Shown here piece by piece: positions 1 to 52,943 of a stretch of DNA of 52,943 nt. The DNA is from Lachnospiraceae bacterium (GTDB lineage: Bacteria; Bacillota; Clostridia; Lachnospirales; Lachnospiraceae). A program made the translations under genes and the position numbers. The DNA lies in assembly GCA_016288005.1 (NCBI GenBank), contig JAEEXY010000014.1:1-52943 (forward strand), read 5' to 3'. Below the pieces are notes generated by a model that saw only the letters and a program-made list of their open reading frames with translations, was not told the origin of the DNA and did no database searches. Positions within the stretch are counted from its first letter, which is position 1; each line of letters begins with the position of its first letter.

Positions 1-87
1 GGCCCACTCTTCGAGCTGCCTGAGGTACGCGGGTTCGTCACCGTCGAGCGATTCCAACTACTTTGTTATATGTTCGTTTACGATCAT
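1..87 (-). CDS. Partial SAM-dependent O-methyltransferase, interrupted by in-frame TAG
   Basis: The gene starts at ATG 87-85, which overlaps the stop of the upstream MltG-like gene as ATGA, and runs off the window edge. The readable protein begins MIVNEHITK, then a TAG at codon 10 (positions 60-58), then continues in the same frame with LESLDGDEPAYLRQLEEWA. From memory of the family, Firmicutes O-methyltransferases that follow this operon often start like MIVxERxxxYINSLD, so the match resumes in the same frame after the stop, with TAG where Tyr is usual. It could be a nonsense mutation, a sequencing error, or a gene that starts at the TTG just after the TAG (position 57). The family call is tentative because only 29 codons are visible. 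Confidence 0.4.
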
Positions 88-533
88 GGCGTAGATTCCA
101 CATCCTCCACCGTCGTCTCGGCGTCAATGGACTGTCCGTAATCCGTGATGACCTTCAGGATATCGTCATAGGTCATCGAGGTGTTCAGCACAAAGGTTCC
201 GGGCATGATCTCGTAGTCCTTTAACTTGAGCTTCAGGTAGAAGGAATACTTGCTCGTTACAAGCTTCGCATCTTCGAGCTTGCTCGCGATGTTCATCGAG
301 CTCTCGCCTTTTAGTATCGTGACCTTTACGTCTCTTCCGGGCGCCGCTTCAACGGTCGTATTTCCGAAAAGCTGGTATGCGAAATCATAGCTGTAATTAG
401 CAGCCTTTTTGATGCCGTATACCACCACCGCGTAGAAAATAACCGCGATGCCTATCGTCAATATTCCGAGCGCGAAGTTCAGCAGTATGCGTACCGCTTT
501 GTTCGACCCTGACGAAGACTTTGATTTTGCCAT
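84..533 (-). CDS. Short MltG-like (YceG-type) membrane protein
   Basis: A 149-residue protein with a short basic N-terminus, one membrane segment at about residues 15-40, and an extracellular part. Residues about 70-130 resemble the LysM-like N-terminal part of the endolytic transglycosylase MltG (the VTILKGESSMNIASKLEDA stretch, then an LKVITDYG ending). Full MltG proteins are usually over 300 residues and carry the catalytic domain; this one stops before it, so transglycosylase activity is unlikely. Such short forms occur next to O-methyltransferase genes in Lachnospiraceae. The gene lies 28 nt after the RNase J gene and overlaps the next gene by 4 nt, so it is probably cotranscribed and translationally coupled. 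A role in envelope growth is inferred only. Confidence 0.65.
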   Translation of the reverse strand: MAKSKSSSGSNKAVRILLNFALGILTIGIAVIFYAVVVYGIKKAANYSYDFAYQLFGNTTVEAAPGRDVKVTILKGESSMNIASKLEDAKLVTSKYSFYLKLKLKDYEIMPGTFVLNTSMTYDDILKVITDYGQSIDAETTVEDVESTP

Positions 534-561
534 ATTTTTCCCAGCTTTCTGTATCTAACGT

Positions 562-2241
562 TTATACTTCCATGATCACGGGAAGGATCACGGGGCTTCT
601 GCGCATCCTCTTCCAGAGGTAATCGCTCAGCTCATCCTTAACCCTGTTCTTTATCCTGCTGTAATCCGTGATATTCCTGCAGTAGCAGTCGTCGAGCGTG
701 CTGTTCACGACATCGGTGAGCTCCTCGATGAGTTCCTCCGACTCTCTCATGTAAACGAAGCCTCTCGAAATGATATCGGGACCCGATACAACCTCGTGCG
801 TCTCCTGCTCGATCGCCATGACTACCATGATCAGGCCCGCCTCGGAAAGCATCTGTCTGTCACGCAGAACGACATTGCCTACGTCGCCGACACCCAGACC
901 GTCAACCATGAGTCCGCCCACCTGAACATGTCCGGTGATCGCAGCGCGCTCCTCGTTGAGTGTGAGCACATCGCCCGAATTCAGGATAAATGCGTTCTCC
1001 TTCGGAATACCCATTGCCATCGCAATCTCACGCTGCATCGAAAGATGTCTGTACTCGCCGTGTACGGGAATGGCGTATTTGGGCTTTGTGAGCGCATAGA
1101 TCAGCTTGATCTCTTCCTGGCTCGCGTGGCCCGAAACATGTGCGTCCGAATAAATGACCTTCGCTCCCTTCTGCGAGAGCTCGTTGATCACTTTCGTGAT
1201 ATTCTTTTCGTTGCCCGGGATGGCCGAAGAACTGAATATTACAACGTCTCCGGGTTTAAGCGTAACCTTCTTGTGAATGTTCGAGGCGATCCTCGAAAGC
1301 GCCGCCATGGCCTCTCCCTGGCTGCCCGTGGTTATGAGCACGAGCTTGTCGTCCGGGTAGTCCTTCATGGTCTCGATCGGAATGATCGTGGTGTCCTTTG
1401 CCTTTACATAGCCGAACTCAACCGCCGTCGATACGACATTGACCATGCTTCGGCCTTCGATAACGACCTTCCTTCCGAATTTCTCGGCGGAATTGATGAT
1501 CTGCTGTACGCGGTCGACATTCGACGAGAAGGTCGCCACGATGATCCTGTTCTGGGCGTTGTCCGCGAAGATCGTGTCAAAGGTCTTTCCAACCGTCTTC
1601 TCCGACATCGTAAATCCGGGTCTCATCGCGTTCGTCGAATCGCACATGAGCGCGAGCACGCCCTTCTTGCCGAACTCGGCGAATCTCGCAAGATCGATCG
1701 TCTCGCCGTATACCGGAGTGAAATCGACCTTAAAGTCGCCTGTGTGGATAACGGTTCCCGCGGGTGAATGGATGGCCAGCGCGCATGCGTCCGCGATGCT
1801 GTGGTTCGTCCTGATGAATTCCACCCTGAAGTCGCCGAGGTTGATGTTTTGGCCGTAAACAACGGTCTTCAGCTTCGCCTTCTTCGGAACCGGATGCTCT
1901 TTTAATTTGTTCTCGATAAGGGCAACGGTAAGCCTGGTCGCGTAAACGTTGACCGGGATCTCGTTCAGCACGTAAGGCAGGGCTCCGATATGGTCCTCAT
2001 GTCCGTGCGTGATGACAAAACCCTTAACTTTATCAATATTCTCCTTGAGGTACGAAACGTCCGGAACCACCAGATCGATGCCCAGCATCTCGTCCTCGGG
2101 AAATGCGATACCGCAGTCCACGACTATGATCGAGTCTTCATACTCGAACGCCGTGATGTTCATACCTATCTGTTCAAGTCCCCCAAGAGGTATGATCTTA
2201 AGGGATGACAAATTCTTTTCTGTTTCTTTTTTCTTACTCAT
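562..2241 (-). CDS. rnj: Ribonuclease J
   Basis: A 559-residue metallo-beta-lactamase/beta-CASP ribonuclease that acts in mRNA decay and RNA maturation as an endonuclease and 5'-3' exonuclease. The zinc-binding signature THGHEDHIG is at about residues 77-85, followed by further family motifs (HTGDFKVDF, CDSTNA) and the beta-CASP region with SSSAIPGNE and the late VHGEYRHL motif. The C-terminal domain is complete, ending near PVILPVIMEV. The length is typical of RNase J1/J2. Only one copy is in the window, so J1 or J2 cannot be decided. It lies between a DUF1292 gene and the MltG-like gene in the mtaB operon. Confidence 0.95.
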   Translation of the reverse strand: MSKKKETEKNLSSLKIIPLGGLEQIGMNITAFEYEDSIIVVDCGIAFPEDEMLGIDLVVPDVSYLKENIDKVKGFVITHGHEDHIGALPYVLNEIPVNVYATRLTVALIENKLKEHPVPKKAKLKTVVYGQNINLGDFRVEFIRTNHSIADACALAIHSPAGTVIHTGDFKVDFTPVYGETIDLARFAEFGKKGVLALMCDSTNAMRPGFTMSEKTVGKTFDTIFADNAQNRIIVATFSSNVDRVQQIINSAEKFGRKVVIEGRSMVNVVSTAVEFGYVKAKDTTIIPIETMKDYPDDKLVLITTGSQGEAMAALSRIASNIHKKVTLKPGDVVIFSSSAIPGNEKNITKVINELSQKGAKVIYSDAHVSGHASQEEIKLIYALTKPKYAIPVHGEYRHLSMQREIAMAMGIPKENAFILNSGDVLTLNEERAAITGHVQVGGLMVDGLGVGDVGNVVLRDRQMLSEAGLIMVVMAIEQETHEVVSGPDIISRGFVYMRESEELIEELTDVVNSTLDDCYCRNITDYSRIKNRVKDELSDYLWKRMRRSPVILPVIMEV

Positions 2242-2282
2242 ATTCTCCTAAATAATAATTCGCCGGATGCGGCTTACTTCCT

Positions 2283-2558
2283 TTATTCGTCCTCTTCGGG
2301 GACCAGATCCACTTCCCCGTCCAGAAGTTCTTCAAGAAGCCCCGCTACGGCTTCGATCTCTTTTTCATCTTCTACAAATTCGTATGTAAGGTCTTTGTCG
2401 GAATTCTTTGCAACCTGCTTCATGATGTAGGCCATGGCCTCATCGTCATCCTCGCTCTCGGTCACCAGCAGGTAATTGGTGCCGTTCAGCTTTGCTTCTT
2501 CAATAACGAAGAACTCGACCTTCTCTCCGTTCTCTCCGGTAAAAAGTATCTTCTCCAT
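2283..2558 (-). CDS. DUF1292 family protein
   Basis: A small acidic protein of 91 residues, soluble and of unknown function, beginning MEKILFTGENGEKVEF. The sequence pattern (a strand ending FFVIEEAKLNGTNYLLV followed by an ESEDDDEAMAYIMK stretch and an acidic tail) matches DUF1292, widely found beside ruvX and ireB in Firmicutes. An upstream GTG at 2591 would add 11 residues and overlap the ruvX stop. I prefer ATG 2558 because GGAAGGAG lies 11 nt before it and because family members start with this MEK-like N-terminus. Confidence 0.8.
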   Translation of the reverse strand: MEKILFTGENGEKVEFFVIEEAKLNGTNYLLVTESEDDDEAMAYIMKQVAKNSDKDLTYEFVEDEKEIEAVAGLLEELLDGEVDLVPEEDE

Positions 2559-2587
2559 CTGTGTCAGTGCTCCTTCCAATGTGCAGG

Positions 2588-3025
2588 TCACGCCTGTTCA
2601 CGCAGTCCGGGGTTTGCGTCAAGGTAATTCTGAAGTATCAGGGACGCCGCGAGCTTATCGACCACCTGTGCCTTCTCGGTGTAGTCAAGACCTGCCTCGT
2701 CAAGTACTCTGTGCGCCTCCACCGTGGTCAGGCGCTCGTCCCACATGAGAGTCTCGAGTCCGGTACGTCTCTTTACGTCCTCGGCAAAGGCTCTGCAGGC
2801 AGCCGCACGCTCACCCTCGCTGCCGTCGAGACGCTTCGGAAGCCCGACGACTATCCTCTGTGCGCCGTACTCCTGGCATATCTCCTCTATGCGCGCAAAA
2901 GTCTGGCGAAGCTTATTCTCATGCTTTCGCCGTATGGTCTCCAAAGGCTGCGCGGTAATGAGCAGCTCGTCGCTTACGGCCACGCCGCACGTCATGGCTC
3001 CGAAATCAAGTCCGATAATACGCAT
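2588..3025 (-). CDS. ruvX: RuvX/YqgF family putative Holliday junction resolvase
   Basis: A 145-residue RNase H-fold protein. In bacteria this family is linked to 16S rRNA 5'-end processing and to pre-16S nuclease or Holliday junction resolvase activity. The N-terminal acidic motif is LDFGAMTCGVAVSD, where many members have DYGxxRxGVA; the Asp is kept. The strand motif RIVVGLPKRLDGSEG, the DERLTT motif and the C-terminal DKLAASLILQNYLD motif are all present, so the active site looks complete. It sits 14 nt after the ireB-like gene, in the typical Firmicutes order ireB-ruvX-DUF1292. Confidence 0.9.
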   Translation of the reverse strand: MRIIGLDFGAMTCGVAVSDELLITAQPLETIRRKHENKLRQTFARIEEICQEYGAQRIVVGLPKRLDGSEGERAAACRAFAEDVKRRTGLETLMWDERLTTVEAHRVLDEAGLDYTEKAQVVDKLAASLILQNYLDANPGLREQA

Positions 3026-3039
3026 GCAATTTCCTCTGA

Positions 3040-3312
3040 TCAGTTATTCTGTACGTCGAAATGTGTACGAATGTACTCACGGAGCAGCTCTTCGATGATC
3101 TCATCGCGCTCAACGCGCATGATCTGGCTGCGGGCTCCGTTATGATTCGTGATATAGGTGGGATCTCCCGACATGATGTATCCCACGATCTGGCTTACGG
3201 GATTATATCCCTTCTCGGTCAATGCGACATAGACGCTGTCGATCGTGTCCTTAACGATCAGGTTCGCGTCGTTCTGGATCTTAAAATATTGTGTGTTTGA
3301 ATTTCCCTGCAT
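3040..3312 (-). CDS. ireB: IreB family regulatory phosphoprotein (UPF0297)
   Basis: A 90-residue protein of the UPF0297/IreB family, substrates of the PASTA-domain Ser/Thr kinase IreK in enterococci that influence cephalosporin resistance. The conserved core is intact: a short Thr-bearing N-terminal tail (MQGNSNTQYFK), then KDTIDSVYVALTEKGYNPV, QIVGYIMSGDPTYITNH and IMRVERDEIIEELLREYI. The kinase is not in this window, so phosphorylation is inferred from the family. The position before ruvX is the usual one. Confidence 0.92.
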   Translation of the reverse strand: MQGNSNTQYFKIQNDANLIVKDTIDSVYVALTEKGYNPVSQIVGYIMSGDPTYITNHNGARSQIMRVERDEIIEELLREYIRTHFDVQNN

Positions 3313-3370
3313 TATATATACCTTCTTTCCGGCCGCTTTCCGGCCAAAAACCTTATCAACTCATTATATC

Positions 3371-4816
3371 TCACAAAATACTTTTTTTCAATCCCAAAAG
3401 ATATTCTCCGTTTAAGAAGCCTTTTGTCCGTATATCGACGAACCTGTTTGTCATATCCTCGTCGAACTCATCGCAGGCAACTGCGGCACTCACATATCTC
3501 GCGGTAAGGCCCGTGTAATAGTCTTTTCCGTCGATATTCTGAACGCTCTCGACCAGGATCGTCTCATCGGCATCTGCAAAAAGCTCCATGAAATCATGAT
3601 GATTCTTTTTGTCGATGATGCCGAGCTTTTCACTGCGCTCATGCTTTACGGCCTCTGTCAGCTGGCCGTCCATTTTGTCGGCTGCCGTGCCGCGTCTGCG
3701 GGAATACTTGAATATATGCATCTTTGCGAAGTTTACCTTCTCAAGGAATGCTTTCGATATCTCAAACTCTTCTTCGCTCTCCTGCGGGAATCCGACGATC
3801 ACATCGGTATTCAGTGAAGGTCTGTCAAAAACTTCGCGCAGCAGCTCAACTCCCGACATAAACTCCGCGGTATCATAATGCCTGTTCATGCGCCTGAGCA
3901 CCGAATCGCATCCGCTCTGCAGCGACAGATGGAAATACGGGCAGAACTTCGGCTCGGCTGCGAGCGCTTCGGCAAACTCACGTGTAATGATGCGGGGTTC
4001 GAGCGATCCGAGACGGATCCTTTCGATCCCGTCGATCTTTGCGGTCTCGTGGATCAGTTCGAGCAGCGGCCCATGCCTGAACTCCCCCGCTTTCTCGTAA
4101 GAGGCGCAGCCGTATGACGATACATGGATACCGGTAATGACAACCTCTTTGAAGCCCTTTGCGGCGAGTCCCCTGATCTCTTCGAGCACATCCTCCTTCG
4201 ATCTCGAACGCACCCTGCCGCGCGCATAAGGGATGATGCAGTAGGTGCAGAACTGGTCGCATCCGTCCTCGACTTTAACAAAGGCCCTCACCCTCTCATC
4301 GCAGGAATCGATCCTCATGTCCTCGTAGCAGTGTTCATCCTTCATGGAGGAAACATTCACGGACGATGATGAAGACACGGGGACGGTTCTCATGTCCTGT
4401 TGTCCCATATCCTGTCCCATGTTTATGATGCGTGCGGCGACCATATCTATCAACTCGCTCTTATGCGAATTGCCCGTGACGATATCCGCGCAGCCCGAAT
4501 CTATCAGCTCCTGCGCCCCTATCTGCGCGTAGCACCCAGTGGCGGCGACTATCGCATGTGGGTTGTTTTGTCTCGCGCGTCTCAGCATCTGACGGGATTT
4601 GCGGTCCGCGATATTAGTGACCGAGCATGTGTTGATCACGAAGATATCCGCTCCTCCGTTCATGCCCTTGCAGGCATCGTCGAAATCCACGATCACGGCA
4701 CCCGCTTCCTCGAACTGTCTGCGGATCGAATCTGTCTCATATGAATTTACCTTGCAGCCCAAAGACAGCAAAGCCACTTTTTTACCCGAAAAAACGGGGT
4801 TGTCAGAATAATTCAC
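3371..4816 (-). CDS. mtaB: tRNA (t6A37)-C2 methylthiotransferase MtaB
   Basis: A 481-residue radical SAM methylthiotransferase that turns t6A37 of tRNA into ms2t6A. The N-terminal domain has the three auxiliary-cluster cysteines (SLGCKVNSYETD, CSVTNIAD, ATGCYAQ). The radical SAM motif CDQFCTYC lies at about residues 186-193, followed by ARGRVRSR, and the C-terminal TRAM part includes ILVESVQNIDG. Translation starts at GTG 4816 with AAAGGA 6-7 nt upstream. Residues about 131-160 form a low-complexity insert (MGQDMGQQDMRTVPVSSSSS) before the radical SAM domain; its DNA contains a GGGGACGGTTCT repeat core found elsewhere in the window. It is the first gene of the operon that runs to RNase J. Confidence 0.92.
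   Translation of the reverse strand: MNYSDNPVFSGKKVALLSLGCKVNSYETDSIRRQFEEAGAVIVDFDDACKGMNGGADIFVINTCSVTNIADRKSRQMLRRARQNNPHAIVAATGCYAQIGAQELIDSGCADIVTGNSHKSELIDMVAARIINMGQDMGQQDMRTVPVSSSSSVNVSSMKDEHCYEDMRIDSCDERVRAFVKVEDGCDQFCTYCIIPYARGRVRSRSKEDVLEEIRGLAAKGFKEVVITGIHVSSYGCASYEKAGEFRHGPLLELIHETAKIDGIERIRLGSLEPRIITREFAEALAAEPKFCPYFHLSLQSGCDSVLRRMNRHYDTAEFMSGVELLREVFDRPSLNTDVIVGFPQESEEEFEISKAFLEKVNFAKMHIFKYSRRRGTAADKMDGQLTEAVKHERSEKLGIIDKKNHHDFMELFADADETILVESVQNIDGKDYYTGLTARYVSAAVACDEFDEDMTNRFVDIRTKGFLNGEYLLGLKKSIL
4374..4425. repeat. GGGGACGGTTCT repeat core inside mtaB
   Basis: The plus strand reads ACACGGGGACGGTTCT at 4375-4390, followed by tandem-like CATGTCCTG / CATATCCTG / CCCATG words. 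The same GGGACGGTTC core occurs in intergenic hairpins near 23.75 and 31.95 kb. Here it encodes the RTVPV insert of MtaB in a poorly conserved loop. That it is a repeat-derived insertion is inference from the shared core and the odd protein sequence. Confidence 0.4.
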
Positions 4817-4834
4817 AATTTATCCTTTCCAATA

Positions 4835-4851
4835 TTGTGCAGGTTGCACAA
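4835..4851. promoter_or_regulatory. Palindrome upstream of mtaB
   Basis: TTGTGC-AGGTT-GCACAA is a perfect 6-5-6 inverted repeat about 20 nt before the mtaB GTG start. It could be an operator or a short 5'-UTR hairpin. I could not place a convincing mtaB promoter beside it. Confidence 0.3.
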
Positions 4852-4935
4852 AACGCATTCTCAAAAACATCGTTTTGAATCAATTATTTTTTCTAAAAGG
4901 AAATCTGCTATTTCAAAGTTTATGAAGTCTGCATA

Positions 4936-4963
4936 TTGACTATTTCTTCACTAAATGTATAAT
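4936..4963 (+). promoter_or_regulatory. Sigma-A-type promoter of the HPr-like gene
   Basis: TTGACT (4936-4941) and TATAAT (4958-4963) are separated by 16 nt. The expected transcript start is near 4970, about 35 nt before the ATG at 5006. This is the only plus-strand transcription unit that I can support in the window. Confidence 0.8.
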
Positions 4964-5005
4964 AGTATCGTAATCACTAAACACAGACAGAAAAGGAGAA
5001 GGCAT

Positions 5006-5239
5006 ATGAAGACAGTTAAAGTAAGCTTAAATTCAATTGATGCAGTTAAGTCATTCGTTAATGTTGTTACAAAGTATGATTCGGATTTCGATCTTGTTTC
5101 AGGAAGATATGTTATAGACGCTAAGTCGATCATGGGTATCTTCTCACTCGATCTGTCCAAGCCGATCGACCTCAACATTCACGCCGAGAGCAATGCCGAC
5201 GGCATTCTCGAAGAGCTTAAGCCCTACATCATCGGCTGA
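5006..5239 (+). CDS. HPr-like protein lacking the active-site histidine loop
   Basis: A 77-residue protein with the HPr fold. ATG 5006 follows AGGAGAAGG and is chosen over in-frame upstream codons, which lie at the -10 element. The regulatory-site motif DAKSIMGIFSLDLSKP matches the Ser46 region of HPr, where HPr kinase phosphorylates. The catalytic loop GLHARPA that normally carries His15 is missing: the N-terminal strand runs from VSLNSIDAV directly into helix 1, about four residues short. It therefore cannot relay phosphate from enzyme I in the usual way. By analogy with Bacillus Crh, which also lacks His15, it may act only in carbon catabolite regulation; that is inference. It is monocistronic with its own promoter and terminator. 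Confidence 0.85.
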   Translation: MKTVKVSLNSIDAVKSFVNVVTKYDSDFDLVSGRYVIDAKSIMGIFSLDLSKPIDLNIHAESNADGILEELKPYIIG

Positions 5240-5260
5240 TCACCGAATTACGATTAATCA

Positions 5261-5291
5261 AGCGGACATCCACGGATGTCCGCTTTTTTTA
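5261..5291 (+). terminator. Intrinsic terminator after the HPr-like gene
   Basis: An 11-bp perfect stem, AGCGGACATCC / GGATGTCCGCT, with a 2-nt centre is followed by a run of seven T on the plus strand. The same hairpin lies just past the convergent thiI stop, so it may also help end that transcript, although the minus-strand T tract is weak. Confidence 0.85.
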
Positions 5292-5295
5292 TACC

Positions 5296-6477
5296 TTATC
5301 CGATATTTATGATCTCCACGGTCTTTATCGCTTCTTCGACCAGCGCCTCTATCGTACCCTCCAGTTTCCTTTCCGAACGCTCGATAACACTTATCATCGG
5401 CTTGGTCACGGGATGCTTCGCGACGAATATCGTGCAGCAGTCCTCATAAGGTTCGATCGAAGTCTCATAGGTATTGATCTTTAATGCGATGTCCACGATA
5501 TCCTGCTTGTCAAATGCGATCAGCGGCCTGTAAACGGGAAGGCTGCATACCGCGTTCGTAGCGGCCAGGCTCTGCATGGTCTGGCTGGCGACCTGTCCGA
5601 TGCTCTCGCCGGTAACCAGTCCGAGCGACTTGCATTCGCCTGCGAAATGCTCTGCGATCCTCATCATATAGCGTCTCATGATTATAGTGAGCTCGTCTCT
5701 CGGGCACTTGTCTATGATAGCCAGCTGCACATCGGTGAAATTGACCACATGCAGCCTGATAGGACCTGTGTATACACTGATAAGCTTAGCAAGGTCAACG
5801 ACCTTCTGCTTAGCCTGCTCGCTCGTGTAAGGCGGCGCATGGAAATATGTCGCGTCTATTGCCACTCCGCGTTTTGCGATCATGTAGCCTGCCACGGGGC
5901 TGTCGATACCGCCCGAAAGCAGAAGCATCGCGCGTCCGTTCGCGCCTACGGGCATGCCGCCGGGTCCGGGTATGGTCTGCGTGAATACGTACGCGTTGGT
6001 GCGGATCTCAACCTGAACCTTTACGTCGGGCTCATGCACGTTAACAGTAAGCTCCGGGAAGCGCTCGAGCAGGTACCCGCCCATGTTCGCGCATATCTCG
6101 GGAGACTGGATCGGGTATTTTTTGTCCGCGCGTCTGGCCTCTACCTTAAACGAGAAATTCCTCTCGGGGTAAACTGCCTCGATAAAATCCCCGACCTTCT
6201 GTGTAAGATTATCCCATGAAGCGTCCTCAATAACGGCAGCGGGGCAGATCGCCCATACTCCGAATATCGTCTTAATCGCGGCTATGGCCTCGTCAAAATC
6301 ATACTCTTCGGGACAGGAGACGAATATCCTGCCCTGCTCTCTGACGCATGTAAACCCGTCGGCCACGGCCTTCAGCTTCTCTCTTACCTTGTCGCAGAGC
6401 GCGTCCTCGAACACATATCTGTTCTGTCCCTTTATGCCTATCTCTGCGTATTTGATGAGCAATGCCCTGTATATCAT
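5296..6477 (-). CDS. thiI: tRNA 4-thiouridine synthetase ThiI
   Basis: A 393-residue protein that adenylates and thiolates U8 of tRNA and can also supply sulfur for thiamine. It has an N-terminal ferredoxin-like/THUMP region (about residues 1-165) and an ATP-pyrophosphatase domain with the PP-loop SGGIDSPVAG at about residue 188. It ends after the ATPase domain, without the rhodanese domain found in E. coli ThiI. That is normal for Firmicutes, where a dedicated cysteine desulfurase passes sulfur directly. Such a desulfurase is encoded 17 nt upstream and is surely its partner. Confidence 0.95.
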   Translation of the reverse strand: MIYRALLIKYAEIGIKGQNRYVFEDALCDKVREKLKAVADGFTCVREQGRIFVSCPEEYDFDEAIAAIKTIFGVWAICPAAVIEDASWDNLTQKVGDFIEAVYPERNFSFKVEARRADKKYPIQSPEICANMGGYLLERFPELTVNVHEPDVKVQVEIRTNAYVFTQTIPGPGGMPVGANGRAMLLLSGGIDSPVAGYMIAKRGVAIDATYFHAPPYTSEQAKQKVVDLAKLISVYTGPIRLHVVNFTDVQLAIIDKCPRDELTIIMRRYMMRIAEHFAGECKSLGLVTGESIGQVASQTMQSLAATNAVCSLPVYRPLIAFDKQDIVDIALKINTYETSIEPYEDCCTIFVAKHPVTKPMISVIERSERKLEGTIEALVEEAIKTVEIINIG

Positions 6478-6494
6478 AAAAACCTCCGTTATGC

Positions 6495-7688
6495 TTATCT
6501 GCGCTGGAACCTGTTGTACTTCGGCACGAGCTCCTTCAGGCTCTCTATCGCGTGATCGATCTCAGCCCCGGTCGTATTGACCGAAAAACTGAATCTGAGC
6601 GTGGAATCGAGCAGTTTCTTATCCACTCCGATCGCCTTTAACGTACCGCTGATCCCGGGATGATTCGACGAGCAGGCCGAACCCGAGCTCACATATACAT
6701 GTTTTTCCTCGAGCGCGTGCAGCAGCACCTCCGCCTTGATCCCGTCAAAACTCACGCTCACGATATGCGGCGCCGTTTTGGCAACCGCTTCGGGGGTGAT
6801 GTCTTCGAGCGCGTTCAAATGCGCGCCCTCAACCTCTCCGATGCGCGAAACAAAATGCTCCTTCAGCGCGTAAAGATGCTCAACCTTTGCGTCGTGATCC
6901 GCATATATCTCCCTGACCGCCTCGCCGAGTCCGACGATCGCGGGAACATTCTCGGTACCCGAGCGTCTGTCCTTCTGCTGTCCGCCTCCGAATATCAGAG
7001 GTCTGACCCTGACTCCGTCGGCAATATAGAGAAATCCGCTGCCCTTCGGTCCGTGTATCTTGTGTCCGCTCACACTTAGCAGGTCTATTCCTTCTTTCTT
7101 TGGGAATATCCTGTATTTTCCGTACGCCTGGATAGCGTCGGCATGGAAAATGATGTCTTTTTTCTTTTCCTTTATCGCCTTTGAGAGCGCCGCGATATCC
7201 TGTACCGCGCCGACTTCGTTATTAACGTACATTACCGAGACAAGTATCGTCTGATCCGTGATCATTCCGAGCAGCTCATCGGTTTTTATATGTCCCATCG
7301 CGTCTACCGGCGCAAAATCGATCTTAAACCCGAAGTCCTCGAGGCTGAGCAGCGGATTGTATACCGAAGCGTGCTCAAAGCCCGACGCTATGATGTGGTT
7401 TCCCCTGCGCTTATACGCGAGTGCCGCGCCGATCAGCGCCATATTGTTCGATTCCGTGCCTCCGGAAGTAAATACTATCTCCTTCGGCTGTACCTTAAGA
7501 GAAGCGGCTATGATCTCAGTCGCTTCTTTTATCTTTTGCTGTGCCTCAAATCCCTTGGTGTGCTTCGAGGAAGGATTGCCGAACTCCTCGAGCATCATCT
7601 CTTCCACAACACGCGCGACCCCGTCGGAGGTCCTGGTCGTGGCGGCGTTATCGAGGTACGCCTCAATTACCGTATCTGTATTTCCCAT
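6495..7688 (-). CDS. Cysteine desulfurase (NifS/IscS-like, ThiI partner)
   Basis: A 397-residue class V aminotransferase-fold, PLP-dependent enzyme that takes sulfur from cysteine. The start AYLDNAATTR, the cofactor-contact motif TSGGTESNNMAL, the PLP lysine in SGHKIHGPKG (about residue 210) and the catalytic cysteine loop SSGSACSS (about residue 340) are all present. Its place directly before thiI matches the B. subtilis nifZ-thiI pair, so its main job is probably tRNA s4U formation rather than general Fe-S assembly. No scaffold gene (sufU or iscU) is adjacent. Confidence 0.93.
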   Translation of the reverse strand: MGNTDTVIEAYLDNAATTRTSDGVARVVEEMMLEEFGNPSSKHTKGFEAQQKIKEATEIIAASLKVQPKEIVFTSGGTESNNMALIGAALAYKRRGNHIIASGFEHASVYNPLLSLEDFGFKIDFAPVDAMGHIKTDELLGMITDQTILVSVMYVNNEVGAVQDIAALSKAIKEKKKDIIFHADAIQAYGKYRIFPKKEGIDLLSVSGHKIHGPKGSGFLYIADGVRVRPLIFGGGQQKDRRSGTENVPAIVGLGEAVREIYADHDAKVEHLYALKEHFVSRIGEVEGAHLNALEDITPEAVAKTAPHIVSVSFDGIKAEVLLHALEEKHVYVSSGSACSSNHPGISGTLKAIGVDKKLLDSTLRFSFSVNTTGAEIDHAIESLKELVPKYNRFQRR

Positions 7689-7750
7689 GTCTGTTCATTC
7701 CGTTATCTGTCTGTATTATCCCGGGCCTGTTTCTGACACTGCGGCGCCGC

Positions 7751-8500
7751 TCAGTCCAGCTCGAACATGATGACCGACAGCACCGCAAGTCCCGCAGTCT
7801 CTGTCCTCAGTATCCGCCTGCCGAGGCTGATGCATTTAAAGCCCGCCTGTACGGCCTGCTCTATCTCGCTCTCCTCAAAACCGCCCTCGGGTCCTATGAA
7901 TATGCCTGCGCTCTGTTTCCCGTGCAGTTCCCTGATCACGGCTCTCGAGCTCTCCATACCGCACTCCGAACTGTCGGCATTCTCGTAAGGTATCAGGTTG
8001 GCGTCCAACTCCGACGCGTAGCTTAGCGCGTCCTTATAGCTCATGACCGGATGGATCTTCGGGATGATCCCGCGTCCGGACTGCTTTGCGGCGCTCTCCG
8101 CTATAGCCTGCCAGCGCTCCAGTTTGCGAGCTTCTTTTTTCTCATCGTCGAGTTTTACGATCACCCGTCTGGTCATCACGGGCACGATCTCGTATACGCC
8201 GAGCTCCACTGCCTTCTGTATGATCATTTCCATCTTGTCTTTTTTGGGCATGCCCTGAAACAGATACAGCCGTGTCGACAGCTCGGCCTTCGATCCGAAG
8301 CTCTCCAGTATGTCTGCCGTTACACAGCCCGCGTCAAAAGACGCGATCCTGCAGTAATGGTCGGTGCCCTCACCGTCGCAGATTATCAGCTCTTCGCCGG
8401 GCTTCATGCGCAGCACGTTTTTAATGTGGTTCACATCCTCGCCAGTTAGCTTTATCTGTGTCCCGGATATATTAGATCTTTCGGTGTAAAAATGATACAT
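7751..8500 (-). CDS. rsmE: 16S rRNA m3U1498 methyltransferase RsmE
   Basis: A 249-residue SPOUT-class methyltransferase that methylates N3 of U1498 in 16S rRNA. The N-terminal PUA-like region contains the HIKNVLRMKPGEELIICDG stretch; the knotted C-terminal domain contains IGPEGGFEESEIEQA and LGRRILRTETA, the SAM-binding signature. It is the usual neighbour of prmA, which precedes it here by 28 nt. Confidence 0.94.
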   Translation of the reverse strand: MYHFYTERSNISGTQIKLTGEDVNHIKNVLRMKPGEELIICDGEGTDHYCRIASFDAGCVTADILESFGSKAELSTRLYLFQGMPKKDKMEMIIQKAVELGVYEIVPVMTRRVIVKLDDEKKEARKLERWQAIAESAAKQSGRGIIPKIHPVMSYKDALSYASELDANLIPYENADSSECGMESSRAVIRELHGKQSAGIFIGPEGGFEESEIEQAVQAGFKCISLGRRILRTETAGLAVLSVIMFELD

Positions 8501-8528
8501 TCGCTATCTCCCGCCGGGTCAGAAGCCG

Positions 8529-9521
8529 TCACTGCTTTCTGGCTGTGAAGCTGACCCAGTCCTTCATATGGTCCACCGCAACGATCTCAAAACCGTTGTC
8601 GAGCAGCGCTCTGCGCACATCCTCTTCGGCCGTATTGATGATGCCCGAACTGATAAAATAAGCGCCGGACTTCATGAATTCGCCGACCACCGCGCTCAAG
8701 GGAATGATGATCGGCGCCAGGATGTTGGCAACTACCACGTCATAGCACCCCTGTCCGACTGCCTCACGCAGTTCGGCGTCATCTATCACATTGCCCGTGG
8801 TAAAGCATATCTGGTCTCCGAGCAGCTCAACATCGCTTTTTGAAGCGTAAAACGCGGTAAGGTCGTTCGTATCCGCATTCTCTACGCTCGTACGTGTGGC
8901 ATTGTCATCCACGTCTATACCGACGGCACCCCATGCTCCGAGCTTCATGCCCACGATCGAGAGTATACCGCTGCCGCAGCCGACATCGAGCAGTTTGTCA
9001 CCGGGCTTTAAGTACTTTTTAAGGCTCAGTATGCAGAGCTTTGTCGTCTCATGAGCGCCTGTGCCGAACGCTGTCCCGGGGTCGATCTCGATCACGAGAT
9101 CATCGTCCTTCGCGTCGGTCAGCTCCTCCCAGGTAGGCTTTATGACTATGCTGTCATCCACTCTGAAAGGCTTGAAGAACTGCTTCCAGTTGTTGATCCA
9201 GTCCTTGTCCTCTGTCTCGGAATAAACGGCCTCCATAGAGCCGAAATCACAGAATTCCGCGTATTGCGCGGCGGTTTTCCTGATATCCTCCGCGATCGCG
9301 GCTGCATCGGCATCCTCATCGATGTAAAAATGCACCTTCGCGCTGCCGTCATCGGGCGGAAGCTCGGGCAGGATATCGATGAACATGCTGTTTTTCTCTT
9401 CTTCGGTAAGCGGAACGTTGTCCTCGATCTCGAAGCCCTCGAGCCCGAGTTCGTCCGCTATCGCGCCCATGTAGTCAAGCGCTTCCGTGGTAGTAAGTAT
9501 CGTCAGTTTTTTCCATTTCAT
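8529..9521 (-). CDS. prmA: Ribosomal protein L11 methyltransferase PrmA
   Basis: A 330-residue class I methyltransferase that trimethylates ribosomal protein L11. An N-terminal substrate-binding domain begins MKWKKLTILTTTEALDYMG. The Rossmann domain has the AFGTGAHETT motif and the SAM loop LDVGCGSGILSI, then the VVANILAPII motif typical of PrmA. It lies 19 nt after the orphan solute-binding lipoprotein gene and 28 nt before rsmE. Confidence 0.94.
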   Translation of the reverse strand: MKWKKLTILTTTEALDYMGAIADELGLEGFEIEDNVPLTEEEKNSMFIDILPELPPDDGSAKVHFYIDEDADAAAIAEDIRKTAAQYAEFCDFGSMEAVYSETEDKDWINNWKQFFKPFRVDDSIVIKPTWEELTDAKDDDLVIEIDPGTAFGTGAHETTKLCILSLKKYLKPGDKLLDVGCGSGILSIVGMKLGAWGAVGIDVDDNATRTSVENADTNDLTAFYASKSDVELLGDQICFTTGNVIDDAELREAVGQGCYDVVVANILAPIIIPLSAVVGEFMKSGAYFISSGIINTAEEDVRRALLDNGFEIVAVDHMKDWVSFTARKQ

Positions 9522-9540
9522 AGGTCAAGTCTCTCCGTGA

Positions 9541-11016
9541 TCACTCTGCTGCGCCCTCTTCGGTCTCCTCTTCGGGCACTTCAACGATGTATCTGACATA
9601 TTTCTGCTTCTCCACACCGAGCAGATAGTTGTCGTTTGCCTCGAGCAGCGCGCCGTTCTCATCGTTCGAGACCAGCGTGTACCTGCCGGCGCCCGTAAGC
9701 ACATCGCAGCGCGCAGGATTCTTCTCATAAACGGACTTCTCGACAACATAGAAATTGAAGTCATTGATCTTCGCGTCCGAAGCGATAGTAACCTCTATGC
9801 AGGGTCTGGGCGCATCCTGCCCGAAGGCTGCCTCGGAAACCTTTATGCCCTCGATGGACTCAACTCCCAGATGCTGCGCACAATAAGCCTCGGCGATATA
9901 ATCCTCGAGCAGCTTATCATCGTAGGCACGCTCGTAATTGATACCGTTTTCTACGGAAAGATTGTAGCCGTAGTACTCCTTGATCAGACCCCAGAACAGT
10001 TCGGGAGTCAGCTCCTCGCTGTTCAGCTCATGCACAACGTCAAAGCAGTCGCGCATCGTATTCTTCGAATAATTGTAGCTCCTAACATAACCGAACATCT
10101 TCATCGTGAAGAGCACCTGCAGCGAGGGGCTCGCCTGGACATGTGCCGCGGTGAGGTACGGCGAAAGGAATGCCTGGACATACGCGTCTAGATTGTATTT
10201 CTGCATGACGGAAGCAACCATATCCTCAACAAATGCCACGCCGGCCACGTCATAATTGATCCATACGTCACTCCAGAGCTGCTTGTCCTCAAAATCCTTG
10301 GGGCAGGTCCCCTCTTCGGTAAGTCCCGCAGCTATCGCGCGCGCCGCCTCATCCCTGACGGACTGAGGCACCTGCGTATGATACTCACGCATGCCGAGGA
10401 TGTCGAGATCGCCGAGGCCCCGGATGCCTTTGTAATCCTTATCCGAAAGCGTATATATCGAGAACAGAACGTCATCCGCAGTGACAGGCGTTCCGTCCGC
10501 AAAGGTCAGTCCCTGCTTCAGCACGATCGCGTATTTGTCGTAAGTTTTATCGCTTCCCTCAACCGTGATGCCGCTCTCTGTCTTCTCGACCCTGTAAGCC
10601 ACGCACGGGAATGCTATGCCCGTACGGATACCGCCGTCATCCTTGACATCAAACAGGCGGAGCTGAGTCTGATCGACGATCTCGCAGTCTGTGGGCTCCG
10701 TGCTGTAGAAAGGATTAAGCCTCCCCCATGCCTCGGGCACGGGTACGGTCTTTTCGCCCTCCTCTTCGGGAGTACGCGTGATGTCCTCTGCCGAAACCCT
10801 GAAATGAGACATATCAACGATCGGAGTGGGAGTGGGAAGGGGTGTCGCTGTAGGCGGCACCGGTGTCGGTGTAGCCTTGTTCGATACACCCGGAGTAACC
10901 GACGGCGTCGTATTTATCGGCGTGGTCGTGTGCTTGCAGCCGAGTGCGTATAATACGGCCATCAGCGCAATCATCAGCAATACGATCCTTTTTTTATCAA
11001 AAATACGGATATTCAT
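9541..11016 (-). CDS. Orphan SBP_bac_5-like lipoprotein, apparently lacking the C-terminal half
   Basis: A 491-residue exported lipoprotein. ATG 11016 is preferred because AAAGG lies 9 nt upstream and it gives a clean signal peptide with Cys27 in the lipobox ALGC. A Pro/Thr-rich spacer with TPTP words follows. The body resembles the N-terminal part of oligopeptide-binding proteins (LKQGLTFADGTPVTADDVLFSI). Near the end GAGRYTLVSNDENGALLEANDNYLLG corresponds to the hinge region, after which family members usually continue for 200 or more residues; this one ends in an acidic tail. No ABC permease or ATPase is nearby. It may be a ligand sensor or a decayed transporter component; its function is unknown. 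Confidence 0.65.
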   Translation of the reverse strand: MNIRIFDKKRIVLLMIALMAVLYALGCKHTTTPINTTPSVTPGVSNKATPTPVPPTATPLPTPTPIVDMSHFRVSAEDITRTPEEEGEKTVPVPEAWGRLNPFYSTEPTDCEIVDQTQLRLFDVKDDGGIRTGIAFPCVAYRVEKTESGITVEGSDKTYDKYAIVLKQGLTFADGTPVTADDVLFSIYTLSDKDYKGIRGLGDLDILGMREYHTQVPQSVRDEAARAIAAGLTEEGTCPKDFEDKQLWSDVWINYDVAGVAFVEDMVASVMQKYNLDAYVQAFLSPYLTAAHVQASPSLQVLFTMKMFGYVRSYNYSKNTMRDCFDVVHELNSEELTPELFWGLIKEYYGYNLSVENGINYERAYDDKLLEDYIAEAYCAQHLGVESIEGIKVSEAAFGQDAPRPCIEVTIASDAKINDFNFYVVEKSVYEKNPARCDVLTGAGRYTLVSNDENGALLEANDNYLLGVEKQKYVRYIVEVPEEETEEGAAE

Positions 11017-11078
11017 AATCATCAGCCTTTCATGAACGGACCTTAAACAGTCCGAAAACAATTTCTACCCAATTTTTT

Positions 11079-11107
11079 AGAATACCACCAATACGCTTTT
11101 TTGTCAA
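11079..11107 (-). promoter_or_regulatory. Promoter of the lipoprotein-prmA-rsmE-desulfurase-thiI operon
   Basis: On the minus strand TTGACA (11107-11102) is followed 17 nt later by TATTCT (11084-11079). The start point would be near 11072, leaving a 5' leader of about 55 nt. The -35 box directly abuts the terminator of the preceding GTPase gene. Confidence 0.75.
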
Positions 11108-11131
11108 AGAAGCCGGGCCTTTAAGCCCGAC
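11107..11131 (-). terminator. Probable terminator of the heat-shock operon
   Basis: The minus strand carries GTCGGGC-TTAAAG-GCCCGGC, a 7-bp stem with one G-U pair, followed by TTCTTTG. It lies 10 nt after the stop of the GTPase-NYN gene. The T tract is interrupted, so strength is uncertain. Confidence 0.6.
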
Positions 11132-11140
11132 TCCTTTTGG

Positions 11141-13951
11141 TCACGGATTGTTTTTATCTATAAGCTCCCCAAGGTTCGTGGATGCCACTGCCGTCCTGCC
11201 GGCCCCGATCCTGTCGAGCGTCCCGCGTTTTAAGGAATTGACCTCTTCGAGGAGGTCGTTTGCCGTTACCAGCCTGCAGCCCGCGCCGCGGATGATGATC
11301 TGCTCGAGACCGTCCGATGTGGCAACGCTGATATCGGTCTGCTTCGCGTTCTCGTGGGCAAAGCGCTCGATGAACTTATCCGCGGTCTCGGCCTCCTTCG
11401 TATAGACCACGATGATATTGTGGTGTTTGAAGAACTCCGTGGGATGACCCTTTACGCGGTAGGCATCGTAAACAACTATGACCTTGCAGCCTTTCTGCGC
11501 CTGATAATCGCAGAGAATGTCGTTGAGCCGCTCCCGCGCGCCGTCCACGTTGTCCTTTGCCAGGTCCGACAGCTCCGGCCATTTGAAAATGATATTATAG
11601 CCGTCCACGAGCAGATATCTGTCCTTAATGTCAAACGGCTTCATGAACTTTTTCAGGCCGCTCGCATCGGCTTTCGCGGAACCGGATCCTGCCTCGCCCT
11701 GCCCCGTCTGAGTGCGCCGCGTGTCCGCCGTACCATTTCCGTATGAGCCTGTGCCGCGCCCGGCACCGTCACTCTGCCTGTGTTTTCTGAACGGGTTCCT
11801 GTAGGTCTTTTCTCTCCTGTTCGCATGCGAAGTCTTCGCGATTATCGCGTCGATCTCATCGGTCCCTATGGGAGGCGCCTCACCTGCATGCGATACGAAG
11901 TTGATCGGCATCATCTGCTCGGGATCGGTCTCAGATACCAGCTCTCCGGTATCCTGATCCCAGTCGAGATGCTTATAGCTGTCCACATCGTTCCATTCAA
12001 CGACAAAGCCCGCTCCGTGCGCGCAGAATACAGACGACGCGGGATTGCGCAGATCGGCCTCGGGTACATAACCCGACGCCGCGACAACCTCATCGGTATT
12101 GTGGCAGGGCAGATAACCGTAAAATGAAAGATATACGCTCCCGAGGCCGCCCGTATAGGCCGCTACCTCCTTCGAATACCCCTGCATCAGCGCGGCCGGC
12201 GCGATACCCGTGAGTCCGACCATATCATCCGCTCCGACCTCGTACTGCGAGGTTACGCGTCCGAAACGCGCCTCGATGTCCGTCATGGCTCTGCCACAAT
12301 TGGTGCGCGGCAGCTCTATGGTCAGCTCGTAGTAGGGCTCTAGCAGCACACATTTGCCCTCCGTGCGGGCACGCATCAGTCCCTGGCGTATCGCGCGGTA
12401 GGTCGACTGCCTGAAATCTCCGCCCTCCGTATGTTTAAGATGCGCCCTGCCCGCAACGAGAGCTATATTCACATCCGTCAGCTCCGCGCCTGTGAGCACA
12501 CCCTTATGCTTTTTCTCAAATATATGTGTAAATATGAGCCTCTGCCAGTTAAGCTCGAGGAAATTGGTCGAAACACGCGACTCCGCGCCTATCCCCGAAC
12601 CTCGCTCCGCAGGCTCGATGAGCACCTGTACCTCGGCATAATGGCGCAGCGGCTCAAAATGTCCGACACCGAGCACGGGCTCCGAAACGGTCTCCTTATA
12701 GAGAACGCTGCCCCTGTCAAAATCGACATCCTCACCGAAACGGTCCATCAGGCGGCGTTTCAGTATCTCGAGCTGTATCTCGCCCATTATGCTGATCTGC
12801 AGTTCATTAAGCTCCGCGTTCCATGCGACGCCCAGAGTCGGGTCCTCCTCCTCGAGTATCCTGAATTTGGGAAGGAGTCTCTGCAGCGCCGAGCGGTCAC
12901 GTGCCAGGACCTTATAGGTCATGACCGGCACGATATCGTTTGCCGCGAGCTCGTCTTCGACTCCCAGTCCCTGTCCCGCGTAAGTCGCGGTAAGTCCGAG
13001 CACCGCGACAACGGTCCCCGGCTCCGCGATATCCGCGGTCTCGTATTTTTCGCCGGAATATATCCTGATCTGCGTGACCTTTTCGCTGTATTCGACGGAC
13101 TCGGGTTCTGGTGCCTCCTCTGCGGGTTTGCGCAGCAGCAGGGGCTCCTCCTTAACCGCCTCATAGGTGATCACGTCACGATTCTTCAGTACTCCGCCGG
13201 TGATCTTCATATAGGTCAGCCTGTTGCCGTCATTGTCACGCCCGATCTTATATACCCGCGCGCCGAACCCGCTCTCCCTTTCGGGCACGGGCGCGAATCT
13301 TGCCAGTCCGTCGAGGAACTCATCAACTCCGTCGAGCTTCAGCGCTGAGCCGTAAAAGCACGGAAAAAGCTTCCTCTCGCCGATCAGCTCACGTACCGTA
13401 TCGTCCGCGAGCTCCCCGGTCTCCAAGAAGCTTTCCATCACGTCTTCATCGCACAGAGCTATCTTCTCATCCAGCTCATCCGCCGCAAAATCGACGCATC
13501 CGTCCGAGAGCCTGCCCTCGAGCTGAGCCTGCAGCGCGTCCTTATCGCAGCCCTCGCGGTCCATCTTATTGACAAAGATGAACGTCGGGATATCGTAGTG
13601 TTCGAGCAGCTTCCATAAGGTGCGTGTATGCGCCTGTATGCCGTCGGTTCCGCTGATAACGAGTATCGCGGCGTCCAGCACCGAGAGTGCCCTCTCAGTC
13701 TCTGTCGAGAAATCCACATGTCCCGGAGTATCTATCAAAGTGAACAGGACGTCACCGCGCGAAAATACCGCCTGCTTCGAAAAAATAGTAATTCCCCGTT
13801 CACGTTCGAGGGCATAATTATCAAGGAAGGCGTCTTTTTTATCGACTCTTCCCAGCCTGCGGATCCTGTCGCATTTGTACAGGATCGCTTCGGATAATGT
13901 CGTCTTGCCCGCGTCAACATGAGCGAGGATTCCTATTACCAGTCTGTGCAT
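11141..13951 (-). CDS. Tet(M)-like translational GTPase fused to a Rae1/YacP NYN endonuclease domain
   Basis: A 936-residue fusion. Residues 1 to about 680 form an EF-G/Tet(M)-type GTPase: P-loop AHVDAGKTT (10-18), switch I RGITI (52-56), DTPGH (74-78), NKMD (128-131), then EF-G-like domains. At the domain IV tip, where Tet(M) has YSPVS, this protein reads HLKHT (about 502-506), so tetracycline release is doubtful. A Gly/Ser/Thr-rich linker (about 690-770) leads to a YacP-like NYN domain (773-920) with VDGYNIIF, VVYDAYRVKG, YTKEAETAD and ATSDG, which supply the expected metal-binding acids. Rae1 (YacP) of B. subtilis cuts mRNA in the ribosomal A site, so the fusion could deliver a nuclease to stalled ribosomes; this is inference. 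It starts 3 nt after dnaJ with a weak Shine-Dalgarno, suggesting coupled translation in the HrcA regulon. Confidence 0.85.
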   Translation of the reverse strand: MHRLVIGILAHVDAGKTTLSEAILYKCDRIRRLGRVDKKDAFLDNYALERERGITIFSKQAVFSRGDVLFTLIDTPGHVDFSTETERALSVLDAAILVISGTDGIQAHTRTLWKLLEHYDIPTFIFVNKMDREGCDKDALQAQLEGRLSDGCVDFAADELDEKIALCDEDVMESFLETGELADDTVRELIGERKLFPCFYGSALKLDGVDEFLDGLARFAPVPERESGFGARVYKIGRDNDGNRLTYMKITGGVLKNRDVITYEAVKEEPLLLRKPAEEAPEPESVEYSEKVTQIRIYSGEKYETADIAEPGTVVAVLGLTATYAGQGLGVEDELAANDIVPVMTYKVLARDRSALQRLLPKFRILEEEDPTLGVAWNAELNELQISIMGEIQLEILKRRLMDRFGEDVDFDRGSVLYKETVSEPVLGVGHFEPLRHYAEVQVLIEPAERGSGIGAESRVSTNFLELNWQRLIFTHIFEKKHKGVLTGAELTDVNIALVAGRAHLKHTEGGDFRQSTYRAIRQGLMRARTEGKCVLLEPYYELTIELPRTNCGRAMTDIEARFGRVTSQYEVGADDMVGLTGIAPAALMQGYSKEVAAYTGGLGSVYLSFYGYLPCHNTDEVVAASGYVPEADLRNPASSVFCAHGAGFVVEWNDVDSYKHLDWDQDTGELVSETDPEQMMPINFVSHAGEAPPIGTDEIDAIIAKTSHANRREKTYRNPFRKHRQSDGAGRGTGSYGNGTADTRRTQTGQGEAGSGSAKADASGLKKFMKPFDIKDRYLLVDGYNIIFKWPELSDLAKDNVDGARERLNDILCDYQAQKGCKVIVVYDAYRVKGHPTEFFKHHNIIVVYTKEAETADKFIERFAHENAKQTDISVATSDGLEQIIIRGAGCRLVTANDLLEEVNSLKRGTLDRIGAGRTAVASTNLGELIDKNNP

Positions 13952-13954
13952 AGA

Positions 13955-15076
13955 TTATTTAAAAAATCTCTTTTTCTTTCCTTCTTCGGGCCCTGCGTTC
14001 CCGCCCATGGCCTCGTCGAATTTTTTCAGGAGCTCCTTCTGCTCGGAATTGAGCTTGGTGGGAACCTGAACGATAAGCGTAACATAGTGATCGCCCCTGA
14101 CGTTCTTATCCCTTACCGAAGGCACTCCCTTGCCCTTGAGCCTGATCCTGGTCTCGGTCTGGGTTCCGGGCTTTACATCATAGATCACATCGCCGTCGAT
14201 CGTGGTGATCCTGATCTCTCCGCCGAGAGTCGCCGTAGCAAAGCTCATAGGCGCGGTCGAGTAGATATCCATTCCGTCACGCTGGAAGATCGGGTGATCG
14301 CTCACGCTGACCTCAACGTACAGATCTCCTCTGGGTCCGCCGTTCTCGCCGGGCTCACCCTTCCCTGAAATACGGATGCTCTGTCCGTCATCGATACCTG
14401 CGGGTACGGAAACCTGGATCTTCTTGCGCCTCGAGATATATCCCGAACCATAGCAGTTCGGGCACTTATCCTTGATGATCTTACCTGTGCCGCGGCAATC
14501 CGGGCATGCCTGAATGCTCCTGGTCATGCCGAAAAGAGTCTGCTGCGTATACGCAACCTGTCCCTTACCGCCGCACTTCGAGCATGTGGTGGCGCTGGTG
14601 CCGGGCTTTGCGCCGGTTCCGTGACAGTTCTCGCACTCTTCCTTCAGTGTGATCTCGAGCTCCTTGTCGACGCCCTTCATGGCCTCGTCAAAGGTGATCC
14701 TTATGCGCGCGCGAAGATTTGCGCCCTTCTGGGGACCTGTAGGATTACGTCTGGCTCCTCCGCCAAACATCCCGCCGAACAGATCTCCGAACAGGTCGGT
14801 GAAGTCCATGCCGTTGAAGTCAAATCCACCGCCGCCCATGCCTCCGTTTTCGAAGGCCTGATGTCCGAACTGGTCGTACTGACGGCGCTTATCGGGATCC
14901 GAAAGCACAGCGTACGCCTCTCCGACCTCTTTGAACTTTTCCTCGGCGGTCTTATCACCCGGGTTTGCGTCGGGATGATACTTTTTGCCGAGGGTCCTGT
15001 AGGCCTTTTTAATCTCATCGGCCGACGCGTCTCTCGAGACACCGAGGACCTCATAATAATCTCTTTTCTCTGCCAT
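13955..15076 (-). CDS. dnaJ: Chaperone DnaJ
   Basis: A 373-residue type I J-protein, co-chaperone of DnaK. It has the J domain with the HPD motif ([10 protein letters not shown]), a Gly/Phe-rich stretch ([15 protein letters not shown]), four CxxCxGxG zinc repeats ([32 protein letters not shown]) and the C-terminal substrate-binding region. All parts are intact. The 146-nt gap to dnaK holds a GGGGC/GCCCC hairpin without a T tract, possibly an mRNA processing or stability element. Confidence 0.97.
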
Positions 15077-15222
15077 AATGTTCTATCCTTTTCCCCGCGC
15101 AAAGCTGTCTTCGATGCACGGGACATCATTGTTTATACCCGAATGGGGCGAGACCGTAAGGCCCCACCCCGTCCGGACATCAAAGAACCCTCAAAACCGG
15201 ATCCTCTGTATTATTTCAAGCA

Positions 15223-17163
<1,941 letters not shown>

Positions 17164-17207
17164 TTATGTTCACCGGGATCCAAAAGGGTCCCTGCTAAAC
17201 GTACGGA

Positions 17208-17882
17208 TTAGTTGGCTACCTTTACCATCGAGTGCCTTACGACGCTGTCTCGGTACATATAGCCCTTCTGCAGCTCCTCGCTGACAGTGTTCTCGCCGAA
17301 CTCATCGTTATCCTCATGCATGACCGCATTGTGGAAATTCGGGTCGAACTCCTTACCCACCGCTTCGATGGGCTTAACTCCCGCCTCCTCAAGTGAAGAC
17401 AGCAGCTGCTGATATATCTTTTCCATGCCCTGAACGAAAGGATCGTCCTTTTTGTCCTCCGGGACGCTCTTTAAGCCGCGTTCGAAGTTGTCGATCGTCG
17501 GAAGTATCTTTTCAACGATGCTCTTGGCTCCTACCTCGAACATCTGGCTCTTTTCCTTTTCGTTCCTCTTGCGGAAATTATCGAATTCCGCGAGATTCCT
17601 TAAGAGCCTGTCGTTGAGCTCTGTGACCTTACCGGTGAGTTCTTCGATCTTGATATCCTTTTTGTCCTTCTTGTCCTTTTTGTTGAACAATGAGACTTTT
17701 TTCTTTTCCTCCGAGCCCTCTTCAGCCTCTTCGCAGGCGCCGTCCGCATCCTCTGTCGGGATCTCTTCCGCCGCATCCTCAGCCCCGATTTCGGCATCCG
17801 CCTCGTCTTCGGCCTGCTCAGCGGCTTCCTCGGCAGCCTTTCTGATGGCTTCCTTGATAAGCTCTTCCTTTACGTCTGACAT
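17208..17882 (-). CDS. grpE: Nucleotide exchange factor GrpE
   Basis: A 224-residue homodimeric exchange factor for DnaK. The first 75 residues are very acidic (Ala/Glu/Asp-rich) and then basic (KKDKKDKKDIK), followed by the long coiled helix with FDNFRKRNEKEKSQM and the conserved ILPTIDNFERGL. The C-terminal beta domain has GVKPIEAVGKEFDPNFHNAV and ends YRDSVVRHSMVKVAN. It starts 17 nt after hrcA. Confidence 0.96.
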   Translation of the reverse strand: MSDVKEELIKEAIRKAAEEAAEQAEDEADAEIGAEDAAEEIPTEDADGACEEAEEGSEEKKKVSLFNKKDKKDKKDIKIEELTGKVTELNDRLLRNLAEFDNFRKRNEKEKSQMFEVGAKSIVEKILPTIDNFERGLKSVPEDKKDDPFVQGMEKIYQQLLSSLEEAGVKPIEAVGKEFDPNFHNAVMHEDNDEFGENTVSEELQKGYMYRDSVVRHSMVKVAN

Positions 17883-17899
17883 TTTACTTTCCTTTCCAA

Positions 17900-18946
17900 C
17901 TACTTATTTTTGAATATCGAATCCAGGTCATTCATAAGATTCTTAAGAGTCGCGACAACTTTTTCGTAGTCCATCCTCTTGGGTCCGATGATGCCTACCT
18001 TTCCGTATACGCCCTCATCCATCCTGTAGGTGGCCGTGACTACGGAACAGTCCTTCATCGAATCGATCGGAGTCTCGCCGCCGATGTAGACCTGAATGTC
18101 GTTCTTCGGCTCGTCGTCCTTGTCGCCGCTCTCCAGCTTGTTATCTATCAGCTCCGCGAGCTCCTGCTTATCCTCGAGCGTGAACAGAAGGTTCTGCGCC
18201 GTCGCGGTATCGGTAAGCTCCGGGTACTTGAAAAGATTCGTGGCACCGCTGGTGTAGACCTGTATCTGGCCTTCCTCCTCCATGGAATTCGCTACCGCGT
18301 CGAGTATATCTCCGACCAGAGTCGTATGCTCGCCGGCCTGCTCCTTCATCTTCTGTACGATGCCGATATTTATCTCTTCGAGATCGAGTCCTACAAGGAA
18401 TGTGTTAAGTATCAGATTAAGCTTTAATACCACATCCTTTTCCACCGGCTCGCTCACGGGAATGACCTTGTTCTTGGGGATATTGCCCTCAAGAAGGATG
18501 ACCGCGAGTATGTGTGTGGGATCGACCTCGGTAAGCTGTATGAACTTTACCTTACGGCTCCTGTATTTGGGAGTCGTGATCATGGTCGCGTAATTTGTAT
18601 TGACCGCGAGGAGCTTGACAACCTGCTGGAGAAGTGTCTCGATCCTGTCGGATTTCTCCGTGAGCTGGTCGCGCATCGTTTTGACCTCTTCGACCTTCTC
18701 TTCCATCATCGTATCGACATAAAGACGATACCCCTTATCCGTCGGGATACGTCCCGCCGAAGTATGGGGCTGGATCAGGTATCCGAGCTCCTCAAGGTCC
18801 GCCATCTCGTTGCGGATAGTGGCCGAGCTCAGGCTCAGATCGGTGTACTTTGAGATCGTACGCGAACCGACCGGCTCACCCGTCTCCAGGTAATTCCTGA
18901 TGATAGCCTGAAGTATCTTCACTTTTCGATCATCGAGCTGCTCCAT
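17900..18946 (-). CDS. hrcA: Heat-inducible transcription repressor HrcA
   Basis: A 348-residue repressor of class I heat-shock genes that binds CIRCE. ATG 18946 is chosen because GGAG lies 7 nt upstream; the two upstream ATG/TTG-type codons are too close to or before it. The N-terminal winged helix includes DRKVKILQAIIRNYLETGEPVGSRTISK and LSSATIRNEMADLEELGYL; the GAF-like C-terminal part ends with GIIGPKRMDYEKVVATL. It ends in TAG, which shows that TAG is a normal stop codon in this genome. It should repress both its own operon and hsp20 through the two CIRCE sites. Confidence 0.96.
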   Translation of the reverse strand: MEQLDDRKVKILQAIIRNYLETGEPVGSRTISKYTDLSLSSATIRNEMADLEELGYLIQPHTSAGRIPTDKGYRLYVDTMMEEKVEEVKTMRDQLTEKSDRIETLLQQVVKLLAVNTNYATMITTPKYRSRKVKFIQLTEVDPTHILAVILLEGNIPKNKVIPVSEPVEKDVVLKLNLILNTFLVGLDLEEINIGIVQKMKEQAGEHTTLVGDILDAVANSMEEEGQIQVYTSGATNLFKYPELTDTATAQNLLFTLEDKQELAELIDNKLESGDKDDEPKNDIQVYIGGETPIDSMKDCSVVTATYRMDEGVYGKVGIIGPKRMDYEKVVATLKNLMNDLDSIFKNK

Positions 18947-18995
18947 CTTCATTCTCCTGCAATACAAAGGCTAAACAGTTCCGCTTCCGGAGTTG

Positions 18996-19022
18996 TTAGC
19001 ACTCAATCATTAGGAGTGCTAA
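18996..19022. promoter_or_regulatory. CIRCE operator of the hrcA operon
   Basis: A perfect CIRCE, TTAGCACTC-N9-GAGTGCTAA. It starts about 12 nt past the -10 box, so it lies at the beginning of the transcript and can act as an HrcA operator and as an mRNA hairpin. Confidence 0.97.
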
Positions 19023-19033
19023 TACCCTATATC

Positions 19034-19062
19034 AATATACCTCTACCCGTTTTTATTGTCAA
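19034..19062 (-). promoter_or_regulatory. Promoter of the hrcA-grpE-dnaK-dnaJ-GTPase operon
   Basis: On the minus strand a perfect TTGACA (19062-19057), a 17-nt spacer, then TATATT (19039-19034). The CIRCE operator follows at 19022. The strong consensus fits a vegetative promoter controlled only by repression. Confidence 0.88.
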
Positions 19063-19085
19063 CAATGAAATTATAAAATAAATGT

Positions 19086-19115
19086 AAAAAGAAGCGGGGT
19101 AAATAACCTCGCTTC
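19086..19115 (-). terminator. Terminator of the GH25-hemW operon
   Basis: The minus strand forms GAAGCGAGGT-TATT-TACCCCGCTTC with one mismatch, followed by TTTTT and an AT-rich tail. It lies 16 nt after the stop of the small unknown gene. Confidence 0.75.
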
Positions 19116-19131
19116 CATTCCGCTTTCAGTA

Positions 19132-19443
19132 TCAGAAATCCCCTTCATCATCTCCGTCGGGCCCGTACTCAAGCCAGTCGGTGTATGCGGCGTTTGCCTC
19201 CTGTGAATCTTTTTTCTTATGCCATGCGTCGATCTCGCTGCATATCGCAAGCATCTCGTCAACTATCAGCTCGGCCTTATTGGGTTTTACATAGCTCAGA
19301 TACGCGATCATCCTGTCCATGGCTTTGATCCCGCCGAGATTGGCAGCCACCTGCTCACCGAGCGCTGCCGGGAATCCCAGATGTTTTATCGCCGCAACCA
19401 GCTCGTTTTTCTTGCGGACCCAGTCCGCATGTCCCCCGTTCAT
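19132..19443 (-). CDS. Small protein of unknown function (103 residues)
   Basis: ATG 19443 is chosen because AGGAGG lies 6 nt upstream; an upstream in-frame extension has no such site. The product is mostly helical and soluble, starting MNGGHADWVRKKNELVAAIK, with a GGIKAMDRMIAYLSYVKP stretch and a Glu/Asp-rich C-terminus (YGPDGDDEGDF). I see no membrane segment, metal site or nucleotide motif. It follows hemW by 73 nt and closes that operon. I do not recognise the family. Confidence 0.65.
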   Translation of the reverse strand: MNGGHADWVRKKNELVAAIKHLGFPAALGEQVAANLGGIKAMDRMIAYLSYVKPNKAELIVDEMLAICSEIDAWHKKKDSQEANAAYTDWLEYGPDGDDEGDF

Positions 19444-19516
19444 GTCATGCCTCCTGTTAAATACAACTTTTAAACGTATCTGTCTTTCCGTGCCGGCTGT
19501 CAATACAGCTTTTTAC

Positions 19517-20857
19517 TCATATGAAATCAGCCATGATCGTGTTTGCGACATCGAGCCCCGCTTCGGTCAGTCTGATACGTCCGTCCGACCTCTCCATGAG
19601 CTCCATACGGCAGTATTTATCAATGATATCCCCAAACAGATCGTCGCAGCTCCCGCCGAAACGCTGCTCGAAATCTGCCTCGGCAAAGCCGTCCGTCAGG
19701 CGCAGATGCAGCATCATGTACTCCCCGATCAGGTCGCGGCGGGTAAGCACCTCCGGCTCGGGGCATCCCATCGGGGCCCTTATTTTCCCAGCATGCAGGA
19801 ACTCAGCAGCCATATTGGCCGGCAATCTCGGGTCTGTATCTGCAATTTTGTCGGAATACTGTCTGATGTACTCCTGCAGATCATCCGTATTTTTGTATCT
19901 CAGGGCAAGTGCCGGGGCTGGTCCGGAGCTGTCCGTTTTGCGATCAGGATCCTCATGCGCCGTTCCTGTTACTGTTACGTCTGCTTCTCTCCTCTGCAGA
20001 TACGACGAGGCCCCGAGACCTGCTCCGATGTAGTCTACTCCGGTCCAGTATCCGAGATTGTGTTTTGATCCGTATCCGGGCTTTGAGTAGTTCGATATCT
20101 CATATCGCTCATACCCGTACTCAGCCAGTATCCGCGCTGCCATGCGGTATATCTCACGCTCGGTATCCTCTTCCGGGAGGGGAGGCATATTCTCATGTAT
20201 GACTATATCTGTTTTGAATGTACTAGTTTTCTCTCTGCTGTCCCCGCCGTATATCTCGTAAAACGGCGTCCCGGGCTCGATGATGAGGCTGTAGGCCGAA
20301 ATATGCTCGGGCCCAAGTTCCGCCACGGTTCGCAGCGTCCGCTTCCAGGAACTCACAGCCTGCCCCGGCAGGGCGCTGATCAGGTCGATATTGATATTGT
20401 CAAAGCCCTCACTGCGCGCGAGCCTGTAATTATCGAGAAATACCGCATAGTCATGTATCCTGCCAAGCATTTTCAGCTCCGAATCATCGGCCGACTGCAG
20501 ACCGATGCTCAGGCGGTTTATCCCGTGGCATTTGTACAGGCACAGCTTTTCCGCGTCCAGAGTTCCGGGATTGCACTCGATCGTATATTCCCTAAGCTTT
20601 GAGCCGCTCTCCTCGATCAGACCATCGACCTTTTTCAGCAGTATTTCCATGATATCCACAGGCAGGATCGAAGGCGTCCCGCCGCCGATGAATACGGTAT
20701 CGAGACCACGTTCCCCGATCAGCCCCCGGTACGAATCGAGTTCCGCGTTCAGGGCTGTGATATAGTCCTTAAAGCAAGCTTCCTTTCCCGCAAAGGAAAG
20801 GAAGTCGCAATATCTGCATTTCTTTACACAGAATGGTATATGAATATAGAGTTCCAT
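19517..20857 (-). CDS. hemW: HemW-like radical SAM protein
   Basis: A 446-residue radical SAM protein of the HemW (coproporphyrinogen oxidase-like) group, which act as heme chaperones rather than oxidases. The cluster motif CVKKCRYC has cysteines at 10, 14 and 17 and is followed by DF, as in HemW; GGGTPSIL, ECNPGT and LSIGLQSADD follow. The C-terminal HemN domain is present (EYMMLHLRLTDGFAEADF). At 446 residues it exceeds the usual 370-400 because of two inserts, near GDSREKTSTFKTDIVIHEN and near READVTVTGTAHEDPDR. It starts 17 nt after the GH25 gene. Confidence 0.88.
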   Translation of the reverse strand: MELYIHIPFCVKKCRYCDFLSFAGKEACFKDYITALNAELDSYRGLIGERGLDTVFIGGGTPSILPVDIMEILLKKVDGLIEESGSKLREYTIECNPGTLDAEKLCLYKCHGINRLSIGLQSADDSELKMLGRIHDYAVFLDNYRLARSEGFDNINIDLISALPGQAVSSWKRTLRTVAELGPEHISAYSLIIEPGTPFYEIYGGDSREKTSTFKTDIVIHENMPPLPEEDTEREIYRMAARILAEYGYERYEISNYSKPGYGSKHNLGYWTGVDYIGAGLGASSYLQRREADVTVTGTAHEDPDRKTDSSGPAPALALRYKNTDDLQEYIRQYSDKIADTDPRLPANMAAEFLHAGKIRAPMGCPEPEVLTRRDLIGEYMMLHLRLTDGFAEADFEQRFGGSCDDLFGDIIDKYCRMELMERSDGRIRLTEAGLDVANTIMADFI

Positions 20858-20874
20858 AGCTTTTATTCCGCTTC

Positions 20875-22896
20875 TTACGGTGCCGAATAATCCACAAACG
20901 AGATGTTTAAGTCAACCTTTCCCGAGATACCGTCGATTGTGCCGCTCTCCGAGTACTGGAGCATCTCGAAATCATAAGGGAAGGTGATCGATGATGAGTA
21001 AACCGCAAACCATTTATCATAGTCGTTCAGCTCGGTCAGGTCGATGCCCATCAGCATGTACTTGGTATTGGCGTAGATCATCGACTTATAGCCGGCGGCC
21101 TCTATCGTATCGCAGAAGGTCTTGCACAGATGCGTACGCTCCGCCATGCCGAGTCCGTTGGCTCTCGCATTGTAGGTCGTAACGCGCTCGGTATCGAATA
21201 TCACGGGGTATTCGACCTTGTAATCCTTGATCAGGTTGAGCACGTAATTGGCCTCCTCGACAGCTTCCTGCTCATTGACGGCCTGCGAGAAGAAATATAC
21301 GCCGACCTTGATGCCGTTATCGATCGCGCCCTTCATATTGCGGGTGAAATACTCGTCGAGCTCTAATGTGCCCTCGTTCATGCCTCTGTATCCGAGACGT
21401 ATGATCGCGAATTCCACGCCCTGCGCGGCCACCTTGCTCCAGTTGATCGTGCCCTGGTATTTTGAAACATCTATGCCGCGGTACGATGCCTTGTTGCCGT
21501 CGGCGTCGTAATATATCCAGTTATTGGGGTCGGTCGTGTCCAGATTGTCCCAGTAATAATCGCAGGTGTCCACCCTGTCGTTGTACTCCACGAAAAAGCG
21601 CTCGCCGTTATAACCGCCGACAGTCAGATACGAAGCAAACGCGTACTGCGAAGGAACGATATAGCCCTGCAGCGCGGGGTCTTCCTGATTTGCGGGGACA
21701 AATGCGCCGTATTTCGCGCCGGAGATCAGCACCGTATCGTTCTTGATAACGAGAGAACCCGAAAGCGCGCCCAGATACAGGCTGTTGCCGAGCTTTACAT
21801 TGGTGCTCCAGTTGATGCCGGTGTCGGTCACATCGAGTTTAAAGTCCGAAGCGATCTCCGGGATGTCGAATTCGTTGTACTGGATCTCGGTGTTGTCGCT
21901 GTCGGAGATCGCATATTTGTAAGCCGCTTTGCTCGTTGTCAGTGTGTAGATGCAGGGATATCCCTCGATCGGAGACAGCTCTGGCAGCGCCTCAACCTTC
22001 ATCAGATTGAGCACCTTTCCCTTAAGGTCGGTGCACTCGTACATTCTGAAATCACTGCACGAAATGAACCTGAGCCCGGCAGGCACGCCCCTGACGATAT
22101 TGCCCTCATAATCGAGGAATGTCAGATATCTGATGCCGCCGATATTGGTCAGGATCGGGCAGAGCTCGACAGGATCGGCGTTCAGATCGTAATCCCGCAT
22201 GAATGTGAATCTGCTGTCGCCCCTCTCGATGATCACGCTCTTGCGGAAATTGATCTCGTCGGGATAATACTCGTTTTTATAGCAGACCCTGATATCATCA
22301 TGTGAAAATACGAGATATTCCAGGCCGTCGATCTTATCTACCGAAACGGTAAACGGCGCGATCGACTCATGGCTCACATATTTGATAAGGTTCGGCAGCT
22401 CTTCGCTGAACCTCGCGGTGAGCGGCTCTTCTTCATCAGGCGCAGCCGTAGGCTCCGCCGTCCCGGAAACTCCGTTGTTTTTCACCGTCGCGTCGCTGCC
22501 TGTTTTATTCTTATTGCCGTTAATGTTAAGATAAAGCGCAACAACCAGTCCGGCGATCAGTATCAGTTCCAGCAGCGAAAAGCACATCCAGAATGTCAGG
22601 AACTTGCCCTGTCTGTTAAAGCGTTTGCTCTGCGCCTTCAGCTCTCCGATCTCAGACTCGGTCCTGTACAGACGCGCCGCCAGCTTGTTTGCCTCCTGCT
22701 TTGTATCCTCGAGTTCGATACTCTTGCCCTCGGCTTCATCGAGCAGCACCCCAAGATAATCACGCGCCGCCTGAAGTTCCTCCTCACGCGCAGACTTCCG
22801 GTTCATGTCTGCCGCGTACGCCGCCTCCAGCTCATCAAGCTTATCGTCCGGATCTCCGTTTATATTTATATCATCTCTCTTGTCGTTAAATGCCAT
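20875..22896 (-). CDS. Membrane-anchored GH25 lysozyme-like protein with cytosolic coiled coil
   Basis: A 673-residue type II membrane protein. Residues about 15-92 form a charged coiled coil (LDELEAAYAADM to ELKAQSKRFNRQ) expected to lie in the cytosol, followed by a membrane helix at about 99-120 and a long extracellular region of about 340 residues without a family I know. The C-terminal GH25 domain (about 465-673) has the catalytic GIDVSKYQG and the YPVIFDTE motif, so muramidase activity is likely. ATG 22896 is preferred to a GTG at 22917. It is the first gene of the operon with hemW. Confidence 0.85.
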   Translation of the reverse strand: MAFNDKRDDININGDPDDKLDELEAAYAADMNRKSAREEELQAARDYLGVLLDEAEGKSIELEDTKQEANKLAARLYRTESEIGELKAQSKRFNRQGKFLTFWMCFSLLELILIAGLVVALYLNINGNKNKTGSDATVKNNGVSGTAEPTAAPDEEEPLTARFSEELPNLIKYVSHESIAPFTVSVDKIDGLEYLVFSHDDIRVCYKNEYYPDEINFRKSVIIERGDSRFTFMRDYDLNADPVELCPILTNIGGIRYLTFLDYEGNIVRGVPAGLRFISCSDFRMYECTDLKGKVLNLMKVEALPELSPIEGYPCIYTLTTSKAAYKYAISDSDNTEIQYNEFDIPEIASDFKLDVTDTGINWSTNVKLGNSLYLGALSGSLVIKNDTVLISGAKYGAFVPANQEDPALQGYIVPSQYAFASYLTVGGYNGERFFVEYNDRVDTCDYYWDNLDTTDPNNWIYYDADGNKASYRGIDVSKYQGTINWSKVAAQGVEFAIIRLGYRGMNEGTLELDEYFTRNMKGAIDNGIKVGVYFFSQAVNEQEAVEEANYVLNLIKDYKVEYPVIFDTERVTTYNARANGLGMAERTHLCKTFCDTIEAAGYKSMIYANTKYMLMGIDLTELNDYDKWFAVYSSSITFPYDFEMLQYSESGTIDGISGKVDLNISFVDYSAP

Positions 22897-22947
22897 CGCT
22901 CTCTTTGTCCACCTCACACATTATATGTAAAAGCTTTTCTTCCAAAA

Positions 22948-22984
22948 TTATATCATCTTCAAGTATACCACATGCATCCGAATC
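22948..22984 (-). promoter_or_regulatory. Possible promoter region of the GH25-hemW operon
   Basis: On the minus strand there are two possible -10 boxes: an extended TGATATAAT (TATAAT at 22953-22948) and TATACT (22967-22962). Neither has a good -35 box. One of them probably serves the GH25 operon. Confidence 0.4.
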
Positions 22985-23037
22985 AGCAAACTGTTTTGTG
23001 ACAGCAAGGCATGTCTTCCCCTGACCACCATTATCAC

Positions 23038-23083
23038 AAAAAAATCCCTGCGGGGTCGGATTCATGTCCGGCCCCGCAGGGAT
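23038..23083 (-). terminator. Strong terminator of hsp20
   Basis: The minus strand folds ATCCCTGCGGGG...CCCCGCAGGGAT with a CGGA/TCCG extension and one bulge, followed by seven T. It lies about 30 nt after the hsp20 stop. Confidence 0.9.
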
Positions 23084-23111
23084 CAGATTTATGGGAAAGA
23101 AAAGCGAAGTT

Positions 23112-23555
23112 TTATCCTTCGATAGCTACGTAGTGGTTCTGCTCAACCTCAGGCTTAGCCTCGATCTTAGGAACGCTGATCTTAAGGATGCCGTTATCGA
23201 ACTTAGCCTTGATGTCGGCCTCGGTAACGTTCTCTCCTACGTAGAAGCTCCTGCTGCACGATCCGCTGTAGCGCTCGCGTCTGATGTAGCGGCCGTCCTT
23301 ATCCTTCTCATCGTTGTTCTTCTCAACGGCAGCGCTGACGGTAAGGAAACCGTCCTTCAGCTCTGCCTTAACGTTATCCTTTGAATAACCGGGGAGTTCG
23401 ATGTCGAGCTCGTAAGCATCATCCTTCTCCTTAACATCGGTCTTCATAGCGCATCCGGCAGGCTCGCGGAACTTAACCTCACGGCGGACGGGTCTTGCAA
23501 AATCATCAAAAAAGCTGTCAAACAAATTCTCTCCGAATAAACTGGGCATATACAT
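23112..23555 (-). CDS. Small heat-shock protein Hsp20
   Basis: A 147-residue alpha-crystallin family holdase that binds unfolding proteins without ATP. The N-terminus MYMPSLFGENLFDSFFDDFARP is typical, followed by the crystallin domain from about residue 40 (YELDIELPGYSKDNVKAELKDGFLTVSA) and GENVTEADIKAKFDNGILKISVPK. There is no obvious C-terminal IxI tail motif. AAGGAGG lies 8 nt before the ATG. A CIRCE and promoter lie 90-130 nt upstream, so it belongs to the HrcA regulon as a single-gene transcript. Confidence 0.95.
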   Translation of the reverse strand: MYMPSLFGENLFDSFFDDFARPVRREVKFREPAGCAMKTDVKEKDDAYELDIELPGYSKDNVKAELKDGFLTVSAAVEKNNDEKDKDGRYIRRERYSGSCSRSFYVGENVTEADIKAKFDNGILKISVPKIEAKPEVEQNHYVAIEG

Positions 23556-23643
23556 AATACTACCTCCTTATGATTCCGGGACAACGCCCGGTTGATATAC
23601 TGTTTGTTCCGAACAAATCATCTGTTACCTTTGTTCTATATTC

Positions 23644-23672
23644 GTTATAACACAATTGTTAGCACTCGTCAA
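23644..23672 (-). promoter_or_regulatory. Promoter of hsp20, overlapping CIRCE
   Basis: On the minus strand TTGACG (23672-23667) lies in the centre of the CIRCE and is followed by a 17-nt spacer and TATAAC (23649-23644). HrcA binding would cover the -35 box directly. Confidence 0.75.
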
Positions 23673-23685
23673 TAGTGAGTGCTAA
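23659..23685. promoter_or_regulatory. CIRCE operator of hsp20
   Basis: A second perfect CIRCE, TTAGCACTC-N9-GAGTGCTAA, upstream of hsp20. Unlike the hrcA copy, it overlaps the -35 region rather than the start of the transcript. Confidence 0.96.
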
Positions 23686-23721
23686 TCTTTTTTATAAACT
23701 TTCTATAAACTCGTTAAAGCA

Positions 23722-23779
23722 AAGACAAGGGGACGATTCTTCTGCCTGCACACAGACAGAAGAACCGTCCCCTTGTCTT
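23722..23779. repeat. 58-bp palindromic repeat with GGGACG core, downstream of ecfS
   Basis: Two 23-bp arms (AAGACAAGGGGACG... and ...CGTCCCCTTGTCTT) with a single mismatch surround a 12-nt loop. No T tract follows on either strand, so it does not look like a classical terminator, although it lies just past the ecfS stop. The GAACCGTCCC word is shared with the element at 31.9 kb. Confidence 0.75.
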
Positions 23780-23796
23780 ACCCTTATCTTCAAAAT

Positions 23797-24483
23797 TCAT
23801 ATCCCATATACGGTTTTGATCCTGTCCAGTTTTCTGCCGATCGGATCGGCCAGCGCCAACAGGAATATCACATTGGAGACTGCGTAAACGGCCGTCATCG
23901 GAACCGCAGTCCCGACAGCCGCGAGATACAGTTTGATATCGAAACCGTTGTTGTACCAGAGCACGGTCCATATATCCATTATAAATGAAAAGATCACGCC
24001 GGCCAGCGCTCCGTAAACGAGGAGCAGTATTTTGCTCTTTTTCAGCGGTTTTGCGGCTAAGCCCGCTATCAGTCCGATCAGTCCCCACGCGAACATCTGG
24101 AACGGTGTCCACGGTCCCTGTCCCCAGAAGAAATTCGATATCACCGCGGAGATGGCCCCAACAAGGAACCCCGCTTCTCCTCCGAGGTAGATTCCCGCGA
24201 TCACCGTTACGGCCGTCACGGGTTTTATCAGCGGTATAAAGCGTCCCACCACCGACATGACGGTCAGCACTACGACCAGCACCATCCGTCTGGTACCTAT
24301 CTTCCTCTGCTCGAATCCGCTTATGAACAGCACGATCGCGAGGATCGTTATCACAAGCGAGATATAGGCGTACATCTTATCCTCAAACACATACACGCCT
24401 ATGAGCACCAGCGCCGGTATCACTATAAACGGTATTATTATCCGCAATGCGGCACGCAGTCTGCTGCTTTTTATAACTATCAT
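23797..24483 (-). CDS. ECF transporter S component, CblT-like (corrinoid specificity)
   Basis: A 228-residue integral membrane protein with about six helices. The stretch GGEAGFLVGAISAVISNFFW followed by GQGPWTPFQMFAWGLIGLIAG resembles the ECF S component predicted to take up cobalamin (CblT/CbrT type). It would bind corrinoid and be toppled by the EcfA/EcfT energy module, whose genes lie directly upstream. Assignment to cobalamin rests mainly on the riboswitch at the head of the operon. It is the last gene of that operon; a palindromic repeat follows. Confidence 0.78.
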   Translation of the reverse strand: MIVIKSSRLRAALRIIIPFIVIPALVLIGVYVFEDKMYAYISLVITILAIVLFISGFEQRKIGTRRMVLVVVLTVMSVVGRFIPLIKPVTAVTVIAGIYLGGEAGFLVGAISAVISNFFWGQGPWTPFQMFAWGLIGLIAGLAAKPLKKSKILLLVYGALAGVIFSFIMDIWTVLWYNNGFDIKLYLAAVGTAVPMTAVYAVSNVIFLLALADPIGRKLDRIKTVYGI

Positions 24484-24548
24484 AATCCGATTCTTTCTTT
24501 CGTCTTATACGATCCTGATCATACGACACCGACAATACCGGTTAGTCA

Positions 24549-26192
24549 TTAAAACTTCTCACCGGACTCTGCATCAAGAGGGTTCAGCCCGCACAGTCTC
24601 ACGACATCCTCCGCAGTCACAACGCCATCGTAGTATCCGCGCGTCATGCGGTTTGCAGCCGTTGTATAGAAATAATTGCCCGAGAAAAATGCTTTCGCCC
24701 TGTCGCACGAGGTTATCTCACCGTTAAACAGCAGGGCACACCGGTCTGCCAGCCGTGCCGCAAATTCCACATCATGCGTGACGATAACAACAGTCACACC
24801 GCTTTCGGCCAGACTTTTAAGCTTCTCTCCCATCTGCTCCGCCGCATATACATCGATGCCCTTGGTCGGCTCATCGAGTATCAGCAGGCGAGGCTCTGTC
24901 CGCAGCACTATGTCCAGTGCCGCCAGCTGCTGCTCTCCGCCCGACAGGTCGTAAGGATGCCGCCCGTTATAGCTGTCCTCGGTAAAAACCGTCTGCACAT
25001 CCTGCGGCAGCATGGCGACGCAATTGCGGTAGAGCTCCTGCCCGCTGTAATCCCGGATCCTCTTTCCGAACACCCTGATCTGTCCCGAATACGGCCTGAT
25101 AAGGCCTGCAGCCGCACTCACTGCAGTTGATTTGCCCGCGCCGTTTCCGCCGAGTATGCAGAATATCTCCCCGCGGCGGACCTTCAGGTCCATCCCGCGC
25201 AGGACATCCCTGCCGTCCCGCGAATAACGCAGATACACATCCCTGAATTCGAGCGCGATATCATCGTCGGCGAGCCGGTCGGGCGCCTCTGTCTCTGAGC
25301 GCACATCATTGCCGAAATTATCCTCTATATATTTCCTGCCCTCGCAGACATCGAGCGGCAGAGTCGTGCAGTAAGCGGCCGCATCACCGCTTTTGCCGTC
25401 ATTCGATATCCCATTTTTTATCAGATCATGCGTCGCAGCATATATCCTCACCGCTGCCGGCATGGATCTGAGCAGCCTCGCATTACCGATAAGTTTCTCC
25501 ACGCATTCACGCGTATTCCCGAATGCGACGGTCCTGCCCTCTTCGAGCACCAGCAGCTTATCCGATACCGGGATGATGTCCTCGAGCCTGTGCTCAACTA
25601 TTACCACGGTAAGCGCCAGTTCCCTGTTGAGCTTCACCACCGTCGCTATGAAATTCGATGCGGCGATCGGGTCGAGCTGGGCTGTGGGCTCATCAAGCAC
25701 CAGTATCTCGGGCTGCATGACCATCACCGCCGCGAGGTTCAGCAGCTGCTTCTGGCCTCCGGAGAGTTCGTCGGTGCTCATCTCAAACCATGACTCTATG
25801 CCAAAGTACCCCGCGATCTCGGAAACCCTCCGCCTGATCTCCTTTTGGGGCACCGCAAGGTTTTCGAGCCCGAAGGCCAGCTCATGCCAGACCTTGTCGG
25901 TAACTATCTGCTGCTCGGGTCTCTGCATCACGAATCCGACCGTCGACGCGGACTCACGCTCATCCATTTCCTCGGGGTCCCTGCCGCAGACCAGTATCCG
26001 CCCGCTCTTTGTCCCGACGGGTGTCAGCTCGCGCTTGAGCATTTTCAAAAGCGTTGATTTTCCGCTGCCGGTAGCGCCGCAGACACAGAGCATGTCTCCC
26101 CTCTCCAGGGAAAAGCTCACCCCGTCGAGCGCTTTTTTATCCGGGTTTATTCGGTACGAGAATTCAAGATCCCCGACTCTAAGTATCTCCAT
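24549..26192 (-). CDS. ECF transporter double ATPase (EcfA1-EcfA2 fused)
   Basis: A 547-residue protein with two ABC ATPase domains in one chain, replacing the separate EcfA1 and EcfA2 subunits. Domain 1 (1 to about 230) has Walker A GATGSGKS, signature LSGGQKQL, Walker B ILVLDEPTAQ and the H-loop IVEHRLED. Domain 2 (about 315-530) has GGNGAGKS, LSGGEQQL, LLILDEPTKG and VTHDVEF. Both sites look catalytically complete. GAGGAGAAG precedes the ATG, which lies 45 nt inside the ecfT reading frame. Confidence 0.9.
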   Translation of the reverse strand: MEILRVGDLEFSYRINPDKKALDGVSFSLERGDMLCVCGATGSGKSTLLKMLKRELTPVGTKSGRILVCGRDPEEMDERESASTVGFVMQRPEQQIVTDKVWHELAFGLENLAVPQKEIRRRVSEIAGYFGIESWFEMSTDELSGGQKQLLNLAAVMVMQPEILVLDEPTAQLDPIAASNFIATVVKLNRELALTVVIVEHRLEDIIPVSDKLLVLEEGRTVAFGNTRECVEKLIGNARLLRSMPAAVRIYAATHDLIKNGISNDGKSGDAAAYCTTLPLDVCEGRKYIEDNFGNDVRSETEAPDRLADDDIALEFRDVYLRYSRDGRDVLRGMDLKVRRGEIFCILGGNGAGKSTAVSAAAGLIRPYSGQIRVFGKRIRDYSGQELYRNCVAMLPQDVQTVFTEDSYNGRHPYDLSGGEQQLAALDIVLRTEPRLLILDEPTKGIDVYAAEQMGEKLKSLAESGVTVVIVTHDVEFAARLADRCALLFNGEITSCDRAKAFFSGNYFYTTAANRMTRGYYDGVVTAEDVVRLCGLNPLDAESGEKF

Positions 26193-27043
26193 TTGATCTT
26201 CTCCTCAAGCTCATTCATCACAGGCAGCAGGCACATCAGCCCGTACAGCACGTAACACACGATCGCCGCGGGTGTGTGCGCGATCCCGCTCATCTGCGGA
26301 TAATAAGAGAACCTGACCGCATCGGTCGCGATAAAAAAGGCCACTGTTCCCGCAAATACCGCCAGCACCGCGAGCATCACCGCATCTGCTTTTCTGAACC
26401 GGTATACGGAAAACGATGTGCGCCGCCCGGAGCCGTATCCGCGCGCGCTCATGCTGTCCGCGGTCACTATCCCGTTTTCGAGTCCCCATGTAGTCATCAT
26501 CGAGAATATCTTCAGCTTCATGCGGATCGTGTCGATCGCGTTTTCTCCGTTATACCGCCCCAGCGCGCGCTGCGTGAGCTCCGTTTTCACCGCCTGTCTG
26601 TGGAAAAGCGGAATAAATCTGAAGGTCATCGTGATCAGCAGCGCCAGCTTCGGCGACGCAGAACCCATGACACAGAGCATTTTGTCGCCCGTCATGATCC
26701 GCGTGAACACCCTCATGATCATGAGGATCGCGCAGATCAGCGTTCCCATGCCCACGCCGTAGAGTACCGCTTCGAACGTTACCGGATTGTCGTTCATCAC
26801 GAACAGCACGGTGACCCCGTTGTGGCTGAAAACCGGATTGGCCGCGGAAGTCACGACAAATATGAAAACCGCATATATGAAAAATCTGCCGCAGCCCTCG
26901 CGTGCCAGGACAAGCGTCATGAGTATCCCGCTCACGAGAGCGATCGCGATCATCACAGGATTGAACGCGAACATCGATATCACGGTCACGGTCAGAAAAT
27001 ATACAAACAAAAATATGGGATTATAGCTCTCAAAAGCTTTCAT
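26147..27043 (-). CDS. ecfT: ECF transporter transmembrane component EcfT
   Basis: A 298-residue membrane protein with about five to six helices that couples the ATPases to the S component. The cytosolic coupling-helix motif with an Ala-Arg-Gly signature is seen in SMSARGYGSGRR, and a second conserved stretch is LITMTFRFIPLF. ATG 27043 overlaps the TGA of the preceding gene as ATGA and has no Shine-Dalgarno of its own, which points to translational coupling with the transcobalamin-like protein. A longer frame upstream lies inside that gene and is rejected. Confidence 0.88.
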   Translation of the reverse strand: MKAFESYNPIFLFVYFLTVTVISMFAFNPVMIAIALVSGILMTLVLAREGCGRFFIYAVFIFVVTSAANPVFSHNGVTVLFVMNDNPVTFEAVLYGVGMGTLICAILMIMRVFTRIMTGDKMLCVMGSASPKLALLITMTFRFIPLFHRQAVKTELTQRALGRYNGENAIDTIRMKLKIFSMMTTWGLENGIVTADSMSARGYGSGRRTSFSVYRFRKADAVMLAVLAVFAGTVAFFIATDAVRFSYYPQMSGIAHTPAAIVCYVLYGLMCLLPVMNELEEKIKWRYLESGILNSRTE

Positions 27044-28776
27044 TGCTGTCCGATATCCCTTCCTATCTCGCGCGTGTACAGCCACGCGACATCGTCTCCG
27101 TCATGCAGAATATAGTCTCCGCAGCCGACTGAGGGTGCTTCGCCGTTTACATAATACATCCATCCCGAGAGCTCGCCGTACTCATACTCATAAATATGGT
27201 TGATGCCGCTGATATAGTATGCTCCGTGCGCCCCCACCGATGTCTTTTTATTCTCGAGGTGTATCTCATTCTCACGCACAGCGCCGATCAGCAGATCGTA
27301 AACGCTCTCTCCCTCGACGATACCATACTCTGTTTTCCCAAGGATCACGCCGTCCGTGGGGATGAACTCTGACGCCTCCCCTACTATGGAGTCGCAGCGT
27401 ATCGTAAATGTCACTGTCCCGACGATCTCGGCCTCTGCGGTACCTGTCCCCGAATAATAGCTCTCCTTCGAGCGGATGTCGGTCTTATATACGACCAGGA
27501 CCGCCAGCAGCGCAATGACCGCAGCAAAGATAAAGTTTTTGTAATTGCGCTTTTTGAAGATAAACAGCAGCGCGCAGGCCAATGCGAAAAGACCGGCGAT
27601 CACGGCATATGCGACAGGTTTGTAGTTTACGGCTGCAGCCTGCTCTGCCGGGGGACTGTCTATGCTGCCGGGCAACGTGTTGTTCCCGGTGACAGGCACC
27701 GAGTCTTTGTCATCCCCTATACTGTCCCCGGTGACAGGCACCAACGTACCATCGGTGCCTGCCACCGTGTCTTTACTGCCGCCATCTGCCGTGCCTCCGG
27801 TGCCCGGCACCATATTGTCTGTCATGTTCCCGGTGCCTGTCACCTCTCCCAGCACATAGTACGGTCCTTCGCCTGCCTTCATCGTCACATAGGCTTCCAT
27901 TGCGGCAAAAACCTGCATTGTCGCCGTTGCATTGCTCTCTCCGCCCGCTATGTGGGCATAGGTCCCGTCCGGCAGCCTGTATGCGGCCAGTCCGTCAAAT
28001 ATCGTATTTCCGTTTTTTATGAAGCGTTCATCCTCTGCGGCATCGATCCCGAGTGACGAAAGCGCTATCAATACCTGCGCGGTGCTCTCCGCGTTTGCGG
28101 CACCGAAGCCGGAGTATCCGCCGTCAGCGTTCTGCTTCCGGGACAGCAGCTCCACGGCCTCATCAGTGTCCCCCGCCGTAGTATCTGTGATACTCCCTGC
28201 GAGTGCCTGAACGACCATCGCGGTCACATCCACATCCGAGTATTCTCCGATCACGGACCAGCCGCCGTCATCATGACGCAGTTCGAGTATGTCGGATATT
28301 ATTTTCTCCGGCGGATATATCGCGCTCTCATAACCGTTATTATACAGATGGAGCCCGTAGACCAGACTCATGATGCCCTGCGCGCCGACTGCCTCATTGA
28401 CGGTATCGGTAATGTAGGGGTTATCGCGGTCGGCGACCGTGAGACACAGCGCGTATTTGAGTCGCGTCGTAGCTGCCCGAACCTCGTTTTCCGCCAGATA
28501 CCGCGAAAGTGCCGCAGCATATCCCGTAAGATCGTGTCCGCCTTCCTTTGCGAGCGCATAGGCATAGGTTTCCGCAGTAACTCCTGCGTTCGGGACCAGA
28601 TCCTTTTCGATCCATTCGTCCGTATTCGCCGCGCCGCATTCCTGCATTTTAAACATGACAATACCGCTGATGACGCTGTTCGCGTCATCAACGGCATCCG
28701 CTCTGCAATATTGTGTACCGGCTCCTGCCGCCATCATCAGGCAGGCCAGTATCAATGCCAGAATCTTAGATCTCAT
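27040..28776 (-). CDS. Transcobalamin/intrinsic-factor-like membrane protein (toroid + DUF4430)
   Basis: A 578-residue surface protein. A signal peptide (MRSKILALILACLMMAAGAG) precedes an alpha/alpha-toroid region (about 30-310) with terpene-cyclase-like motifs HDDGGWSVIG and QNADGGYSGFG. A Gly/Thr/Val-rich linker (about 310-382) follows, then two membrane helices (about 386-406 and 415-435) joined by KKRNYKN, and a C-terminal DUF4430 domain (about 475-575) with GKTEYGIVEGESVYDLLIGA, SGWMYYVNG, SVGCGDYILHDGDDVAW. Animal intrinsic factor and transcobalamin have the same order, an alpha/alpha barrel then a beta domain related to DUF4430, and hold cobalamin between them. Both domains would face outside. 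With the riboswitch and ECF genes, corrinoid capture is the natural inference. Confidence 0.75.
   Translation of the reverse strand: MRSKILALILACLMMAAGAGTQYCRADAVDDANSVISGIVMFKMQECGAANTDEWIEKDLVPNAGVTAETYAYALAKEGGHDLTGYAAALSRYLAENEVRAATTRLKYALCLTVADRDNPYITDTVNEAVGAQGIMSLVYGLHLYNNGYESAIYPPEKIISDILELRHDDGGWSVIGEYSDVDVTAMVVQALAGSITDTTAGDTDEAVELLSRKQNADGGYSGFGAANAESTAQVLIALSSLGIDAAEDERFIKNGNTIFDGLAAYRLPDGTYAHIAGGESNATATMQVFAAMEAYVTMKAGEGPYYVLGEVTGTGNMTDNMVPGTGGTADGGSKDTVAGTDGTLVPVTGDSIGDDKDSVPVTGNNTLPGSIDSPPAEQAAAVNYKPVAYAVIAGLFALACALLFIFKKRNYKNFIFAAVIALLAVLVVYKTDIRSKESYYSGTGTAEAEIVGTVTFTIRCDSIVGEASEFIPTDGVILGKTEYGIVEGESVYDLLIGAVRENEIHLENKKTSVGAHGAYYISGINHIYEYEYGELSGWMYYVNGEAPSVGCGDYILHDGDDVAWLYTREIGRDIGQQ
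27685..27844. repeat. Five GGTGnCnGnCACC palindromic units inside the linker of the transcobalamin-like gene
   Basis: Near-palindromic words of 14-17 bp occur at 27685-27703, 27726-27742, 27753-27767, 27797-27811 and 27829-27844, for example CCGGTGACAGGCACC and CGGTGCCTGCCACCG. They encode repeated VPVTG/VPGTG-like residues in the linker between the toroid and the membrane helices. Similar GGTGCC palindromes are common dispersed repeats in Clostridia; an origin by repeat expansion is inference. Confidence 0.6.
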
Positions 28777-29575
28777 TGCTTCTCTTTCTCTCATTTGCTG
28801 TAATAGCGCAGCCTGCAGCGATCAGGAGCATGCCGAGTGCGGCATACAGAGATACGGGTGCAGTACCAGTCTTGGGCAGACCTGCCGCCGCAACGCTTGC
28901 AACGCATACGGGCGGAACCAGCGTCATGGTGTCAGACTTTGCGCTGATAACATATGTTCCGGACTTGTCAAGCTTAACGACCGCTTTGCCCTCGGCATCG
29001 GTCACAACGCCTGCGTCCTCGCCGTTAACGGTGATCTTTGCGCCTTCTACGGGGCTGACAACCTGATTCCAGTCGGCATCGTAGCCGAGCGAGCTGAGTG
29101 TGAGGCTGATCTCATCGCCTGCGGATACGCTCTTTGCCGAGCTGTCAAACCAGCTGTAAGCATCCGACCAGCCTACGAGGTCTGTATATACAAATGCATA
29201 TACATGATCACCTGCGTTAACGGGATCGGTAAGGCTCCATGCGGATGCGTCGTTAACATAGTAGCCGTAAGAACCGCCGTTCTCAACGCCCCAGAGCTTT
29301 GTAAGGCTCAGGCCGTAGTCACCGAGCGCCGAACCGTAGCCTGCCTCGGCTCCGCCCTCGAAAAAGCTCTCGTGAGCCGCATAAAGTACATCATTTATAG
29401 TTATCGCACCGTCTCCGTCGATGTCGGAAGCGGTAACTTCCGCTCTTGCAACAGCCAGTTTTCCGTTTTCATCCGCGATCGTAACATAAGCCTTAACGTC
29501 TTCGGCCGAAACCGAGATCGCTGCCGATGAAAGGACCAGAACCGCCGCAAGAATCATAGCTGCAAATCTTTTCAT
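28766..29575 (-). CDS. Sortase-anchored surface protein with dockerin-like EF loop and DUF4430-like domain
   Basis: A 269-residue cell-wall protein. It has a signal peptide (1-24), an EF-hand/dockerin-like loop DIDGDGAITIND (51-62), then a domain with YGLSLTKLWGVENGGSYGYYVNDAS and NAGDHVYAFVYTD (about 60-140) that follows the layout of DUF4430/transcobalamin-C domains. An Ig-like segment (about 150-225) and a sorting signal follow: LPKTG at 233, a hydrophobic stretch and a basic tail (ANERKRSNEI). It overlaps the preceding gene by ATGA and the following gene by 11 nt. Placed right after the riboswitch, it may be the outermost corrinoid-binding layer; binding is not shown. Confidence 0.75.
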   Translation of the reverse strand: MKRFAAMILAAVLVLSSAAISVSAEDVKAYVTIADENGKLAVARAEVTASDIDGDGAITINDVLYAAHESFFEGGAEAGYGSALGDYGLSLTKLWGVENGGSYGYYVNDASAWSLTDPVNAGDHVYAFVYTDLVGWSDAYSWFDSSAKSVSAGDEISLTLSSLGYDADWNQVVSPVEGAKITVNGEDAGVVTDAEGKAVVKLDKSGTYVISAKSDTMTLVPPVCVASVAAAGLPKTGTAPVSLYAALGMLLIAAGCAITANERKRSNEI

Positions 29576-29874
29576 TGATCCATAACCTCTTTCCTTAATG
29601 ATTTTTGCTGTTTCTTTGCCTCGGTACGGCGCCTCTTGGATCTGATACGTTTTTCGACCGTTTTCAGTTTTTTCTCATCCCCGCGCGGTTCCTTTAAGCC
29701 CGCAGCCTCCAAAGCTCTCGGCCACGGCCCGAAAAAAGCCTTGATAGCCACTACCTCACGCTCCGAAAAATCAGCGCGCTTCGGGAAACGCTCCTCGCCC
29801 CCGGTCCGCAATTCATCCGCTTTCGCCCTAAGCAAACCGATGCAGAGCTCCTTTGTGAACTTATCTCCGTCCAT
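29572..29874 (-). CDS. Small HNH-repeat (homing-endonuclease-associated repeat) protein
   Basis: A 100-residue basic protein. ATG 29874 follows GGAGG at 7 nt and is preferred over an upstream in-frame start that would fall in the riboswitch leader. The central part RFPKRADFSEREVVAIKAFF followed by GPWPRALEAAGL resembles the homing-endonuclease-associated repeat, a small DNA-binding module. The tail is strongly basic (KRIRSKRRRTEAKKQQ). There is no nuclease domain. It is the first gene after the cobalamin riboswitch and is coupled to the next gene by ATGA, so its expression should respond to cobalamin. Its role is unknown; nucleic acid binding is inferred. Confidence 0.7.
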   Translation of the reverse strand: MDGDKFTKELCIGLLRAKADELRTGGEERFPKRADFSEREVVAIKAFFGPWPRALEAAGLKEPRGDEKKLKTVEKRIRSKRRRTEAKKQQKSLRKEVMDQ

Positions 29875-29931
29875 TTCAAAACCTCCGCGGTATAGTGTCT
29901 TATGCAGGCTGCCGGCGATCACTCCCCGGAC

Positions 29932-29968
29932 AAAAATAAAACACCTGTCATTAAAAATATGACAGATG
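29932..29968 (-). terminator. Intrinsic terminator between the cobalamin riboswitch and its operon
   Basis: On the minus strand CATCTGTCAT-ATTTTTA-ATGACAGGTG forms a 10-bp stem with one G-U pair, followed by TTTTATTTTT. It lies about 70 nt past the riboswitch core and about 60 nt before the first gene, so it is a good candidate for the riboswitch expression platform. Confidence 0.8.
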
Positions 29969-30039
29969 CTTTTTCCCACACAAAACCAATCCCGTACCGA
30001 CCACGGGATTAAACGGTTGCACTTTCATATCCAAAATGT

Positions 30040-30176
30040 TCATACCGAACACGCCCCGGCAAGTATTCTGACTTATGGGCAGCGCCCAATCACAGTAATG
30101 ATGGTTGCGACGGAATCTCACCGAACTTCCCTCTGATCCGCTCATGCGGAACCGGAGCATGCATATTCAATTAACA
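30040..30176 (-). ncRNA. Cobalamin riboswitch
   Basis: On the minus strand the conserved blocks occur in order: GGGAAGTTCGGTGAGATTCCG, GCAACC, TTACTGTGA, GGGCGCTGCCC and the B12 box AAGTCAGAATACTTGCC (30074-30058). This matches the cobalamin riboswitch family. Ends are approximate. A second hairpin (AATCCCGT/ACGGGATT, 29988-30012) and then the terminator follow, so bound cobalamin probably stops transcription before the six-gene ECF operon. The whole 370-nt gap between the regulator gene and the HNH-repeat gene is promoter, riboswitch and terminator. Confidence 0.93.
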
Positions 30177-30198
30177 GCGGTGCTCACGCACCAAAATC

Positions 30199-30227
30199 AT
30201 TATAATTGCAGTTATATGAAAATACAA
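30199..30227 (-). promoter_or_regulatory. Promoter of the cobalamin riboswitch operon
   Basis: On the minus strand TTGTAT (30227-30222), a 17-nt spacer and TATAAT (30204-30199). It lies 15 nt after the stop of the AraC-type regulator gene. Confidence 0.78.
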
Positions 30228-30242
30228 CCGCTCATACGCACT

Positions 30243-31811
30243 TTAATATCTTTTTGAATTCTGCTCCCTGTATTCGGTCGCCGACATGCCTTCGGCTTTT
30301 CTGAAAACAGTGGCAAAATACCCATCGCTCGCAAATCCGACGAGCCCGGCGATGTCCTTGACCTTTATGTTGCTGTTTTTCAGCAGCTCCCGTGCGCGCT
30401 CGAGCCTGTAGTTCTTGATAAAGCTGTTGATCGACTCGCCCTTTAGCCTCCTGAACATCGCGCTCAGATAGTTCGGGGACAGGAAAACCCTCTGTGCTAT
30501 GTACTCCATGGTGAGCGAGGGATTCTTATACTCGGAGCGGATGATCGCGATAACTTTGTCAACGACCATCGTGCTGTCGTTCGCATAGCTGCTCTTTTTC
30601 TTTTTCTCGGCCTTTTCGAGGATGGCGAGCACGCTCTCCTCAATGGACCATATATCGGGAACAGTCAGTATGAACTTCGCGGCCTCCATGCTCTCGTTGT
30701 TGGTGAGGACATCGGAATACTGCGACAGCCTGCTGAGAATCTCGATAAAGATATGGCGCACATAGATGTTGCTCATGCTGCCTTCCTGCTCTATGCGGCT
30801 CACGGTCCTCCGGATGCCCTCAGCGGCCTTTTTAAACTCCCTGAACCTTATGTCCTCATAAACCTGCATCAGGAGAGTCTCCACGTTCTCATCGGCGCTG
30901 CCCTTCTGCGTGTAGGCAACCCTGTCGACGAGCACATCGCCCTCTTTTAGGAAAAACCGGTTTTCCTCGAGCACGTCGAATTTCTTATATGCCGAGAGCA
31001 GGTCCACTCCGTTCTGGGAGGGAATGCTTATCAGCACGGTGCTGTCACATCCGAGCTCCAGCCTGATGCCTCTCCTCAGCTTTTCGCCGAATGCCCGCAG
31101 GTTGCGTTCGTACGGGATCTTGTCGGTAACGGTAAAGAGCAGCTCACGGTTTCTCGATATGTTCAGGCAGAAAAACTCTGCGTACTTCGATTTGAGCAGC
31201 ATCTGCATGATCCTGTTCTCGGCGCCCGAGAGCGACGACCCGGATGACAGAATGAGTATCAGCGTTATATATCTGCCGTTGAATTCCCTGGCCTTGAACT
31301 CCTTTGCCTCCTCGGACAGCTCGGCATCGGCGGCCTGTATCAGTTCCTTTAAGATGCTTACGGAACGGAAGGAATCGTTTTCGAGCTTTAAGAGTTTGCG
31401 CTCCGCCGCGATATCTCTTTTATGCTCCAGCTCCTCTATGAGAGCCGCGGTATTCTGCTTTAGTTTTTCCTCATCGGCGGGATCCGCTATCACCGGAGAA
31501 ACTCCGAAAAGCACCGGCTCGGAAAGTGCCGCGATATCCTGTTTCCTGCAGTAGAGGACCAAAGTGCAGTATCTGTCGTTTGCCCTGCATTTCTTCACGA
31601 AGTCATCATGATAAGACCGCAGCATATCAATGTCTGCGATCATAACCTCAGGCTTTCTTCTTGTCTGTTCCAGCAGCGCGTTATGAGCGTTTTTCGCCTC
31701 AAATGCCTCAAACCGCCCGGCATCTGCGAGCCAGTCCGCTATCTCTTTCCGCATATCGCTGTCCGCCGAACAGATCAGAGCCGTAAACAGATCCTCGGTG
31801 TTCTTTTTCAT
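30243..31811 (-). CDS. Receiver-like/AraC-type transcription regulator
   Basis: A 522-residue DNA-binding regulator. An N-terminal receiver-like domain (about 1-120) has an acidic pair in CSADSD and a possible phospho-acceptor in ADIDML, but the usual late Lys is not clear. A long middle region (about 130-410) matches the YesN-type layout. The C-terminal AraC domain (about 425-522) has two helix-turn-helix motifs (LTMEYIAQRVFLSPNYLSAM and VKDIAGLVGFASDGYFATVF). No histidine kinase gene is adjacent. Its position before three large secreted-protein genes suggests that it controls them. Start choice is unusual: ATG 31811 is separated from GGAGGAAGG by a hairpin, while GTG 31823 lies inside the stem. 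Confidence 0.85.
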   Translation of the reverse strand: MKKNTEDLFTALICSADSDMRKEIADWLADAGRFEAFEAKNAHNALLEQTRRKPEVMIADIDMLRSYHDDFVKKCRANDRYCTLVLYCRKQDIAALSEPVLFGVSPVIADPADEEKLKQNTAALIEELEHKRDIAAERKLLKLENDSFRSVSILKELIQAADAELSEEAKEFKAREFNGRYITLILILSSGSSLSGAENRIMQMLLKSKYAEFFCLNISRNRELLFTVTDKIPYERNLRAFGEKLRRGIRLELGCDSTVLISIPSQNGVDLLSAYKKFDVLEENRFFLKEGDVLVDRVAYTQKGSADENVETLLMQVYEDIRFREFKKAAEGIRRTVSRIEQEGSMSNIYVRHIFIEILSRLSQYSDVLTNNESMEAAKFILTVPDIWSIEESVLAILEKAEKKKKSSYANDSTMVVDKVIAIIRSEYKNPSLTMEYIAQRVFLSPNYLSAMFRRLKGESINSFIKNYRLERARELLKNSNIKVKDIAGLVGFASDGYFATVFRKAEGMSATEYREQNSKRY

Positions 31812-31822
31812 CGCTTTGCGCA

Positions 31823-31850
31823 CGGTTCCTTATCGGAACCGCCTTCCTCC
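31823..31850 (-). promoter_or_regulatory. Hairpin between Shine-Dalgarno and start of the AraC-type gene
   Basis: The leader reads GGAGGAAG then GCGGTTCC-GATAA-GGAACCGT, an 8-bp stem with one G-U pair, then GCGCAAAGCG and ATG 31811. Folded, the hairpin would bring the strong Shine-Dalgarno close to the ATG; unfolded, the spacing is about 30 nt. Confidence 0.45.
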
Positions 31851-31859
31851 GTTATGCAC

Positions 31860-31888
31860 AGTTTAATCCAAAAAGCGTTCCAAAACAA
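31860..31888 (-). promoter_or_regulatory. Probable promoter of the AraC-type regulator gene
   Basis: On the minus strand TTGTTT (31888-31883), a 17-nt spacer and TAAACT (31865-31860). The transcript would start near 31853 with a leader of about 40 nt holding the hairpin. Confidence 0.45.
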
Positions 31889-31917
31889 GCGTATAGTCAC
31901 CCCGTGCGATCAAATAC

Positions 31918-31987
31918 AGAGGGGGACGGTTCCCTCGCCCGCCTCCACACCTTATACGGCGGGAGGGATATAAGAACCGTCCCTCTG
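31918..31987. repeat. Palindromic repeat with GGGACGGTTC core after the phosphatase gene
   Basis: Outer arms CAGAGGGGGACGGTTC and GAACCGTCCCTCTG pair with a 2-nt bulge; inner arms CCCTC-GC-CCGCC and GGCGGGAGGG also pair. It lies 13 nt after the end of the large phosphatase gene. There is no T tract on the minus strand. It shares its core word with the elements at 23.75 kb and inside mtaB. Confidence 0.7.
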
Positions 31988-31999
31988 AATGGAACTGTT

Positions 32000-34900
32000 T
32001 TATTTTACCGTAACGGTTGTCTCAAACTTCTTAACCGTTCCGTCAGGAAGCGTTACCTTAACGGTGATCTTAGCCTTGCCCTTCTTAACAGCTGTTACGG
32101 TACCCTTCTTGCTGATCTTAACGATCTTCTTGTCACTCGAGGAATATGTAACCTTTGTGCCCTTAAGCTCGGGAGGAAGTACAAGACCCATAGCCTTCTT
32201 CTTTGTCTTGCCTGCCTTTACGCTGACTTTCTCCTTAACGCTGATCTGGTCGTCCAGAGTGATGACCGTCTTCGAAGATGCCTTCTTCGATACGAGAACA
32301 TACTCACCCTCAGCATATGCTGTAAACTCAACATATCCGTCGGCATCAACCCTGATCTCGGTATCGACCGTCTCAAGGAGCTTCTTATTCTCTCTGTCAA
32401 CCTTGTAGAGGTAGAGAGTCCTGCCGGCCTTGCCGATCTTCTTGGAACTTACCTTAACCTTGACGGTCTTGGGCTCTCCGGACTTAACATCCTCAACTTC
32501 AACATCAAAGCCTGTGAGCTTCTTGCCGGTAAACTCCTTATCCTTCGAGAAGTACTCAGCCTCGATCTCTTCTGCCTCGGCTGCCGCACCTTCGGGGGTC
32601 TCGGGGTTGTCGATATCAACCTGCTCGGAAGGTGTACCTTCGGGTGTTCCGGGATTGTCAATATCTACCTGTCCGGGAGTATTGCCGCTGTCTCCGGGTT
32701 CCTCGTCATCATCAACGATAGGAGGAATGATGATCGGTACGGTGCCTGTTCCGCCGGGTGCAACCGGAACATCGATCTCTTCGAACTCGATCCTTCCGCC
32801 TACAGGCAGAGTGCCTGCTGTAAGACCGCCGATGTAATCCTTATTGCTGATAATGATGGGTGCGCTCTTTGCGGTAATGCTGAAATCGATAGTTGTCTCG
32901 CCCTTAAAGAACGCGGATGCATTGCTGAGTGTAATGTGCAGCGTGTAGTTACCGATCTCCTTCGGGAGCTTATCGGTCCTGTAGTACTGGCTGCCGTTTG
33001 CGAGGGTACCTGTTACGGTGTAAACGATCTTGTCGTAATCCGTGAACTGGATCTCCTCTTCTTCGGTACCGGGTATAACCGCAAGAATATCATCTGCCTC
33101 AAGTCTGGCGGCCTTGCCGTCGTACTCCTTGCTCTCTACGTAAACGCCTGTGAACTCTACCGGCTTCTTGTCCAGGTCGGGCTCATGATTGCCATCCTTG
33201 ATAACCGTGAAGGTATCGAACAGATCACTCTTTCCGCCTGAGAAGCAGTAGGTATCGTATGTCATTACGTCGCCGCTGAATCTGATCAGAGCGAAGAACT
33301 GCTTAGCGTATTTCAGACCGCACTCAATACCGTTGATCGGGCTGACTGCCAGTCCGTCAAGGATGCACTGATCGGGCATCTGATAACGTGCCTCGGCGTT
33401 GTCCTTCGATATCTCAAGAGACTTGGTGCCGCCGTAGTTAATGGTGATGTAATGTGTGCCTTCGGGCTCAACGTTCCAGATCCTGTCACCTTCATACTCG
33501 ATCTCGGGTGTGAAAGGATTGTCGTAGGATACATCGCCGTGACCCTTGAAGGTCTCACGCTCGTTGCTCTGGTATCCCGAGAACTGCTGACCGTTCAGAT
33601 CCTTGCCGTAGTAGTAAGGAACCGTTCTGGTGTATGCATGGTCATGTCCCTGGAGAACAAGGTCAACCTTGTACTTTGCAAGGAGCGGTGTAATATTCGC
33701 ACGCAGGCAGCGCGATCCGCCGTCCATCGTGTGATAACCTACCGACATCATGCCTGCATGGGTCAGGTAAACGATCCACTTGATCTTGCCTTCCTCGCGA
33801 AGCTGTGCCGCCTTTTCGAGCTGAGACACGATCCAGTTGTACTGCTCGTGATAATCGGCCTTTGAGTCGTACTCACCGTTAGCGGGATGGCTGTCAAGGT
33901 TACCCGACTCGTTCGAGTTCGAACCGAGCAGGAACACATTGCCTACCTGGTAGCTGTAGCATGCGCCGGTCCTGTGAGTATTGTGCTTTCCGTCAGTACA
34001 ATAATCCTGGAAATCAATATCGTACATCGACCAGAAAATATCTTCGGTTACGTCGTGGTTGCCCGCAACGGGAACGATAACGGTGTTCATCAGATCGTCC
34101 GCGTCGAAATCCTGTGACATGTTGAACTCATCGATGAATACCTTGCCGTCATGGCACTCGTTGGTGATATCACCTGTATCAATGGTGCCGACATGTGCCG
34201 AACCGGTCTTCCCGAGCTTCTTATAAGCCTCGCGGAGCAGGTTCTCGAACTGTCTGTACTCAGACTCCGAAGTAGCCTGAGGGTCTGTTACATGAATAAA
34301 TGTGAAATCATCAAGCTCGGAATCGATAGTCATCGTGCCGGGTCTTGACCAGCCGGAGGTCTCGCTTCCGACTCTGTAGTAGTAAACGTTCTTGTCGAGA
34401 AGGTTCTCGATATGAGCCTTATGGCAGGTGTAAACCGTAGCGTCCTTTGAGCTGTTGGTAAACGATTTGCAGAAGTAGTCGGGAATCGTTACGACCTTAT
34501 CCGTATCCCACCAGAACTCCGAGATATCTTCTACGTCGTTCTTGTTGATCACCTGAAGCACCGAATCAGTTGCTTCATTATTGCTTGTTCTCCACGCTAC
34601 GCCGCGGGAGAAGATGTCATTGTAGTAAGTAACCGCGATACCCTGAACATTCGCGCTGATCTCGTAAGGGCAAGCAGGCTTTGCGGGCTCTGAGTTATCG
34701 ACAACATCGGTAAGGATGTACATGCCCTTGATGATGATCGCCGAACCCTGTGTTACGTACACATTTTCAGCGTCTTCCGCATTTGCCTTGCCGCGCAGCG
34801 CGTAAAGTGTCTGTCCTTCGAGGGAATCGGGGATATTGAATATCGCCTTGTTATCAATGGTATTTACATACGTAAGATAAGGCGTATCCTCGAATGCGTC

Positions 34901-36934
34901 CTTGCCTGTTACCTGAGGCTGAAGGCTGATGTTCTCGAGCTCAAGATCGTTGATCAGTTCGCGGTCGATGATGAGCTTGTCGCCCTTCTTTAATACGACG
35001 CCGTTGCCTTCGTTGATGTAGTATCTGTTGCGGATCTTGGCTTTGCTTGCCTTTTCAAGCTTGAAGCCGACCTCGGGCTGAGCCGCGGGGATAGCCAGAT
35101 CACAGCCGCTCTCAACGAAGATATTGTCCTTGTTGAGCTTTACGTAACCACTGATGGTTCCGCTCAGATCACCTACTGCATATTCCTGTCCTACAGGATT
35201 TGCGTTGGGATCGATCTCGGTCGATGCAGCCTTGACATCGGTAAGGAAATATACATTCTTAAAGGTTACCCATGCGCCGCGAGGTACAATGTCAGCCCCA
35301 TTATCTTTGATCCTTATGGAATATATCTTTCCGTCTTCATAGTTTGCCGGAACACTGTATACCGCTAGACCGTCTTTGATCTCATCGACAGAGAGCTCGG
35401 CAATGTCTTCATATCCGCCGTCTGCAACGATCTGAGGCCAGAAATGAAGCATGGAAAGATCGAAGTCTCCGGACGCTTCATACTCGATGACAAACTTGTC
35501 GCCCTCTGCTATGCCAGCTCCGTCTTTTTCGTTCACATAGAACCTGTTTCTAATCTTGCTTCCGTCAGCTGTCTTTTCAAACTTTACACCGCCTTCGGGC
35601 TGCTCTGCCGCAGGATTCATATCGGGCTGACCCGATTCCATGATCATATTGGTCGTATCAGCCTTAACGATACCGCTGATGGTACCTTCGATCTTGCCGA
35701 CCTTTTTCTTAGCGCCGACCACAAAGCCTTCTGCAGGATCTACAGGATCTACAGGATCTACGGGATCGACGGGCTCGGTTACTTCCTCGATATCGGTCAG
35801 GAAATAAGCGTTCTTGATCGTTAATGTTGTGCCTTCGGTATAATTAACACTGTCACCCTTGAGGCGTACATTATACAGATCGCTCGATTCTGTTTTAGCC
35901 GCCACGGAGAATACAGCTGCGCCGTCGCTTTCGTTCAGAACGCTGAATTCAAAGTCGTTGTCCCATCCGCCTTCAGCCTTCGTTCCCTGAATGGTCAACT
36001 GTGAGAAGCTAAAATTACCTGTTGACTCGTATTCGATCACAAAACGAATGTCGGAGCTGATCGATACTGCAGCACCGGTAGCTGCTTCGGCAGTGGTGAA
36101 ATTTTTGATCCTGTTCCTGATACTGCCGCTTCCGGGATAAGCAAAGCGCACACCGTCTTCAGGCTGCTCTTCGGCATATTTGAAATTACCGCTTTCTACA
36201 TAGTAGTTATCCTTATCAGGCTCCGAGAAAGCCACTACTGTGCCGCGGATCTTGCCGGCAGTCCTCTTCTCTTGGAGCTGAATGCCTTCGTAAACAGGAG
36301 GGTTCTCTGCGGGTGCCGACTTAAGGTCGCTCACAAAGTAAGCCTTTTTGATGGTCAGTGTGGAACCGTCGGGGAACTTACCTGCGTCTGCCTTGATACG
36401 GATGTCATACAGCTTATCTTCCGCGTCGGAACTTGCTGAAACAGTATATACAGCAACGCCGTTGGAAATGCCGATGCTGCTGAACTTATTCTTTACCGTC
36501 CAGCCGTTTGCGGAGTTTGTTCCTTCAAGGCTGAGCTTTGTGAGGTCGAAATCAGCCGATGCTTCATACTCAAGGTAGAACTGAGTACCTTCGGTGATCA
36601 CAACGCCCTCACCGCCGTTAAAGTTCTGGATCCTGTCTCTTACCTTACCGCCATGGCCGTTAGCGGAGTTCACAACCAGCTTAACGCCGTCTTCGGGCTG
36701 CTCTTCGGCAAAGATAAGATCTGTATCATTATCTTCCAGTTTGATATTTGCGGGGATCATCTCCGCAACGCCGCTTACTGTACCGATCAGGCCGCCGGGC
36801 AGATCTATCTCCTGTCCGACCGCTGCAGCGGTTTCAGCCGCGTTTGCCTTGACATTGCTGTAAGGGACGCCCGGAAGGAGCATCGCCACTGCAAGTATCA
36901 GGGCAATAAACCTTTTAATATTACCTCTTTTCAT
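32000..36934 (-). CDS. Giant secreted calcineurin-like phosphatase with four N-terminal modules and a Big_2 domain
   Basis: A 1644-residue secreted protein; ATG 36934 follows AAGGAG and gives a signal peptide (MKRGNIKRFIALILAVAMLL). Four modules of about 170 residues follow (about 35-215, 220-385, 402-580, 580-750), each with a GTxxG/GTVV start and an RxR(I/F/Y) motif (VRDRIQNF, IRNRIKNF, IRNRFYVNE, IRNRYYINE). A purple-acid-phosphatase-like N-domain (about 750-875) leads to a metallophosphoesterase (about 880-1160) with TDPQ, GDITN, GNHD, THAGM and GHDHAYTRT; the first motif is DxQ rather than DxH. A Big-type domain, an acidic Gly/Pro linker and a C-terminal Big_2 domain (last 85 residues) follow. 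No LPXTG is seen. Surface phosphate scavenging is inferred. Confidence 0.85.
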   Translation of the reverse strand: MKRGNIKRFIALILAVAMLLPGVPYSNVKANAAETAAAVGQEIDLPGGLIGTVSGVAEMIPANIKLEDNDTDLIFAEEQPEDGVKLVVNSANGHGGKVRDRIQNFNGGEGVVITEGTQFYLEYEASADFDLTKLSLEGTNSANGWTVKNKFSSIGISNGVAVYTVSASSDAEDKLYDIRIKADAGKFPDGSTLTIKKAYFVSDLKSAPAENPPVYEGIQLQEKRTAGKIRGTVVAFSEPDKDNYYVESGNFKYAEEQPEDGVRFAYPGSGSIRNRIKNFTTAEAATGAAVSISSDIRFVIEYESTGNFSFSQLTIQGTKAEGGWDNDFEFSVLNESDGAAVFSVAAKTESSDLYNVRLKGDSVNYTEGTTLTIKNAYFLTDIEEVTEPVDPVDPVDPVDPAEGFVVGAKKKVGKIEGTISGIVKADTTNMIMESGQPDMNPAAEQPEGGVKFEKTADGSKIRNRFYVNEKDGAGIAEGDKFVIEYEASGDFDLSMLHFWPQIVADGGYEDIAELSVDEIKDGLAVYSVPANYEDGKIYSIRIKDNGADIVPRGAWVTFKNVYFLTDVKAASTEIDPNANPVGQEYAVGDLSGTISGYVKLNKDNIFVESGCDLAIPAAQPEVGFKLEKASKAKIRNRYYINEGNGVVLKKGDKLIIDRELINDLELENISLQPQVTGKDAFEDTPYLTYVNTIDNKAIFNIPDSLEGQTLYALRGKANAEDAENVYVTQGSAIIIKGMYILTDVVDNSEPAKPACPYEISANVQGIAVTYYNDIFSRGVAWRTSNNEATDSVLQVINKNDVEDISEFWWDTDKVVTIPDYFCKSFTNSSKDATVYTCHKAHIENLLDKNVYYYRVGSETSGWSRPGTMTIDSELDDFTFIHVTDPQATSESEYRQFENLLREAYKKLGKTGSAHVGTIDTGDITNECHDGKVFIDEFNMSQDFDADDLMNTVIVPVAGNHDVTEDIFWSMYDIDFQDYCTDGKHNTHRTGACYSYQVGNVFLLGSNSNESGNLDSHPANGEYDSKADYHEQYNWIVSQLEKAAQLREEGKIKWIVYLTHAGMMSVGYHTMDGGSRCLRANITPLLAKYKVDLVLQGHDHAYTRTVPYYYGKDLNGQQFSGYQSNERETFKGHGDVSYDNPFTPEIEYEGDRIWNVEPEGTHYITINYGGTKSLEISKDNAEARYQMPDQCILDGLAVSPINGIECGLKYAKQFFALIRFSGDVMTYDTYCFSGGKSDLFDTFTVIKDGNHEPDLDKKPVEFTGVYVESKEYDGKAARLEADDILAVIPGTEEEEIQFTDYDKIVYTVTGTLANGSQYYRTDKLPKEIGNYTLHITLSNASAFFKGETTIDFSITAKSAPIIISNKDYIGGLTAGTLPVGGRIEFEEIDVPVAPGGTGTVPIIIPPIVDDDEEPGDSGNTPGQVDIDNPGTPEGTPSEQVDIDNPETPEGAAAEAEEIEAEYFSKDKEFTGKKLTGFDVEVEDVKSGEPKTVKVKVSSKKIGKAGRTLYLYKVDRENKKLLETVDTEIRVDADGYVEFTAYAEGEYVLVSKKASSKTVITLDDQISVKEKVSVKAGKTKKKAMGLVLPPELKGTKVTYSSSDKKIVKISKKGTVTAVKKGKAKITVKVTLPDGTVKKFETTVTVK
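35734..35769. repeat. Four tandem 9-bp units encoding Val-Asp-Pro repeats
   Basis: The plus strand reads CAGGATCTA three times and then CGGGATCGA, giving VDPVDPVDPVDP on the coding strand. It forms the linker between modules 2 and 3 of the phosphatase. The nearly identical first three copies suggest recent slippage, so the copy number may vary between strains. Confidence 0.8.
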
Positions 36935-36947
36935 GTTTGTCTCCTTA

Positions 36948-39900
36948 TCAGTTAATCTTTCTGTCAAGTACTACATAGGTTCCTGCCCTGTTAACCGTGA
37001 ATGAGAGCTTTCCGCTGCCGTCCGTCGATGCTGAAACATCAACTTCTGCAAGGCTGTTGTCATTCTTGTTGTAACGGTATACGTAAACCGTGGTGCCGGG
37101 CGTGATCGTCGACTGCCAGATCGTAACCTTTGAAGGCTTCTTTGCCGTGAACAGGAGTCCGTCGGCATCGCCGGTCAGTAATCTGAGATCTTCGTCAACC
37201 GTGTCCTTGGTGAACTCGGAGAGTCCGACCGTGATGTAGTAGAGACCGTATCTGAGATCCTTGTTGCCGCCTTCCATCGCAAGATGTACTGCAGGCTTCA
37301 TGGTATCGGGATCAAGGATCGCAACCGCTACCGTGTAAATGCCGTTTGCCAGATCGTCAGGAATAGCTACCGAAGCAGACATGGAGATCGAATCTCCGGG
37401 CATCCACTTTCTGATATCATCCTTTGTAACGGCTCTGGCTGCTACATTGCCGTTCACATCGAGGAGCGAAACCTCTACGGGCCAGCTGTAGTAGAAAGGA
37501 GCAACACCTGTATTTCTCCAGTTAAGTCTTACTTTAAGCTTTCCGCCGGCCGCAACCGAAGGAGTATAGCTCGCGCTCTTGACGCTTAAGCGGTAACCCA
37601 TGATCCTCTGGAGATAATGGATATTTGCTTCATAAGTGTAAGCATCGAAATCACCGTCCAGAAGATCGCAGGGCGAGCAGGGGCCGAGCCACGAAGTATG
37701 GCTGTCCTTGATGAATGAGATCGTATCCATGATGGAATCGTCATCAACAGCTCTTAAAACATCTCCGTGAGAGAACTCACCGCCGGAGTAATTCGTCTTC
37801 CAGAAATCGGGCATCCTCGAGTCTGCCACGTCGGTAGGCTTGGGATTGATCATGTTGTTGGTGTTGCCGTTCTCGATAGCACCGAGGAACATATCCGTGC
37901 CCTCGGGATCTCCGAACATATCGTTGAAGAGTCCGAATCCGTTCTTGGCTGCGAAAGGATAAGGATAGCGGATACCGATCTTAACCGTCTTGAAGTGATC
38001 GGTATATGCCTTTGCGTACAGACCTGCGGTCTCGGGATCCGGGAACTCACCGGAACCGAAATTGTACTCGGTAAACGAGCCTGCCTCAGGCCAGGTGTGG
38101 AACTCGCCCCAGTGTCCTAAGGAACCTACCTGCGCGAAGCCTGTGATCGAACCGTCGTCAAACTTTGCAGCGAATGCTTCGATCATCTTGTCATGACGGT
38201 CGATGAGCATCTCTGAATAATAGTTGGGTGAGAAGCCGGCTCCGCCGAGGACGTCTGCGCTCGGCCAGTTGTAGAAGGTACCTGCGTTCTCATACTTCCC
38301 TGCAAGTACTTCGTTGCACAGATCTGCTACCAGCCATGCGGGGATATCCGCGCGGTAGTTTCCGGTCGCGAAGAGCTCTTTGATCTTGCGCTCGGTAACA
38401 ACACCGTTCTCTGTCAGGTTATTCTTTGCGATGAATGCCTTGTCGACAACCTCGCCGTAAGTAACCTTTCTCTTTGAACCCGTAAGAGGTTCGGGAGTAT
38501 CCATAACGAATCTGAAGTTAACTCTTACGCCGTTTTCCTTCCAGTATTCGAGCTGATACTTATCATCAACGTATGACCAGTCGAATACGCCTTTTACGGT
38601 CTCGATGTCATCCCATGTTACGGGGAAGTAGGTCAGGTTGAAGTCATAACCAATATTGGGAATGTCGTTTGCGCTTACGTTAGCCCATGCCGTCCATCCC
38701 TTGTAAGGGTTGTTGTATACGTCAAAGTTCTCGTAAGGATATACATAGCCGTCAGCGTAGTACATATCAACTTCGCCGGCAACGTTCATGTAGCGCTTCG
38801 AAGGAACCTTGACCGTCTTGTCCTTTGCCAGTGCCGCGATCTTGATGTTCTCGGGGCTGCCGATATCCTCCAGATAGAGTCTCATCTCGATCGAGTCTTT
38901 TCCGTAAGTGATGTCGGCCGACTTGATCTTATTGCCGATCCTGTTCTTCGACTTAACGGTGTAGAGATTGCCGTTCATTACAACGTAATCGGCGTTTGCA
39001 AAACCGAAGTAGCTGTAACCGGTGCTGTCGTTTACATTGATAACGAATCTTGTCTTTGTATCAAGATCTCCGTTCTCCGAAAGGAGCATCGTGTAGAGCT
39101 TGTACTGTGACTTTGTTGCGTAGAGATTGTATACATTCTCCTCAGCGGTGTTGGTAACAACGTTGGGGATAGCGTTCCAGTCGGCGAACTTGCCGTCGAT
39201 GGTGATATCGAAGCTCGTGCCGTACTTGGGTACGCGTGAATAGCGTGTGCCTTCTCCGAACGCCTTTGTAACGCCGGGGAATGTGGTCCTTACCGTAGCG
39301 TCTCTCTGTACCGATACAAGAATGTCATCGATAGCCAGTGAGGAAACGGCAGCCATCTTCGCGATGGGAACCCTGAACTCCATGCAGAATCTGTTGGTGC
39401 CTTCGATCTGCTTTGTAACCTTCCAGTCAAGATTGTCGCCGCAGCCGCCTGCCGAATGTGAGAATCCGAAGCCTGCTCCGTTGCCTGTCTTATAAGAGAA
39501 CTCCTGGTTTGTGATGTACCAGTCCTGAAGAAGGAAGTCGCCGCCTGCCTCAGTATAGATTTCCTTGTATGCGTAACCCGTGGAAGGATTGCCGTCAGAG
39601 TCGATATAAAGGTTTGTCGAATATGAATGGTCGCTCTCGATCTCGCTCGCATCTACGTCAACATAAGTCATAACGTAGAGATAATCCTTTGTGCGTGCCG
39701 CCCAGATATCGCCCATCGAGCCTGTACCTACGCCGACCTTGAACTCATCGGTCCATTCGGAAGGATCGCCGTCAGCGGTGATCGCGGGTCCGTTGCCTGC
39801 CAGAGGCGTGGTAACCGTAAGCAGCTCAGTCTCGATATTGGGAAGAAGCGCGCCGGCGCCGTCATCGCAGGCCACTCCGAACTTTTCGGCACCGCCCGCG

Positions 39901-42155
39901 AATACGGAGAGCGGGATCTTTGCCTCAAAGCCTGTTACGGCAAGAGCAACCTCAGCCTTAGCGCCGGTAGTCTCAAAGCTGCCATTGTTGTATGCGTAGA
40001 TGTTGCCCTGGAAATCGATCATGAACGCCATATCGGAAGCATTCGACCAGTTCGCGCTCATGTCCTTGCCTGCCGTGATGCCGTCGCTGATGTAGAACTT
40101 AACGGCTGTGGTAAGGCTGTTGGCTGCGGCAAATACATAGAGATACCCGGAATCGGCCGCTGCCCTTAACTGTGTAAGATTAGGGATCGGGTTTGCGGTG
40201 GAATAGTTAACCGCGAACCACTCTCCGTTGTGTCCGTTGAAGATATCTTCGGTGATCTTGGTACCTACCGAAGCGTTGACTACGATCGCGAATGTTCCGA
40301 AATCGTAGCGATCGCCGCTCTTAACCTTTACATAGATCCTGTACTCGCCGGGAGCAAGTACCTTTGCGTCAACGATCAGCTTGTCGCCTTCGATCCTGAA
40401 CTTGGAATTGTCGGGACCGTACTGGCTGCTGAACGCGAATGCGTAAACATAGTTCTCGCCGTCGCCGCCTTCTGCGGAGAAGGTACCGATAACGCCGTCC
40501 TTGGTTGCCTGCTCTGTCAGGGAGTAGATCTCAGGCATGGTCAGGGCAAACTTATCGATGTAGGGCTGTGTCGAGTTGATCTTAGCTTCATCGATCGCAA
40601 GCGCGTCAACGGTTCCGGCTCCGGGGTAAGAAGCAACTGTGGACCAGTTCTCGTTTACAAGCTCGATTCTGAAAGGAAGCTTGTCACCGGTAAATCCGAT
40701 GGCTGCCTTAGAAAGCTTAACCTCTACGGTAGCGCCGTCCTTTGACTTCGCGACGGTAGCCTGTCCGATCTTGGTATCGGGCCATTCGCCGGCGTCACTC
40801 TCATAAATGCTGGTTCCTTCAAGAAGGTGGTTGAAGCCGCCGCCGTTCTGGAAACCTGTCTCCGCATTCTGATCGCTGTCCATGAAGATATGGATGGTCG
40901 CCCACTTCTTGACATCGTTTACATTGAACAGGAAGTAAACATTCTCATCGTCGAAGCATGCCGCAACCCTGTCGAAGATACCCTCGGGAGCATCAAGGAT
41001 GCTGCTGATGTCTCTCCAGTCGGAGTTGTTGCCGTCGATGTTGAAGTTCTCTCCCTCGGGGATGATGGTCGCTGAACCGGAATCAGCCTCGCCGGTGAAA
41101 TCGATGCCCCTGAAGAATACGTGTGTATCATCGGGGATACTCTTTGTCAGGTCGTTTGAGTAAGCTCTGATGGTCTTTGCAACACCCGAAAGACCCGTAG
41201 GGATCGTAAGCGTTATCAGACCGTCACAGTCATTCGTAAAGCCATCCAGTGAGCAGAGCTCCTTTCTGCCTTCGCTGCCTACCTGATCGTAGAAATAGAA
41301 CTTAAACTGATCGAAATTGATCTCTTTATCGCTCGAATAGCTGATAATGAGCTTTTCTGCCTTTGCAAGATCAACGCCCTCTCCGAGGTTGATCCAGAAT
41401 CTGGTCTTCGATCCGCCGTAAGCCTTTACGAAATGAACCGCAAGACCCTTTTCGGTAACTTCCTGGGAAATATACTCTGCGCCGATATACGCACCGTCAG
41501 AGCCGTTATTTGTAAATGCATTGCCGTCCCAGCCGCCTATAGCTCCGATGGCTGCCTTGTATGCGGGAACGATCGAGCCGGTCTTATACACATATGTCCA
41601 GCCGCCGTCAAGCATGGCAAAGCTGAGCTTATCGCTGTCGCCGATAACGGAAAGGCTGAATCTGGCCTCTACGAAAGAACCGTCCTCCGACGCAACAAAA
41701 GCAAAACCGGGATCGACTGCATCTTCAAATGCCCAGTCATCCGGAACTGTGTTCTTATAGAGCTTTGAATCGCCGAGTACGCAGTAATCCGCGCCGTTGT
41801 AATCATTGTATCCCGTAGCTGTATCGCCGTCGGAATTGATGCCCATATACCACGCGGGTGCCGCTGCGGGCGTATCTGCGGTCTTAGCCGCGATATAGAG
41901 ATAATCCGCAGTCTTAACCGCTTTGATATAAGCAAATGTGGCAGGTGCGTCTGCCATGTTCGAAATAAGTCCCCACTCATCGGGCTTGCCGTCGACGTCG
42001 ATCCACAGTTCGTCGGCAACGGTCGCGGGGGCCTCTGCCTCAGTGTCAGCGTCAGCTTTTGTCCGCTGCACATCAGCGCTCGCGAAGCATCCCAGTATCA
42101 TGGCAAACGCCAGGACAACAGAGATAAGCTTTTTGAATTGATACCTTTTTCTCAT
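36948..42155 (-). CDS. Giant secreted protein with CBM9-like domains and a DUF4832 glycosidase-like domain
   Basis: A 1735-residue secreted protein; AAAGGAGGAACGT precedes the ATG and the N-terminus is a signal peptide. About five CBM9/DOMON-like modules are recognisable by the IDGxxxDW pattern and DSDGxxxTGY loops (near 45-175, 370-500, 632-760, 775-960, 980-1100). One module at about 225-360 resembles those of the neighbouring phosphatase (TRFWINLGEGVDL, KLIISYSS). A cadherin-like segment lies near 530-630. From about 1150 NPYKGW begins a DUF4832-type TIM-barrel region (GSLGHWGEFHTWPEAGS), which ends in a beta-sandwich near 1640. Carbohydrate binding is likely; the reaction is unknown. It lies 13 nt before the phosphatase gene, so the two are cotranscribed. 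Confidence 0.8.
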   Translation of the reverse strand: MRKRYQFKKLISVVLAFAMILGCFASADVQRTKADADTEAEAPATVADELWIDVDGKPDEWGLISNMADAPATFAYIKAVKTADYLYIAAKTADTPAAAPAWYMGINSDGDTATGYNDYNGADYCVLGDSKLYKNTVPDDWAFEDAVDPGFAFVASEDGSFVEARFSLSVIGDSDKLSFAMLDGGWTYVYKTGSIVPAYKAAIGAIGGWDGNAFTNNGSDGAYIGAEYISQEVTEKGLAVHFVKAYGGSKTRFWINLGEGVDLAKAEKLIISYSSDKEINFDQFKFYFYDQVGSEGRKELCSLDGFTNDCDGLITLTIPTGLSGVAKTIRAYSNDLTKSIPDDTHVFFRGIDFTGEADSGSATIIPEGENFNIDGNNSDWRDISSILDAPEGIFDRVAACFDDENVYFLFNVNDVKKWATIHIFMDSDQNAETGFQNGGGFNHLLEGTSIYESDAGEWPDTKIGQATVAKSKDGATVEVKLSKAAIGFTGDKLPFRIELVNENWSTVASYPGAGTVDALAIDEAKINSTQPYIDKFALTMPEIYSLTEQATKDGVIGTFSAEGGDGENYVYAFAFSSQYGPDNSKFRIEGDKLIVDAKVLAPGEYRIYVKVKSGDRYDFGTFAIVVNASVGTKITEDIFNGHNGEWFAVNYSTANPIPNLTQLRAAADSGYLYVFAAANSLTTAVKFYISDGITAGKDMSANWSNASDMAFMIDFQGNIYAYNNGSFETTGAKAEVALAVTGFEAKIPLSVFAGGAEKFGVACDDGAGALLPNIETELLTVTTPLAGNGPAITADGDPSEWTDEFKVGVGTGSMGDIWAARTKDYLYVMTYVDVDASEIESDHSYSTNLYIDSDGNPSTGYAYKEIYTEAGGDFLLQDWYITNQEFSYKTGNGAGFGFSHSAGGCGDNLDWKVTKQIEGTNRFCMEFRVPIAKMAAVSSLAIDDILVSVQRDATVRTTFPGVTKAFGEGTRYSRVPKYGTSFDITIDGKFADWNAIPNVVTNTAEENVYNLYATKSQYKLYTMLLSENGDLDTKTRFVINVNDSTGYSYFGFANADYVVMNGNLYTVKSKNRIGNKIKSADITYGKDSIEMRLYLEDIGSPENIKIAALAKDKTVKVPSKRYMNVAGEVDMYYADGYVYPYENFDVYNNPYKGWTAWANVSANDIPNIGYDFNLTYFPVTWDDIETVKGVFDWSYVDDKYQLEYWKENGVRVNFRFVMDTPEPLTGSKRKVTYGEVVDKAFIAKNNLTENGVVTERKIKELFATGNYRADIPAWLVADLCNEVLAGKYENAGTFYNWPSADVLGGAGFSPNYYSEMLIDRHDKMIEAFAAKFDDGSITGFAQVGSLGHWGEFHTWPEAGSFTEYNFGSGEFPDPETAGLYAKAYTDHFKTVKIGIRYPYPFAAKNGFGLFNDMFGDPEGTDMFLGAIENGNTNNMINPKPTDVADSRMPDFWKTNYSGGEFSHGDVLRAVDDDSIMDTISFIKDSHTSWLGPCSPCDLLDGDFDAYTYEANIHYLQRIMGYRLSVKSASYTPSVAAGGKLKVRLNWRNTGVAPFYYSWPVEVSLLDVNGNVAARAVTKDDIRKWMPGDSISMSASVAIPDDLANGIYTVAVAILDPDTMKPAVHLAMEGGNKDLRYGLYYITVGLSEFTKDTVDEDLRLLTGDADGLLFTAKKPSKVTIWQSTITPGTTVYVYRYNKNDNSLAEVDVSASTDGSGKLSFTVNRAGTYVVLDRKIN

Positions 42156-42271
42156 ACGTTCCTCCTTTGGGTTAAAAATTTCTCCCCTTTATTACTACCC
42201 ATACTCTAGCATGTTTTCGTTTTTCACTCGATTCAAAATATCAACTATTTATTCTAAATTTCCACGATTTG

Positions 42272-42303
42272 TTTCCTAAACAATACTCCGATTTCCTAAA
42301 CCA
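42272..42303. promoter_or_regulatory. Two direct repeats 20 bp apart, possible AraC-type operator
   Basis: TTTCCTAAACAA (42272-42283) and TTTCCTAAACCA (42292-42303) are direct repeats spaced 20 bp from start to start, two helical turns. AraC-family activators often bind such half-site pairs. They lie about 70-100 bp upstream of the likely start of the DUF4832 transcript. Confidence 0.5.
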
Positions 42304-42420
42304 TTTCACATTATGTTTCGTTAACACTCTGAAATCCCGTGATTCTCACAAAACGCGTATTTAATTCACATACTCAAAAAACGCACAAAAAATACACATC
42401 ATAACAGATGTGTATAATGC

Positions 42421-42453
42421 AAAATCGGGCAGAGAATGAAATCTCTGCCCGAT
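42421..42453 (-). terminator. Hairpin terminator after the fibronectin-III protein gene
   Basis: ATCGGGCAGAGA-ATGAAA-TCTCTGCCCGAT is a perfect 12-bp stem 20 nt after the gene. The minus strand continues TTTTGC, a short T tract, so termination is likely but not certain. Confidence 0.7.
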
Positions 42454-42473
42454 ATTTCTCAATAAAAACATTT

Positions 42474-44066
42474 TTACTTGATTTCTTTTACTTTACTCCA
42501 CGCGCCGTAAACGGTCTTGCCTCCGTAGGTAACGTAAGCGCGTACGCGTGTATATTTGGCCTTTCCGTCCTTCAATCCGTCCTTTACGGCCTTGACCTCC
42601 GCTGCGCCCTTCACTTCGAGTTTCGCAAGGTCGTTCTTAAATTTCTTATCCGAAGCGATCTGTACCTGATAACCCGAACCGGTAACCTTTTTGTATGTGA
42701 CGGTCGCGGTATCCTTTGCGATCTTCGCGCTGCTCACGGAAACCTTCTTAGGCTTCGTGGGAGTCTTTAATGTATCGCTGAAGAGTCCGACGAACACCTT
42801 GTCAACTACCGCGCGGACCTTGAAATCGTAGCCCGTTCCGGCCTTCAGCTTCTTGACCGTAAAGCTGTTGGTCTTTGAGGTTCCGAGGAGCTTGTCGTCG
42901 CCGCTGTAGATCTCGTAGAACTCGGCACCGGATACCTTCGACCAGGTAAGCTTGATCGATGTGGTCTTGGTCGTCTTGGCCTTGAGACCCTTTACCTGAT
43001 CTACCGCGTAATCATACTTTGAATCCTTGCCTAATGTATCACAGTGAAGCTTTGTTCTGATAAGGATCCTGGACTTCTCGGTAAAAGTATCTGCTTTATC
43101 AAATCCTATACCTCGCTGTCCGTCGGAAAGCCATACGGCATTTGCAATGTAACCTTCGTAGTCAAATTTCTTCTCACTCAGATCATCCACAGCCGCTTCG
43201 ACAACGATCAGGAACGGCTCACGCTCTCCGGTATTTAAGTAGATGGCTGTCGCAGCATCGGTAACATCGTGCGAGAAATGGGTCATCATTGAAACATAAC
43301 CGCCCCATTTTCCACTTTCATCCAGCTCTCTCTTAGGATTAGAAGTATCGGGAGCCGGCATTTCATCCGGTATCTCAAGATTCTGATCGGTCGTCTTTCC
43401 GAAAGTGGCAGTATCCGACCAGTCTGTGAAATAATACTGCAAGCCTGCTTCGTAGTCATCCAGTAATCCAAACTGGATGCAGTAACGGTATCTTACCTTA
43501 AAGGTATGGTTCTTAAGGTCAAACTGCTCATTTTTGACTGTCTTCTTTAACAGCTTTCCGTCAGCTGCCGGACCGGCCTCCATCAGAGTGAACTCCGCGG
43601 TATTGTCATCGGAACCATAGCCGAAGTTCTCATAAAAGGTGAATCCGTCCGCGTAAGCATCCTGTTCCTTTTTGTCCCAACTCTTATTATACTGCCAGTC
43701 CCCGCCATCTATCGAGATGTCAAACTGAACTGTTGTCTCAAATGCGTTAATTCCGTATTTTACTTCAAATTCTGTAAATTCATCTTCATACCAGTCATTC
43801 TTAAACTCTACGTATTCAGTGCTTGCTTCATAGTCCCTGACCAGCTTAAGTACATCATCGCTCTGTTTTACGATAGCACTGATCCAGTGAGTATCGTTCT
43901 CATCAATATTGATGATCGGCTTATAGGGCTTGATCTTTTCGATCCCCTTCGGGAAATACTTCTCGATCAGTTTGTCCGCTGCCTTGACCCGTATGCCGCC
44001 CGCAGGCATCACAAATGCAATCGTAAGCGCAAACAGCGCAAGTACCCAAAAAATACGTTTTTTCAT
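42474..44066 (-). CDS. Secreted fibronectin type III domain protein
   Basis: A 530-residue secreted protein with a signal peptide (MKKRIFWVLALFALTIAFVM). The first 330 residues match no family I recognise; they include repeated Trp/Tyr-rich strands (ISAIVKQSDDVLKLVRD, FDISIDGGDWQYNKSW, FYENFGYGSDDNTAEF). The last 200 residues hold two fibronectin III domains typical of Clostridia surface proteins (TSIKLTWSKVSGAEFYEIY, AGTGYDFKVRAV, and TVTYKKVTGSGYQVQIAS). No wall anchor is visible. GGAGG precedes the ATG by 6 nt. It is a single-gene unit with its own promoter and terminator. Confidence 0.75.
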   Translation of the reverse strand: MKKRIFWVLALFALTIAFVMPAGGIRVKAADKLIEKYFPKGIEKIKPYKPIINIDENDTHWISAIVKQSDDVLKLVRDYEASTEYVEFKNDWYEDEFTEFEVKYGINAFETTVQFDISIDGGDWQYNKSWDKKEQDAYADGFTFYENFGYGSDDNTAEFTLMEAGPAADGKLLKKTVKNEQFDLKNHTFKVRYRYCIQFGLLDDYEAGLQYYFTDWSDTATFGKTTDQNLEIPDEMPAPDTSNPKRELDESGKWGGYVSMMTHFSHDVTDAATAIYLNTGEREPFLIVVEAAVDDLSEKKFDYEGYIANAVWLSDGQRGIGFDKADTFTEKSRILIRTKLHCDTLGKDSKYDYAVDQVKGLKAKTTKTTSIKLTWSKVSGAEFYEIYSGDDKLLGTSKTNSFTVKKLKAGTGYDFKVRAVVDKVFVGLFSDTLKTPTKPKKVSVSSAKIAKDTATVTYKKVTGSGYQVQIASDKKFKNDLAKLEVKGAAEVKAVKDGLKDGKAKYTRVRAYVTYGGKTVYGAWSKVKEIK

Positions 44067-44122
44067 TCCACACCTCCATATAACAAACTCAACTGCTTAT
44101 AACAAGCAAAAAGCATAGAGAT

Positions 44123-44151
44123 ATTATATCAGAAAATGTACCGTTATACAA
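44123..44151 (-). promoter_or_regulatory. Promoter of the fibronectin-III protein gene
   Basis: On the minus strand TTGTAT (44151-44146), a 17-nt spacer and TATAAT (44128-44123), which also has an extended TGA before it. The hexamers and spacing are the same as those of the cobalamin-riboswitch promoter. Confidence 0.8.
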
Positions 44152-44221
44152 GGTTTCATAAACAATCTCACGGATTTCTCTTTAAGTGGTTTTTACGAAG
44201 TTTTTTCCTTTTCGTCATATG

Positions 44222-45592
44222 TTATCCCTCCCCGGTCTTTTCTCCGACAACCGATTTGCCGACCCATTTCTTTTTGTACCAGTAGTACATGACTATCAGA
44301 CCTCTTATGCATTCATCCGTAGCCGTTCCGGCATATATCCCGGCGACACCCAGGCCCAGGGCCACGCCGACCGCGTAGCCTGTCGTAAGCCCCAGCCCCC
44401 AGTTACAGACGATGCCCGCGATTAGAGGAAAAACATATGCTCCCGCAGCCTTCAGGCTGTTGACAAAAGTCAGATTCAGACATCGCCCGATCTCCAGAAT
44501 GATATCCACTATCATTATCTTCTGCCCCAGCGCGATGATATTCTGATTCTCTGTAAACAAACCCAGCGTGTATCTGCACATGAGCGCGTTTACCGATGTC
44601 AGGGCTATCGTTATCGGAAGCGATGTCCTCAGTGTCTTAAACACTCTTCTATATGCTTCTTCGGTCTTCCCCGCCCCGACCAGATGACCTGTTATGATCT
44701 GCGTGGACATCGCGCACGCGTTTGAAAAGATTATCGCGAAAGAAATGATCGTATTGCAGTAAGCTCTGGCATTTACGGAGTCGTTTCCCATACTGTTCAC
44801 AAAGGAAAGCAGCGTGGTCTGATACAGGTTATAGGTCAGACTCTCTCCGGCCGAAGGCAGACCGATCTTGACCATTTTCGCAAGGAATCTGCCCGGAAAC
44901 GGGTTCAACAGGCGCAGTGAGAACTTACCGATCTTCGCGCCGTAGAAAAACGCGATAAGCACGGTCACCGCGATCAGTCTGGCCGCTACGGTCGATATCG
45001 CCACTCCGGCCACTCCCATTTTCAGGAAGGATAGCGGCCCGTACAGGAACAGATAGTTGCCGCCGATATTGATGATATTGATCGCCAGTGAGACCCACAT
45101 GCCGACCTTGGTGTATCCGTTGCATCTGAGTATCTGCAGCATGACGCTGAACACCGCGGAGATAAATCCGCCTCCGCCGACGATATAGATATATATCATC
45201 GAATGCGGGCGCATCTCGGGCGATACGTTCAGCAGGTTCATGATCAGAGGATTTGCCGCGCAGAACGTGCCGCTCAGGATCACGCCGACGATCAGGTTGA
45301 CCACGAATGCGAGCGTGTAGATCATGTTCATCCTGTCATGCTCTTTGGCCCCGAGATACTGGGCAACAACCACGCTCGTAGCGGTCGCGATGACATTGAA
45401 CAGGATGTTCATCATGAACATGATGGTATTTGCGTTTCCTACCGCTCCGACCGCGATCTCATCATAGTGGCTGAGCATCAGCATATCCACATTGTTGAGC
45501 ATCGTGTTTAGGAGCAGCTCCAGAAACATCGGCCCCGCCAGGATCAACAGCGGCGTTTTTTCATCTATTACAATTGTCTTATTCTTTTTCAT
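44222..45592 (-). CDS. MATE family efflux transporter
   Basis: A 456-residue inner membrane protein with about twelve helices of the MATE (MatE) family, cation-driven multidrug or metabolite exporters. Family features include the early GPMFLELLLNTMLNNVDMLMLS stretch with the dimer-like repeat near residue 250 (KIGLPSAGESLTYNLYQT). It starts 14 nt after the GH43-like gene, so it is cotranscribed with a carbohydrate operon; its substrate is unknown. Confidence 0.9.
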   Translation of the reverse strand: MKKNKTIVIDEKTPLLILAGPMFLELLLNTMLNNVDMLMLSHYDEIAVGAVGNANTIMFMMNILFNVIATATSVVVAQYLGAKEHDRMNMIYTLAFVVNLIVGVILSGTFCAANPLIMNLLNVSPEMRPHSMIYIYIVGGGGFISAVFSVMLQILRCNGYTKVGMWVSLAINIINIGGNYLFLYGPLSFLKMGVAGVAISTVAARLIAVTVLIAFFYGAKIGKFSLRLLNPFPGRFLAKMVKIGLPSAGESLTYNLYQTTLLSFVNSMGNDSVNARAYCNTIISFAIIFSNACAMSTQIITGHLVGAGKTEEAYRRVFKTLRTSLPITIALTSVNALMCRYTLGLFTENQNIIALGQKIMIVDIILEIGRCLNLTFVNSLKAAGAYVFPLIAGIVCNWGLGLTTGYAVGVALGLGVAGIYAGTATDECIRGLIVMYYWYKKKWVGKSVVGEKTGEG

Positions 45593-45606
45593 ACTGTCTT
45601 TTCTTT

Positions 45607-47217
45607 TTACTGAGCGATGACGACATTCATCGATACATCCGCGTCCCCGACATCCTCATCTGCGGACATCTGAAAATACGGTGTCCCGTCCTTGCGGAAA
45701 TGGACTCTCCTGATGCCGTCGCAGCGCAGTCTCTCGTCTATGGCCGTTTCTCCGTGATAGGATATCATCAGCTCGCCGTCCCCGTTTGTGAAAAACGCGT
45801 TATGCCCCGGTCCGTATTCTCCGGGCACAGAGTAAAATGTGAGCACCGGCGTGATGCTCTTGGTCCAGGACGCAACGTCGGTCAGATCAGCGTCCGCACG
45901 CGCCGAAAGGAGCCCCAGCGCGTAGGTATAGGCATTGGCCGAACCGCCGGAATACGTGACACAGATCATCCCGTCCGAATAACATGCGTACGGGCCCTCG
46001 TTGTTAATGGTGCCTGACACGTTTTCCCAGCCGTAGAGCGGCCTCGTGAGCAGCACAGGCTCGGATGTGAGCTTCCAAGGCTCACACTCGTCTATCGATG
46101 CGATATAGAGCATGGAACCGGAATCGTTTGGCTGCCCGATATGCTCGCGGTAGGACCAGATAACGTAAGACTGCCGTTCAGCCTTAATATAAGTCATATC
46201 GAGCGTGATCGGGCCCGCAGCCAGCGGCGAGCCGTCCTGCCTGCACACGCGTACCGGATCCTCCCAGCTGTCCGCCTCGATGATGCTCCTGCCCTTCTTT
46301 TTCCTCATCATGTGGCACTGCGGTCCCCATACATGACCGCTCACCGCAAACAGTATGTACATCTCCCCGCCTATCACATGAAACTCCGGCGCCCAGAAGG
46401 TCTGCTCAAATCCGCGCTCGGGATCGAACGGCAGGATCAGATGCTCCTCTATGCCGTCGGCAAACAGTCCGTGAACATCATCCGCCTCACGCACATATAT
46501 GCCGATATCGTTCAGATTATCGTTGGTGGAAATGTAGTACCATTTCCCCTCCCAGGGAAAGATCACGGGGTCTCCGTATCCGTTTGCCAGCGGGAATCTG
46601 AACCGTTGCTGCGAGATATGCCCGCTGATCCTGTATTTCCCGGGCTTTGCAAGATCGATATCCGCGAGATCCCATTTTACCTTCTTCTCACGCTCTGAGC
46701 CGTCGCTGTAGCGGATCACAGCCTTTACATCAAGGATATCCTGCTCCGAGTGCGCGACGATCTCATCGGGAATGATGATCTCCTCACATATAATCGGGCT
46801 CCAGTATCTGAGAGCGGCGATGGCTGTCGAGTCATCGATCTCGAGTCGCTCGGAGAGACTGTACGATGCGAGTGTGTCGGAGCTTATGATCTCTTCTTCT
46901 GTAAAATGTATCAGATCCTTCGTTTTCCACAGGAGAGCCTTCCCCGCCATCGTCTCATCGCCGCTGCCGTCCTCGAGGATACGCTCCGCGCAGATACCGA
47001 TAATACCGTCCTCCATCGCAAATATGCGCGGGCTGCGCGCCCTCATCGGCTGTATGGTATTGTCGTCCCTTATAGTCCCTTTTGCGAACAATATCCCGTA
47101 GTTACGATTAAACGCCTGCTCTCCGGCATCCGTCACGCAGGCAAAATGAATGGCTCCCGCCAGTCCTTCCGGATAGTTTGCGGGATCAATTTCACGGGTA
47201 TATACATGTATCTGCAT
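45607..47217 (-). CDS. Cytoplasmic GH43-like glycoside hydrolase
   Basis: A 536-residue protein without a signal peptide. The five-blade propeller has the expected GH43 acids: Asp in NGYGDPVIF (about 213), the pKa-modulating Asp in LDMTYI (about 340) and Glu in INNEGPY (about 408). Before these, residues about 1-140 look like blade sequences (SPRIFAMEDGIIGI), followed by an Ig-like Big_4-type insert (about 150-200, VIRYSDGSEREKKVKWD). Substrates in the family include arabinoxylan-derived oligosaccharides; the exact activity cannot be read. It follows the PfkB gene by 64 nt. Confidence 0.75.
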   Translation of the reverse strand: MQIHVYTREIDPANYPEGLAGAIHFACVTDAGEQAFNRNYGILFAKGTIRDDNTIQPMRARSPRIFAMEDGIIGICAERILEDGSGDETMAGKALLWKTKDLIHFTEEEIISSDTLASYSLSERLEIDDSTAIAALRYWSPIICEEIIIPDEIVAHSEQDILDVKAVIRYSDGSEREKKVKWDLADIDLAKPGKYRISGHISQQRFRFPLANGYGDPVIFPWEGKWYYISTNDNLNDIGIYVREADDVHGLFADGIEEHLILPFDPERGFEQTFWAPEFHVIGGEMYILFAVSGHVWGPQCHMMRKKKGRSIIEADSWEDPVRVCRQDGSPLAAGPITLDMTYIKAERQSYVIWSYREHIGQPNDSGSMLYIASIDECEPWKLTSEPVLLTRPLYGWENVSGTINNEGPYACYSDGMICVTYSGGSANAYTYALGLLSARADADLTDVASWTKSITPVLTFYSVPGEYGPGHNAFFTNGDGELMISYHGETAIDERLRCDGIRRVHFRKDGTPYFQMSADEDVGDADVSMNVVIAQ

Positions 47218-47281
47218 TATTTCACCTCTATTCTATATGCCTGCGGCAGGCAGGTCTTCCCTGTATGTATCGCAGAGCAGA

Positions 47282-48190
47282 TCAGGCCTGAGTCTTACCT
47301 AAGATAGCGTTGACCTCCGCAAGTGTCGGCGGATTAAGCGGCAGCGGGAATCTCGAGATAGCGATAGCCGAGCAGGCGGAAGCAAACCTGACAGTCTCCT
47401 CATCGCTCATCCCGTGCAGCAGCGCGTATGTGCAGCCTGCCTTGAACGTATCGCCGGCGCCGAGCGTGCTCTTAACCTCAACGTCAAACGGTTTCATCCT
47501 GCGGATCTCGCCGCCTTTTCTCGCATAGAGCATCTCGCCTCCGCCCTGCGTGATGATGGTCAGACCGTCGGTGGTCTCCTTTAAGAGCTCCATGATCACG
47601 TCCGCATCCATACCCGCATAGTGCTGCGAGGTACATTCCTTCGAGACAACGTTTATCGCCGCCATGCTGTGAAGCTCGGATGTATGCGGGCTGTCGATCG
47701 TCACGAACGGAACCCCGTGCTCCTTACAGAGTTTAGCGGCGAGCATGGTTTCCTCTCCGAAAAACGGATCTATCGCCGCAGCCTCAGCCTCCGCAATATC
47801 CTCCTCGCGAGGCACACTCCACCATCTCTTGCCTGACGAGAAAAGTGTCTGGAACCGCCCCATAGGTGAGCGCACGAGCCCCGCGATCACGACATAATCC
47901 ATGACTCCGGGGTCGTCCTCAGGGAAATGTATCGATGACAGGTCAACGGATCTCCCTGCATAGAATTCTTTCAGCATCGGAGCGACCTCCGTGCCGATCC
48001 AGGTTCCGTCCATTTTGACGGACACTCCGAGTGAGCTGAGCACCGTAGCCGCCGTGCCTGTCTCACCGCCCGGCAGAAAATACTGCGCTTTGATCTCCGA
48101 ATATTCGTCCGGCTGCAAAAAACCGTCCTTCAGCAAAAATGAATGTGTCCCGAGTATCTGACCGTATAGATATACTTTGTTGTTTTTCAT
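47282..48190 (-). CDS. PfkB family carbohydrate kinase
   Basis: A 302-residue ribokinase-fold sugar kinase. The N-terminal substrate-lid motif is LPGGETGTAATVLSSLG and the C-terminal signature with the catalytic Asp is TLGAGDTFKAG (about residue 245). ATG 48190 follows GGAG at 7 nt. The sugar is not readable. Its place before GH43-like and after GH26-like genes suggests phosphorylation of a sugar released by them. Confidence 0.85.
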   Translation of the reverse strand: MKNNKVYLYGQILGTHSFLLKDGFLQPDEYSEIKAQYFLPGGETGTAATVLSSLGVSVKMDGTWIGTEVAPMLKEFYAGRSVDLSSIHFPEDDPGVMDYVVIAGLVRSPMGRFQTLFSSGKRWWSVPREEDIAEAEAAAIDPFFGEETMLAAKLCKEHGVPFVTIDSPHTSELHSMAAINVVSKECTSQHYAGMDADVIMELLKETTDGLTIITQGGGEMLYARKGGEIRRMKPFDVEVKSTLGAGDTFKAGCTYALLHGMSDEETVRFASACSAIAISRFPLPLNPPTLAEVNAILGKTQA

Positions 48191-48273
48191 GGCTTTTCTC
48201 CGTGTATTCCGGGTATGATCCCTTATGATGATCATGATAAAACTCTACCTTCAGGTAAAAATATAATCATCGT

Positions 48274-49146
48274 TTATTCGATCGGTACCCTGGTAAATCC
48301 GTAAACAAATCCGCATGTATCGAGATTTATCGTACGGCCCCAGTGGATCGACGAATTATAATTGCCTTCCGCGATGGTGATGTTCTTCCCGTCAACTGCA
48401 AGTACGACTACAGAATGCGTATCGTTGCTGATGCGAAGGATATCACCGACCAGTATGCGTTTTGTATCGGTAAACTGATAAGCCGGTGTGCTTTTCCCGT
48501 ATGCTGCATCGCTCGCGATCATGGCAAAGCCCTGACAGCCGTATCCGGTATAGCCTCCGTACCCGAGGCCGATGGCCACATCATAGCCCCAGACATAAGA
48601 GTTCGCATTGGTCCATGGCCTGCCTTCGGGATAATCTGCCTGCAGCGCGTAGATCGCCGCGCGAGCCTCTTCCGCGCTCGGGTATTTTGAGCTCTCATCT
48701 TTTCCCGGATCGTTGTTTCCGTTCTGTCCCGATCCGCCTCTGTCTATCGTTAGTGTCTTTACGGAACTGTATTTACCCCAGGACTTTTTGCCGTTTTCCT
48801 TTGTTTTATATGCCCGGACGCGGTATTTTACCTCGGTAACGGACTCCGCTACTTTTTTGTCCGTGGCTGAGGTTTTCTTTGTTGTGGTGACCTTTATCCA
48901 TTTGGCGGAGTCATCGGTTTTTCTGTAGAGCCTGTAGCCAGTGGCTCCCGATACTTCTTTCCATTTGAGCACGGGCTGCGATTTCGAGTTCAGTTCCGCA
49001 GAAGCCCACTTGGTCTTTCCGACGACTGCAGCGTTTGCCCCGGTCACGCCCGATACGCAGGGTATCAGCAGCGCGATCATAACGAACATGACGATCAGTT
49101 TCTTGAGCATGCCTGCGCCGATCCGTCTCTTTTCTGTTAAACCCAT
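48274..49146 (-). CDS. Secreted FN3 and CHAP/NlpC-like amidase-type protein
   Basis: A 290-residue exported protein; ATG 49146 follows GGAGG. It has a basic start and signal segment (MLKKLIVMFVMIALLIPCVSG), a fibronectin III domain (about 50-135, LKWKEVSGATGYRLYRKT) and a C-terminal papain-like domain (about 155-290). In the latter Cys in GYGCQGFAM (about 204), His in THSVVVL (about 244) and EGNYNSSIHWGR give the order expected of CHAP/NlpC-type peptidases or amidases. Cell-wall hydrolysis is inferred. The signal segment could also act as a membrane anchor. Confidence 0.7.
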   Translation of the reverse strand: MGLTEKRRIGAGMLKKLIVMFVMIALLIPCVSGVTGANAAVVGKTKWASAELNSKSQPVLKWKEVSGATGYRLYRKTDDSAKWIKVTTTKKTSATDKKVAESVTEVKYRVRAYKTKENGKKSWGKYSSVKTLTIDRGGSGQNGNNDPGKDESSKYPSAEEARAAIYALQADYPEGRPWTNANSYVWGYDVAIGLGYGGYTGYGCQGFAMIASDAAYGKSTPAYQFTDTKRILVGDILRISNDTHSVVVLAVDGKNITIAEGNYNSSIHWGRTINLDTCGFVYGFTRVPIE

Positions 49147-49167
49147 GGTCCTTACCTCCATACGCGT

Positions 49168-49998
49168 TTATTTTTTATCCGCAAATTCCTTTTCATAGAT
49201 GTCCAGCATCTGCCCGATCATTTTCTTTGACATGGCAAATGCCAGCGAACCGACATTCAGCACTACCGGATCGTCGGGCGCAGCGAGCAGGTCCTTCGGC
49301 GTCCATATCCAGCCGCCCCATTCCTCCTGAGAATAGGCCTTGTTAAACTCGATCCAGTCGGTAAATACAGGCGTCGCTTTCGCGTTGTCGTCCCCGCCGC
49401 TGAGAGTCGGTATGGATATCTGCGTGCCTGCGGTCAGTACACCCTCTCCGCTGCCGTTCGTGCTCTCAAAGTTCTTTTTGAGCGCCTCCATGCCCTTGAC
49501 CGGAACCAGGAACATCGCTTCTGCAAAGTTTTTGATCATATCGTCCTCAAACGCGCGGAGCTTATCCTTTTTGCCCTCGTAATTGGCCCTGTACAGCCGC
49601 TCCTGCTGCAGCTTGGCCACGGCGCGGAAAAGACGCGGGTTCATGACCGGTCTGTTGATCATCGGCGTATCGCTCATATCCACAGGCGGCACGATATCGC
49701 TGCCTTTTATGATCATGTTGGCCTCAGTTCCCGGGTCGACGGAGTACTCCTCCGCTCCCGCCATATGGGTTGTGATCCCGAAAAACCTGATGCGCTGCTC
49801 CTTATCTATTTCCCTGATATCAAACGAGGTGCGGTACTGCTGCATGAAATAATCGATGCAGCGGTCGGCATATTCCTTTTTCGTAAATATCCAGACCCTG
49901 TTTCCGTCATCGATAAAGGGCGAAGACGTGATCCCGTCAATGACCGTCCAGACGCTGTCCGCGGTTTTCAGGTTTTCAATCATCGTTTCCCGTGTCAT
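49168..49998 (-). CDS. SseB family protein
   Basis: A 276-residue soluble protein of the SseB family (named for enhanced serine sensitivity in E. coli), whose biochemical function is unclear. Two family parts are visible: an N-terminal half with RVWIFTKKEYADRCIDYF and a C-terminal half with AMFLVPVKG, ISIPTLSGGDDNAKATPVFTDWIEF and VVLNVGS. Start ATG 49998 overlaps the stop of the preceding gene as ATGA, so the two are translationally coupled. Confidence 0.75.
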   Translation of the reverse strand: MTRETMIENLKTADSVWTVIDGITSSPFIDDGNRVWIFTKKEYADRCIDYFMQQYRTSFDIREIDKEQRIRFFGITTHMAGAEEYSVDPGTEANMIIKGSDIVPPVDMSDTPMINRPVMNPRLFRAVAKLQQERLYRANYEGKKDKLRAFEDDMIKNFAEAMFLVPVKGMEALKKNFESTNGSGEGVLTAGTQISIPTLSGGDDNAKATPVFTDWIEFNKAYSQEEWGGWIWTPKDLLAAPDDPVVLNVGSLAFAMSKKMIGQMLDIYEKEFADKK

Positions 49999-50333
49999 AT
50001 ATTATCCTCCAGATACTCCACCGTTTTCCCGTGCGCCTTTGCGTATTCTATCTCCGATCTCGTGCTCGAGCCGATGTATCCACCGACATTGATAACGTAG
50101 ATACCGTCGGCCATGTCGATCTTGCGCTTATGCATATCGTCCAGCATTTCCTTTGTTTTGGTCAGAGTCCCTTCATCCATCCCGTCCCAGACCTCCGAAT
50201 CTCCGGAATGTCCGAACAGGCCGACGCTGATAACGATCCTGCCCTCGAGCGTCAGGCGTTTCTGCGCCTCCATGAACTCATTCTTAAATCTCGTGCTCCC
50301 GCACAGTGTAACAACGGGATATTTTCCTACCAT
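49995..50333 (-). CDS. Nucleoside 2-deoxyribosyltransferase-like protein
   Basis: A 112-residue Rossmann-like protein. The start VVTLCGSTRFKNEFMEAQKR, the MADGIYVINVGGYIGSSTR motif and the SEIEYAKAHGK helix match small nucleoside 2-deoxyribosyltransferase-like proteins (DUF4406 type). Conserved GST and the Glu of SEIEYA are kept. A role in nucleotide or base metabolism is only inferred. GGAG lies before the ATG, and its end overlaps sseB by 4 nt. Confidence 0.75.
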   Translation of the reverse strand: MVGKYPVVTLCGSTRFKNEFMEAQKRLTLEGRIVISVGLFGHSGDSEVWDGMDEGTLTKTKEMLDDMHKRKIDMADGIYVINVGGYIGSSTRSEIEYAKAHGKTVEYLEDNI

Positions 50334-50362
50334 GCTCCGTCTCCCCTTTCATCCGTTCCCTG

Positions 50363-51331
50363 TCAGTACAGCACCGGCAGTTCATCTTTGGTCACCGCGT
50401 ACGGACTGTCATAGATCTGTTTTAAATAAGCGTCGGTATTATACTCTTCGGTCAGGCAGAAATCCTTCGACCATGTCATATATGTGGACCATCCGACATG
50501 CTCCCTGTGCAGCGCGTCAGCGTCGGGCAGGACTCCGATCTCACCGATCAGCACTATCTTGGGCTCGTCCGTGATCCGCTCCATTTCCAGATACTCCTGC
50601 CTGCGAGCCGTATGCTCATGAGCGGGCGGGTACATATCCCTCGAGATAATGTCCACCACATCGTCTCCGGGGTAAAACTCAGCCTTTGCGGCATTCCATA
50701 CCCAGATCAGGTTGGTCAGACGGTGCACCTCAGTAAAACGCTCATACATTATCCGCCACAGCTTTTTCGCGGCATCGGCGCCCTTTGCGCCCCACCAGAA
50801 CCAGATACCGTCCATTTCGTGAAGCGGTCTCCAGAGTATGGGAATCCCCTGCTCACAGAATGGTTTCAGCAGTCCGGCCATATGGTCCATATCACCGATC
50901 AGCGCCTTATATTCGGGCGTGTCAGGGATCACTGCCCTCTCAGCGTCATAATCCGTATTCTCGGTAAAAAATGCCTTTGAGCGCCCTCTAAGAGGTGAGA
51001 ACCAGTGCCATGTAAATGTAATAAGACCCTTTTTTTCGGCCCATTCACGCGCGCGTTTCAGAGTCCCGCGGTTTTCGCGGACCTCCGTCATGCAGGCATC
51101 ATCGGTGTCACGTTCATTGATATTCGGTGAATATGACAGCAGCTCAAACCCTAAGAGCGCAGGGTCTTTACCCGTTACCTTACGGATCTTTTCCAGCTCC
51201 TCCATCGCCATGGTCTGCGTGTGCTGTCCCGTAACTATCCTGTCTCCGGAAATATCCGCCAGATACGACATCACGCTCTTAACGCAGGGCTGTGCCTCCG
51301 GATTTGACGGGAGCCTGTTTTTATCGGTCAT
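50363..51331 (-). CDS. GH26 family beta-mannanase-like enzyme, cytoplasmic
   Basis: A 322-residue TIM-barrel glycoside hydrolase of family GH26, most often endo-beta-1,4-mannanases. It keeps the acid/base Glu in WRPLHEMDGIWFWWG (about 168) and the nucleophile Glu in LIGEIGVLPD (about 263), as well as TFTWHWFSP and WVWNA. There is no signal peptide, while most GH26 mannanases are secreted. It may therefore cut imported manno-oligosaccharides. It lies 17 nt after the SGNH hydrolase gene. Confidence 0.85.
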   Translation of the reverse strand: MTDKNRLPSNPEAQPCVKSVMSYLADISGDRIVTGQHTQTMAMEELEKIRKVTGKDPALLGFELLSYSPNINERDTDDACMTEVRENRGTLKRAREWAEKKGLITFTWHWFSPLRGRSKAFFTENTDYDAERAVIPDTPEYKALIGDMDHMAGLLKPFCEQGIPILWRPLHEMDGIWFWWGAKGADAAKKLWRIMYERFTEVHRLTNLIWVWNAAKAEFYPGDDVVDIISRDMYPPAHEHTARRQEYLEMERITDEPKIVLIGEIGVLPDADALHREHVGWSTYMTWSKDFCLTEEYNTDAYLKQIYDSPYAVTKDELPVLY

Positions 51332-51348
51332 ATATGTTCTCGCTTTCT

Positions 51349-51942
51349 TTATATTATTCGATCAATGGTCTCTTCAAAGTACGGGGCAAACCATTCCGTA
51401 TAACCGTCGAGAGTGGGATGTATCGGATCGGCCATAAAACGCGCGTAGTTTTGACGGCCGGTCTCGTTAAAGCTCTCATCGTCCCAGAGATCGATGATCC
51501 CTATGGCATGTACCGCAGCAATCTCTTTTAACAGAGTTACCATGTCCGCGTATTCTTTTGCGCCGTAACGTGGGTTGGTGTAGAAGAGCACGGGGCAGTG
51601 CCATTTTTCTCCGGCGTATGAGATGATGTATTCTATCGCGCCTGCGACGGTCTGTGTATCGTAAGACTGTGCATCCAAGGCAGTGCTGATATGACCGAGA
51701 GGCTTTTTCTGTGTCGCGTCGTTAGTTGATAACTGGCAGATAAACAGATCGACTTGATCGGCGTCGATCTGTTTTAATCTGGCGATATATGAGTCCGGGC
51801 CTTCGTCAACAAGCGTTGTGCCGGAAACAGCCTCTTTGATCATATTATAACCGCCCTTTTTGCAGATAACATCAGCGAAAGAAACACCGCCGGAGGCTGC
51901 GCCATAGGTGACGGAAGAACCTAGGAAAATAATAGTTTTCAT
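51349..51942 (-). CDS. SGNH/GDSL hydrolase (esterase)
   Basis: A 197-residue alpha/beta hydrolase of the SGNH group. ATG 51942 overlaps the GNAT stop as ATGA and has GGAG 9 nt upstream. Block I is FLGSSVTYGAASGG (catalytic Ser), block III has QLSTNDAT (Asn) and block V has DPIHPTLDGY (Asp and His). No signal peptide. Next to the GH26 gene it may remove acetyl groups from mannan oligosaccharides; that is inference. Confidence 0.85.
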   Translation of the reverse strand: MKTIIFLGSSVTYGAASGGVSFADVICKKGGYNMIKEAVSGTTLVDEGPDSYIARLKQIDADQVDLFICQLSTNDATQKKPLGHISTALDAQSYDTQTVAGAIEYIISYAGEKWHCPVLFYTNPRYGAKEYADMVTLLKEIAAVHAIGIIDLWDDESFNETGRQNYARFMADPIHPTLDGYTEWFAPYFEETIDRII

Positions 51943-52433
51943 AACTCTTTTCTCCATTGAAATGCTGTCCGTGAATCACCGTTTTTCAGGTAGATTATCC
52001 CGCAGCGTTTGAATCCGTGTTTGGCGAGAACACTCTGCATAACTTTGTTGTCACGGTGAGTATCGATGCGGATATTGTCGGCATATTGCCGGCAATGCTC
52101 CATCGCAGCTGTAAAAATGCCGTGTACCTGCTGATCGCCCGCTATGCGGTGGATCGTTACGTAAGTCTCATCATTCGGCCATGTGCCATCCTCGATATAC
52201 AGATAGGTCGGGTCTATTCCCTCACACAGGGCAAATACACCGTGGATCACGTCATTTTCACAGACAACATGGCAGATACCGTTTTGGATGTCTTGTCTGA
52301 TCTGTTCCGGAGCAGGACGCGAATTGCCCCACTGATTGGGATTGCCGGTTTGTGCCATAAACTCACGTGCTATACGATAGATGCCCATGATCACGTCAAA
52401 CTCGTCGGTTGTTGCTTTACGGACTGTTAACAT
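51939..52433 (-). CDS. GNAT family acetyltransferase
   Basis: A 164-residue N-acetyltransferase fold. Visible parts are the start LTVRKATTDEFDVIMGIYRI, the acetyl-CoA region ETYVTIHRIAGDQQVHG followed by a helix (IFTAAMEHCRQ), and the end DTHRDNKVMQSVLAKHGFKRCG. The usual QxxGxG loop reads GDQQVHG. Acceptor substrate unknown. Confidence 0.85.
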   Translation of the reverse strand: MLTVRKATTDEFDVIMGIYRIAREFMAQTGNPNQWGNSRPAPEQIRQDIQNGICHVVCENDVIHGVFALCEGIDPTYLYIEDGTWPNDETYVTIHRIAGDQQVHGIFTAAMEHCRQYADNIRIDTHRDNKVMQSVLAKHGFKRCGIIYLKNGDSRTAFQWRKEL

Positions 52434-52470
52434 ATACTTTTCCTTTTTGCTATGGCTTATAAGACTTTAT

Positions 52471-52932
52471 TTATGCTTCGTTTACGAGCTTTCCGGTCAT
52501 GTGCTCAGGGATCAGTTCGAGGCATTTTACGTTTTTGAAGGAGTCTCTCAATTCCCTCTGCAGATACTCATCATCGTCGGTAAATTTCTTCGTCAGCAGA
52601 GTGCAGATCTCGCGCATCCTGTCTTCGTCGGTTACCTCACGGATCCTGCCGAATACAATCACACTGCTGATATTTAGCGCCCATTCGCCGTCCCTGCGGT
52701 AGCCTTGATCGTATACGCAATAGCTTACTTTATCGCATTTTGCAATGGCATCGATCTTATGTCCGTGTTTCCCGCAGTGAAAATAAATATGGCCGTCGTC
52801 CATATAGAGATGATTCAGCGGGATACCGTAAGGATACCCTTCGTCACCGATCATGGAAAGTACGCCGCGCGGCTGTTCCTTCAGCACCCTGATGCATTCC
52901 TCCCCGCTTATCTGCTGCTTAATTCGTCCCAT
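52471..52932 (-). CDS. Pyridoxamine 5'-phosphate oxidase-like FMN-binding protein (NimA-like)
   Basis: A 153-residue split-barrel flavoprotein. The start resembles NimA-type proteins (ISGEECIRVLKEQPRGVLSMIGDEGYPYGIPLNHLY), with HIYFHCGKHGHKID and VSYCVYD, a pattern seen in FMN-binding reductases, some of which inactivate nitroimidazoles. The drug link is not established here. The gene appears complete, as ATG 52932 is 11 nt from the window edge, so its promoter is out of view. Confidence 0.85.
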   Translation of the reverse strand: MGRIKQQISGEECIRVLKEQPRGVLSMIGDEGYPYGIPLNHLYMDDGHIYFHCGKHGHKIDAIAKCDKVSYCVYDQGYRRDGEWALNISSVIVFGRIREVTDEDRMREICTLLTKKFTDDDEYLQRELRDSFKNVKCLELIPEHMTGKLVNEA

Positions 52933-52943
52933 TGCTCTGAACA

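Follow-up and report, generated by a model that had tools for sequence, protein, structure and literature searches.

The route by which Gram-positive gut bacteria take up vitamin B12 is not settled. In Bacteroides, BtuG is a surface B12 catcher serving an importer. The BtuH protein of the same bacteria carries a B12 domain without known structural homologs, according to the available passages of its report, and in Eubacterium siraeum an ECF-like transporter has a btuH homologue nearby (PMC8941943). The task of identifying how B12 is transported in the numerous genomes of the human gut has been called an open problem, and both known B12 importer families are stated to have members importing cobinamide too (available passages of PMC6593275, citing the CbrT paper). 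One characterised B12 transporter is ECF-CbrT from Lactobacillus delbrueckii, whose deposited structure is 6FNP; an E. coli strain without btuF, btuC and metE is described there too (available passages of PMC5997447).

The closest precedent is the work of Burroughs et al. 2007, the available passages of which describe bacterial fusions of a toroid to SLBB, with signal peptides and, in some Gram-positive cases, an anchor; a further SLBB protein and the sharing of operons with CbiO/CbiQ are described as well (PMC1796856). The hosts are usually devoid of B12 synthesis; B12 scavenging was predicted, and a transfer to animals was proposed. Among the open-access papers listed in literature searches, no later study of bacterial toroid-SLBB proteins was seen.

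The locus described here bears on the uptake question. It lies in a contig of a gut-type Lachnospiraceae bacterium (JAEEXY010000014.1), analysed over a window of 52,943 nucleotides, and it looks like a complete set: a switch, two putative catchers, an S-component and a motor. Its operon is very probably a B12-repressed system for cell-surface corrinoid capture and import, corrinoid binding being the predicted function.

Organization of the Operon

Six minus-strand genes lie behind a cobalamin riboswitch, in the order HNH_repeat, LPX, TOR, EcfT-like, EcfAA′ and S. The first five reading frames overlap, and the S start is found 65 nt past EcfAA′. EcfAA′ and S fall beyond the interval named by the original prediction (26147–30227). 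The features are the following.

30199 to 30227, minus strand: promoter-like TTGTAT-17-TATAAT, by eye (TTGTAT 30227–30222, perfect TATAAT 30204–30199)
30041 to 30171, minus strand: cobalamin riboswitch aptamer, short type (RF00174, 47.6 bits versus a gathering score of 31.5, E 6.7e-09)
29938 to 29972, minus strand: intrinsic terminator-like hairpin with U-rich tail (z −5.4 versus shuffles)
29572 to 29874, minus strand: HNH_repeat small protein (PF18780, E 2.5e-07; ATG at 29874 by eye, ORF open from 29979)
28766 to 29575, minus strand: LPX, secreted, with transcobalamin-type beta domain, Ig-like domain, LPKTG sorting signal and membrane helix
27040 to 28776, minus strand: TOR, with signal peptide, alpha/alpha toroid, linker, membrane hairpin and transcobalamin-like SLBB (DUF4430) domain (ORF open from 28794)
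26147 to 27043, minus strand: EcfT-like membrane protein (six hydrophobic segments, place before EcfAA′, kept gene order)
24549 to 26192, minus strand: fused two-ATPase EcfAA′ (three ABC_tran stretches by Pfam)
23797 to 24483, minus strand: CbrT-like S-component (PF12822 and PF07155 above cut-off, 6fnp_A match)

The riboswitch, promoter and terminator that had been proposed ahead of six coupled genes could all be located. The aptamer folds as a closed junction (30041..30171), and the Rfam Cobalamin model gives no second match in the whole 3.3 Mb assembly besides 30171–30041. The promoter-like element was not listed by a promoter scan because its −35 box matches at only 3/6 positions. The terminator-like hairpin is likely the expression platform; a second hairpin (30012–29986) is found between it and the aptamer.

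Several neighbours are worth mentioning. HNH_repeat, between the riboswitch and LPX, is a homing-endonuclease-associated repeat protein that BLAST also matches in several loci of relatives. Immediately 5′ of the riboswitch and in the same orientation, 30243–31823 encodes a regulator of AraC type that matches a receiver domain weakly; it is also matched upstream in two relatives (G005, G020). Further on, 32000–36967 encodes a 1655-residue exported-looking protein, with a metallophosphoesterase-like part by eye and no NCBIfam match at E ≤ 0.1.

Domains and Predicted Topology of TOR

Three blocks are distinguished in TOR.

27868 to 28701, minus strand: alpha/alpha toroid, residues 26–303 (structure model, family profile)
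27475 to 27615, minus strand: membrane hairpin, helices 388–406 and 416–434 with a basic loop between (hydropathy, alignment)
27043 to 27435, minus strand: SLBB/DUF4430 beta domain, residues 448–578 (PF14478, E 2.6e-16; model strands 453–568)

The signal peptide, toroid motifs, two membrane helices and DUF4430 domain previously read from the sequence are all recovered, the signal peptide and both helices by hydropathy. The PF14478 match (60.3 bits, curated cut-off 23.8) places the beta domain within the transcobalamin-like SLBB clade. Pfam matches to the toroid stay below their cut-offs (21.3 versus 26.5 bits), and the toroid assignment therefore rests on the structure model and the family profile. 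In the model, the beta domain comprises a helix (492–502), strands 507–511 and 520–525, then 538–543. G534 and G538 are present in 75/75 aligned rows, and G489, after strand 2, in 63/75; these columns may include the two superfamily-conserved glycines.

A scan of genomes gave 344 places encoding TOR relatives. Among the best 80, 79 match along the fused protein, the exception being the contig-truncated L071. The alignment includes the window protein and 74 of these 80 (L071, L080, L084, L088, L094 and L128 were omitted). Exactly two helices separate the toroid from the SLBB domain in all 75 rows, with a loop of 6–12 residues and a net charge of +2 to +5; the linker ahead of the hairpin varies from 36 to 142 residues, and an N-terminal hydrophobic segment is seen in 74 rows. 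Since the loop is basic, the positive-inside rule would place it in the cytoplasm, and both the toroid and the SLBB domain are predicted by simple hydropathy to be extracellular, in line with the arrangement initially put forward. That arrangement had been called unfamiliar from elsewhere: it is not unique to this genome, being common to the whole alignment.

His275 is invariant in the 75 rows and also present in 4/5 separate toroids. Transcobalamin places a histidine on cobalt, and His275 is a candidate cobalamin-contact residue. Of note, the linker (27680–27750) contains repeated VPVTG peptides resembling sortase signals, and the LPX of L068 ends in VPVTGD; the repeats are possibly relics of an anchored ancestor, or due to chance.

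In the structure model, the two domains of TOR align together to intrinsic factor, which agrees with the two-domain architecture expected at the outset. The Foldseek TM-scores against intrinsic factor and transcobalamin are moderate (0.49–0.63 by target, rmsd 9–15 Å), so that the relative pose of the two domains is uncertain. Profiles of the whole protein, of the SLBB domain and of the toroid gave no intrinsic factor or transcobalamin chain at E ≤ 10, and this sequence-only route was dropped. TOR would thus work like the intrinsic factor/transcobalamin family, without being filed as a member.

The Second Surface Protein, LPX

A second transcobalamin-type beta domain, absent from the original prediction, is found within the same interval, in LPX. 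It was revealed by the structure model only, at residues ~24–137 (helix 60–71, strands 80–85 and 88–94, then 103–107), and is followed by an Ig-like domain (~139–231). By sequence, LPX gives no PF14478 match at E ≤ 1, no match in the PDB, and a probability of 2.8% against the SLBB profile (hhalign). Foldseek ranks Ig-type chains first, with no transcobalamin chain among the best 50 rows listed; VIA-align over its 1000 best chains puts transcobalamin and haptocorrin on top.

The LPX C-terminus (LPKTG, membrane helix, basic tail) follows the pattern of sortase-anchored surface proteins. The sorting signal is recognized by TIGR01167 (18.2 versus 15.9 bits), PF00746 being below cut-off (15.4 versus 20), and 39 of the 58 aligned LPX rows show xPxTG near the C-terminus. 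LPX would thus probably be anchored to the wall by sortase. In G006, G016 and G019 (L150, L151, L158), a riboswitch precedes a separate LPX-like gene away from ECF genes, which suggests that LPX can serve as an independent B12-regulated surface protein.

A Predicted CbrT-Like ECF Transporter

The S-component is recognized by PF12822 (41.2 versus 30.7 bits) and PF07155, above cut-off. Its profile (n = 29: the window protein, 26 of 71 from the loci and 2 order relatives) retrieves 6fnp_A with an E-value of 2.3e-20, the next PDB chain being at 0.0019; the window sequence alone retrieves it at 8.6e-09. This CbrT-like character makes the link between TOR and the transporter stronger than originally stated. 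For EcfAA′, cbiO TIGR01166 is above cut-off, TIGR04520 and TIGR04521 lying just below. The window EcfT matches no Pfam or NCBIfam model above cut-off. Four of the 6 EcfT homologues scanned pass the cut-off of CbiQ (PF02361); of the remaining ones, one is 90% identical and scores 23.7 versus 25 bits, the other is without match. A candidate for a second importer in the genome is a single FecCD gene, adjoined by eye by a binding protein and an ATPase; Rfam gives no further riboswitch anywhere in the assembly.

Association with Cobalamin Riboswitches

A short-type riboswitch model built from 12 sequences (R1) was searched over the best 80 of the 344 TOR loci. At E ≤ 1, 62/80 loci have a match, with 64 matches in total, 63 of them at E ≤ 0.01 and every one on the strand of the gene; excluding the nine loci that supplied or duplicate its training sequences, 53/71 have a match. 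In the survey of co-occurrence proposed initially, R1 lies within 2.5 kb upstream of TOR in 57/80 loci, at a median distance of 1,044 bases. Among the 18/80 loci where R1 is absent, an Rfam riboswitch is found upstream on the same contig in five (L097, L120, L137, L139, L141); the other 13 show neither R1 nor an Rfam riboswitch, some of them having little upstream sequence. A joint alignment of long and short riboswitches (n = 16) was discarded as too gapped. In L125 (11701–11831) and L143 (11642–11771), a second short riboswitch match lies directly 3′ of TOR. The order LPX, TOR, EcfT, EcfA, S is kept in 62/80 loci, intervening unmatched genes being ignored.

When Rfam was run on the genomes of 40 of these 80 loci, a Cobalamin match was obtained in 32, and by coordinates at the TOR/R1 site in 21. 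Several Ruminococcus genomes have a strong Rfam match elsewhere and a weak R1 match (33–39 bits) at TOR, and in G016 the detected riboswitch is at another gene than TOR. Across the class, PF14478 occurs in 172/391 genomes and the Cobalamin riboswitch in 302/391. Within the genus of the window, 23/24 genomes have TOR, 11 of these 23 with an upstream Rfam match on the same contig (two below the gathering score). Rfam Cobalamin is absent in 12 of 32 TOR genomes, R1 being found on the TOR contig in three of these 12 (L072, L073, L101).

The window genome encodes one clear B12-binding protein, of MetH type (pterin-binding and homocysteine methyltransferase parts), and gives no CbiC match. Among 61 relatives, 32 have TOR and 14 have CbiC, with no overlap (Fisher 3.4e-06), an exclusion owing partly to shared descent, since 24/61 genomes belong to one genus and relatedness inflates this value. 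Outside the genus, CbiC occurs in 0/9 genomes with TOR versus 14/28 without (0.007). In line with the initial proposal, the homologues lie mainly in B12-type loci, and they do not occur in the genomes with cbiC.

Nine riboswitch regions of relatives were taken, leaving out G028 and G036. In four genomes of the same family without TOR (G025, G027, G031, G032; L152, L154, L155, L156), the riboswitch is followed by BtuF-like and FecCD genes, adjoined by eye by an ABC ATPase. In L152 and L154, the first gene after the riboswitch encodes a lipoprotein-like CbiK cobalt chelatase (PF06180), which would sit outside the membrane. The G034 region contains cobalt-transporter-like genes by eye, and that of G026 ends at the contig end.

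Origin of the Membrane Hairpin

A stand-alone SLBB gene is present in 8/9 TOR-matching relatives outside the genus, and adjoins a toroid gene in G030, G035, G040 and G052. Some of these relatives also encode large proteins with both domains, G047 having only such a protein. In G030 and G035, of the same family, a sortase-like signal, followed by a membrane helix and a basic tail, closes the toroid protein, and the SLBB protein of the adjacent gene starts with a membrane helix. A fusion of such a pair would place toroid, helix, basic loop, helix and SLBB in succession, as in TOR. We thus infer that the hairpin derives from the fusion of a sortase-tailed toroid gene with a neighbouring SLBB gene.

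After one domain of 39 had been dropped as too short, a tree of the SLBB domains (n = 38) separates the 30 fused rows from the 8 unfused ones: it needs 2 changes versus 7.4 in shuffles, and none of 500 shuffles is as low as 2. This is compatible with a single fusion. Fused forms are found in both Lachnospiraceae and Oscillospiraceae. Very large toroid and DUF4430 surface proteins are seen in order relatives (L058 6316–9405, L063, L064), with S-layer homology domains matched in L058 and similar by eye in L063 and L064; these are other anchoring modes for the same parts.

Proposed Mechanism and Alternative Explanations

In the scheme proposed for capture and import, sortase would attach LPX to the cell wall, where its transcobalamin-type beta domain would serve as a first catcher. 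TOR would be exported through its signal peptide and held by its hairpin, the short basic loop in the cytoplasm and both domains outside. As in intrinsic factor, the toroid and SLBB domain would then clasp a single corrinoid between them, immediately over the CbrT-like S-component; the S-component would receive the corrinoid for ATP-driven import by EcfT and EcfAA′. With plentiful cobalamin, the riboswitch would let the terminator form and switch the operon off. This scheme presumes that LPX and TOR share the work in this way and that cobalamin acts on the operon by repression.

A more specific version can be put forward tentatively, with somewhat more doubt than confidence: TOR would be an integral extra ECF subunit, an intrinsic-factor-like clamp borne by its hairpin and docking beside EcfT and S. 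It would close on a corrinoid passed from the wall-anchored LPX beta domain and load CbrT; its hairpin would result from the fusion of a toroid gene with a sortase-type membrane tail to an adjoining SLBB gene with an N-terminal membrane anchor. If TOR does load CbrT, this would represent a binding-protein-dependent form of ECF transporters; in the integral subunit version, ECF import would depend on a binding protein outside the cell.

The ligand itself could be debated. The riboswitch and the CbrT-like S-component point to corrinoids generally, cobinamide is imported by members of both known B12 importer families according to the available passages of PMC6593275, and the beta hairpin residues vary among relatives, all of which would suit mainly incomplete or other corrinoids (cobinamide, pseudo-B12, other gut cobamides) instead of cobalamin. 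No feature at the locus, however, favours a precursor over the complete cofactor, and this preference appears unlikely. The family profile of the TOR toroid also resembles squalene-hopene cyclase by sequence (E 9e-20), which counts against the preferred explanation. The same holds for the lack of profile matches to transcobalamin-family chains, the moderate TM-scores, the TOR loci and genomes where no riboswitch or only a weak one is matched, the G016 riboswitch, the share of common descent in the cbiC exclusion and the unmatched window EcfT. DxDD is the catalytic motif of squalene-hopene and type II terpene cyclases. Its final Asp is replaced by V, A or S in 75/75 TOR rows, the cyclase motif being thus absent, and the Pfam toroid models are below cut-off. 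If TOR were instead an enzyme held in the membrane, for instance a toroid of terpene cyclase type, and in the operon by chance, the SLBB domain, the B12 riboswitch, the ECF operon and the cbiC exclusion would moreover be left unexplained; this reading is highly improbable. LPX and TOR acting as adhesins, or as sensors of surface corrinoids, and not feeding the transporter, is an equally remote prospect: it would fit surface anchoring and the separate riboswitch-LPX units (G006, G016, G019), but not the conserved gene order with EcfT, EcfA and S, and no signalling domain is among the families found in TOR and LPX.

Comparison with Known Systems

The inference of an intrinsic-factor-like receptor is supported by the structure model, the loci and the CbrT-like S-component, but its core idea was already published in 2007 (PMC1796856). 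The systems in the available passages of that paper share with this operon the toroid and SLBB domains, signal peptides, anchors, the second SLBB protein and CbiO/CbiQ. The word "riboswitch" has 0 occurrences in the text of that paper, whereas the present operon is riboswitch-headed; "transmembrane" occurs only twice, once among the methods and once within a reference, and neither a membrane hairpin between the domains nor a CbrT-type S-component is mentioned in those passages. The kind is therefore already known as a prediction, and no description was seen, among the open-access papers listed, of the variant in which a hairpin-held TOR is combined with a CbrT-type S-component and with control by B12.

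The operon S-component is related by sequence to that of ECF-CbrT (6FNP). In ECF-CbrT, the S-component itself binds the substrate, according to the available passages of PMC5997447, and the operon described here adds two surface proteins. BtuG and BtuH of Bacteroides, like the proposed LPX and TOR, are surface B12 catchers for an importer, with the difference that the BtuH domain is the one reported without known structural homologs (available passages of PMC8941943), versus the intrinsic-factor-like predicted fold of TOR. With animal intrinsic factor, transcobalamin and haptocorrin (2pmv, 2bb5, 4kki), TOR shares the predicted fold, an N-terminal toroid and a C-terminal beta domain in one chain. 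Unlike them, it has a hairpin and a linker of 36–142 residues, and sits with an importer: the animal intrinsic factor and transcobalamin are soluble secreted carriers, whereas TOR has two predicted membrane helices in every aligned row.
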